Shown here in pieces: positions 1-43,204 of a stretch of DNA of 43,204 nucleotides. The notes beneath the pieces are model-generated. The model did no database searches and was not told the origin of the DNA. It saw nothing but the letters and a program-made list of their open reading frames with translations. The position numbers and the translations under genes are program-made. The number at the start of each line of letters is the position of its first letter. The first letter of the stretch is position 1. This DNA is from Flavobacteriia bacterium. Its GTDB lineage: Bacteria; Bacteroidota; Bacteroidia; Flavobacteriales; Flavobacteriaceae. The stretch lies in assembly GCA_010031465.1 (NCBI GenBank), contig RGZR01000002.1, forward strand, positions 1 through 43,204. Reading direction: 5' to 3'.

Positions 1-1541
1 AACACTTTTTCATACACTTTTGTCTGTATTGTTTTTGATTCTTCGATCAGATTCCCTTCACCGTCAGAACGGATATAAAGCTCTTCAAAGGAAGCCTCAA
101 CATTCCCGTATTGTAAAAGAATACCCACAATTTGTCGTTCTAAAATAAGCATTGGGTTTTCCAGTCGATCTACAGGCAGTGCTTTTTGAATTAGGGGTTT
201 AGCTTCAGGTGTTGGGGTAAGTTGACGAAGGGTGGTTTTCTTATTATTTATTTCTTGAGCTAAGGCATTAAATAAGACTTCTTCAGAAAGTCCCATCGAA
301 GAGGCACATTGCTTAAGGTAAATTTCTTGTTGAATAACATCGGGAATTTTTGCTATACTTTGAACAATCTCACGAACGGTAGTTGCCTTTTGAACAGGAT
401 CGTTTTGAGAGGCTTCTAAAAGCAAATCCGTTTTAAACTGAATAAAATCTTTAGGGTTTTCTTGAAGGTAACTTTGGAGTTCCTCTAAGTTGTGGTGTTT
501 CGCAAAACTGTCCGGATCTTCGCCTTCAGGAAAAGTACAGATTTTAACATTCATCCCTTGTTCCAAAATAAGGTCTATTCCTCTAATTGCGGCGCGTAAC
601 CCTGCAGCATCACCATCGAATAAAACCACCACATTTGAGGTCAGTCTGCGCAACAGACGAATTTGTTCGGGAGTAAGTGCTGTTCCGGACGAGGATACCA
701 CATTGTGAATCCCCTTTTGATACATTTGAATAACATCAGTATAGCCTTCAACCAAATAGCAAACATCTTCTTTTGCAATGGCTTTTTTAGCCTCATAAAT
801 TCCGTAGAGGATCTGACTTTTATGGTAAATATCACTTTCAGGTGAATTTAAGTATTTAGCTGTTTTGGCATTTGAGGAAAGGACGCGCCCCCCAAACCCT
901 TGTACTCTACCTGCCATACTCCGGATGGGGAAAAGAATACGCCCACGAAAACGATCAACATTTCCATATTCGTTTTTAATTACCAATCCTGTTTCTTCTA
1001 AGTATTTTAGGGAATAACCCGCTTTGGTTGCCGTTTCATAGAAGTGGTCTTTTTTCTCTAATGCATAGCCTAATCCGAAAAAAGCAATGGTTTCAGCTGT
1101 AAATCCCCGTTCTTTAAAATAACTCAAGCCTAATGCTTTACCTTCATCAGTTGAAACCAAATCTTTTGTAAATTGCTCCTGTGCAAACTGATTTACTAAA
1201 TACAAACTCTCCCGAGTGTTTGCTTTTTCCTTTTCTAAATCGGTTTGCTCGGTTTCCTCAATTTCAATATTGTACTTTTGAGCTAGGTACCGAATGGCTT
1301 CAGGATACGAAAAGTGTTCGTGTTCCATTAAAAAGGCGACCACATTACCTCCCTTACCACTACTAAAATCTTTCCAAATCTGTTTAACTGGAGAGACCAT
1401 AAAACTGGGTGTTTTTTCTTGTGAAAATGGACTTAAACCCTTAAAGTTAGAACCTGATTTTTTCAACACCACAAAATCTCCGATCACCTCTTCAACACGA
1501 GCGGCTTCGTAAATTTTATCTATGGTATGACGTGTGATCAA
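1..1541 (-). CDS. dnaG: DNA primase DnaG (3' end cut by window edge)
   Basis: This is the replicative primase, which makes RNA primers at the fork together with the DnaB helicase. About 513 codons are visible and the C-terminal helicase-binding end lies outside the window. The N-terminus (ARVEEVIGDFV, then KTPSF) is typical of DnaG. A TOPRIM core follows, with EGYTDV near residue 260 and the metal-binding DGDAAG near residue 308. The start is inferred to be TTG at 1541, because an in-frame TAA lies at 1557-1559 and no ATG or GTG lies between. The N-terminal zinc-ribbon region is present (residues 32-66), but the four expected Cys/His ligand positions read S37, S40, D58 and S61, so zinc is probably not bound there. 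The gene lies 54 nt downstream of the prenyl synthase stop and is probably co-transcribed with it. Confidence 0.96.
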   Translation of the reverse strand, partial: MITRHTIDKIYEAARVEEVIGDFVVLKKSGSNFKGLSPFSQEKTPSFMVSPVKQIWKDFSSGKGGNVVAFLMEHEHFSYPEAIRYLAQKYNIEIEETEQTDLEKEKANTRESLYLVNQFAQEQFTKDLVSTDEGKALGLSYFKERGFTAETIAFFGLGYALEKKDHFYETATKAGYSLKYLEETGLVIKNEYGNVDRFRGRILFPIRSMAGRVQGFGGRVLSSNAKTAKYLNSPESDIYHKSQILYGIYEAKKAIAKEDVCYLVEGYTDVIQMYQKGIHNVVSSSGTALTPEQIRLLRRLTSNVVVLFDGDAAGLRAAIRGIDLILEQGMNVKICTFPEGEDPDSFAKHHNLEELQSYLQENPKDFIQFKTDLLLEASQNDPVQKATTVREIVQSIAKIPDVIQQEIYLKQCASSMGLSEEVLFNALAQEINNKKTTLRQLTPTPEAKPLIQKALPVDRLENPMLILERQIVGILLQYGNVEASFEELYIRSDGEGNLIEESKTIQTKVYEKV

Positions 1542-1595
1542 CCGATTTATTTTTGATTAAAAATAAACATTATACCTCAATACAAAAAAGAGGTT

Positions 1596-2573
1596 TTAGA
1601 CTTTGCGTTCAATAACGTAATTTACCATAAGGGCAAGGGCATCACGGTATTCATCTTGCGGAAAATCATCCAAAAGGGTTAGGGCCTCATCTCGAAAGGA
1701 TTGCATTTTTTGAAGGGCAAAATCCAATCCTCCTTTTTCTTTAACCAAAGCGATTAACTTACGTACTTTTTTCTTGTCCGTATTGTGGTTTTTTACTGTG
1801 GTGATAATCCAATGTTTTTCTGTGGCGCTTACCTTGTTTAAGGTGTGAATCAAAGGAAGCGTCATTTTCTTTTCCTTTATATCTATTCCAAGAGGTTTTC
1901 CTATACGATCTTCACCGTAATCAAATAAATCGTCTTTTAATTGAAATGCCATGCCGAGCTTCTCGCCAAACAAATGCATTTTGTCAATTGTCTTTTGATC
2001 AGCTCCAACAGATTGTGCTCCCATGGCACAACAAGCAGCAAGTAATGTTGCTGTTTTTTGACGGATAATTTCATAATATACCTCTTCCGTAATGTCTAAA
2101 TCTCGTGCCTTTTCAATTTGCAATAACTCCCCTTGACTCATTTCACGGACAGCAACTGAAATGATTTTTAATAAATCAAAATCTTCATTTTCTATTGACA
2201 ATAATAGGCCCTTTGACAATAAAAAATCACCTACTAAAACCGCAATTTTATTTTTCCATAAGGCATTAATAGAAAAAAAGCCTCTTCTTTTATTACTGTC
2301 GTCTACCACATCATCGTGAACTAAAGTAGCGGTATGAATCAGCTCAATTACGGCAGCTCCCCTGTAGGTACGTTCGTTTACTTTTCCTTTACCCAAAAGT
2401 TTAGCTACTAGAAAAACAAACATGGGACGCATTTGCTTTCCTTTTCTATTGACAATAAAATGAGTTATACGATTTAGAAGAGCCACCTTAGAGGACATTG
2501 AGGCTGTGAATTTTTCCTCAAACAATTCCATTTCATGGTATATAGGGCTCTTTATGCGCTCAACAACTTTCAT
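1596..2573 (-). CDS. Polyprenyl diphosphate synthase (IspB/octaprenyl type)
   Basis: This is an all-trans polyprenyl diphosphate synthase, which condenses isopentenyl diphosphate onto an allylic primer. In flavobacteria the product is most likely the side chain of menaquinone. At 325 residues it is a normal length for the IspB family. Both Asp-rich metal-binding motifs are present: DDVVDD at residues 87-92 followed by RRG, and DDLFD at 214-218. The lysine/arginine GKQMRP motif near residue 45 binds isopentenyl diphosphate. Chain length cannot be read from the motifs alone. The gene sits 43 nt downstream of rlmN on the same strand. Confidence 0.94.
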   Translation of the reverse strand: MKVVERIKSPIYHEMELFEEKFTASMSSKVALLNRITHFIVNRKGKQMRPMFVFLVAKLLGKGKVNERTYRGAAVIELIHTATLVHDDVVDDSNKRRGFFSINALWKNKIAVLVGDFLLSKGLLLSIENEDFDLLKIISVAVREMSQGELLQIEKARDLDITEEVYYEIIRQKTATLLAACCAMGAQSVGADQKTIDKMHLFGEKLGMAFQLKDDLFDYGEDRIGKPLGIDIKEKKMTLPLIHTLNKVSATEKHWIITTVKNHNTDKKKVRKLIALVKEKGGLDFALQKMQSFRDEALTLLDDFPQDEYRDALALMVNYVIERKV

Positions 2574-2616
2574 AATCAGGCTAAAGATATCAAATCTTAA
2601 AGGATCTTGAGGTTTC

Positions 2617-3675
2617 TTAGCCGTTTCCTTTCGATTCTATTTTGTTTGCTAATTGACCACATGCTGCATCAATATCTACCCCTCTTGATCTTCGGTAAGT
2701 CACTTTAATTTTTTGTGAGGCTAAGGAGTTAAGATAGTCTTGAAGTACACTTTGATCTGCTTGTTCCATTTGGGCGGTATCAATCGGATTGTACTGAATG
2801 ATATTCACCTTTGATGGTATCCGTTTACACCATTTTACTAAGGCCTGAATGTCTTCTTTTTGATCATTTATTCCCTTCCAAACCACATATTCAAAAGTGA
2901 GTTCGCTTTTGGTTTGCGCATACCAATACAGTAGGGCCTCTTCTAAATCTTCAAGGGTAAAGGATTTGGCAAAGGGCATTATTTTTTCTCGAACTTCCTG
3001 ACGTGCACTGTGTAGGGATACCGCTAGTTTAAAACGTACTTTATCATCGGCCATTTTACGTATCATTTTCGGAACACCTGAAGTGGAGAGTGTAATGCGT
3101 TTGGGAGACATAGCTAATCCTTTAGGATCAGTAATCTTGTCAATTGCCGATAAAACATTAGCGTAATTCATTAAAGGCTCGCCCATTCCCATAAATACGA
3201 TATTGGATAAGGGATGCTCATAGTACAACTGACTTTGTCTATTCATGGCCACAACTTGATCATAAATTTCATCAGGATTCAAATTGCGCATTCTTTTTAA
3301 TGCTGCAGTAGCACAAAATGTGCAGTCTAAACTGCATCCTACTTGAGAAGAAACACAGGCAGTCGTTCTCTTTGCGGTTGGGATAAGTACAGATTCAACA
3401 ATGAAATTGTCGTGTAGTTTCACAGCATTTTTTAGTGTGCCATCAGCACTGCGTTGTTGCCGGTCAATTTGAATGTGATTTATGGTAAAATTTGCTTCTA
3501 AAAGTGCCCTATGGGTTTTGGATAGATTGGTCATCAACTCAAATTGATGTACCCCTTTTTGCCATAACCATTGATACACTTGGGCCCCTTTAAATGCTGG
3601 AGCTCCATGGTGAATAAAAAAGCGCTCTAAATCGTCTTTTGATATTGCTCTAATGTCCTTTTTGAAAACCTCCAC
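2617..3675 (-). CDS. rlmN: 23S rRNA (adenine-2503-C2)/tRNA methyltransferase RlmN
   Basis: This is a radical-SAM enzyme that methylates C2 of A2503 in 23S rRNA and A37 of some tRNAs. At 352 residues it is full length. The [4Fe-4S] motif CxxxCxxC is at C114, C118 and C121. The two mechanistic cysteines of the family also appear present: C107 in the ACVSSQVGC stretch and C339 near the C-terminus (the AACGQL context). The GMGEPL SAM-binding loop is clear. It lies 26 nt downstream of queA on the same strand, so it is probably transcribed from the queA promoter. Confidence 0.97.
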   Translation of the reverse strand: MEVFKKDIRAISKDDLERFFIHHGAPAFKGAQVYQWLWQKGVHQFELMTNLSKTHRALLEANFTINHIQIDRQQRSADGTLKNAVKLHDNFIVESVLIPTAKRTTACVSSQVGCSLDCTFCATAALKRMRNLNPDEIYDQVVAMNRQSQLYYEHPLSNIVFMGMGEPLMNYANVLSAIDKITDPKGLAMSPKRITLSTSGVPKMIRKMADDKVRFKLAVSLHSARQEVREKIMPFAKSFTLEDLEEALLYWYAQTKSELTFEYVVWKGINDQKEDIQALVKWCKRIPSKVNIIQYNPIDTAQMEQADQSVLQDYLNSLASQKIKVTYRRSRGVDIDAACGQLANKIESKGNG

Positions 3676-3701
3676 CCTTCTAATTTATAGTAAAAAGGGG
3701 C

Positions 3702-4751
3702 TTACAAAATCAACATCGCATCACCATAAGAGTAAAAATTATATTTCTCTTTAATAGCAATCCTGTACGCCTCCATGATAAAGTCTTTATCAGCAAAGGC
3801 AGAAACCATCATCAATAAGGTGGATTTTGGCGTATGAAAATTAGTGATCATACAATTTGCAATTGAAAAATCGAAAGGAGGAAAAATAAATTTATGTGTC
3901 CAGCCTTGATATTCATTCAGCAAACCTGCAGAAGAAACTGAACTTTCTAACCCACGCATTACAGTAGTTCCTACAGCACAAATTTTCTTCTTTTTACTTT
4001 TTGCTCCATTTACTTTAGCAACAGCTTCGGCATCAATAATTAATTCTTCAGAGTCCATTTTATGTTTAGACAAATCTTCTACTTCTACCGGACTGAAGGT
4101 TCCCAAACCAACATGAAGCGTTAGTTCAGCAAGGTCAATTCCTTTGATTTCAAGACGTTTGAGTAAGTGTTTAGAAAAATGAAGTCCGGCTGTAGGGGCA
4201 GCAACGGCTCCTTCGTGTTTTGCATAAATGGTCTGATAGCGTTCGCGGTCTTCATCTTCAACCGGTCTTTTTATGTATTTGGGAAGAGGAGTTTCGCCTA
4301 GCTCTTTAAGTTTTGTCCTAAATTCAGCGTAGCTTCCATCAAATAAAAAGCGTAAGGTTCTTCCCCGAGAGGTAGTGTTGTCAATTACCTCTGCCACTAA
4401 ACTTTCATCTTCTCCGAAATACAACTTATTTCCAATTCTAATTTTACGCGCAGGATCAACAAGAACATCCCATAAACGTTGCTCTTGGTTTAATTCTCGC
4501 AATAAAAAAACTTCAATTCGAGCTCCTGTTTTTTCTTTATTTCCATACAAACGAGCGGGAAATACTTTGGTGTTATTAAGAACCATTACATCGCCTTCAT
4601 CAAAAAAATTAATGATTTCTTTAAATGCATGGTGTTCTATGGTCCTTTCTTTACGATTAAGCACCATAAGTCTCGATTCATCTCGATCGGTAGCAGGTCG
4701 CTGGGCTAAAAGGGCTTTAGGGAGTTCAAATTGAAAATCAGAAAGCTTCAT
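3702..4751 (-). CDS. queA: S-adenosylmethionine:tRNA ribosyltransferase-isomerase QueA
   Basis: QueA transfers and isomerises the ribosyl part of SAM onto preQ1 in tRNA, giving epoxyqueuosine at wobble position 34. The 349 residues match the family length. Diagnostic stretches are the N-terminal [19 protein letters not shown], the central [10 protein letters not shown], the [11 protein letters not shown] strand and the [18 protein letters not shown] region. The start at 4751 is the first ATG after a good Bacteroidota promoter (4770-4801). The leader is too short for a preQ1 riboswitch. Other queuosine genes are not in the window. Confidence 0.97.
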
Positions 4752-4769
4752 CTATATATTTTAAGAGTG

Positions 4770-4801
4770 CAAATATACCATCTCAAAACAGGCCTTGTCA
4801 A
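4770..4801 (-). promoter_or_regulatory. Bacteroidota-type promoter for queA
   Basis: On the minus strand, TATATTTG (4770-4777) matches the -7 consensus TAnnTTTG. TTG at 4799-4801 matches the -33 element, with a 21-nt spacer. The queA ATG begins 19 nt beyond the -7 element. This is the most complete promoter match in the window. Confidence 0.7.
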
Positions 4802-4819
4802 GGAAAAAGAGAATTATCT

Positions 4820-6037
4820 CTAAAGAATATTAAAATTTAAGTTTTTAAGGTCTGCCCAATAGTCTGGATAGGATTTTGAAACCACTTCAGCTTCTTCTAT
4901 GGTAAGGGGTGTTTTTAGTCCTAAAGGAGCAAAAGCTAAGGCCATTCTATGGTCATTGTATGTAGGTATACTGCAATTGGGTTTGAGTTTTCCTCCAGGG
5001 GCTAAGTGTAAACTTTTATCCGTCACACTAATGTTTGCCCCTAATTTGGTTAATTCGGTATACAAAGCTTCCAATCGGTCTGTTTCTTTTATTTTAAGGG
5101 TGTGAAGCCCTTCTAAATCACAACCTACCCCTAAACCAAAGCAGGAAACGGCCAAAGTTTGGGCAATATCTGGGGCTGTGGTTAAGTCCCATCGAATACG
5201 CTCAGGTAGCGGGTGTTCCTTTTTGGTTAAAAAAAGTGTGTGTCCTTCAATAATAGATTCTACCCCAAGAGAACGGTAGATTTCCATAAGAATCGCATCC
5301 CCTTGTAAACTGTTTTTTTTATAGCTGTTTAATTGAATTGATGCGGTTTGGGAAAGGGCAACAATACTAAAAAAGTAGGAGGCTGAACTCCAATCGGATT
5401 CAACCACTTGTGTTTTTCGAAGTATATGAGTTTGGAAATCCACTTCAATGGTATTGCCTTGAAATCGTGTTGAAACACCGAAATTATTCAGTAATGATAA
5501 CGTCATCTCAATATAAGGGACTGAGGTAATTTTACCTTGTAAAGAAAGAGAAATACCCTGTTCAAGAGTGGGCCCCATCATCAAGAGTGCCGAAATATAT
5601 TGACTACTCACATCAGCAGGCAAAGTAACGTGTCCGCCTTTTAATTGTTTTCCTTCAATTTTTAAAGGAGGATAGCCTTCCTTTTTAACATAAGAAATTG
5701 AAGCGCCTAAAGACCGTAGGGCCTCAACCAAAATTTTAATAGGCCGTTCTTGCATTCTTTGAGAACCTGTCAAAATAACTTCTCTGCCTTGCTGGTGAGA
5801 AAAAAAGGCCGTTAAAAAACGCATTGCCGTTCCTGCGTGATGCACATCGATTGTCGATTCCTGAGTTTTAAGCGCAGCTTCCATGACTACACTATCGTCA
5901 GCATTGGATTTATTTTCTACTTCAAACCCAGAAAAAAGGGCTTGCAGCAACAGTAAACGATTCGTTTCACTTTTAGATCCTGTAATTTGCAAAGCGCCTT
6001 TACAATGTCCATCGGGGTGGGCAATAGTTAGGTTCAT
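4820..6037 (-). CDS. aroA: 3-phosphoshikimate 1-carboxyvinyltransferase (EPSP synthase)
   Basis: This is the sixth shikimate-pathway step: it joins phosphoenolpyruvate to shikimate-3-phosphate and makes EPSP for aromatic amino acids. At 405 residues it is slightly shorter than the E. coli enzyme (427), as is usual in Bacteroidota. Family landmarks are the N-terminal GSKSETNRLLLL loop, GTAMRFLTAF with the adjacent ILTGSQRMQERPI, the DVSSQYISALL stretch, KIKETDRLEAL and the C-terminal TYNDHRMALAFA. It is tightly followed upstream by the MazG-like gene (7 nt), suggesting one transcript. Confidence 0.96.
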   Translation of the reverse strand: MNLTIAHPDGHCKGALQITGSKSETNRLLLLQALFSGFEVENKSNADDSVVMEAALKTQESTIDVHHAGTAMRFLTAFFSHQQGREVILTGSQRMQERPIKILVEALRSLGASISYVKKEGYPPLKIEGKQLKGGHVTLPADVSSQYISALLMMGPTLEQGISLSLQGKITSVPYIEMTLSLLNNFGVSTRFQGNTIEVDFQTHILRKTQVVESDWSSASYFFSIVALSQTASIQLNSYKKNSLQGDAILMEIYRSLGVESIIEGHTLFLTKKEHPLPERIRWDLTTAPDIAQTLAVSCFGLGVGCDLEGLHTLKIKETDRLEALYTELTKLGANISVTDKSLHLAPGGKLKPNCSIPTYNDHRMALAFAPLGLKTPLTIEEAEVVSKSYPDYWADLKNLNFNIL

Positions 6038-6044
6038 CTAGCGC

Positions 6045-6374
6045 TTAGGATTTTAATTTTGGATTGGAATGGTGCCGGTCATGATCCCGTTTGGTTTTAA
6101 CGGATAATTTTTTTTCAAAGGCGGTTTGCAAGTCAACTCCTGTTTGATTTGCCAAGCAGAGGGTAACAAAAAGTACGTCGGCAAGTTCTTCAGCTAAATC
6201 TTTGGTTTTGTCTGATTCTTTTTCAGATTGCTCGCCATACCGTCGTGCAATGATACGGGCAACTTCACCAACTTCCTCGGTCAGCTGTGCCATATTGGTT
6301 AATTCATTAAAATAGCGAACACCATGATTTTTTATCCAATCGTCAACTGCTCGTTGTGCTCCTTTTAAATCCAT
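6045..6374 (-). CDS. MazG-like nucleotide pyrophosphohydrolase
   Basis: This small all-alpha NTP pyrophosphohydrolase has 109 residues from the ATG at 6374. The Mg-binding signature of the MazG/dUTPase-like fold is visible as ExxEVGEVAR in the first half and LAEELADVLFVTLCLAN in the second. The family hydrolyses (d)NTPs to monophosphates, often as housecleaning of non-canonical nucleotides. The exact substrate cannot be read. A TTG two codons upstream (6380) could also start the frame, but ATG is preferred. Genes of this type adjoin aroA in many flavobacteria (recalled, not checked). Confidence 0.88.
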   Translation of the reverse strand: MDLKGAQRAVDDWIKNHGVRYFNELTNMAQLTEEVGEVARIIARRYGEQSEKESDKTKDLAEELADVLFVTLCLANQTGVDLQTAFEKKLSVKTKRDHDRHHSNPKLKS

Positions 6375-6426
6375 GCCCAAAAATAACGATAAATGTTGTC
6401 TTTTTACTTTTTCCTTTGCAGAAGCT

Positions 6427-7122
6427 TTAGATAAGTAAGGGTTGAATTTCTTCCAAAGATGTTACTATAGGGCAATGGGTATGGAGAGGTTCATTGTGAA
6501 CATTAAAATGTATTGCTTGAAATCCCATTTGTAGTGAACCTTCAATATCTGCCTCAAAACTATCACCAATCATCAATGCCTGATCGGCCGAAACTTGGGA
6601 TGCTTCAAGGGCGTGTTTGAAAATCTGTGGGTGTGGTTTTTTGTATCCTGCTTTTTCTGCTGTTACCACTTTGTCAAAAAAAGGAGCTATCCCTGAATTT
6701 TTAAGTTTATGGTGCTGCACTTGTTCAAATCCATTGGTTATGATATGTAATTTATAATGGGGTTGTAAGGCTTTTAAAAGGGGCAGAGTTCCTTGGATGA
6801 GGTATGGAAAAGAACTTAAATAGCTAAGGTAAGTGGTTGCCATCGTTTGAATTTTTTGGGATGAAACCTCAACATCAATTTTGGCAAACGTATCTTTTAA
6901 CCGTTGAAATTGAAGGGATTCATGGTCAATTTTATTTTCCCTGTAGGCTTTCCAATAGGCTTTATTAATGGGTTGATAGGCTGACACAAAGGCCTCCAAA
7001 TCAAGTAGGATAGACTCTTCTTTAAATACTTTTTCAAAGGTAAGCGCTGAGTTTTTTTCAAAATCCCATAAGGTGTGATCTAAATCAAAAAATAGGTCTG
7101 TAATTTGTTCCTTTTTTACCAT
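6427..7122 (-). CDS. YjjG-family HAD nucleotidase (noncanonical pyrimidine nucleotidase)
   Basis: This is a haloacid-dehalogenase superfamily phosphatase of about 231 residues. HAD motif I is FFDLDHTLWDF (nucleophile DxD) near the N-terminus. Motif II is the IITNG strand. Motif III/IV is the AGYKKPHPQIF lysine followed by MIGDSFEADIEGS. The pattern fits the YjjG group, which dephosphorylates pyrimidine monophosphates and thereby removes mutagenic analogues. I chose the ATG at 7122 because motif I then falls about 10 residues in, as in the family. An upstream ATG (7176) would add 18 residues of non-conserved sequence. Confidence 0.9.
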   Translation of the reverse strand: MVKKEQITDLFFDLDHTLWDFEKNSALTFEKVFKEESILLDLEAFVSAYQPINKAYWKAYRENKIDHESLQFQRLKDTFAKIDVEVSSQKIQTMATTYLSYLSSFPYLIQGTLPLLKALQPHYKLHIITNGFEQVQHHKLKNSGIAPFFDKVVTAEKAGYKKPHPQIFKHALEASQVSADQALMIGDSFEADIEGSLQMGFQAIHFNVHNEPLHTHCPIVTSLEEIQPLLI

Positions 7123-7198
7123 GGAATATAATGTTATAGTGCAGAAAACCTTAAAATCGAAACTTGATTTCCTCAAAATTTTGGGTAAAAGTTGTTTA

Positions 7199-7892
7199 TT
7201 AAAGTAATCTCTGATCTGCGAAGCTAAAATAGCCTTTTTCTGAAATTATCAAATGATCGAGTACTGTCAGATCTACTTGTTTGGCAGCCGACGTAAATTT
7301 TTGAGTTAACTGGGAATCACTCTCACTCGGACGCAGACCACCAGAGGGATGGTTATGAGCTAAAATAAGAGCTGTGGCCCCCAATTTCGAAGGCCCTCTT
7401 AAAGGCCAAGCGGAGATCAACAGCAGTTTGGGTAATTCCTCCTCGGCTAAGTTGATATTTTTCAATGAGTCTAGAAGATTGATTCAAATAAACAATCCAA
7501 AATTCTTCATGAGGTAAATTTTGTAAATCTGGAGCCAGTAGTGTAAAGGCACTATTACTATCTTTAACCACTGTTTTAGATTTAATTCCCCTGTAATACA
7601 TTCGCTCACACAAATCAAACGGGGCTTTTATTTTGATGGCCTTAACTGTTCCAATTCCCTTAAAACGGACTAATTGTTCCAGTGATTGTTGTTGCAGTTT
7701 GTTAAGGTCATTATCATTTACCTTGAGTATGTACTGCATTAATTGAACAGCGTTAAGTTCACGGGTACCATTACCAATAAGCAACGCCAATAATTCTGCA
7801 TTTGTTAGATAGGCGGAGCCAAATTGTTTGAATTTTTCTCTTGGGCGATCTGAAGGATCCCAATCTTTAATAGAAAGCTTATTTGAGGTCAT
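7199..7892 (-). pseudogene. radC: radC (JAMM-domain RadC), frameshifted at a G5 run
   Basis: The gene reads as two overlapping frames of a single RadC protein. The 5' part (ATG at 7892) has the helix-hairpin-helix region (LVRFKGIGTVKAIKIKA) and enters the JAMM domain at VYLNQSSRL. Around 7378-7382 (GGGGG on the coding strand) the frame goes wrong and ends soon after. Removing one G continues as EIGATALILAHNHPSG, through the second frame to the stop at 7199. The JAMM zinc motif HxHPSG...SESD is intact in that second part. This is either a real 1-nt insertion that inactivates the gene or a sequencing error. RadC's cellular role is poorly defined despite its name. An in-frame ATG at 7940 would only extend the non-conserved N-terminus. 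Confidence 0.88.
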
Positions 7893-7948
7893 CGGGCAAA
7901 GACTGTACTTCAAGATAGAAAAAAAGTAACTACAGCGCAACGGCTCTA

Positions 7949-9310
7949 CTAGTAAGCGTTTACTTCTGTTTTAAGCCGCTCCCAATTAAACCCTCCAAAA
8001 TTTCCTGAACTCATCATCAAGAAAACGGTATCGGTTGGGTTTTGATTAAAAATAAAATCTTCAAGCCCTTCTTTTTGGGTAACCACTTGAAGTTGTGATT
8101 GCCCAAAGGCTTTACTAATTTGATCAGGAGCAATGGGTGTTCTGTTTTTAATTTTTAAGGCTTCCGGATCATAAAAAACTACCGAAGCATCGGTTTGCTG
8201 TAAAGTGTTTTGATATTGAACTAAAAACGCAAGATCTAAACTACTGTAAGTATGTAGTTCTAAACAGGCAATAATTTTTTTTGAAGGGAATTGGGAACGA
8301 ATCGCTTCAGTGGTTGCTTTTACTTTACTTGGGGCATGAGCAAAATCTTTAAATAAAATGGAAGTTGAACCTTGTGCGATACACTCTAATCGTTTAGCAG
8401 CTCCTTTAAAACTGGGAAGGGCTTCGTAAAAATCAGAGGCGTCAATTCCCATGAGTTGGCATATCCATTTCGCGCCAGCTAAATTTGAAAGGTTGTGTTT
8501 ACCAAAAATATGGAGCGGGACATTGCCCTCCTCTGTTTCTAAATAAGTTACCCCTTGATCTATGGAGTATTTCGGCGTATGGTATGGAATTTTTTTTATG
8601 GGATGGGAGGCGTTTTCAACTAACGATTTAACCCCTCTGTCTTCTTCATTATAAATCAATACCCCTCCTTTTTGAAGACTGTAAATAAAATTTTCAAATT
8701 GGGCTGTATAGGTTTCAAAACTAGGAAACACATTAACATGATCCCAAGCAATACCACTAATAAGGGCTATCTCAGGGGTATACCACAAAAATTTAGGTCT
8801 TTGATCAATAGCCGAGGACAAATATTCATCGCCCTCAAGGAGAATAAAGTCATTTTCTTCTTGAAGAGATAGGGTTTTTGAAACGGCAGGCACAGGCGCC
8901 CCCACCATAAAATCTGGTATTTGATTGTGGTATCCTAAAATATGTAAAACCATTGCGGTTATTGTTGTTTTTCCGTGACTACCCGCAACAACCACTCGGG
9001 TTTTATCTTTACTCAACCCGGCTAAAAACTCAGGGTAGGAGTTTATACGTAAACTTAATTCTTGTGCGCGTTTCAATTCTGGATTATCTCCTTTAGCGTG
9101 CATTCCCAAAACCACTAGATCAATGCTATTTGTAATCTGTTCAGGATTCCACCCCAACGTTTTGGGAGCAATTCCTGCTTTTTCTAAAGCGGTTTTCGCT
9201 GGATCAAAAAGCACGTCGTCACTACCAGAGACCTCATGCCCATGATTTTTCATTTCTAAGGCTAAACTATGCATCGCACTTCCTCCTACAGCAATAAAAT
9301 GTATCCGCAT
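7949..9310 (-). CDS. mpl: Mpl-like UDP-MurNAc:L-Ala-gamma-D-Glu-mDAP ligase (murein peptide recycling Mur ligase)
   Basis: This cytoplasmic Mur ligase attaches recycled tripeptide to UDP-MurNAc. Its 453 residues match Mpl. The N-terminal Rossmann segment (MRIHFIAVGGSAMHSLA), the ATP-binding GSHGKTT (residues 110-116), the LLEGDEY motif and the IAWDHVNVFPSF stretch fit Mpl better than MurC, because the central part aligns with Mpl's EADEY and EFDHADIF regions. MurC cannot be fully excluded, but MurC is normally in the dcw cluster. It starts 1 nt after the obg stop codon, so the two are surely co-transcribed. Confidence 0.88.
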   Translation of the reverse strand: MRIHFIAVGGSAMHSLALEMKNHGHEVSGSDDVLFDPAKTALEKAGIAPKTLGWNPEQITNSIDLVVLGMHAKGDNPELKRAQELSLRINSYPEFLAGLSKDKTRVVVAGSHGKTTITAMVLHILGYHNQIPDFMVGAPVPAVSKTLSLQEENDFILLEGDEYLSSAIDQRPKFLWYTPEIALISGIAWDHVNVFPSFETYTAQFENFIYSLQKGGVLIYNEEDRGVKSLVENASHPIKKIPYHTPKYSIDQGVTYLETEEGNVPLHIFGKHNLSNLAGAKWICQLMGIDASDFYEALPSFKGAAKRLECIAQGSTSILFKDFAHAPSKVKATTEAIRSQFPSKKIIACLELHTYSSLDLAFLVQYQNTLQQTDASVVFYDPEALKIKNRTPIAPDQISKAFGQSQLQVVTQKEGLEDFIFNQNPTDTVFLMMSSGNFGGFNWERLKTEVNAY

Positions 9311-9311
9311 T

Positions 9312-10322
9312 TTATTCAGGGGCTTGATTTAATAATTTCCACAACGCATCTTTTAGTGCTGTAAGTTGGTATTGTGTTGCACTAGAAATAATTAAATGGG
9401 GAATCCCCTTAAAGGATTTTTTCATCTCCTTTTCGTATTCCATGAGCAATTCTTCATCTAATAAATCTGACTTTGATAATACCACCATAAATGACTTATC
9501 CAGCAATTCGGGATTGTATTTTAAAAGTTCATTTTGAAGAATTTTAAAGGCTTTATGAACTTCATGAGTATCTGCCGGGATCAAGTATAATAAAACAGAG
9601 TTTCGTTCAATATGCCTTAAAAAGTAATGCCCTAATCCTTTCCCCTCAGCAGCGCCTTCAATAATTCCCGGAATATCAGCCATCACAAATGACTTAAAAT
9701 CTCGGTATTCTACAATTCCTAAATTTGGCTTTAAGGTGGTAAATTCATAATCCGCAATTTTGGGTTTTGCTGAAGTTAAAGCGGACAATAAGGTCGATTT
9801 TCCAGCATTTGGAAAACCTACCAATCCCACGTCTGCTAAAACTTTTAATTCCAAGGTGATGAACATGCCCAACCCTTCAATTCCGGGTTGTGCATAGCGA
9901 GGGGTTTGTCGGGTAGGCGATTTAAAATGCCAATTTCCTCGACCTCCAAGCCCTCCTTTTAGCACCACGTATTCCTGATGTTCTTCGGTAATTTCAAAAA
10001 GTATTTTTTGGGTTTCAGAATCCCGAATCACCGTTCCCATAGGCACTTCAATAATTCTGTCTTCGCCTTGTAATCCTGAACTTCTGTTTTTAGCACCGTC
10101 ACTTCCATGTCCGGCAGAAAAATGCTTTTGAAACTTAAATGTATACAAAGTCCACAACTGTGGATTTGCTTTAATAATTACGTGTCCTCCACGTCCTCCA
10201 TCACCCCCGTCAGGCCCCCCTTTGGGAATGTATTTTTCTCTTCTTAAATGAGTAGATCCTCTTCCCCCATTTCCTGAGCTAACGAATATTTTTACGTAAT
10301 CAACAAAGTTGCCTTCGGTCAT
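9312..10322 (-). CDS. obg: GTPase ObgE/CgtA
   Basis: This is an essential ribosome-associated GTPase involved in 50S assembly and the stringent response. The glycine-rich Obg fold fills roughly residues 1-158 ([15 protein letters not shown], then GLGGRGN). The G domain follows: G1 GFPNAGKS (169-176), a switch region with FTTLKP, G3 DIPG (from 216) and G4 LSKSD. At 336 residues it ends just after the G domain, so it is the short form without the C-terminal OCT domain, as in many Gram-negatives. It lies 6 nt downstream of adk in the same operon. Confidence 0.96.
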
Positions 10323-10328
10323 CCTGGA

Positions 10329-10901
10329 TTATAAGCTACCTATTAAATGGGTTAAGCGCAACGTAATTTCTTCTATTGTGCCAATACCATTCACGCTATG
10401 AAATTTCTGTTGTGCCGAATAAAAATCTCTAAGTGGGGCGGTTTTTAAATTGTATTCTTCAAAACGATTGCGAATTTTTTCTTCGTCTTGATCGTCAGTT
10501 CGACCACTTGTTTTTCCTCGATTTAATAAACGTTCTATCAAAATTTCATCATCGGCTTCCAAAGCAATTGTAGCATTGATTGGCATTTTTTTACGTGTTA
10601 AAAAATCATCTAAAGCCTCGGCTTGTGCCTTAGTTCTTGGAAAACCATCAAAAATAAATCCTTTTGCTTTTGGATTTTGATCCACGGCTTGTTCCAGCAT
10701 GTCAATGGTTACTTGATCAGGCACCAGATCGCCATTATCCATATACGATTGGGCCAATTTACCTAAGGGTGAGCCGTTTTGAATATGACTGCGAAATAAA
10801 TCGCCAGTTGAAATGTGGAATAATCCATATTTTTCTTTCAAAAAAGCGGCTTGTGTTCCTTTTCCAGCACCTGGTTTTCCAAAAAGGACAAGATTGATCA
10901 T
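10329..10901 (-). CDS. adk: Adenylate kinase
   Basis: This enzyme catalyses ATP + AMP = 2 ADP. The P-loop GKPGAGKGT is at residues 8-16, followed by the AMP-binding STGDLFR and the GFIFDGFPRT strand. The lid is short (RGKTSGRTDDQDEEKIRNRF) and lacks the zinc-binding Cys cluster, so this is the short-lid form, 190 residues. The gene opens the adk-obg-mpl operon. A TATCTTTG element lies 16 nt upstream of its ATG, and purK diverges 87 nt away. Confidence 0.97.
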   Translation of the reverse strand: MINLVLFGKPGAGKGTQAAFLKEKYGLFHISTGDLFRSHIQNGSPLGKLAQSYMDNGDLVPDQVTIDMLEQAVDQNPKAKGFIFDGFPRTKAQAEALDDFLTRKKMPINATIALEADDEILIERLLNRGKTSGRTDDQDEEKIRNRFEEYNLKTAPLRDFYSAQQKFHSVNGIGTIEEITLRLTHLIGSL

Positions 10902-10917
10902 AGTGAAATATTTTTTT

Positions 10918-10925
10918 CAAAGATA
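10918..10925 (-). promoter_or_regulatory. -7 promoter element for adk
   Basis: The minus strand reads TATCTTTG, an exact TAnnTTTG match 16 nt before the adk start. I do not see a TTG -33 element at 17-23 nt, so only the -7 half is supported. Confidence 0.5.
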
Positions 10926-10967
10926 TCCAATTTGAACGGCTTTTTTCCATTCCAAAAAACTTATCCG

Positions 10968-10975
10968 TATTTTTG
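10968..10975 (+). promoter_or_regulatory. -7 promoter element for purK-purE
   Basis: TATTTTTG matches TAnnTTTG and ends 13 nt before the purK ATG, so the predicted mRNA leader is only a few nucleotides. No -33 TTG is seen at the usual distance. The leader leaves no room for a purine riboswitch. Confidence 0.5.
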
Positions 10976-10988
10976 CCAAAAGAATCAA

Positions 10989-12143
10989 ATGGGTTTTTTT
11001 TCAGGAACAAAAACAATCGGAATTTTAGGCGGTGGTCAACTGGGCAAAATGCTATTAACCACCACTAGAAAATGGGATCTAACCACAAAAGTTATGGACC
11101 CAAGCAGTTCTGCCCCATCCAAAATAGCATGTAACACATTTGTTCAGGGTGATTTAATGGATTACGAAACGGTGGTTTCCTTTGGAGCTGATGTAGACGT
11201 ATTAACCTTTGAAATAGAAAATGTGAATACCGATGCCCTTGCGCATCTAGAATCAAAAGGGGTTAGTGTATATCCCCAATCTTCAGTTTTAAAAACCATA
11301 CAAAACAAAGGGCTCCAAAAACAGTTTTATGTTGAACATTACCTTCCCACAGCACCCTTTCAACGGTTTGACTCTAAAGTGGCATTAAAAGAAGCTGTTG
11401 TAAAAGGCGACATGAGTTTTCCCTTTGTTTGGAAAGCAGAAACCATGGGATATGACGGCTACGGGGTTAAAATTGTTCGCTCCAATCAAGATTTGGAAAC
11501 TGTTAACGAGGGCGAATGTTTGGCTGAAGAAATGGTTAAAATAGACAAGGAATTAAGTGTAATTGTATGTCGAAGCCCAAAGGGGGAAGTCGCATGTTAC
11601 CCCTGCGTAGAAATGGAATTTCATCCCACAGCCAATCAAGTGGAATATGTAATTAGCCCTGCTCGAGTTTCGACTTCGCTGGCTAAAAAAGCTGAAAAAG
11701 TGGCCCTGGCTGTTTCAGAAGCCTTTCAACATGTTGGGCTATTGGCTGTAGAATTGTTTTTAACGCAAGAAGGCGAATTGTGGGTAAATGAAGTAGCCCC
11801 TCGTCCTCACAATAGCGGACACTTCAGTATTGAAGCCTCTTACACCTCTCAATTTGAACAACACATTAGAGCGATTCTGGATTTGCCCTTAGGGAAAACA
11901 GAAAACAAAGTGGCGGGAGTTATGGTAAATATTGTTGGTAAAGAAGGATACAACGGCCCTGTTTTTTATAAAAATCTAGAATATATATTAGCAATTGAAG
12001 GGGTCAATCCCCATATTTATGGTAAAAAAGAAACCCGTCCATTTCGAAAAATGGGGCACATCACCATAATAAATGAAGATGTTGACATGGCTCGTAAAAT
12101 TGCAGAACAAGTAAAAGAAACCTTAGAAGTAATCTCAAAATAA
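10989..12143 (+). CDS. purK: 5-(carboxyamino)imidazole ribonucleotide synthase PurK
   Basis: PurK is the ATP-grasp enzyme that carboxylates AIR to N5-CAIR with ATP and bicarbonate in de novo purine synthesis. The ATG at 10989 gives 384 residues. The N-terminus has the nucleotide fold IGILGGGQLGKMLL. The ATP-grasp region includes FPFVWKAETMGYDGYGV, and the metal/phosphate loop is WVNEVAPRPHNSGH. The open frame continues upstream to 10851, but that part overlaps adk and lies before the promoter element. The gene is one nucleotide from purE. Confidence 0.96.
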   Translation: MGFFSGTKTIGILGGGQLGKMLLTTTRKWDLTTKVMDPSSSAPSKIACNTFVQGDLMDYETVVSFGADVDVLTFEIENVNTDALAHLESKGVSVYPQSSVLKTIQNKGLQKQFYVEHYLPTAPFQRFDSKVALKEAVVKGDMSFPFVWKAETMGYDGYGVKIVRSNQDLETVNEGECLAEEMVKIDKELSVIVCRSPKGEVACYPCVEMEFHPTANQVEYVISPARVSTSLAKKAEKVALAVSEAFQHVGLLAVELFLTQEGELWVNEVAPRPHNSGHFSIEASYTSQFEQHIRAILDLPLGKTENKVAGVMVNIVGKEGYNGPVFYKNLEYILAIEGVNPHIYGKKETRPFRKMGHITIINEDVDMARKIAEQVKETLEVISK

Positions 12144-12144
12144 A

Positions 12145-12630
12145 ATGGCACAAGTAGGAATTATAATGGGCAGCAAGTCGGATCTTCCAGTAATGGAAGA
12201 GGCCATAGCCCTCTTAAAATCATTTTCTATACCAGTTGAAGTGGATATTGTTTCCGCACATCGAACTCCTGAAAAAATGATGGATTACGGAACCCACGCC
12301 CACGAGCGGGGCATCCAAGTGATTATTGCAGGAGCGGGCGGCGCTGCGCATCTTCCGGGTATGGTGGCCTCGTTAAGTCCACTACCTGTAATTGGGGTGC
12401 CCATAAAATCCAGTAATTCCATTGACGGGTGGGATTCCATACTGTCCATATTGCAAATGCCTGGAGGCGTGCCTGTGGCCACGGTAGCACTAAATGGGGC
12501 TAAAAATGCCGGAATTTTGGCTGCACAGATTATAGGTGCAAACAATCAAAAGGTACAACAGCAGGTTATTGAATATAAAAAAACACTTAAAAGTCACGTT
12601 TTAGAAAGCAGCAAATCATTAAAAAAATAA
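12145..12630 (+). CDS. purE: N5-carboxyaminoimidazole ribonucleotide mutase PurE (class I)
   Basis: PurE moves the carboxyl group of N5-CAIR to give CAIR, the step after PurK. The N-terminal GIIMGSKSDLPVM loop, the SAHRTPEKM segment and the GAGGAAHLPGM loop are characteristic of class I PurE. At 161 residues it has the usual length. The linked purK confirms the two-step bacterial route. The gene is immediately followed, without spacer, by the M3 peptidase start codon. Confidence 0.97.
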   Translation: MAQVGIIMGSKSDLPVMEEAIALLKSFSIPVEVDIVSAHRTPEKMMDYGTHAHERGIQVIIAGAGGAAHLPGMVASLSPLPVIGVPIKSSNSIDGWDSILSILQMPGGVPVATVALNGAKNAGILAAQIIGANNQKVQQQVIEYKKTLKSHVLESSKSLKK

Positions 12631-14649
12631 ATGGAACACAATCCGTTAGTCAAGCCGTTTGACACCCCCTTTGAATCGGCCCCATTTTCAATAATTCGTC
12701 CCGAACATTTTGTACCCGCATTACAAGAAAACATTAAAACGGCACTAGAAGAAATTGAGGCTATCGTTTCGCAAAAGGAAGTGCCTACCTTTATAAATAC
12801 TATTGAAGCCCTTGAACAAAGTGGTTCATTTATCGGACGAAACAGCAGTCTTCTTTTTAACCTCAACAGTGCTGAAACCTCTGAAGCCCTTCAAAAGGTA
12901 ACACAACAAGCCGCCCCGCTATTAACACAATTTCAAAATGATGTTCGGTTAAATACAGCGCTATTTCAACGGATTAAAGAAGTATACGAAAATCAAGCCG
13001 CATTTGAGTTAACTACCGAACAAAAAACATTACTCGAAAAGGAATACAAAGGATTTGTACGAAATGGTGCTTTACTTGACGAACAAGCCAAGACTTCGCT
13101 TCGCACGATTGACACTGAATTGGCGCAACTCAGTCTTACATTTGGAGAACATGTATTAGCTGACACCCAAGCCTACACATTACACATTACTGATTCTGAA
13201 AAACTGAAGGGTTTGCCAGAAGCTCTTATTGAAATGGCCAAAAGCACAGCGGAACAAAAACAATTGGAGGGATGGGTATTTACGCTTGATTATCCCAGTT
13301 ATGTTCCCTTTATGACCTATGCTGAAAACAGAGCTTTACGCAAAGAAATGAGTCTCGCTTTTGGTAAAAGAGGATTTCAAAACAATGCGCAAAACAATGA
13401 GGCTATTGTTTTAAAAATTATTCATCTGCGTCAGCAACGCGCACTTCTTTTAGGGTATGCGTCTCATGCTGCCTTTGTGTTGGAAGAGCGTATGGCGCAA
13501 TCTGAAGAAAACGTAAAACACTTTTTAGATCAGTTGCGAGAAAAAGCGTATCCGGCAGCTTCAGTAGAATGGCAATCCTTAGAGGCTTATGCTCAAGAAA
13601 TGTATTCTTGGGATAAGGTTGAAAAATGGGATACTGCCTACTTGGCCGAAAAAATCAAACAACGGGATTACGAACTTGATGAACAGAAATTAAAAGTGTA
13701 TTTCCCTTTGGAAAAAGTTGTAAATGGACTTTTTTCAATAGTGGAAGATTTATTTGGTTTACGCTTTAAAAAAAGCACCCAAATTGACCCCTATCACAGT
13801 GAAGTTGATGTCTATGAGGTGTCTAAAAACGGTAGTTTTTACGCCTTGTTGTACACCGATTTTTTTCCTCGTCCTGGAAAAAGAAACGGCGCATGGATGA
13901 CCAAATTCAGACCGCAAAAAGAAGGACAACGGCCCCATATTTCGATTGTATGTAACTTTACGCGACCCACCCAAAAACTGCCTTCTCTTTTATCATTTCA
14001 AGAAGTTACTACCTTATTTCATGAATTTGGACATGCCCTACACGGCATGTTGGCCAATACGAAATACAGCAGTTTAAGCGGAACAAGTGTATATTGGGAT
14101 TTTGTAGAACTCCCAAGTCAGCTGATGGAAAATTGGTGTTATCAGCCCGAAGCCTTAACCCGATTTGCCAAGCATTATCAAACTGACGAACTCATCCCTG
14201 AAGAAATGATTGCCAAAATTAAAAAAGCAGCCTTTTTTCATCAAGGCTTACAAACCTTACGTCAGTTGAGTTTTGGGTATCTTGATCTTTCTTATCACAG
14301 CCAAACGGCTCCCCATATAAAAAACATAAAAGCACACGAAGTTGAGCAAATTTCGCCTTTGCAATTTACTCCTGATACAGCTGAAAATTGTTTGAGCACC
14401 TCCTTTTCTCATATTTTTCAAGGAGGCTATGCTGCTGGCTATTACAGTTATAAATGGGCGGAAGTATTAGACGCCGATGCTTTTGAACTCTTTTTAGAAA
14501 AAGGAATTTTTAATGCCGAAACCGCCCAAGCTTTTGAAACCCACATTCTTTCTAAAGGAGGCACCGAACACCCCATGGTGCTTTATAAAAGATTTCGGGG
14601 TAAAGAACCCGATCCGGGAGCCTTATTACGTCGTGCAGGGTTAGTATAA
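12631..14649 (+). CDS. dcp: M3-family zinc peptidase (peptidyl-dipeptidase Dcp type)
   Basis: This is a thimet-oligopeptidase-like metallopeptidase of 672 residues that probably trims oligopeptides. The zinc site HEFGH is at residues 464-468 within the FHEFGHALHGML context. The third ligand lies in the downstream DFVELPSQLMENW helix, as in Dcp and oligopeptidase A. No signal peptide is apparent at the N-terminus (MEHNPLVKPFDTPF), so it is probably cytoplasmic. Its ATG directly follows the purE stop codon, so translation is coupled although the function is unrelated to purines. Dcp and OpdA are hard to tell apart by eye. Confidence 0.92.
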   Translation: MEHNPLVKPFDTPFESAPFSIIRPEHFVPALQENIKTALEEIEAIVSQKEVPTFINTIEALEQSGSFIGRNSSLLFNLNSAETSEALQKVTQQAAPLLTQFQNDVRLNTALFQRIKEVYENQAAFELTTEQKTLLEKEYKGFVRNGALLDEQAKTSLRTIDTELAQLSLTFGEHVLADTQAYTLHITDSEKLKGLPEALIEMAKSTAEQKQLEGWVFTLDYPSYVPFMTYAENRALRKEMSLAFGKRGFQNNAQNNEAIVLKIIHLRQQRALLLGYASHAAFVLEERMAQSEENVKHFLDQLREKAYPAASVEWQSLEAYAQEMYSWDKVEKWDTAYLAEKIKQRDYELDEQKLKVYFPLEKVVNGLFSIVEDLFGLRFKKSTQIDPYHSEVDVYEVSKNGSFYALLYTDFFPRPGKRNGAWMTKFRPQKEGQRPHISIVCNFTRPTQKLPSLLSFQEVTTLFHEFGHALHGMLANTKYSSLSGTSVYWDFVELPSQLMENWCYQPEALTRFAKHYQTDELIPEEMIAKIKKAAFFHQGLQTLRQLSFGYLDLSYHSQTAPHIKNIKAHEVEQISPLQFTPDTAENCLSTSFSHIFQGGYAAGYYSYKWAEVLDADAFELFLEKGIFNAETAQAFETHILSKGGTEHPMVLYKRFRGKEPDPGALLRRAGLV

Positions 14650-14836
14650 TTTACTACTTTTTGTACCTTAAAAGGGTTTACCCCTTATCGTTACGGCATG
14701 ATTCCCAATTTGGGGGCTTGCTCTATGGCCCTTCTACCCTACATTGTTTTTTTCATTGTACTGCACAACTTTCTTTCTTTGGGAATGCAGCTATAGGCGA
14801 ACAACATGAGTTGTTTATTGCTTTTCCGAAAACCTA

Positions 14837-14879
14837 TTTTGCAGGAGGGGTTATATATACAAATAGAAATCCTGCAAAA
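14837..14879. terminator. Bidirectional hairpin between convergent dcp and rhodanese genes
   Basis: The perfect 10-bp arms TTTTGCAGGA (14837-14846) and TCCTGCAAAA (14870-14879) flank a 23-nt loop. With T-rich and A-rich ends this can terminate transcription in both directions. The long loop makes it weaker than a classical terminator. The rest of the 239-nt gap (14650-14888) shows no gene I can support. Confidence 0.5.
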
Positions 14880-14888
14880 AAAGAGTCG

Positions 14889-15242
14889 TTAATACCCCTG
14901 CCACTTTAGGTATCCTCCTTGCAGGTCATAGATTTTAACAAACCCTAGGGAGTCCATGACTTTAGCGGCCAATCCACTACGTACACCAGACCCACAATAC
15001 ACCAATACAGGTTGATCCTTAGAATAAGCGACTATTTTCTCCATAAAGTCAGGAGCATTATAGTCCACATTTACGGCCCCTTCAATGGCTCCCGAATTAA
15101 ATTCTAATGGGGTGCGCACATCCAAAAGCAAAGGGCTTTTGGAGAGTAATTTTTCGAATGCAGGTTTATCCACCAACTCAATTGGTGTTGTGTTTTGCGA
15201 ACAAGCAATAAAAAAGAGGGAAAGTAAGAAAAGATGTTTCAT
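14889..15242 (-). CDS. Rhodanese-domain lipoprotein
   Basis: This is a single-domain rhodanese, 117 residues from the ATG at 15242. The N-terminus is a lipoprotein signal (MKHLFLLSLFFIAC) with lipid-attachment Cys14. The rhodanese core runs from about residue 23: LLLDVRTPLEF, then GAVNVDY, then the active-site loop CGSGVRSG with catalytic Cys83. The protein is probably an envelope-anchored sulfur transferase. Its partner and sulfur donor are unknown. The upstream UbiA-like gene stops at 15244, one nucleotide before this start, so the pair is an operon. Confidence 0.88.
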   Translation of the reverse strand: MKHLFLLSLFFIACSQNTTPIELVDKPAFEKLLSKSPLLLDVRTPLEFNSGAIEGAVNVDYNAPDFMEKIVAYSKDQPVLVYCGSGVRSGLAAKVMDSLGFVKIYDLQGGYLKWQGY

Positions 15243-15243
15243 G

Positions 15244-16077
15244 TTAGTACGTCGTAATGCGATGCAAGTTAGAGAGAATTTCAATCATAACAAACCAAAA
15301 AAGGGGAAGGGCTTCTACCCAAAAATGAGTGTAATAGAATGACCGTTTTTGTGTGCTTTTCCAAACCAAAACAGCCAACAAAACAAAGACCATCACCGAA
15401 GACAAATTGAAGACTTTCGGCAGGTCAAAAACAACCCCTAGTAGTATCGTAGCAACCAGAAGTAAAAAAAATCCAATGCTTTTAACCCTTTTTATTCCAA
15501 TGCGCTGAGGGAGTGTCTTTAGAAAAGGAGAATCGGTGTTTGTATCGCGTATTTCAAAAGGTAAAAGGGCTACGAAAACATAAATGCCTTGAACACAAAA
15601 CAAGGGCAGAACAACAGTTAGATCATAGCATTTCAATTCTAACATCGGGATACCTACCGTAAGCAACACCCAACTAAGCACTACCCATAGGGTTTTAAAT
15701 CCTTTAATTTCACGTCCGTTTTTTGAAGCTACAAATGGAGTAACATATAATAAAACCAGTATACCTATAATGAACACTACAATTTTACTAAGCGAACTTA
15801 GACTAAAGAAATGCAGTACGGAGCCCAAAGCAGACAGAAGGGTTACTCCAACAACCATTTTTGAGCTCAATAGCCAATCCCAACCCTTTAAGAGCGGAAA
15901 AAATTTGATGAAATTATACGCAAAAACGGTACTGCTAAAAATAAATATTAACAATGAATTTGGAACGGACCTGTCAACTGCAGTTGTGCTTACTAAGGCT
16001 AATGAAACAACGGCGATGGCAACGTGTATACTGGATTTTAAATAAAAATTAAAGACACGAAATAAAGATTGAATCAT
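15244..16077 (-). CDS. Polytopic membrane protein, UbiA-prenyltransferase-like with a degenerate first motif
   Basis: This 277-residue protein from the ATG at 16077 has about eight hydrophobic membrane spans. The segment EIRDTNTDSPFLKTLPQRIG (residues 175-194) strongly resembles the second Asp-rich motif of UbiA-family prenyltransferases, and FKTLWVVLSWVLLT resembles the conserved stretch before it. The first motif (normally NDxxDxxxD) is replaced by YNFIKFFP near residue 54, so the usual metal/diphosphate site is incomplete. It may be a UbiA-fold protein with altered or no prenyltransferase activity. An extension to a TTG at 16083 is possible. It is paired with the lipoprotein rhodanese. Confidence 0.7.
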   Translation of the reverse strand: MIQSLFRVFNFYLKSSIHVAIAVVSLALVSTTAVDRSVPNSLLIFIFSSTVFAYNFIKFFPLLKGWDWLLSSKMVVGVTLLSALGSVLHFFSLSSLSKIVVFIIGILVLLYVTPFVASKNGREIKGFKTLWVVLSWVLLTVGIPMLELKCYDLTVVLPLFCVQGIYVFVALLPFEIRDTNTDSPFLKTLPQRIGIKRVKSIGFFLLLVATILLGVVFDLPKVFNLSSVMVFVLLAVLVWKSTQKRSFYYTHFWVEALPLFWFVMIEILSNLHRITTY

Positions 16078-16145
16078 GTACAAATATCCTTTGTTTACAT
16101 CAAAAGTGTTTAATGTTTAAAAAATATTTTAAAATCCCGTACAAG

Positions 16146-16180
16146 TTGAAAATAAAAAAAGGGTAGAAATTCTATTTTTG
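16146..16180 (+). promoter_or_regulatory. Bacteroidota-type promoter for gcvP
   Basis: TATTTTTG (16173-16180) fits the -7 consensus, and TTG (16146-16148) lies 24 nt upstream, just outside the usual 17-23 nt spacing. The gcvP ATG begins 17 nt after the element. This leaves no space for a glycine riboswitch. Confidence 0.55.
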
Positions 16181-16196
16181 CGGTAAAGAAATAGGC

Positions 16197-19037
16197 ATGA
16201 AAACGGACACTTTTGTACATAGACACATTGGGCCAAATGAAGAGGAAATTCAATTTATGTTGAATAAGATTGGCGCAGACTCTATTGATCAACTGTTAGA
16301 GGAAACCCTTCCTTCCTCCATACGGCTAAAATCACCTCTCCCCATTGATAAAGGCATTAGTGAATACGCTTTTTCTAAACATATACACCAACTGGGTAAA
16401 GAAAATGACCGTTTTGATACCTATATCGGAATGGGGTATCATGCAGCCATAACCCCTGCAGTGATTCAACGAAATATACTAGAAAACCCAGGTTGGTATA
16501 CCGCTTACACCCCTTATCAAGCGGAAATTGCTCAAGGGCGACTAGAAGCTCTTTTTAATTTTCAATCGCTAATTACGGATCTCACAGGAATGGAACTGGC
16601 CAATGCCTCACTTTTAGATGAGAGCACTGCCGCTGCTGAAGCCATGACCATGCTATTTGGTACGCGCACGAAAGAGCAAAAACAAGCGGAGGCTACCCAT
16701 TTTTTTGTGGATGAAAATACATTACCTCAAACCCTTTCGTTGCTTAAAACGCGAGCGCTTCCCCTGGGAATAACTTTAGTTGTAGGGTATCCGGATACGC
16801 ATGAGTTTGATGCGCATTTTTTTGGAGCCATATTTCAGTATCCCGGAAAACACGGTGCAATACCCAACCTTAAACAGTGGATTGAAAAGGCCAATACAAA
16901 GGGTGTATTTACCGTAGTTGCAGCAGACATTATGAGTTTAGTTCTGCTTGAAAGTCCAGGCCATTACGGCGCAGATGTGGTATTGGGAACTTCTCAACGG
17001 TTTGGTATCCCCCTGGGGTATGGTGGGCCCCATGCTGCATTTTTTGCCACTCGCGAGCACTACAAAAGAAACATTCCGGGTCGAATTATTGGGCAAACAC
17101 GGGATTTAGACGAAAACCCTGCCCTGCGAATGGCATTACAAACACGTGAACAACACATAAAACGCGATCGGGCTACTTCCAACATCTGTACAGCACAAGT
17201 CCTACTTGCCGTTATGGCAGGAATGTACGCGGTTTATCATGGTCCTAAAGGATTGCGCGCCATAGCTGAGGGAATACATAAACATACGGTACTACTAAAC
17301 AACAACTTAATTGCTCTCGGAATAACTCAAAAAAATGACCATTTTTTTGATACGTTACACTGTGAGGTGCGTTCAGCTGAACTTAAGACTATAGCAGAGC
17401 AAAAAGAAATCAATTTTTATTATCCTGACTCAAACTCAGTTAGTATTTCAATTAATGAAACTACAACAGAGGAGGATGTATTAAAAATAGTTTCTGTTTT
17501 TAAACAGTATCTCCAAAAAGATCACCTTCTTGAAGCAATACCGGCTTCCTCCTCTTTCCTATTGGGAGAAAGAAAAACATCTTATTTAACTCATCCTGTC
17601 TTCAACTCTTACCATTCAGAAACCGCATTGATGCGCTACATCAAATCTTTAGAACGAAAGGATTTAGCTTTAAATCAATCGATGATTTCCTTGGGTTCAT
17701 GCACCATGAAGTTAAATGCGGCAACAGAAATGTTTCCGTTAAGCGATCCAAACTGGGGTGCCATACATCCTTTTGTACCGATTGAGCAAGCTAAAGGGTA
17801 TCAGAAAATGCTTACCCAACTTTCTGATGATTTAACTAAAATCACAGGATTTGCGGCTACCTCCCTCCAACCTAACTCAGGGGCACAAGGAGAATATGCT
17901 GGCCTTATGGTCATTCGGGCTTTTCACGAAGCAAATAAACAAAGTCACAGAACAATATGTTTGATCCCCGCTTCAGCTCACGGAACAAATCCTGCCTCTG
18001 CGGTTATGGCTGGCATGCAAGTAGTAGTCACAGGAACAGATGAAAAAGGAAATATTGATTTTGAAGATTTAAAAGAAAAGGCCCTTTTACACAAAGAAAA
18101 TCTAGCCGCGTTAATGATTACCTATCCCAGTACTCATGGTGTGTTTGAATCAAAAATCAAAGACATTACCCAATTAATTCACGATTGCGGAGGACAGGTT
18201 TATATGGATGGTGCCAATATGAACGCCCAGGTAGGAATTACAAGTCCGGCTGAAATTGGAGCTGATGTATGTCACCTCAACTTACACAAAACCTTTGCCA
18301 TTCCTCACGGCGGAGGCGGACCCGGTGTAGGTCCCATTTGTGTTGCCGCTCATTTACAATCCTTTTTACCCAGCAACCCCATAATCCAAACTGGAGGTGA
18401 TGAAGCCATTACTGCCATTTCAGGCGCTCCTTTTGGATCTGCCCTTGTCTGTTTGATTTCTTATGGATACATAAAAATGCTTGGGGCTGAAGGACTTAAA
18501 AAAGCAACAGAAATAGCCATTCTCAATGCCAACTATATTCAAAAGCGATTACAAGGGGCTTATGAAATTCTTTACACAGGCGAAAAAGGAAGGGCTGCAC
18601 ACGAATTAATTATTGATTGCAGACCCTTTAAAGAATGGGGTATCGAAGTGGTTGATATTGCCAAACGCCTAATGGATTATGGATTTCACGCACCCACAGT
18701 TTCTTTTCCGGTGGGGGGCACAATGATGATCGAACCCACAGAAAGCGAAAACGTGGCTGAAATGGATCGTTTTTGCGATGCTATGATCTCCATTCGTATG
18801 GAAATAACTGCAGAAGATGAGCAAGCTAGACAAATGCTAAAAAACGCTCCGCATACCCTTGAAATGGTCACTTCAGATGAATGGAAATTTCCCTATACTA
18901 GAAAAAGAGCAGCCTATCCTTTAGAATTTGTTGCTAAAAATAAATTTTGGCCCAGTGTTAGACGAGTGGATGAAGCCTATGGAGATCGTAATCTCGTATG
19001 CAGTTGTACTTCTATTGATTCTTATATTACTACTTGA
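16197..19037 (+). CDS. gcvP: Glycine dehydrogenase (decarboxylating), P protein
   Basis: The P protein of the glycine cleavage system decarboxylates glycine on pyridoxal phosphate and passes the aminomethyl group to lipoyl-GcvH. It is the single-chain form (946 residues), with an inactive-type N-terminal half and a catalytic C-terminal half. The N-terminus FVHRHIGPNEEEIQ is diagnostic. The PLP lysine is K698 in LNLHKTFAIPHGGGGPG. SLGSCTMKLNAATEM opens the second half. The gcvT and gcvH partners are not in the window. The protein is full length and ends cleanly before a 124-nt spacer. Confidence 0.98.
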   Translation: MKTDTFVHRHIGPNEEEIQFMLNKIGADSIDQLLEETLPSSIRLKSPLPIDKGISEYAFSKHIHQLGKENDRFDTYIGMGYHAAITPAVIQRNILENPGWYTAYTPYQAEIAQGRLEALFNFQSLITDLTGMELANASLLDESTAAAEAMTMLFGTRTKEQKQAEATHFFVDENTLPQTLSLLKTRALPLGITLVVGYPDTHEFDAHFFGAIFQYPGKHGAIPNLKQWIEKANTKGVFTVVAADIMSLVLLESPGHYGADVVLGTSQRFGIPLGYGGPHAAFFATREHYKRNIPGRIIGQTRDLDENPALRMALQTREQHIKRDRATSNICTAQVLLAVMAGMYAVYHGPKGLRAIAEGIHKHTVLLNNNLIALGITQKNDHFFDTLHCEVRSAELKTIAEQKEINFYYPDSNSVSISINETTTEEDVLKIVSVFKQYLQKDHLLEAIPASSSFLLGERKTSYLTHPVFNSYHSETALMRYIKSLERKDLALNQSMISLGSCTMKLNAATEMFPLSDPNWGAIHPFVPIEQAKGYQKMLTQLSDDLTKITGFAATSLQPNSGAQGEYAGLMVIRAFHEANKQSHRTICLIPASAHGTNPASAVMAGMQVVVTGTDEKGNIDFEDLKEKALLHKENLAALMITYPSTHGVFESKIKDITQLIHDCGGQVYMDGANMNAQVGITSPAEIGADVCHLNLHKTFAIPHGGGGPGVGPICVAAHLQSFLPSNPIIQTGGDEAITAISGAPFGSALVCLISYGYIKMLGAEGLKKATEIAILNANYIQKRLQGAYEILYTGEKGRAAHELIIDCRPFKEWGIEVVDIAKRLMDYGFHAPTVSFPVGGTMMIEPTESENVAEMDRFCDAMISIRMEITAEDEQARQMLKNAPHTLEMVTSDEWKFPYTRKRAAYPLEFVAKNKFWPSVRRVDEAYGDRNLVCSCTSIDSYITT

Positions 19038-19143
19038 TATACATATTTTTACATATTTAAATACAAGAAGCAAAGGCGCTTTGAGTAGCCTTGGGTTTCG
19101 TATGTTTTTTTATTAAATAATTAACTTAGATTAAAAATACCAC

Positions 19144-19151
19144 TACTTTTG
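19144..19151 (+). promoter_or_regulatory. -7 promoter element for the FabH-like gene
   Basis: TACTTTTG is an exact TAnnTTTG match ending 10 nt before the ATG. A -33 TTG at proper spacing is not seen. The rest of the 124-nt gap after gcvP holds only a weak CAAAG-GCG-CTTTG hairpin. Confidence 0.45.
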
Positions 19152-19161
19152 AACTAGAGAT

Positions 19162-20217
19162 ATGAATATCAAAATTACAGGTAGCGGAAGTAGTATTCCT
19201 GAATTAATTCAACCCAATGCTGCATTTTTAAATCACGATTTTTTTGATGCAGAAGGTGCACACATTGACCTTGCTACAGAAGAAATTATTGAAAAGTTTA
19301 AAGCCATTACTGGAATTCAGCAACGGCGTTACATACGTGATAATCAAACGGTGGTAGACATTGCCACTGAAGCTGCTCAAAAAGCGATTCATGATGCACA
19401 AGTAGATGCAGAGACCCTAGATTACATCATTTTAGCACACAATGTAGGCGACATTCGCAAAAACTCTAATCAAGTGGACACATTACCCAGTTTGGCTTCG
19501 AAGATAAAAGCCAAATTGAAAATTAAAAATTCCTCTTGTGTTGCCTATGATATCTTATTTGGCTGTCCTGGATGGGTGGAAGGAGTTATACAAGCCTCTG
19601 CCTTTATCAAATCGGGGATGGCTCAAAAATGTTTGGTAATTGGGGCTGATACCTTGTCTAGAGTATTGGACGATTCCGATCGGGATTCAATGATTTACGC
19701 CGATGGTGCAGGAGCCACCATTGTACAAGCTACCGAAGAAGTTGGCGGTATTTTATCTCACAAAACAGCCACATTTACTGCCGATGGAGAAGCAGAATTT
19801 ATTTATTACGGGGAAGCCAATACCAATAGTGACGGTACAAAATACATTAAAATGTATGGCCGAAAAGTATATGAATTTGCTTTAATTCAAGTTCCTCTCG
19901 CTTTAAAGGAATGTATAGAAGCCTCGGGTTGTTCAATAGAGGATGTAAAAAAAATATTCATACATCAAGCCAATTTAAAAATGGACGATGCCATTATTAA
20001 ACGGTTGTATCGACTGTACAAAAAACCCATGCCTGAAACGGTTTTACCAATGAATATTCAGGAATTTGGAAACAGTTCTGTAGCTACGGTTCCCACATTA
20101 TATGACTTAGTGAAAAAGCAACAATACGGCGGTCACTCTCTTCAACAAGGAGATTTAATCGTATTCGCTTCCGTAGGAGCTGGAATGAATATTAATGCCA
20201 TTACCTATAGAGTGTAA
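19162..20217 (+). CDS. 3-oxoacyl-ACP synthase III-like ketosynthase (FabH family)
   Basis: This thiolase-fold condensing enzyme has 351 residues. The Cys-His-Asn catalytic triad is complete: C135 in LFGCPGW, H268 in IFIHQANLK and N304 in EFGNSSVATVP. The family joins acyl-CoA starters to malonyl-ACP at the start of fatty acid synthesis. The FGCPGW active-site context and the distance from any fab cluster suggest a FabH paralogue with a distinct starter, or a role in a secondary lipid, so I withhold the fabH symbol. An Mla-type lipid transporter follows with its own promoter. Confidence 0.85.
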   Translation: MNIKITGSGSSIPELIQPNAAFLNHDFFDAEGAHIDLATEEIIEKFKAITGIQQRRYIRDNQTVVDIATEAAQKAIHDAQVDAETLDYIILAHNVGDIRKNSNQVDTLPSLASKIKAKLKIKNSSCVAYDILFGCPGWVEGVIQASAFIKSGMAQKCLVIGADTLSRVLDDSDRDSMIYADGAGATIVQATEEVGGILSHKTATFTADGEAEFIYYGEANTNSDGTKYIKMYGRKVYEFALIQVPLALKECIEASGCSIEDVKKIFIHQANLKMDDAIIKRLYRLYKKPMPETVLPMNIQEFGNSSVATVPTLYDLVKKQQYGGHSLQQGDLIVFASVGAGMNINAITYRV

Positions 20218-20257
20218 CCCTATAGAATTACTCTAAAAAGCCTCAGAGAACCAAAAT

Positions 20258-20284
20258 TTGTATCATGTAAAATCACTACCTTTG
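20258..20284 (+). promoter_or_regulatory. Promoter for the MlaE/MlaF operon
   Basis: TACCTTTG (20277-20284) fits TAnnTTTG, with TTG (20258-20260) 16 nt upstream, one nucleotide under the usual spacing range. The mlaE ATG starts only 8 nt after the element, predicting an almost leaderless transcript. Confidence 0.55.
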
Positions 20285-20291
20285 ATAGGGT

Positions 20292-21029
20292 ATGAAAATA
20301 CTATCTCACATTGGACGATATTTCCTAATGATCCAGCAAACCTTTGGTAAATTTACCAAATGGAAAATGCTTAAGCAATTGATTCTTAAAGATATAGATG
20401 TTTTAGTAATCGGATCACTGGGAATCGTTGCTTTTATCTCCTTTTTTGTCGGAGGGGTGGTTTCCATACAAACAGCATTAAATTTAGAGAATCCACTATT
20501 GCCAAAAAATCTAATCGGATTTGCCACTCGGCAGTCCGTCATTTTAGAATTTGCACCTACTTTTATTTCCATTATTATGGCAGGGAAGGTGGGTTCTTAT
20601 ATCACCTCTAGCATTGGAACCATGCGAGTTACAGAGCAAATTGACGCATTAGAGGTTATGGGGATTAACACTTATAATTATTTGATTTTTCCTAAAATAG
20701 TAGCCTTATCATTATATCCCTTAGTCATTAGTTTTTCAATGTTTTTAGGCGTTTTTGGCGGATATATTGCTTGTGTTTATGGCGGCTTTTCATCAAGTGC
20801 TGATTTTATTGAAGGGATTCAAATGGACTTTATCCCCTTCCATGTTGGCTACGCTTTTATTAAAACTGCTTTTTTCTCTTTTATTTTAGCTACCATTCCC
20901 TCCTATCACGGATACTATATGAATGGGGGTGCCTTAGATGTAGGAAAAGCCAGTACGGTTTCATTTGTTTGGACGAGTGTCGCCATCATACTTTTAAATT
21001 ACCTCATCACCCAATTGCTTCTTACCTAA
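20292..21029 (+). CDS. mlaE: MlaE-family lipid ABC transporter permease
   Basis: This permease belongs to the MlaE/YrbE family and moves phospholipids between the inner and outer membranes. At 245 residues with about five hydrophobic spans it is normal for the family. It shows the conserved core VGGVVSIQTAL, then LEFAPTFISIIMAGKVGSYITSS, then GTMRVTEQIDALEVMGIN, which holds the ATPase-coupling helix. The ATPase gene follows with no gap (stop at 21029, next start at 21030). No MCE (MlaD) gene is adjacent. Confidence 0.92.
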   Translation: MKILSHIGRYFLMIQQTFGKFTKWKMLKQLILKDIDVLVIGSLGIVAFISFFVGGVVSIQTALNLENPLLPKNLIGFATRQSVILEFAPTFISIIMAGKVGSYITSSIGTMRVTEQIDALEVMGINTYNYLIFPKIVALSLYPLVISFSMFLGVFGGYIACVYGGFSSSADFIEGIQMDFIPFHVGYAFIKTAFFSFILATIPSYHGYYMNGGALDVGKASTVSFVWTSVAIILLNYLITQLLLT

Positions 21030-21791
21030 ATGATCAAAGTAGAAAACATAAAAAAATCATTTGATGATATTGCTGTTTTAAAAGGAATATCAGCCACATT
21101 TGAGAAGGGGAAAACAAACCTAATTATTGGACAAAGTGGATCGGGAAAAACGGTTTTTTTAAAATGCCTACTCGGTTTATTTAACATTGATAGTGGTAAA
21201 ATATTTTTTGAAAACAAACGGCTAAAAGAAATGTCATTGGCTGATCGTTTGGTACTTCGACAAGAAATGGGGATGGTTTTTCAAGGAAGTGCTTTATTTG
21301 ACTCCATGAATGTTGAAGAAAACATCATGTTTCCACTCGGTATGTTTACGTCAAAAAAAAATAGTGAAATTCGAGACCGTGCCAATATTGTAATAAAAAG
21401 GGTTAATCTCATCAATGCCAATGAAAAATATCCTGATGAAATTTCTGGTGGCATGAAAAAAAGAGTAGCCATTGCCCGAGCCATTGTGATGAATCCAAAA
21501 TTTTTATTTTGTGATGAACCCAATTCTGGATTGGATCCTAAAACAGCCATTTTAATTGATAATCTAATTCAAGAAATTACAGAAGAATATCAAATCACAA
21601 CGGTGATCAATACACACGACATGAACTCTGTGATGGAAATTGGTCAAAAAATAGTATTCTTGCGCAATGGATTAAAAGAATGGGAAGGATCAAAAGAAGA
21701 TATTTTTTCAACCGAAAATGAAGCAGTAACGAATTTTGTATATTCTTCAGACTTGTTTAAAAAAGTGAGAGAGGTTTACTTAAAAAAATAA
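21030..21791 (+). CDS. mlaF: MlaF-family lipid ABC transporter ATPase
   Basis: This is the nucleotide-binding subunit that powers the adjacent MlaE permease. At 253 residues, it has Walker A GQSGSGKT (34-41), the ABC signature ISGGMKKR (138-145), and Walker B FLFCDEP (158-164) followed by NSGLDP. The SGGMKKR form of the signature is typical of Mla-type ATPases. Its TAA stop at 21789-21791 directly abuts the stop of the convergent SprT-like gene, with no terminator between them. Confidence 0.94.
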   Translation: MIKVENIKKSFDDIAVLKGISATFEKGKTNLIIGQSGSGKTVFLKCLLGLFNIDSGKIFFENKRLKEMSLADRLVLRQEMGMVFQGSALFDSMNVEENIMFPLGMFTSKKNSEIRDRANIVIKRVNLINANEKYPDEISGGMKKRVAIARAIVMNPKFLFCDEPNSGLDPKTAILIDNLIQEITEEYQITTVINTHDMNSVMEIGQKIVFLRNGLKEWEGSKEDIFSTENEAVTNFVYSSDLFKKVREVYLKK

Positions 21792-22385
21792 TTATTCAGG
21801 AATTACTCCTGCATGAGGACTAAATAAGTAAATCCTACCTGTTTTTATTTCTTTACATTCAATTCGAATTCTTCTTTTTTTGATTTTGATAAACCGTCTT
21901 CCGTTTTCTAATCTAAAAGATTGCCCCTCATGAAGATCATTCACACAGGGTACGGGTTCGGTTTCTTCATCCCAATGCTGTAGAGCCTTGACTAAGTTAA
22001 AATCACGATCTGAACTTGCCTTAGGGTTTTTCATGTGACGAGCCAACACACTACACAAGTTGCCCGGAAAAATATTGGGCTGCAAAAAGGGCAATAGTAA
22101 AGAACGAAAAGCCATTTTCCATTCTAATCCGTGGGGTCTTGCTCTTCTTCCATGCTCTAAAAACACTTTAAAATGAGCAAGCTCGTGCAAAAGTGTGATC
22201 AAAAAGCGGTAAGGATTTAAAGATGCATTTATAGTTATGGAAGTTGTTCCATTTGAGTTCATCCGAAAATCACCGTGCTTTGTCAATCGATGTTTTGTTA
22301 TTTTAATGGCAATAGGATAGTGTTCCAAAAGGGCTTTTACTTGTTGTTGCGCAGCGTGAGGAATACTTTTTAAAACTAAATCCAT
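21792..22385 (-). CDS. SprT-like zinc metallopeptidase domain protein
   Basis: This 197-residue protein from the ATG at 22385 has a gluzincin-like zinc motif HELAH (residues 67-71) with H85 in the PHGLEWK context, the pattern of the SprT/Spartan domain. The C-terminal part is basic and beta-rich (residues ~160-190) and lacks the Cys zinc ribbon often found in SprT proteins. In eukaryotes the domain degrades DNA-protein crosslinks; the bacterial role is unclear. A start at 22430 would overlap the SDR gene by 38 nt and adds non-conserved residues, so I prefer 22385. Confidence 0.82.
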   Translation of the reverse strand: MDLVLKSIPHAAQQQVKALLEHYPIAIKITKHRLTKHGDFRMNSNGTTSITINASLNPYRFLITLLHELAHFKVFLEHGRRARPHGLEWKMAFRSLLLPFLQPNIFPGNLCSVLARHMKNPKASSDRDFNLVKALQHWDEETEPVPCVNDLHEGQSFRLENGRRFIKIKKRRIRIECKEIKTGRIYLFSPHAGVIPE

Positions 22386-22392
22386 TAACCAA

Positions 22393-23070
22393 TTAGGGGG
22401 TTGACGAAGAAACGGGAAGAACCTTACCATTGAAATATCGGTGTCCCTCTAAAGCAAACTGAAGAATATAGTCTGCCATTTCATTAGCTTGAATTGGAGC
22501 TTTAAACTCAGGAAAGGCTTGAGTTAACATTTCTGTTTGTACCGCGCCTAAGGCAAGGGCATTGAATTTTGGACCCGTTGCTTTAAATTCTTCCGCCAAA
22601 AGTTCAGTTAAAATACTCACTGCCCCTTTACTACTGCTGTAGGCGGAAAGCCCAGCAAATTTACTTGATCCCCCTATTCCACCCATACTACTAATATTGA
22701 CCACATGGCTGTTCACTTTCATAAAGGGAAGTAGGGCTTGCGTAATGGAGACTAAACCAAATACATTTGTTTCAAATACCTGATGAAAATCTTCAGAAGT
22801 TGTTTCTAAAAAAGGTTTATGAAGTAAAATACCTGCATTATTAATCAACACATCAATAGTGTCTGTAGTTGCTCGAATTTCATTAACCGCTTGTTGAACG
22901 TCTTTGGTGTCCGACAAATCTAACTGCAAAGGAATAACTCCTGAAGTGGCTTGCAATGAGGTAACATTTCGTGATAAGGCAAAAACACGATGGCCTTTCT
23001 CCGCGGCTTGCAAAGCCAATTCACGACCAATGCCTTTACTTGAACCTGTAACTACAATTGTTTTTGGCAT
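22393..23070 (-). CDS. Short-chain dehydrogenase/reductase
   Basis: This is a classical SDR of 225 residues. The NAD(P)-binding motif TGSSKGIG is at 8-15, NNAG at 77-80, the catalytic serine lies in NISSMGG (125-131), and the YxxxK pair is Y144/K148 in AYSSSKGA. The basic residue after the first strand (SRN) suggests NADP preference. The substrate is unknown. It sits 43 nt downstream of the disrupted pdhC and just upstream of the SprT-like gene on the same strand. Confidence 0.88.
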   Translation of the reverse strand: MPKTIVVTGSSKGIGRELALQAAEKGHRVFALSRNVTSLQATSGVIPLQLDLSDTKDVQQAVNEIRATTDTIDVLINNAGILLHKPFLETTSEDFHQVFETNVFGLVSITQALLPFMKVNSHVVNISSMGGIGGSSKFAGLSAYSSSKGAVSILTELLAEEFKATGPKFNALALGAVQTEMLTQAFPEFKAPIQANEMADYILQFALEGHRYFNGKVLPVSSSTP

Positions 23071-23113
23071 ATTTTAAAGATAGAGAATTTAGGCTATCCG
23101 GGCTACTCTTTAT

Positions 23114-24627
23114 CTACAATACCATAGTTAAAGGGTTTTCAACATACCCTCTAAGCGTTTGCAAAAATTGTGCTCCAGTAGCTCCATCTATTACTCTGTG
23201 ATCACAAGCTAGAGTTAATTTCATCGTATTCCCTACCACTATTGACCCATTTTTCACTACGGGCTTTTGAACAATGGCACCAACAGAAAGGATGGCCCCA
23301 TTGGGTTGGTTTATAATAGAGGTAAATTCTTGAATACCAAACATTCCTAGGTTGGAAATGGTGAATGTACTTCCTTCCATCTCATTAGGAGTGAGTTTTT
23401 TATCTTTTGCCTTTAGCGCATATTCTTTTACTGTACATGATGGTGCTGTGTGATTTGACTATCTTCCCACTTCGCATTAGCTTGCGGATGTTGCTTTAAT
23501 GCAAGTGCTGAAGCTTTAACTACAATATCATTAAATGAAATTTTAGTGTCAGGTAAAGCGTTGTATTGTTCTCTAAACGAAATAGCGTGATCCATGTCAA
23601 ACTCCACACCCAAATAGTAATGGGGTGCAGTAAATTTTGAAGCGGCAAGCCTTTTCGCTATGGTTTTACGCATTTGAGAATTGGCAATTGTAGTAACTGA
23701 CTCTGTTCCCTTGGGAACAATAACCGCATTTGTCATTCCCGCCGAGGGAGTATACTGATCAATATCTCGTTTAACAATTCTACCCTGCTCTCCTGAACCG
23801 TGAATTCTAGCGAGGTCAATTCCTTTTTCAGCCGCTAATTTTTTAGCCAAAGGGGAAGCTACAATTCGACCATTTGGAGTAGCTGTTGTTTGGGGTTGAC
23901 TTACTGGAGTTTGTGTTGTTTTACTCTCAGCGATTTGAACGGGAGCTTCTTCAACGGGCGCTACATCATCCCTTTTAACAGGAGAATTCGCTGTTGCTTT
24001 TTGGCTTTCAGCCCAAGCTTTTACTTCTGTACCTTTTTCGCCTATTACAGCCAAGACACTATCTACGGGGGCTGAATCTCCTTCTTGAAGGCCAATATAC
24101 AGTAAGGTTCCGCTGTAGAATGATTCAAACTCCATTGTAGCCTTATCTGTTTCAATTTCAGCTAGAATATCGCCTTCTTTGACTTGATCCCCTACTTTTA
24201 TATTCCATTTGGCCACGGTCCCTTCCTCCATCGTATCGCTGAGTCTGGGCATGGTAATAATTTCAACACCTTCGGGTGCAGCTACAGGAGCATCTGTTGA
24301 AGCTTCCGCTTTAGGAGCTTCTGTCGTTTTTTCTTCTGTCTTAGGAGTATCGGTTTTTTGTCCAGATAGTAACCCTGAAATATCTTCTCCTTTGTTTCCT
24401 ATAATTGCCAATAAAGAATCAACAGCTGCAGTGCCGCCTTCTGGAATGCCAATATGCAATAATTCACCCTCGTTAAAGGATTCAAATTCCATAGTGGCTT
24501 TGTCCGTTTCAATTTCAGCAAGGATATCGCCTTCTTTAATTTGATCCCCTACTTTTTTTAACCATTTTGCCACGGTACCTTCTTCCATCGTATCGCTTAG
24601 GCGAGGCATTGTAATTATTTCTGCCAT
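23114..24627 (-). pseudogene. pdhC: pdhC, pyruvate dehydrogenase E2 (dihydrolipoyl acetyltransferase), internal deletion plus frameshift
   Basis: E2 is the core of the pyruvate dehydrogenase complex and transfers acetyl groups from lipoamide to CoA. Frame one (399 residues) holds two lipoyl domains (lipoyl-lysines K43 and K162 in TDKATME), a peripheral subunit-binding domain (~254-290) and the start of the catalytic domain, ending abruptly at QHHHVQ. The second frame resumes as VKEYALKAKDKKLTPNEMEG and runs to the stop at 23114, keeping the catalytic DHR motif (LACDHRVIDG). Between HHHV and VKEY, the conserved segment of about 28-32 residues (usually HVGVAVAV...GLLVPV...) is missing and the frame shifts. 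The junction is at about 23431-23434. Without that strand the enzyme should be inactive, unless this is an assembly error. Confidence 0.9.
24037..24624 (-). repeat. Tandem near-identical lipoyl domains within pdhC
   Basis: Two lipoyl domains (residues 2-78 and 121-197) are almost the same for the first 50 positions. The shared runs include EIITMPRLSDTMEEGTVAKW and EGDILAEIETDKATMEFESF. An Ala/Pro/Glu-rich linker separates them. The DNA is also very similar, which points to recent duplication or gene conversion. Confidence 0.8.
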
Positions 24628-24630
24628 GTT

Positions 24631-25629
24631 CTAAAGTTTGTGTTTTATAAAGGGATAATCTTGTTGCTCATAAACAGCATCATACATCAAATTGAGGTCT
24701 GGAAAAGGAGATTCTTCGGCAAATTTTTCACATTCTGCCACTCTTTCTTTCACTTCTTTATCAATAGCTGCGAGTTGTTTTTCAGTTGCGTATTTTTTGC
24801 TTAGTATGATTTCTTTTACTGTGCTTATTGGGTCAATTTTTTTGTATTCCTCAACCTCATCTTTAGTTCTGTAATGTTGGGCATCAGACATAGAGTGTCC
24901 GCGATAACGATAGGTTTTCATTTCAATAAATGAAGGTCCGCCTCCCGATCGGGCTCTTTGAATCGCCTTATCCATAGTTTTCGCGACTTTTACTGGGTCC
25001 ATACCATCACAAGGCTCACAAGGCATATCGTATCCTAAGCCAAGTTTCCAAATTTCATCATGTGAAGCCGTACGGGCTACAGAAGTTCCCATAGCATAGC
25101 CATTATTTTCGACTACAAAAACAACGGGCAATTGCCAAAGTGTAGACAGGTTTAGGGTTTCGTGAAGTGATCCTTGGCGAACGGCACCATCACCCATAAA
25201 ACAAAGCGTAACATTATCACGGTCAAAATATTTATCGCCGAAAGCCATTCCTGCGCCTAGTGGAATTTGACCTCCTACAATTCCGTGTCCTCCATGGAAT
25301 TTAAATTCTTTAGAAAATATATGCATTGATCCTCCAAGACCCATTGAAGTTCCGGTAGCTTTTCCGTAGAGTTCTGCCATAACACGTTTAGGGTCAACAC
25401 CCATACCGATCGGTTGAACGTGGTTTCTATACGCTGTGATCATTCGGTCTTTACCCAATTCCATAGCGTGAAGAGAGCCTGCTAAAACAGCTTCTTGACC
25501 GTTGTAAAGATGGAGAAATCCTCGAACTTTTTGCTGGATATAAACAGAGGCTAGTTTATCTTCAAACTTTCTCCAAAAGAGCATATTTTCATACCAATTC
25601 AGATAGGTTTCCTTTGTAATTTTCTTCAT
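24631..25629 (-). CDS. pdhA: Pyruvate dehydrogenase E1 component, alpha subunit
   Basis: This is the thiamine-diphosphate-binding alpha chain of heterotetrameric E1, which decarboxylates pyruvate. The 332 residues match the family. The ThDP motif starts at GDG (146-148) in FMGDGAVRQGSLHE and ends at NN (175-176). The regulatory loop YRYRGHSMSDAQHYR follows near residue 240. The gene ends 3 nt before the pdhC start, so the two form an operon. The E1 beta gene is not in this window, as is common in flavobacteria where pdhB is elsewhere. Confidence 0.96.
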   Translation of the reverse strand: MKKITKETYLNWYENMLFWRKFEDKLASVYIQQKVRGFLHLYNGQEAVLAGSLHAMELGKDRMITAYRNHVQPIGMGVDPKRVMAELYGKATGTSMGLGGSMHIFSKEFKFHGGHGIVGGQIPLGAGMAFGDKYFDRDNVTLCFMGDGAVRQGSLHETLNLSTLWQLPVVFVVENNGYAMGTSVARTASHDEIWKLGLGYDMPCEPCDGMDPVKVAKTMDKAIQRARSGGGPSFIEMKTYRYRGHSMSDAQHYRTKDEVEEYKKIDPISTVKEIILSKKYATEKQLAAIDKEVKERVAECEKFAEESPFPDLNLMYDAVYEQQDYPFIKHKL

Positions 25630-25660
25630 AAATCCTAAAATACGTTCCTTAGACAGAGGG

Positions 25661-25668
25661 CAAAATTA
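25661..25668 (-). promoter_or_regulatory. -7 promoter element for pdhA-pdhC
   Basis: The minus strand reads TAATTTTG, matching TAnnTTTG, 31 nt upstream of the pdhA ATG. No -33 TTG is seen at 17-23 nt. Confidence 0.4.
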
Positions 25669-25716
25669 AAGATTTCTGTCCTATACGGGAAATATTAAAA
25701 GCAATTTATTAGGGAT

Positions 25717-26919
25717 TTATTGGGCTGCCGTCCCTGTACTACTATCAATAGGGGAAGCAGCAGTAGAATCTAATTGTAAGGCAACTGAAAATCGTAATGT
25801 GTTTTCAAGTGGATTACGCACATTTGAAGCTGAAAAAAGGTAGGAAATATCGATTTCTATAAAATTGAGATCAAAGCCTGCACCCATTGTCAGATACCGT
25901 CTAGACCCTTTATTTTGATTTTCATTAAAAAATCCGGAACGCAAGGAAAAGGAGTCTTGGAAACGGTATTCAAATCCCAAGGCCATGGTAATTTCACTCA
26001 ACTCTTCTGAAAGCCCGTCAGGAGCATCACTAAAGGAAGTGAAAATGCCCGATAAAAAATCAATATCAGGTTGCTGATACCCCATGAATCTTGCATTTGT
26101 ATCATACACGGCCACAGGCGTTGGCACAAGTAATTTATTGAACTCAGTATAGATTCCAAGGCGGTTAGTATCGTCGTAAATCAGATCAAGTCCAAAACCA
26201 AGTTTTAGGTTCGTAGGTATAAAGTTTTTTTGTCCACCAATATCATAGTTTAATCGAGGACCAATATTTGAAATCGTAAGGCCGCTGCGAAACAGCCCTT
26301 CCTTAGTCCCTAAATCAAATACTGAACTTTCAAAATAAGTAGCAATATCAATACCCAAAGAATTGGCTGAAGAAGTATCTGCATCGGTAGTAATCTTAAG
26401 ATCCGAGCGAATGTACCGGCCTGCCACTGCCATAGAAATTTGCTCACTTAACTTTAATGCGTAAGATAGATCTAAAGTTAACTCAGTAGGGCGCTCATAG
26501 CCTTGATCCACTATTGAACCTCCTATAAGCTCATTAAATTGGATGTCACCCAAACTAAAATACCTCAAACTGGTTGCCCATGCACTTCGCTCATTTAACT
26601 TTTTGTAGTAGTTTATATTTCCTAAAAAAATATCGTCCACCAATTTGCTTAGGTAAGGCGTATAGCTTATTCCTATGGAAGTTTCAGAACTGGCAAAAAC
26701 GTATTTTGCAGGATTCCATTGTTGGGAATAAGTGTCTGCGGAGGTAGCTACACCCAATTCTCCCATACCAGCAGCGCGAGCATCTGGGGTAATCATCAAA
26801 AAGGGAACCCCAGTTGTAATAACCCGATTGGAGTTTTGTGCTTTTAGTTGGCTTGCATTAAACACCAAGAAAAAAACAATTGCCCTTTGTAATATTTTCT
26901 TCACGCTTTTTAAACGCAT
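25717..26919 (-). CDS. porV: PorV, type IX secretion outer-membrane shuttle protein
   Basis: PorV (LptO) is a beta-barrel of the FadL type that carries type IX secretion cargo from the SprA translocon to the attachment complex. At 400 residues it has a signal peptide ending near NASQLKAQ (about residue 28). It then has the conserved N-terminal stretch TGVPFLMITPDARAAGMGE, QQWNPAK, and many alternating beta-strands, with MGAGFDLNFIEIDISYLF near the C-terminus. It normally adjoins porU, but here the next gene upstream is gldJ, on the opposite strand. Confidence 0.93.
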   Translation of the reverse strand: MRLKSVKKILQRAIVFFLVFNASQLKAQNSNRVITTGVPFLMITPDARAAGMGELGVATSADTYSQQWNPAKYVFASSETSIGISYTPYLSKLVDDIFLGNINYYKKLNERSAWATSLRYFSLGDIQFNELIGGSIVDQGYERPTELTLDLSYALKLSEQISMAVAGRYIRSDLKITTDADTSSANSLGIDIATYFESSVFDLGTKEGLFRSGLTISNIGPRLNYDIGGQKNFIPTNLKLGFGLDLIYDDTNRLGIYTEFNKLLVPTPVAVYDTNARFMGYQQPDIDFLSGIFTSFSDAPDGLSEELSEITMALGFEYRFQDSFSLRSGFFNENQNKGSRRYLTMGAGFDLNFIEIDISYLFSASNVRNPLENTLRFSVALQLDSTAASPIDSSTGTAAQ

Positions 26920-27101
26920 AGATTTTTATTTTCGTGTATTTGATGAGAAAAAAAACCGCTTTTTTAAAAATAGAACAATATTACTCCACAACTTTCGTTT
27001 TTGATTTTACCAAGGCATAATTTATTTCATGCAATTAATTTTATAAATCTCATAATTCGTATATTGCATAACGTTTTGAAACAACAACAAACTATATAAA
27101 C
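26920..27101. other. Divergent spacer between porV and gldJ, no porU
   Basis: This 182-nt AT-rich stretch separates the two divergent starts and should hold both promoters. I see no clear TAnnTTTG match on either strand, no hairpin and no reading frame resembling PorU. It is far too short to have held porU (more than 3 kb). Confidence 0.6.
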
Positions 27102-28772
27102 TTGAAAAGTTTAAAACGACTCTCCTACGTCTTTATCGTAATGCTTGTAATGGCAAGCTGTGGAGGAGGTAATAATACCTCCAGAGCTACAGGGTGGGAC
27201 ATTAATTCCAAAAAAGGAGTCTTCCAGTACAATGTGGATTTTGATGAACAAGAAACCGGACCCGGTCTTGTTTTTATCGAGGGAGGTACCTATACCAAAG
27301 GACAAGTTCAAGATGATGTTTTACATGATTGGAACAATACCCCTAACCGCCAACATGTTATGTCTTTTTATATGGACCAAACAGAGGTAACTAACCTTAT
27401 GTATCTTGAATACTTAGACTGGTTAGAATATGTTTTTCCAACCGAAGAAGAGCGTTATCGACAAATTTATGAAGGGGCCCTGCCTGATACCTTAGTGTGG
27501 CGCAACCAATTGGGGTATGTTGAAGAATTAACTACCAACTATTTACGTCACCCTGCCTATGCAGAATATCCTGTTGTTGGGGTAAACTGGTTACAAGCCG
27601 TTCAGTATGCAGAGTGGAGAACTGATCGGGTGAATGAATACATTCTCGAACGCGAAAGTTATATTCAAAAAGACGTACGATTTACGAACGTTGACGCGAA
27701 CAGCACTTTTACAACTGCGGCCTATTTAAAACGACCTGAAACGGTATATGGCGGGTTAATGGACAGTATAAGCGGAAAAAGTGCAGAAGTGCGCAAAGGC
27801 GACTCTATTGTAAAAGTTTATGCAGGTGTCGAAAAAGGAATACTATTACCCTCTTATCGCTTACCCACAGAAACTGAATGGGAGTACGCCGCACTGGCCA
27901 TTGTTGGTGATCGTGAATACAATAACTACAGGGGGAAAAAGAAATACCCATGGTCTGGTGAATACACCCGTTCTAGTGAACGCCGAACGAAAGGAGATCA
28001 ATTGGCAAACTTCAAATTAGGTAAGGGAGATTACGGCGGAATTGCCGGCTGGTCAGATGATGGTGCCGACATTACCATTCAAGTCAAGCAGTACCCTCCA
28101 AATGATTTTGGTTTATACGATATGGCAGGTAATGTTGCCGAATGGGTTGCTGATGTCTATCGACCCATTGTTGATGATGAAGCCAATGACTTTAACTACT
28201 ACAGAGGAAACGTCTATTTAAAAAATGTGATTGGCGAAGACGGTAAGGCTGAAATTATAGCCCCCGACGAGATGGTATTTGACACCTTACCCAACGGTAA
28301 AATCTTACTTAAAAGAATGCCTGGAGAATTAAACCAAGTAGCTATTGATGAAGAAGAGACGTTTTTACGCCAAAACTTTTCTGAAAGCGACAATCGAAAT
28401 TTTAGAGACGGCGACACTGAATCGTCTAGAAGTTTTGCCGCAGGGCGACCCGATCCTACGGTAAATAGCGAAAGACCTGAGACTTCAAAAATGTATAACG
28501 CTCCCCTTTCCCCTCAGTTAACCACAGATGAAAATGGGAATTTACTACTCAATGTAGATACATCTTCTAAGCGAACTACATTAATCACCGATGAGGTTCG
28601 AGTATACAAAGGAGGGTCGTGGAAAGACCGAGCCTATTGGTTAGATCCAGCCCAAAGACGCTATCTTCCCCAATATATTGCAACAGATTATATAGGCTTC
28701 CGTTGCGCTATGTCGCGTTTGGGATCGAAAAGTCAAGTTAAAAAAACCGTGCGCCATAAACGCAGTGGATAA
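27102..28772 (+). CDS. gldJ: Gliding motility lipoprotein GldJ
   Basis: GldJ is an outer-membrane lipoprotein needed for gliding and for type IX secretion, where it stabilises GldK. At 556 residues it has the family length. The lipoprotein signal (MKSLKRLSYVFIVMLVMASC) has lipid Cys20. The FGE-sulfatase-like fold follows: LVFIEGGTYTKG, MDQTEVTNLMY, VVGVNWLQAVQYAEWR, LPTETEWEYAA, YDMAGNVAEWV and the closing IGFRCAMSR. The start is TTG at 27102, because the next ATG would delete the positively charged part of the signal peptide. A strong terminator follows. Confidence 0.96.
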   Translation: MKSLKRLSYVFIVMLVMASCGGGNNTSRATGWDINSKKGVFQYNVDFDEQETGPGLVFIEGGTYTKGQVQDDVLHDWNNTPNRQHVMSFYMDQTEVTNLMYLEYLDWLEYVFPTEEERYRQIYEGALPDTLVWRNQLGYVEELTTNYLRHPAYAEYPVVGVNWLQAVQYAEWRTDRVNEYILERESYIQKDVRFTNVDANSTFTTAAYLKRPETVYGGLMDSISGKSAEVRKGDSIVKVYAGVEKGILLPSYRLPTETEWEYAALAIVGDREYNNYRGKKKYPWSGEYTRSSERRTKGDQLANFKLGKGDYGGIAGWSDDGADITIQVKQYPPNDFGLYDMAGNVAEWVADVYRPIVDDEANDFNYYRGNVYLKNVIGEDGKAEIIAPDEMVFDTLPNGKILLKRMPGELNQVAIDEEETFLRQNFSESDNRNFRDGDTESSRSFAAGRPDPTVNSERPETSKMYNAPLSPQLTTDENGNLLLNVDTSSKRTTLITDEVRVYKGGSWKDRAYWLDPAQRRYLPQYIATDYIGFRCAMSRLGSKSQVKKTVRHKRSG

Positions 28773-28783
28773 TTTAAAAAAGT

Positions 28784-28814
28784 AAGCATCTTAACCACAA
28801 GATGCTTTTTTTTT
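28784..28814 (+). terminator. Intrinsic terminator after gldJ
   Basis: The 9-bp stem AAGCATCTT (28784-28792) and AAGATGCTT (28799-28807) has a 6-nt loop, and the T run extends to 28814. The murF ATG starts at 28818, so the terminator lies directly on its 5' edge. Confidence 0.85.
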
Positions 28815-28817
28815 AAG

Positions 28818-30125
28818 ATGAATATTGAGTCGCTATACCAACTATTTTTACGCTCTACAGGAGTGTGCACCGACACGCGTATACTGGAAAAAGGAAATTT
28901 ATTTTTTGCTTTAAAAGGGCCTTCGTTTGATGGAAATGAATTTGCAGATGTAGCTTTATCCAAAGGGGCTATAGCAGTAGTTGGAAGTGATACTAAAATA
29001 AAGGCACATGCTGATAAGGCTTTTCTTGTAAAAGACACTTTAATTGCATTACAACAACTAGCCACTTACCATCGCGAAAAATGCAATACCCCTCTAATTG
29101 CGCTTACAGGAAGCAATGGTAAAACCACAACCAAAGAGCTTATCCGCGCTGTATTACAAACAAAATACAAGGTTTTAGCAACGCAAGGTAATCTTAATAA
29201 CCATATAGGGGTGCCCCTAACTCTGCTCCAGCTAACTTCAGATCATGACATCGGCATCATCGAAATGGGTGCAAATCATATTGGTGAAATCAAGACTTTA
29301 GCTGAGATTGCAAGGCCTAATTGGGGATACATTACCAATTTTGGGAAAGCTCACTTAGAAGGGTTTGGAAGTGAAGAAGGGGTGATTCAAGGAAAATCTG
29401 AATTGTATTCCTATCTAATTAAAAACCAACAGCACGTTTTAATTAATGGTGATGATCCTATACAAGTAAAAGCCACTCAAAATGCAATAAAGCACAGCTT
29501 TGGAACAAAAAATGATGCTGATTATATATGGTCAGCCCCACAAACAAATTCATCTAAAGGATGGGTATTAACCTTTGAAAAAAATCATTTTGAAAGCAAT
29601 TTATACGGCGACTATAATTTGCCAAATCTAGTTGCTGCCATATGTTTTGGGCACCTTTTTGAAGTCCCTTTAAAGGCTATTCAAAAAGGCATTTCTAGCT
29701 ATCAAGCGGATAATAATCGATCACAAGAATTGACAATAGGTCCGTGTCATATTATATTAGATGCCTACAATGCCAACCCATCAAGTATGAGTGCAGCTTT
29801 ATCCGCTTTTTCGTCTGTTGCTACGGCAAAGAGTGCCCTAATTTTGGGAGATATGAAAGAATTGGGAGCTGGTTCTTTAAAAGAACACAATGACCTACTT
29901 AAAGCTGCAATTCAAAGCCCTGTTGGGACTATTTATACCCTTGGAGAACATTTTATGACCACCACGGAACAACACGCAAAAATTCAACGCTATCCTAATA
30001 TTGACGCGTTTTTGGAGTACGTCCCCCTCCCTATTGATAAACACGATCGATTGCTAATTAAGGGGTCACGGTCAATGCGTCTAGAACGGATCATTCCCTA
30101 TTTAAAGAATGAGGAGAACCCATGA
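28818..30125 (+). CDS. murF: UDP-N-acetylmuramoyl-tripeptide--D-alanyl-D-alanine ligase MurF
   Basis: MurF adds D-Ala-D-Ala to the UDP-MurNAc-tripeptide, the last cytoplasmic step in building the peptidoglycan precursor. The 435 residues fit. The ATP-binding loop is GSNGKTTTK (98-106), followed by NLNNHIGVPLTLL and EMGANHIGEI. The C-terminal domain has LDAYNANPSSM and ILGDMKELG, typical of MurF. The start lies only 3 nt after the gldJ terminator T run, and no own -7 element is seen. It overlaps the next gene by ATGA. Confidence 0.95.
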   Translation: MNIESLYQLFLRSTGVCTDTRILEKGNLFFALKGPSFDGNEFADVALSKGAIAVVGSDTKIKAHADKAFLVKDTLIALQQLATYHREKCNTPLIALTGSNGKTTTKELIRAVLQTKYKVLATQGNLNNHIGVPLTLLQLTSDHDIGIIEMGANHIGEIKTLAEIARPNWGYITNFGKAHLEGFGSEEGVIQGKSELYSYLIKNQQHVLINGDDPIQVKATQNAIKHSFGTKNDADYIWSAPQTNSSKGWVLTFEKNHFESNLYGDYNLPNLVAAICFGHLFEVPLKAIQKGISSYQADNNRSQELTIGPCHIILDAYNANPSSMSAALSAFSSVATAKSALILGDMKELGAGSLKEHNDLLKAAIQSPVGTIYTLGEHFMTTTEQHAKIQRYPNIDAFLEYVPLPIDKHDRLLIKGSRSMRLERIIPYLKNEENP

Positions 30126-30376
30126 AAAAAACACTACTCATAGGTTTATTACTAAGTTTATATTGCTGCCAAAAGCCAGATGATAAATGCGGTCAAATCA
30201 TTCAAAAAACAATGATCAATAACAAGTACTATTTTGTCTTACAAACAGAGGAATATGTACATTACTATTCCAATCCATCGAATCCAACTATTCCTGACGA
30301 TGGAGTGCGACAGGGTGCCGTTACAAAGGAAGTATACGATTCCTTTTCGGTTGGAGACACCTATTGCTCAGAATAA
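30122..30376 (+). CDS. Small putative lipoprotein
   Basis: This 84-residue protein has a lipoprotein-like N-terminus (MKKTLLIGLLLSLYCCQK) with the lipid Cys at 15 or 16. Two further cysteines (C23 and C82) could form a disulfide in the mature part. The rest is polar, with a YYFVLQTEEYVHYYSNPS stretch. I do not recognise a family. The ATG overlaps the murF stop (ATGA, 30122-30125), so it is translationally coupled to murF. It ends 3 nt from the convergent acs stop. Confidence 0.75.
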   Translation: MKKTLLIGLLLSLYCCQKPDDKCGQIIQKTMINNKYYFVLQTEEYVHYYSNPSNPTIPDDGVRQGAVTKEVYDSFSVGDTYCSE

Positions 30377-30379
30377 GTT

Positions 30380-32278
30380 TTACCCTTGATGTGCTCCTTT
30401 AATAATTTCTTCTACGACTTCGGGATTGAGTAAGGTTGACGTATCTCCCATATTGGAAAGATCTTGACTGGCAACTTTACGTAAAATACGCCGCATAATT
30501 TTACCCGATCGTGTTTTGGGTAAACCTGGAACGATTTGCACCACATCCGGTTTAGCAATAGGGCCTATAATTTTACGAACTGTATCTTTTATTTGTTCAC
30601 TTAACTGCGCTGCATCTTCACTCGATTCACAAATAGCAAAGGCATAAATACCCTGTCCTTTAATATCATGAGGATAACCCACTACTGCAGATTCAATTAC
30701 TTTGGGATGTTCGTTAATCGCGTTTTCAACTTCAGCTGTACCCATTCGATGTCCTGAAACATTAATTACATCATCCACACGACCCAATATACGCAAATAA
30801 CCATCGTGATCGCGCTTTGCCCCATCGCCTGTAAAATACATCCCCGGATAGGTAGAAAAATAGGTTTCTTTACAGCGTTTATGGTCTCCATAGGTGGTTC
30901 TTATAATAGAAGGCCATGGAAAGGCAATACATAAATTTCCTTCAACATTGTTTCCTTTTAATTCTTTCCCCTCAGCATCAACAATTACTGGCTGAATACC
31001 CGGTAAGGGCAAGGAGGCGTGAGCGGGTTTATTAGGCGTTATTCCGGCAAGGGGTGAAATCATAATTCCCCCAGTTTCTGTTTGCCACCACGTATCCACT
31101 AAGGGACATTTTCCTTTTCCAATAAGGGAATGGTACCAATGCCAAGCTTCTTCATTAATAGGTTCTCCTACTGATCCAATAACAGTAAGTGAGGCTAATG
31201 AATAGGGTGTAATAGGATCTAATCCATAAGCTTGAAGGGCACGAATGGCTGTGGGAGCTGTATAAAATTGATTGATTTTAAATTTGTCAATTATTTCCCA
31301 AAATCGTCCAGGATGGGGATAGGTCGGCACTCCTTCAAACATAACCGAAGTTGCTCCGGCCAGTAGAGGACCATAAATAATATAGGAGTGTCCTGTTATC
31401 CAACCAATATCGGCAGTACACCAGTATATATCGTCGGGATTGTATTGAAAGACATTCAAAAAGGAATAGTAAGTATAGACCATATAACCCGCAGTAGAAT
31501 GCACAACCCCTTTAGGCTTACCCGTAGATCCTGAAGTATATAAAATAAAAAGGGGGTTTTCAGAATCCATAATTGCTGCTGTATGCAAAGCTGACTGTCC
31601 CTCCATAACATCATGCCACCATATATCCCTATCGGGTTTCATGGTAACGGATTCGCCTGTACGTTGACACACTATGACCTTCTGAACAGAAGGTGCGTTT
31701 TCAACAGCTTCATCTACTACAGCTTTTACGGGTATTTTTTTGGCTCCCCTAAAATTTCCATCAGCTGTAAGCACCATTTTAGCTTGACAATCGTTTATTC
31801 GATCGGCTAAAGCAGTAGCAGAAAATCCTGCAAAAACAACTGAGTGAATGGCCCCTACCCGAGCACAGGCTAACATGGCAATTGCCGCTTCCGGAATCAT
31901 GGGCATGTAAATAATCACCCGATCTCCTTTTTGTACCCCTTGTGCTTCTAAAGCATTTGAAAATTGACAAGTACGTTGGAAAAGTTCTTGGTAGGTGATC
32001 TTTAGTGGACGTTCATCTGGATTGTTAGGTTCCCATAAAATAGCCGTTTTATCTCCATGAGTTGGGAGTAAACGTTCAAAAATATTTTCAGTAATATTAA
32101 GTTGAGCCTCTTCAAACCATTTTACATCCGGTCCTTCAAAATCCCATGAAAGTATTTTTTTCCACGGTTTTTTCCATTGAAAAGTAGCGGCTACTTCCCC
32201 CCAAAAAGTTTCAGGATCTTGTATGCTTTTTTCATACTGGTGAATGTAATCGGATAGGGTTTTAATTCTATGATTCAT
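30380..32278 (-). CDS. acs: Acetyl-CoA synthetase
   Basis: Acs is an AMP-forming ligase that activates acetate to acetyl-CoA through acetyl-AMP. Its 632 residues match. The adenylate-binding YTSGSTGKPKGVVHST motif, WWQTETGG, the YFTGDGAKRDHDGYLRILGR hinge region and the C-terminal PKTRSGKIMRR (with the acylatable catalytic lysine) are all present. It is downstream of the acetate-type symporter and its small subunit on the same strand, forming a scavenging operon. Confidence 0.96.
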   Translation of the reverse strand: MNHRIKTLSDYIHQYEKSIQDPETFWGEVAATFQWKKPWKKILSWDFEGPDVKWFEEAQLNITENIFERLLPTHGDKTAILWEPNNPDERPLKITYQELFQRTCQFSNALEAQGVQKGDRVIIYMPMIPEAAIAMLACARVGAIHSVVFAGFSATALADRINDCQAKMVLTADGNFRGAKKIPVKAVVDEAVENAPSVQKVIVCQRTGESVTMKPDRDIWWHDVMEGQSALHTAAIMDSENPLFILYTSGSTGKPKGVVHSTAGYMVYTYYSFLNVFQYNPDDIYWCTADIGWITGHSYIIYGPLLAGATSVMFEGVPTYPHPGRFWEIIDKFKINQFYTAPTAIRALQAYGLDPITPYSLASLTVIGSVGEPINEEAWHWYHSLIGKGKCPLVDTWWQTETGGIMISPLAGITPNKPAHASLPLPGIQPVIVDAEGKELKGNNVEGNLCIAFPWPSIIRTTYGDHKRCKETYFSTYPGMYFTGDGAKRDHDGYLRILGRVDDVINVSGHRMGTAEVENAINEHPKVIESAVVGYPHDIKGQGIYAFAICESSEDAAQLSEQIKDTVRKIIGPIAKPDVVQIVPGLPKTRSGKIMRRILRKVASQDLSNMGDTSTLLNPEVVEEIIKGAHQG

Positions 32279-32288
32279 GAGTATTCAT

Positions 32289-33986
32289 TTAATGTAAATC
32301 TCCAGAGGGCAATGCTGAACCTCTTGGCATTCTTATACTTTCTGTTAATTCTTGTACTGCTGAAGGAGGGGCTGGAGTAAATCGAGAAACCACCCAGGCC
32401 GTAATGAAGTTGATGACCATTCCTAAAGTACCAATCCCTTCTGGAGAAATACCCCACCAGTACTGATCAGGTGTTCCGGGTCCGCCAAGTTGAGGCTTAA
32501 AATAAAGGATATAAAAGGCCGTAAACAGTATCCCAATGATCATTCCGGCTATGGCTCCCTCCCTATTCATTCGCTTATCAAAAATTCCCAAAATAATGGC
32601 TGGAAAAAATGACGAGGCTGCTAAACCAAAGGCTAAGGCAACAACTTCAGCCACAAAACCCGGAGGATTTAATCCTGCTAAACCAGCAGCAACTACAGCT
32701 ACAGCAATAGATACCCGTGCTGCATACAACTCTCCTTTTTCTGTAATTGAGGGGCGTAAATAATTTTTTAGTAAATCGTGAGAAATTGAGGTTGAGATGA
32801 CCAGCAATAAACCTGCCGCTGTAGAAAGGGCTGCAGCGAGTCCTCCTGCCACTACCAAGCCGATAACCCACGGGGGTAAATTAGCTATTTCAGGGTTTGC
32901 CAAAACAATAATATCGCGATCAACTGTCAATTCATTTGTGGCTGCATCAGCAACATATTGAATGCGACCATCAGCATTTTTATCGGTAAATTGAAGTAAT
33001 CCCGTTTTTTCCCAATTCGTGAACCATCCAGGCACATCAGCATAAGGAGCCTCAGACACCGTATTTATTAAATTGGTTCGTGCAAAAACAGCAACGGCAG
33101 GGGCCGTAGTATACAAAATAGCTATAAACAATAATGCCCACCCGGCTGAAACACGTGCATCACGAACTTTAGGAACAGTAAAAAACCTTACAATTACATG
33201 AGGTAGACCTGCTGTACCAAACATAAGTGCAGCAGTAATAAAAAACATATTTATGGTATTGGATTGATTAATTGAGGTGTAGTCAGAAAAGCCTAAATCA
33301 ACCGATAATTGATTTAATTTTTCCAATAAAAAGACACCATCTGGACCTCGAGAACCAAAGCCTAACTGAGGAATTGGATTTCCCGTCATTTGAAGTGAAA
33401 TGAAAATGGCAGGGACCGTAAATGCGAAAATCAATACACAAAATTGAGCAACTTGTGTATAGGTAATTCCCTTCATACCGCCGAGTACTGCATAAAAAAA
33501 GACAATACCAATTCCTATCAAAACACCCACATCAAAAGGGACACTTAAAAAGCGAGCAAATGCAACCCCTACGCCCTTCATCTGACCTACCACATAAGTA
33601 AAAGAAATAAATAAGGCACACAGTAAGGCTACTAAACGAGCGTTTTTAGAATAATAGCGTTCTCCAATAAAATCAGGTACTGTAAATTTTCCGAATTTTC
33701 GCAAATAAGGGGCTAACATTAAGGCTAAAAGTACATAGCCTCCGGTCCAACCCATTAGATACTGACCTCCTGAAAAACCCATAAAGGCAATCATTCCGGC
33801 CATAGAGAGAAACGAAGCCGCCGACATCCAATCTGCAGCGGTTGCCATTCCATTCGCTATGGGATTGACTCCTCCTCCGGCAACATAAAATTCTTTTGTT
33901 GACCCCGCACGAGCAAGAATGGCAATTATTATGTATACTAAAAACGTCGTGCCAACTAAAATATAGGTCCAAGTTTGTGCTGCCAT
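32289..33986 (-). CDS. Sodium:solute symporter, acetate (ActP-type)
   Basis: This polytopic SSS-family permease has 565 residues and about 13 hydrophobic spans. Diagnostic stretches are the N-terminal EFYVAGGGVNPIANGMATAAD, the GVGVAFARF region, LGGMKGITYTQVAQF, and AGGLAAALSTAAGLLLVIS. A DUF4212 small subunit lies upstream and acs downstream, so the substrate is most likely acetate or a similar short-chain acid taken up with sodium. A periplasmic-type insertion near residues 340-380 (NWEKTGLLQFTDKNADGRI) looks like the longer SSS group linked to DUF4212. Confidence 0.9.
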   Translation of the reverse strand: MAAQTWTYILVGTTFLVYIIIAILARAGSTKEFYVAGGGVNPIANGMATAADWMSAASFLSMAGMIAFMGFSGGQYLMGWTGGYVLLALMLAPYLRKFGKFTVPDFIGERYYSKNARLVALLCALFISFTYVVGQMKGVGVAFARFLSVPFDVGVLIGIGIVFFYAVLGGMKGITYTQVAQFCVLIFAFTVPAIFISLQMTGNPIPQLGFGSRGPDGVFLLEKLNQLSVDLGFSDYTSINQSNTINMFFITAALMFGTAGLPHVIVRFFTVPKVRDARVSAGWALLFIAILYTTAPAVAVFARTNLINTVSEAPYADVPGWFTNWEKTGLLQFTDKNADGRIQYVADAATNELTVDRDIIVLANPEIANLPPWVIGLVVAGGLAAALSTAAGLLLVISTSISHDLLKNYLRPSITEKGELYAARVSIAVAVVAAGLAGLNPPGFVAEVVALAFGLAASSFFPAIILGIFDKRMNREGAIAGMIIGILFTAFYILYFKPQLGGPGTPDQYWWGISPEGIGTLGMVINFITAWVVSRFTPAPPSAVQELTESIRMPRGSALPSGDLH

Positions 33987-34003
33987 ATGCTTAAAAGAAA
34001 AAG

Positions 34004-34255
34004 TTATAGTTCATCTACATCGTGTTTTTTATCCAATCGATTCATCAAATAGACATATACAAAAATCAAAAGAACAAAGGTGTAAATTGCGCCTTGATGG
34101 GCAAACCAAAAGCCCAAGGGAAATCCGAGAATTTGAAATTGATTTAACGTTTCTGCGAACACTATTCCGAATAGAAAAGAAACAGTAAACCAAATGGAAA
34201 GAAGAATCCCCAGGTATTTCAAGTTAGTACTCCAATAGGTTGATTTTTTATTCAT
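34004..34255 (-). CDS. DUF4212 symporter small subunit
   Basis: This 83-residue protein has two membrane spans (ILLSIWFTVSFLFGIVFAE and GAIYTFVLLIFVYVYLM) joined by the conserved FPLGFWFAHQG loop, matching DUF4212. These proteins accompany DUF4212-linked SSS symporters as an accessory subunit. The symporter starts 17 nt downstream, so the two are co-expressed. Members are often called sodium/substrate symporter small subunits. Confidence 0.92.
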   Translation of the reverse strand: MNKKSTYWSTNLKYLGILLSIWFTVSFLFGIVFAETLNQFQILGFPLGFWFAHQGAIYTFVLLIFVYVYLMNRLDKKHDVDEL

Positions 34256-34283
34256 AAAATTTAATATCGTTTGTACATTACAA

Positions 34284-35960
34284 TTATAGAGAAATAGTGT
34301 AGGGCCACCCTACAAACTGTTGTGCCGATGCTTCTGTTACATCAACAGTTCGGGGCCAACATTCAAAGGTTACCTGGCGTGTTTCCGTATTAAATCGGAT
34401 TAACCCAAACCCGGCTCCAAATGATGTAGATTCTGGATTGACATAAGCCTGCATCGTAATTTTGTTATTAAATCCATCCAAATAGCGTCCCGTCCAGGGT
34501 AAAAGAGAATTTCCGTTTTCCCCTGCTTTTTCGTTTTCAGGCCACCACCATCTACTGTAATAATCATTTACAATTGCCGGAACGACAAAAGCCCAAGGGC
34601 CATCCTCAAATTCATTTATTCCGTGTTGGATAACAGTAGCAAGGTGTTGATCTCCTGCGATATGTACTGCATTGGCTTGTTTAATTTTTGTAAGTGCTTT
34701 TTTTCGTCCCGTTTGCGGCCAACCGTTAGAATCTAAATCCGCATGAAGTCTATTCTCTAAACTTCCGTGTAAATGAGCTCCACCACAAAATCCGGTAGCA
34801 GACAAAACTACCCGCATTTTGTCTGAGGTAACTTGATTGGTTCCCCAGGCATCAAGAAAATTAAGTTGTTCTTCACCAAGAAGAACAAGTTCAGGCAAAT
34901 CTATTGAGTTGGGATCGTAATCGGGATTGCGAATATGATCAGGACGAGGACCTTGTTGCGGAATTTTTCCGTTCGGACCCGATTTGAATTTTCGGTCTTC
35001 TATTATAGCAATATCCAACCCCCCAAGAAGCATACTCGTAAAATAACTGGAAATGCCCTGTTCTAAAGGAAGCGAAGAAAAGGGATCGGGCAAATGAGAG
35101 GTTTGGCAACGCTCCACCATTTTTACATATTCGGGATGATGGTAATAACCGCCATCATTTCCTTCTGGTAAAAGTGATTTTTTACCCCTTTCGCCCCACA
35201 GATTTCCTTGGCCGATATCGTGATCGTCAGGAATGGTTATACAAGGTCGGTTTCGAAAAACCTCGCGGAATTGCATCCCAAATTTTAACCATGCCGCTGT
35301 GTGTTCTTTATGGTCATACGATTGGTCACCAGCAAAAAAAACTAAATCTGGGTCTAATGCATTAATATTGCGAACGTAGTGGGCACGGTCTCCTCTATCT
35401 TGGTTACTATTACACGACAATGCCGCTATAGATAGTTCTGTTTTTGAAATAGGGTCTTTACGTATCAGCCCTTCAAAGGAAGCTTGGTTGCTGTGCAAAA
35501 GTTTATATCGCACCTCTTGTTGTTGATCCCACCCTTCCATTTCAAAGGTCGTTGACCAACCCAATTCATTTACATTTTGCTTAGCCACTTCTTTCCATTC
35601 TCCCTCTTGGAAAAAAGCCAATCGCACCTCTCTTGTTTCTTCAGGATAAAGCGGAAAAAGTTGTGCGGTTAGTTTTAGTTTGTCGTTCGCTGTAGTGTAA
35701 ATTCCAAAGGCAACAACTTCTTCACGAGGAACCTTTAAGTTTATTATTTCATTGGCTTCTCGGTTCCACCAATCGTTTGTACTAAAAACATCTAATCCTG
35801 AAAAGGGAGCTTGAACATAGTTAGGTGATATAGGTGTGCATGACACTACAAAGAGAATGATAAGAAGCCCCATAAGAGTACAATAGGAGGCTTTTTTATA
35901 TGATTTTTTCAATGTATAATACAAATTGGTTCTAACTCCTAATATACACTTTTTTAGCAT
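34284..35960 (-). CDS. PhoD-like metallophosphatase lipoprotein
   Basis: This calcineurin-fold phosphatase of the alkaline phosphatase D type has 558 residues from ATG 35960. The metal-site motifs are FFAGDQSYDH, IPDDHDIGQGNLWGERGK (DHD block) and a closing HIAGDQHLATV. An N-terminal beta domain comes before the catalytic core. Hydrophobic LLIILFVVSC marks a lipoprotein signal, with lipid Cys41 in this frame. The start is ambiguous: TTG at 35912 gives a textbook 25-residue signal (MKKSYKK...), and ATG at 35873 leaves no positive charges. The DHD/GDQH variant differs from classical PhoD, so the substrate is open. The acetate operon lies downstream. Confidence 0.82.
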   Translation of the reverse strand: MLKKCILGVRTNLYYTLKKSYKKASYCTLMGLLIILFVVSCTPISPNYVQAPFSGLDVFSTNDWWNREANEIINLKVPREEVVAFGIYTTANDKLKLTAQLFPLYPEETREVRLAFFQEGEWKEVAKQNVNELGWSTTFEMEGWDQQQEVRYKLLHSNQASFEGLIRKDPISKTELSIAALSCNSNQDRGDRAHYVRNINALDPDLVFFAGDQSYDHKEHTAAWLKFGMQFREVFRNRPCITIPDDHDIGQGNLWGERGKKSLLPEGNDGGYYHHPEYVKMVERCQTSHLPDPFSSLPLEQGISSYFTSMLLGGLDIAIIEDRKFKSGPNGKIPQQGPRPDHIRNPDYDPNSIDLPELVLLGEEQLNFLDAWGTNQVTSDKMRVVLSATGFCGGAHLHGSLENRLHADLDSNGWPQTGRKKALTKIKQANAVHIAGDQHLATVIQHGINEFEDGPWAFVVPAIVNDYYSRWWWPENEKAGENGNSLLPWTGRYLDGFNNKITMQAYVNPESTSFGAGFGLIRFNTETRQVTFECWPRTVDVTEASAQQFVGWPYTISL

Positions 35961-36032
35961 TCTAGTAAAGGAGGAAATAGCTGAAGTGAAAATACGGTTC
36001 TTTAGGTGGTTTTTTTAGAAAATTATCAAAAG

Positions 36033-36110
36033 TGGTGGGTGTTACTGGATTCGAACCAGTGACCTCTACCCTGTCAAGGTAGCGCTCTAAACCAACTGAG
36101 CTAAACACCC
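36033..36110 (-). tRNA. tRNA-Val (anticodon GAC)
   Basis: On the minus strand the acceptor arms GGGTGTT and AACACCC pair over 7 bp. The D arm is GCTC/GAGC, the anticodon arm is CTACC-TTGACAG-GGTAG with anticodon GAC, and the T arm is ACTGG-TTCGAAT-CCAGT. The discriminator A is followed by an encoded CCA (36033-36035). It is 78 nt with CCA. The anticodon reads GUC/GUU, valine. Confidence 0.95.
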
Positions 36111-36259
36111 TTTAAAGAACATGATTCACCGTAATTGAATATATTCTCACACCTAACGCTTTCCACACAATAAATCAATTGAATGCGAAAATACTAAAAT
36201 TATAAAGCAGATTTCTGAATTTAATTGAAGATTTGTAGCGGCGTATAGCCAGATAAAAA

Positions 36260-36685
36260 CTATGGGGATTTACGAGTCCATATTTGCGTTCGTCCCAATA
36301 AAGAGAAGCCCAAATAGCCTCTTACTTTCAGCGTGTTTTCCTCTTCTAAAGTAAGGTAGCAATCGTAAACTTTTCCCGATTTGGGATCGAGTATGGTTCC
36401 GTCCTCCCAACTGTCGTTTTCAAGAGTAAGATCATTCACTATAACCAGCCCCACTATAGGTTTGTTTTTGTTTTCACCTTTGCAATTTTCACATAATTTT
36501 CCTTGGTCTTCAGGTAAAAGCAAATTGATTATTTTACCGTATATCTTTCCGTTTTCTTTATAAAGTAGTACCTCTGATTTTTTCTTACCCGTTTCGTCAT
36601 CTTGGGTAATCCAAACCCCTTCAACGGATTCTGTTTGTGTGTTCGTCAGTAAAAGTGCGAGATAAAGAAAAATAGTGGACATCAT
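36260..36685 (-). CDS. DUF2147 secreted protein
   Basis: This protein of about 141 residues (start ATG 36685 or 36682) has a short signal peptide (MMSTIFLYLALLLTNTQ) and the DUF2147 fold. The visible motifs are EGVWITQDDETGKKKSEVLLY, GKIYGKIINLL, the GLVIVNDL strand, and the closing RGYLGFSLLGRTQIWTR. A CENCKG pair in the loop matches the usual DUF2147 CxxC position. Its function is unknown; members are periplasmic beta-barrel-like proteins. An open frame to 36772 is possible but would pass through the divergent small membrane gene's start. Confidence 0.88.
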   Translation of the reverse strand: MMSTIFLYLALLLTNTQTESVEGVWITQDDETGKKKSEVLLYKENGKIYGKIINLLLPEDQGKLCENCKGENKNKPIVGLVIVNDLTLENDSWEDGTILDPKSGKVYDCYLTLEEENTLKVRGYLGFSLLGRTQIWTRKSP

Positions 36686-36751
36686 TACGGTTTCGTTTAG
36701 TTTTTTTAAATTTAAAAAATTAGTTTGTTTTAGACCAACTTTACTTTGAAA

Positions 36752-36964
36752 ATGAAAAACATCCTTAAACAATTTCGATACTTGATTCTTTTACTTCCTC
36801 TTGGGCTTTTTATTGCTTTGGTAGATAGTGAGGTTCTCAATGGATTTTTAGGCACCAACGAATTGGCTGATCATTATCGGTTTTTAGGGGTGTTGATATT
36901 GGGGGTATGTGTACTTCTGTTTGTTGTTTTACAAATCGATAAGAATTCTGATTCGTCTAATTAA
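36752..36964 (+). CDS. Small two-span membrane protein
   Basis: This 70-residue protein has a basic N-terminus (MKNILKQFRY) and two hydrophobic segments, LILLLPLGLFIALVD and FLGVLILGVCVLLFVVLQI, with a polar tail. I recognise no family. It diverges from the DUF2147 gene, 66 nt apart start to start. A near-consensus element, TACTTTG (one spacer base short), lies just before the ATG. Length and hydrophobicity support a real gene, but the call is tentative. Confidence 0.6.
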   Translation: MKNILKQFRYLILLLPLGLFIALVDSEVLNGFLGTNELADHYRFLGVLILGVCVLLFVVLQIDKNSDSSN

Positions 36965-36979
36965 AAGAGTCGCTTTACC

Positions 36980-36987
36980 TACCTTTG
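36980..36987 (+). promoter_or_regulatory. -7 promoter element for the flavin reductase operon
   Basis: TACCTTTG is an exact TAnnTTTG match, ending 12 nt before the ATG at 37000. No clear -33 TTG is found at the right distance. Confidence 0.45.
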
Positions 36988-36999
36988 CAAAAAAAAGTT

Positions 37000-37617
37000 A
37001 TGCATCACTTTCAGGTTGAAGACCTCGAAAACATGTCGAAAATATATCGACTGAATTTAATTAACAGTGTTACCGGATATAAATCAGCACACTTAGTAGG
37101 TACAACTTCTGCTAAGGGAATTGACAATGTGGCTATTTTTAGTTCGGTGATCCATCTAGGGAGCAACCCTGCGTTGCTTGGGTTTATTTTACGCCCTACG
37201 ACAGTTCCGCGGCACACCTATTCCAATATGAAAGCAACGGGTGTGTTTACCTTGAATGCCATTGCCCAGCACCAGATTGAAGATGCGCATCATACCGCTG
37301 CAAATTATCCGGAATCCGTTTCGGAGTTTGATTTTACAACCTTAGAAAAAGAATACAAATCCTTTTGGAAGGCCCCTTTTGTGAAAGAAGCCCCTATTCA
37401 AATAGGGTGTCGGTATGTCAATGAATACCTAATTAAAGAAAACGACACGCTACTCATCGTAGGTGAAATTGTACATTTGTGTATTGCAGATGAGCTCTTG
37501 TTAGAAGACGGTTGGGTACAACTAGAACACGGTAAAATAGTTACAATTAATGGTCTTGATGGCTATGCATTACCTCAACTTTTAGAACGATTCCCTTATG
37601 CCCGACCCAAAACATAA
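37000..37617 (+). CDS. Flavin reductase-like FMN-binding split-barrel protein
   Basis: This 205-residue protein belongs to the flavin-reductase-like split-barrel family. Motifs are the early NLINSVTGYKSAHLVGT, IFSSVIHLGSNPALLGFILRP with FMN contacts, and PRHTYSNMKATGVFTLNAI. It may bind FMN and act as an NAD(P)H:flavin or small-molecule reductase; the substrate is unknown. I use the ATG at 37000; the TTG at 36985 would start inside the promoter element. The O-methyltransferase gene overlaps its end by 20 nt. Confidence 0.85.
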   Translation: MHHFQVEDLENMSKIYRLNLINSVTGYKSAHLVGTTSAKGIDNVAIFSSVIHLGSNPALLGFILRPTTVPRHTYSNMKATGVFTLNAIAQHQIEDAHHTAANYPESVSEFDFTTLEKEYKSFWKAPFVKEAPIQIGCRYVNEYLIKENDTLLIVGEIVHLCIADELLLEDGWVQLEHGKIVTINGLDGYALPQLLERFPYARPKT

Positions 37618-38272
37618 CGAACATTTTTTCTTTGAGAAGGTTCGTGATTTGTGGACGGGGTATGCAGCAGAACACAGTCAGGAAATTCCCCCACTTTTAG
37701 AAGCCCTTGAGCGTGAAACCCATCAAAAAGTGTTGCAACCCCGAATGATCAGTGGACCACTACAAGGCCGCTTTTTGAGTTTACTATCACATCTCATTCA
37801 CCCTTCTTCAATACTTGAAATAGGAACTTTTACGGGGTACGCCACCCTGTGTTTAGCTGAGGGGTTATCCAAATCTGGGGTGCTTCACACCATTGATTGC
37901 AACGAAGAATTGGTTTCGCTGCAATCTCGATTTTTCAATAAAAGTCCTTATGCACATCAGATTCATCAACATTTAGGAAATGCCCTTGACATTCTTCCAA
38001 CGCTTGAGGGTCCGTTTGATTTGGTATTTATTGATGCTGATAAAGTGAATTACAGCTTTTATTTTGATTTGTTAATAGACAAAATGAAACCGGGAGGAAT
38101 GCTGATCTCAGACAATGTATTGTGGAGCGGTAAAGTTCTTGAGAGTGCAGCTGATAAAGACGAATCTACACTTGCACTTCAGGCCTATAACCAAAAGTTA
38201 AAACAGGATTCTCGTATTCAATCCGTTTTACTTCCCTTGCGTGACGGCTTAACCCTAAGTAGAGTTCTTTAA
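37598..38272 (+). CDS. SAM-dependent O-methyltransferase (class I, catechol-OMT-like)
   Basis: This is a family 3 O-methyltransferase of 224 residues. The SAM loop is EIGTFTGYA (74-82), the acidic strand ends in HTIDCNE, and the metal ligands lie in FIDADK and the later SDNVLW pair. Members methylate catechols or caffeoyl-like acceptors using a divalent metal. The natural substrate here is not known. The 20-nt overlap with the flavin reductase suggests coupled translation. Its stop shares four bases (TTAA) with the convergent tatA stop. Confidence 0.9.
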   Translation: MPDPKHNEHFFFEKVRDLWTGYAAEHSQEIPPLLEALERETHQKVLQPRMISGPLQGRFLSLLSHLIHPSSILEIGTFTGYATLCLAEGLSKSGVLHTIDCNEELVSLQSRFFNKSPYAHQIHQHLGNALDILPTLEGPFDLVFIDADKVNYSFYFDLLIDKMKPGGMLISDNVLWSGKVLESAADKDESTLALQAYNQKLKQDSRIQSVLLPLRDGLTLSRVL

Positions 38273-38547
38273 AGATCTCGACGAATAGAATCCTCTAGAT
38301 CACCAATGTCTTTTTTAACTTTGTCGACCTCCTTAGTAAATTCTTTGGTCAAAGATTTTGTAGGGTTTTCAATATCTACATCCACTGACTTTTGAATTTC
38401 ACTTTTGATGTCATTTGTGGCTTGGCGCACTTGGGTCATCCCTTTGGCAAGAGTTCGAGCAATAGAAGGAATCTTATCGGCTCCAAAGACGAGTAACACT
38501 ATAAAAAAAACAAAAACGATCTCAGCTCCGCTGATAAATAAAAACAT
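38269..38547 (-). CDS. tatA: Sec-independent protein translocase TatA/E
   Basis: TatA forms the protein-conducting pore for folded, twin-arginine substrates. At 92 residues it has an N-terminal membrane helix (ISGAEIVFVFFIVLLVF), the conserved FGADKIP hinge, and an amphipathic helix (SIARTLAKGMTQVRQ), followed by a charged tail. tatC is not adjacent. The -7 element TATCTTTG lies 16 nt upstream of the ATG. It is annotated mainly from helix pattern and hinge, which are clear. Confidence 0.92.
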   Translation of the reverse strand: MFLFISGAEIVFVFFIVLLVFGADKIPSIARTLAKGMTQVRQATNDIKSEIQKSVDVDIENPTKSLTKEFTKEVDKVKKDIGDLEDSIRRDL

Positions 38548-38563
38548 GTGCTTTATTTTAAAT

Positions 38564-38571
38564 CAAAGATA
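38564..38571 (-). promoter_or_regulatory. -7 promoter element for tatA
   Basis: On the minus strand TATCTTTG matches TAnnTTTG, 16 nt upstream of the tatA ATG, in the 30-nt gap to the M1 peptidase stop. No matching -33 TTG is found, partly because the upstream region is coding. Confidence 0.5.
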
Positions 38572-38577
38572 GTGGGT

Positions 38578-40848
38578 TTACCCTTTTATTTTTTCTTTAA
38601 ATGTGTCAAAATCTGAAGGAGTTTCTTTATTAGGCCAACTGTTATTGTCAAGATTTACATCGGCGGTTTCTTTATCAGGATCAATACTTACGCCAATCAA
38701 TTCTTTATCAGAAGCAATAATTTTAGAAACACTAGCATCATTTTTTCGCCAAAGTTGAACCGGATAAGAAACGCGTTCTTTGGTTCCATCCGCATAACTG
38801 TATTCAACAATTAAAGGCATCACTAATCCTCCCGGTTTTTCAAATTCGATTTCATAAAAATACTTAGGTACTTCTGTTGAAAGATCAATGCCTTGTTCGG
38901 TTAAATAGTCTTGCAATACTTTTGCCCCTGCTAAAGGATTTTGCATAGCTTGTTCGGGATCAAAGGCATCGCTGTCTTCATCAATCTTAAATACCATATT
39001 GGGTAAAGAGGCTACATCATAACCATAGGCTTCTAACCGTTTTTTAGTTTCTAAATCTGGGGTATCCGAAAAATAATAGCGTTTTACCTTTTTAACGCCA
39101 ATGTCAACTACATCAGTACTATAAAACCACCCTCTCCAAAACCAATCCAAATCAATGGCAGAGGCATCTTCCATTGTTCTAAAAAAATCTTCGGGTGTTG
39201 GGTGTTTAAACATCCATCGTTGGGCATACGTTTTAAACGCATGATCAAACGCCTCACGGCCCATAACCGTTTCTCTAAGAATATTAAGTGCCGTGGCAGG
39301 TTTTGCATACGCATTGGGTCCTAATTGGTATACATTTTCCGGGTTGGACATTATTGGAGAAATATAGTTTTGATCACCAGCCATATACTGTACAATGTTT
39401 TGGGGAGCTCCTCTACGTGAGGGATAGGCATCAAGTCCTACTATGGATTCAGGATGTGATACCCCAAATTCTTGCTCGGTTAGAAATTGAACAAAAGTAT
39501 CAAGTCCCTCGTCCATCCAACCCCACTGGCGCTCGTCAGAATTGACAATCATTGGGAAAAAATTATGGCCTACCTCGTGAATAATAACACTAATCATACC
39601 AAATTTAACTCGATCAGAATAAGTTCCGTCCTTTTCGGGGCGTCCGTAATTCCAACAAATCATAGGGTATTCCATCCCTTGATTTTTAGCATGTACTGAA
39701 ACAGCCTTAGGGTAAGGGTATTCAAATGTAAAATTAGAATATGTTTTTAGGGTTTGGATAACTGCTTTTGTAGAATATTCCTCCCAAAGGGGGTTTCCTT
39801 CTTTTGGATAAATGGAAACTGCCATTACTTTTTGAGACCCCACCTGAACGGCTTGACGTTCCCAAATAAATTTACGAGATGTAGCAAATCCAAAGTCACG
39901 TACATTTTCTGCTCTAAATTTCCATGTACTTTTTTTTGTTGAAAACGAAGATTCTTTTGCCGTTGCTTCTTCTTGACTTACAATAATTACAGGTTTATCA
40001 AAACTCTTTTCAGAATCCACAAAGCGTTTATATTCTTCTCGTGTAAGCACTTCTTTCGGGTTGAGTAAGCTCCCTGTAGCTTCCAAAATGTGATCAGAAG
40101 GCACTGTTATATTGACGTCATAATCACCAAATTCAAGGGCAAATTCTCCATTCCCCCAAAACTGATAGTTTTGCCATCCTTCAACATCATTATACACGCA
40201 TAGTCTTGGAAAAAACTGTGCAATAACATAGGCTCTGTTTCCATCTTCTGGAAAATATTCATATCCTGATCGACCCCGCTTTTCCACATGGTCATTAATA
40301 TTGTACCACCATTTAATTTTAAATACAAATTGACCATCCGGAGCTATGGCTTGAGGCAAGTCAACTCGCATCATGGTCTGATTGACTGTATAACGCAAGG
40401 GCTTATTGTCTTGGTCCACCACCCATTCTATATTAAATCCACCATCAAAAGGTTCATTAATGTAATCACTGACAAAAGAAGAAGGGCTTCCAATTATACC
40501 CGGATTTGCCCCATTTTTTTCTAAAGCAGGCGCATCTTTTTTACGAATATTTTGATCCAGTTGCAGCCATAAGTAGGGCAGTTGGTCGGGTGAATTATTG
40601 GTATAGGTAATCGTTTCTTCACCATACAAACGCGTGTTTGCATCATCCAATTCCAAATCCATTTTATAATCTACTTTCTGCTGATAATATTCCACTCCAG
40701 GAGCTCCTGAAGCATTGTGGTATTTATTAGGATCGGCAAACTGATCGTATAGTTGTCTAAATTTATTTGTGTTGGTGTGCCCTTGCTGTACTTGAGCTTT
40801 TACTAATAAGACACCGAAGAGACTGAAAAACAATGTTTTTTTGAACAT
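38578..40848 (-). CDS. M1-family zinc aminopeptidase, exported
   Basis: This is a gluzincin peptidase of the M1 (aminopeptidase N-like) family with 756 residues. A signal peptide (MFKKTLFFSLFGVLLVKA) sends it out of the cytoplasm. The zinc site HExxH is H424/H428 (HEVGHNFF) and the third ligand is E447 (WMDEG), 18 residues on. The exopeptidase loop reads GMEYPM (391-396) in place of the usual GAMEN. No type IX C-terminal sorting domain is seen at the lysine-rich end. It probably digests peptides in the periplasm or at the surface. Confidence 0.92.
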   Translation of the reverse strand: MFKKTLFFSLFGVLLVKAQVQQGHTNTNKFRQLYDQFADPNKYHNASGAPGVEYYQQKVDYKMDLELDDANTRLYGEETITYTNNSPDQLPYLWLQLDQNIRKKDAPALEKNGANPGIIGSPSSFVSDYINEPFDGGFNIEWVVDQDNKPLRYTVNQTMMRVDLPQAIAPDGQFVFKIKWWYNINDHVEKRGRSGYEYFPEDGNRAYVIAQFFPRLCVYNDVEGWQNYQFWGNGEFALEFGDYDVNITVPSDHILEATGSLLNPKEVLTREEYKRFVDSEKSFDKPVIIVSQEEATAKESSFSTKKSTWKFRAENVRDFGFATSRKFIWERQAVQVGSQKVMAVSIYPKEGNPLWEEYSTKAVIQTLKTYSNFTFEYPYPKAVSVHAKNQGMEYPMICWNYGRPEKDGTYSDRVKFGMISVIIHEVGHNFFPMIVNSDERQWGWMDEGLDTFVQFLTEQEFGVSHPESIVGLDAYPSRRGAPQNIVQYMAGDQNYISPIMSNPENVYQLGPNAYAKPATALNILRETVMGREAFDHAFKTYAQRWMFKHPTPEDFFRTMEDASAIDLDWFWRGWFYSTDVVDIGVKKVKRYYFSDTPDLETKKRLEAYGYDVASLPNMVFKIDEDSDAFDPEQAMQNPLAGAKVLQDYLTEQGIDLSTEVPKYFYEIEFEKPGGLVMPLIVEYSYADGTKERVSYPVQLWRKNDASVSKIIASDKELIGVSIDPDKETADVNLDNNSWPNKETPSDFDTFKEKIKG

Positions 40849-40929
40849 GAGAATTAGATTTTAGGTGAAAATTCGAGCAGCTAATATACTTAAAAGTAGT
40901 TCGAATTTACTCGCGTTATAAATTTTTGA

Positions 40930-41421
40930 TTAGAGTTCAATTTTGACTGAAGGCCTTCGGGAATGTAAAAGGAAACTTTTCCTTCCCACTGACCCTTTAA
41001 AATGAATGATATTTTGTTGCTCTTCAAAAAGTGAAAAAAATACGGTGTTGAAAATTTCTAGTTCCTGTATCTTATCCTTCAGTTGGACTTCTAGGTAACA
41101 TTTCACAATATCATTTTTGTATTCTTTTCCCAAAAATGAGAGTTCCAAAGCCGATTGATCAGCAAATAACTGAAGTGCCTTTGACAGTTCAGAATCCAAA
41201 AGAATATCTACTTTTTTTGCATCAAAATCGGGATCCAGTCTTACGTTAGGATCTTTTTGCTGCAACATTAACTCCGCATCATCTGTAAAAAGCTGTAGGG
41301 TTATTTGAATTGTATTACGTTCTATTTTGTGTTCAATTTCCGTAGTACTTACATAGTATTTATGAGTAGTAGAGCCTAAAAGAAAGAAGGTGCAAAAAAC
41401 CAGGAGCAATGAAGACCGCAT
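40930..41421 (-). CDS. DUF6702 family exported protein
   Basis: This 163-residue protein has a signal peptide (MRSSLLLVFCTFFLLGSTTH) and then the N-terminal pattern HKYYVSTTEIEHK, typical of DUF6702, followed by QITLQLFTDDAELML. The remainder is predicted to be beta-rich. The family has no known function. It is commonly found beside an M1 peptidase and a CarboxypepD_reg-like protein in flavobacteria, as here (recalled from related genomes). It starts 8 nt from the upstream gene's stop. Confidence 0.82.
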   Translation of the reverse strand: MRSSLLLVFCTFFLLGSTTHKYYVSTTEIEHKIERNTIQITLQLFTDDAELMLQQKDPNVRLDPDFDAKKVDILLDSELSKALQLFADQSALELSFLGKEYKNDIVKCYLEVQLKDKIQELEIFNTVFFSLFEEQQNIIHFKGSVGRKSFLLHSRRPSVKIEL

Positions 41422-41429
41422 ACTGTAGT

Positions 41430-42161
41430 TTACTTGTTTTGTGTGTTTCGATACTCTTGACTTTTAGTGATTAAATAGTCAATAAGTTGAAATTGCTGGC
41501 TTTGTTTAAGAAGGGCTCCCGTTTTCATTTGAGAATCCACAAATACCAAAAAGTCCATCACTTCTTCTTGTTGAAGTTGTAGGTCTTGAGTAAAAAAAAC
41601 ATCGTCAAATACTTTTGGTAGAATTTCACTGGGTTTTAATCGAAGTTGTTCTTCCTCTGTTTTTCCAGAAATGACTTTAGCAATTAATTTAGCAATATTG
41701 ACAAAATCAATACCGTTGTTCACCAATCGGTCATCCGTTAATCGATTAACCACACGGGTAGATTTATCCATTTCGTAGTCAAATCCCTTAAACTCTTCTT
41801 CCTTTAAATCTAAAAATTTATCAATATCTTCCGAGGTAACCACTACCTCTTTAAGTTCAGTAATATTTTCATTTACAGAGACAACGAGTCTATTTTTTTG
41901 AAGGATTTCTGGAGTTATTGTTACGCTTCGAATACGATATTGAACAGAAGAAAATACAATTTCATCGCCTTCAGCTACTTCTATTTCAAACTCTCCCTCA
42001 TCGTCTGTAATTGTTGTGGTCTGAGCGGTATTGTTCACTACGTTTGCGGCAACTACAATCGTGTTTTTATATAACAACTTCCCCTTTATTGGAGTACGAA
42101 CTTGTGCTTGAACACTCCCTAGAAGGACCATAATAAAACATAAAAAAAACGTACCTTTCAA
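41430..42161 (-). CDS. Carboxypeptidase-regulatory-like domain protein, exported
   Basis: This 243-residue protein has a signal peptide (MKGTFFLCFIMVLLGSVQAQ). Residues ~22-105 form a CarboxypepD_reg-like beta-sandwich: VRTPIKGKLLYKNTIVVAANV, ITDDEGEFEIEV, GDEIVFSSVQY, then ELKEVVVT. In TonB-dependent receptors this domain precedes a plug, but here no barrel follows. Instead there is a charged helical C-terminal region of about 135 residues with no recognised family. It may be an envelope-associated adaptor for the adjoining DUF6702 and M1 proteins. Confidence 0.82.
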   Translation of the reverse strand: MKGTFFLCFIMVLLGSVQAQVRTPIKGKLLYKNTIVVAANVVNNTAQTTTITDDEGEFEIEVAEGDEIVFSSVQYRIRSVTITPEILQKNRLVVSVNENITELKEVVVTSEDIDKFLDLKEEEFKGFDYEMDKSTRVVNRLTDDRLVNNGIDFVNIAKLIAKVISGKTEEEQLRLKPSEILPKVFDDVFFTQDLQLQQEEVMDFLVFVDSQMKTGALLKQSQQFQLIDYLITKSQEYRNTQNK

Positions 42162-42313
42162 TGGATAAAGATTAGGTTAATTGTTCATGAGTTACCCCTG
42201 CTTGTAGAAGAGCATAATTCATATAAAATTAGTTCCTCTTCGTGGGTTAACATCGTTAAAGATAGGTTTCCTTTTAAAATTATAAGAACAAACAGATTGT
42301 TAATTTTATTATA

Positions 42314-42760
42314 ATGAATCTTAAAATCAAAGAAATCGATACGCTAACCACCTTTGAACTCAGGCACCCCCTTTTACGAGCGGGCCGCCCTGTTGAAAGT
42401 TGTGCTATGGAAGGTGACAATCATCCAACCACACTTCATTTAGGTGCCTATGCTGACCAACTATTGATTGGCATTTTGAGTGCTATGGCTAACCCTTGCG
42501 ATGAATGTAAATCTTCCAATACGTATCAATTTAGAGGAATTGCCGTTAGAAAAGAATACCAAGGTCAGGGTGTAGCAAAAACCCTTATTTCCGAAGGTAT
42601 CGATATATTGATAAGAAGGTTTGCTACCCAATGCATTTGGCTCAATGCCCGTGTAGCTGCCCAGGGGCTGTATCAAACTACAGGATTTTCAGCCGTTGGC
42701 GACCCATTTACTATAGAGCCTATCGGTCTTCATCAACGCTATAGATTAGAATGCACATGA
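42314..42760 (+). CDS. GNAT-family N-acetyltransferase
   Basis: This 148-residue GNAT protein has the acetyl-CoA motif QFRGIAVRKEYQGQGVAKTL, with the QGQGVA pyrophosphate loop, and a later LYQTTGFSAVGDPF motif. The acceptor is unknown. A CxxC pair (NPCDECKSS) lies before the motif. It diverges from the CarboxypepD gene across a 152-nt gap in which I see no clear promoter element. Its stop overlaps the M15 peptidase start (ATGA). Confidence 0.85.
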   Translation: MNLKIKEIDTLTTFELRHPLLRAGRPVESCAMEGDNHPTTLHLGAYADQLLIGILSAMANPCDECKSSNTYQFRGIAVRKEYQGQGVAKTLISEGIDILIRRFATQCIWLNARVAAQGLYQTTGFSAVGDPFTIEPIGLHQRYRLECT

Positions 42761-43204
42761 CACGAAATCAGTTCTTTTCCACACTTTTAGGTCTCTACCT
42801 TACGCCTTTACTCGGAAAAAATTCACGTGAAAAATATTCTGCAGCTCGCCTACTAGGTCAAGAAACACTAGTGCAATACAGCTCTTCTATTCCTTTGAGT
42901 AAAGCCGCAGGAAAAGCATTTGTTAAAATGCAAAAGGCTGCATTAAAAGCAAGCATAACACTAGAAATTGTATCAGGATATCGATCCTATGAAAGACAAA
43001 CTCAAATTTGGAACCGAAAGTACAAAGCAAATCAAGATGCCGGATTATCTCCCATTGAAAACATTCAAAAAATCATTGAATATTCTACCCTGCCAGGAAC
43101 CTCAAGGCACCATTGGGGGTGTGATGTAGACTTGATTGATGGGTCAAAACCTAAAAACGGTGACGTATTACTTACAGAAAAATTTCATGAAGAGGGCCCT
43201 TATG
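42757..43204 (+). CDS. M15-family D-alanyl-D-alanine carboxypeptidase (VanY-like), 3' truncated by window edge
   Basis: The first 149 codons are visible; the gene runs beyond the window. The zinc-binding signatures of M15B (VanY/DacY-like) are present: VSGYRSYERQTQIWNRKY and TSRHHWGCDVDLID (first His and the Asp ligand). The protein trims D-Ala-D-Ala from peptidoglycan stem peptides. An N-terminal hydrophobic segment (FFSTLLGLYLTPLLG) may export or anchor it. The final His ligand lies past the edge. Confidence 0.85.
   Translation, partial: MTRNQFFSTLLGLYLTPLLGKNSREKYSAARLLGQETLVQYSSSIPLSKAAGKAFVKMQKAALKASITLEIVSGYRSYERQTQIWNRKYKANQDAGLSPIENIQKIIEYSTLPGTSRHHWGCDVDLIDGSKPKNGDVLLTEKFHEEGPY

Follow-up and report, generated by a model that had tools for sequence, protein, structure and literature searches.

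The window, meaning the whole 43,204-nt stretch analysed here, carries on its minus strand a broken pdhC, the gene for the E2 component of the pyruvate dehydrogenase (PDH) complex, which ORF and domain searches recovered as two parts in different frames. The N-terminal part (23428–24627, minus strand; 399 aa, ending ...ITQHHHVQ and a stop) comprises two lipoyl domains (two stretches of PF00364), an E3-binding domain (PF02817, 56.7 bits) and the first portion of the catalytic acyltransferase domain (PF00198 positions 3–96). The C-terminal part (23114–23434, minus strand) resumes in another frame at VKEYALKAKDKKL and holds TFTISN and DHRVIDG stretches. Its 114-aa open frame matches PF00198 positions 127–231 at 23120–23434, whereas the ORF counted from its first ATG has 88 aa (23114–23380, PF00198 positions 145–231); domain search found no lipoyl domain in this part. 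The window copy accordingly lacks a complete catalytic domain in one frame, PF00198 positions 3–96 and 127–231 lying in different frames. Against the TIGR01349 cut-off of 445, the N-terminal part scores 351.5 and falls below, while the intact 534-aa orthologue of the nearest congener searched (G016) scores 534.2 bits. Directly upstream lies an intact pdhA-like E1 alpha gene (24631–25629, minus strand; PF00676). Elsewhere the window encodes a single tRNA, tRNA-Val (gac) at 36033–36110, and no other Rfam match reached its gathering threshold.

The two parts of pdhC meet at a joint at 23431–23435, where the window has a net loss of 91 nt (30 codons + 1) relative to the intact G016 gene; the loss removes the segment HVHIGVAVAVEDGLVVPV...QIGAT, and congeners suggest a microoverlap of ~4 nt (TACA) at the joint. 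Genomes were compared at one per species. The window's own assembly (G000) is a draft whose 257 contigs total 1.85 Mb (85% complete, 2.9% contamination), and G016 is likewise a draft, with 80 contigs and 90% completeness. The stretch is ungapped in all 24 of the 24 congeners searched and has the same length in three examined genomes drawn from 15 of the same order outside the genus, a contrast with the window that is well beyond chance; natural length variation at this stretch was rejected, as none occurs among the 24 congeners. The preliminary description of the window had the frame ending after HHHV at 23420–23445 and resuming in another frame with about 30 conserved residues skipped. That observation is confirmed, since the joint falls inside this interval, 91 nt are missing relative to G016, and the alignment with flavobacterial PdhC that it proposed finds the stretch kept in all 24 congeners and in the three genomes from outside the genus.

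The joint also coincides with a change in sequence origin. G016 is collinear with the window, over three G016 contigs, at ~83% identity, with the exception of one tract (19864–23432, ~3.6 kb) that is ~95% identical to G016. (A ~200-nt intergenic segment between two genes, at 14650–14847, is absent from G016.) A three-segment fit (log-likelihood gain 238) placed this tract at 19864–23478, divergence dropping from 17.1% on both flanks to 4.8% within it. Its left edge (19858–19888) is clean and lies inside an intact 3-oxoacyl-ACP synthase III (KAS III)-like gene (19162–20217, plus strand), and its right edge (23423–23535, within 2 log units) includes the pdhC joint. At the DNA level, the N-terminal 1.2 kb of pdhC is 83.3% identical to G016 and the 336 nt past the joint 98.5%; the 110 nt left of the joint contain no mismatch to G016, and mismatches start at the joint itself. 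The earlier statement that both flanks of the deletion are well preserved holds for the domains kept on either side, but the two flanks are unequally close to G016. As identity to G016 changes right there, from ~95–98.5% to ~83%, the joint connects DNA of two different histories. Given that G016 is a draft, the identity jump alone indicates that one of the two assemblies is mosaic and not which one; the gap at that position belongs to G000.

To assess whether such losses recur, ORFs of at least 150 codons were compared in both directions between 60 stretches of G000 and 60 of G016, discarding match groups that spanned <30% of the query; the genes counted below as having an orthologue are ATG-start ORFs of this length from part of each genome. 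The G000 sample contained orthologues of 223 G016 genes. Of these, 200 matched cleanly over their full length, and 13 event rows came from 12 queries, the pdhC loss being entered twice (two overlapping loci contain pdhC). Clean internal losses in G000 affected three genes: pdhC (91 nt), a prolyl oligopeptidase gene in locus L205 (108 nt) and a gene for a two-domain ABC ATPase in L156 (126 nt). Three further G000 genes, in L156, L208 and the window, carry 1-nt frameshifts; the one-base differences from G016 sit within an A run in L156 and next to C and T runs in the window and L208. The window case is radC (7199–7940, minus strand), where an additional base next to a C run, compared with G016, splits the gene into ORFs of 195 and 88 aa. 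The six remaining rows are missing ends (L257, L207, L255 and, with three rows, L162); in L162 (contig C20, ~838–2808), two adjacent G016 genes appear as a single fused ORF of 658 aa, the G000 sequence being shorter by ~185 nt. When G000 genes were instead sought in G016, 201 of 216 were clean, and none of the 216 revealed a gap in G016: the four event rows are two that mirror G000 losses, the L162 fusion and a 27-residue N-terminal difference.

Both of the other internal losses are in frame and interrupt stretches conserved among relatives. The prolyl oligopeptidase gap (L205, 16095/16096) has an overlap of 0 nt, and the ABC ATPase gap (L156, 4940–4943) has one of 4 nt and removes a stretch with ILICDE, which we take to be the Walker B motif. 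Neither is accompanied by an identity jump to G016 (flanks of 93.7 and 93.8% for the former, 82.6 and 79.9% for the latter). The prolyl oligopeptidase search returned some match in 23 of 25 genomes; 13 outside G000 (G016 included) have an orthologue of at least 70% identity, the rest being distant paralogues, and the stretch is ungapped in 13 of these 13 orthologous loci. The ABC ATPase comparison covered 21 loci outside G000 (including G016 and a second copy in genome G023). Its stretch is ungapped in all 20 that could be judged; the remaining locus, L310, is truncated at the end of its contig, matched the stretch at only 40% and was set aside.

A second joint at a change of identity was found in L245 (contig C187, ~940–1040, with the joint near 975–988), where identity to G016 falls from 96.3% to 82.3%, ~1.1 kb is missing and two genes are cut. 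By reading alone, these are named as a putative arginase-like gene of 316 aa and a putative TerB-like gene of 140 aa; the former was missed in the ORF comparison, probably because match groups spanning <30% of the query were discarded. The aligned pieces overlap by 14 nt, inexactly, so the true match at this joint is shorter than 14 nt. In the parts of the two genomes compared, gene-breaking joints other than that in pdhC thus occur in G000 (L205, L156 and L245), with none in the comparable assembly of G016.

We further examined how often changes in identity to G016 coincide with gaps. Alignment of 32 of 58 G000 stretches (window included; 275,035 bases) and segmentation of the aligned 275 kb gave a background of ~83% with several tracts at 92–99%. 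For 15 mosaic boundaries, picked by hand and omitting a weaker one at 25938 of the window, 13 had no gap >2 nt within 150 nt, and the remaining two were the pdhC joint and L245; many tracts may therefore be real recombination. Possible examples of real interspecies recombination are the tracts in L219 (contig C36, 3871–20000) and L223 (11278–12397), which are 96–99% identical to G016 over a background of 79–90% and have clean edges. By chance, at least one of three gaps would fall within 50 nt of one of the 15 boundaries in ~1.6% of cases, a figure computed after the coincidence had been seen. Furthermore, contig sizes in G000 are exact multiples of 30 in 28 of the 61 seen and within one base of a multiple in 40 of 61 (in G016, 3 and 6 of 60, respectively); these steps of 30 point to unusual processing.

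Taken together, the sequence comparisons lead us to regard the pdhC joint as very probably an assembly misjoin, and probably one between co-occurring relatives. Two assembled pieces would have been joined on a ~4-nt overlap and the ~91 nt between them lost, cutting pdhC and shifting its frame. The right piece (the N-terminal part of pdhC, pdhA and onward) would be the main lineage of the window, and the left piece (the C-terminal part of pdhC back to ~19.86 kb) would be DNA much closer to G016. The assembler may have switched to DNA of a co-occurring relative; alternatively, the tract may itself stem from genuine recombination and differ among strains, its polymorphic edge having misled the assembler. 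By inference, the source was a metagenome, and the joint, created when gaps were closed or a consensus was called, is present in no actual DNA molecule. A draft-assembly step that closes gaps on tiny overlaps, within one lineage (L205 and L156) or between two (pdhC and L245), would be the simplest account of all the joints together. The misjoin is favored because the identity jump and the gap coincide and L245 repeats the pattern, and also because of the gaps in L205 and L156, the 1-nt frameshifts, the lack of G016 gaps in the reverse comparison and the contig sizes in multiples of 30. Several points weigh against it. Illegitimate recombination in living cells could likewise leave overlaps of ~4, 0 and 4 nt, as seen at three of the joints; on its left side the tract ends cleanly within an intact gene; 13 of the 15 boundaries have no gap >2 nt nearby; and k-mer assemblers ordinarily need a scaffolding or gap-closing step before they will join pieces that share 4 nt.

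This assignment bears on the origin of the lesion, which the preliminary description ascribed to either a recent event or an assembly collapse, as opposed to old decay. The data indeed give old decay no support and favor the assembly branch. A simple collapse of a repeat is ruled out as well: the one direct repeat detected nearby, 14 nt long with copies at 23374 and 23520 that are 79% alike, does not touch the joint, nor does a 9-nt inverted pair, and the overlap at the joint itself is only ~4 nt. The claim that the E2 gene of the organism carries an internal deletion is likewise unsupported, as the joint is a mosaic boundary and similar gaps occur elsewhere in the assembly.

A real lesion would have marked consequences. 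The preliminary description had predicted a block of pyruvate to acetyl-CoA flow unless a second E2 or a pyruvate:ferredoxin oxidoreductase (PFOR) exists; the corresponding searches of the assembly found neither a second PDH E2 nor a PFOR over its cut-off, and a serious block would be likely if the lesion were real. In G000 (85% complete), the sole PFOR hit was partial, scoring 23.7 bits where the cut-off is 911.35, and no PFL was found. The other two PF00198 genes of the assembly are SucB (TIGR01347, over cut-off) and an E2 below every cut-off, PDH E2 cut-offs included; the search for a second PDH E2 thus gave no gene over the cut-off, and no further PF00198 fragment that could be the missing pdhC piece was present. 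Judged from these searches, a real loss of pdhC would leave none of the pyruvate to acetyl-CoA routes searched for in this assembly and should therefore be severe. With the flanks of pdhC conserved and neither PFOR nor PFL found, a fixed null allele is unlikely, which also favors the misjoin.

The main rival to the misjoin is a real import of ~3.6 kb from a G016-like relative, with a homologous end in the KAS III-like gene, an illegitimate ~4-nt end in pdhC and 91 nt deleted, leaving no working PDH. One homologous end combined with one end at a match of a few nucleotides, accompanied by DNA loss, is the shape of homology-facilitated illegitimate recombination; the tract and its joint present one clean homologous end and one few-nucleotide end with loss of DNA, and the L245 joint is similar. 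We nevertheless consider such an import unlikely. The gaps in L205 and L156 lack an identity jump and 1-nt frameshifts are also present, which makes a general assembly problem likely in any case, and this type of recombination alone leaves those other gaps and frameshifts unaccounted for; moreover, a null pdhC in a cell without PFOR or PFL should be strongly selected against, and all 24 congeners searched are intact at the stretch. That a flavobacterial lineage imported these 3.6 kb from a sister species and now lives without PDH, PFOR and PFL on some other source of acetyl-CoA strikes us as quite unlikely.

Less probable again, and to our minds very doubtful, is a real but simple deletion that arose independently of the mosaic boundary through slippage at short repeats or end joining, possibly confined to a minority strain or a chance mutant. 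The ~4-nt overlap and the short loss would suit such an event, but no repeat copy lies at the joint, similar gaps occur in other conserved G000 genes, and the deletion would have to coincide with the identity jump (the post hoc ~1.6% above). That the sequence is correct and pdhC is expressed by frameshifting or as two working fragments is barely credible: the C-terminal part does retain its 114-aa open frame, but frameshifting could not restore 30 missing catalytic residues that are kept in all 24 congeners searched, and as a separate fragment that part would have no lipoyl domain.

For G000, the assembly misjoin reading counsels caution against inferring metabolic loss, several conserved genes being cut alike. 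It also suggests a test that needs no reads: looking for a jump in identity to a close relative precisely where a deletion seems to lie.

Compared with known systems, the window pdhC follows the E2 of the PDH complex (TIGR01349; PF00364, PF02817, PF00198) in its domain order, its pdhA-like neighbor and the catalytic-domain parts flanking the joint, and differs in lacking ~30 residues and in its shifted frame. With homology-facilitated illegitimate recombination, which is described as inefficient but able to integrate segments of 3 to 10 bp in competent bacteria (PMC6382021), the tract would share the shape of its ends, a shape that an assembler can also produce; G000 differs in having similar gaps without an identity jump. 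The joint also resembles chimeric and local assembly errors of metagenome-assembled genomes (MAGs). One account states that uncurated local assembly errors and gaps lead to incomplete or incorrect protein-coding genes in databases, that reading frames in composites of related strains may be chimeric and that MAG assembly errors damage genes (PMC7111523), and chimeric contigs and platform-linked frameshifts are described in another (PMC10978663). With these errors, the pdhC joint shares a gene-breaking position at a change of origin, recurrence within the assembly and intactness of the gene in the congeners searched.
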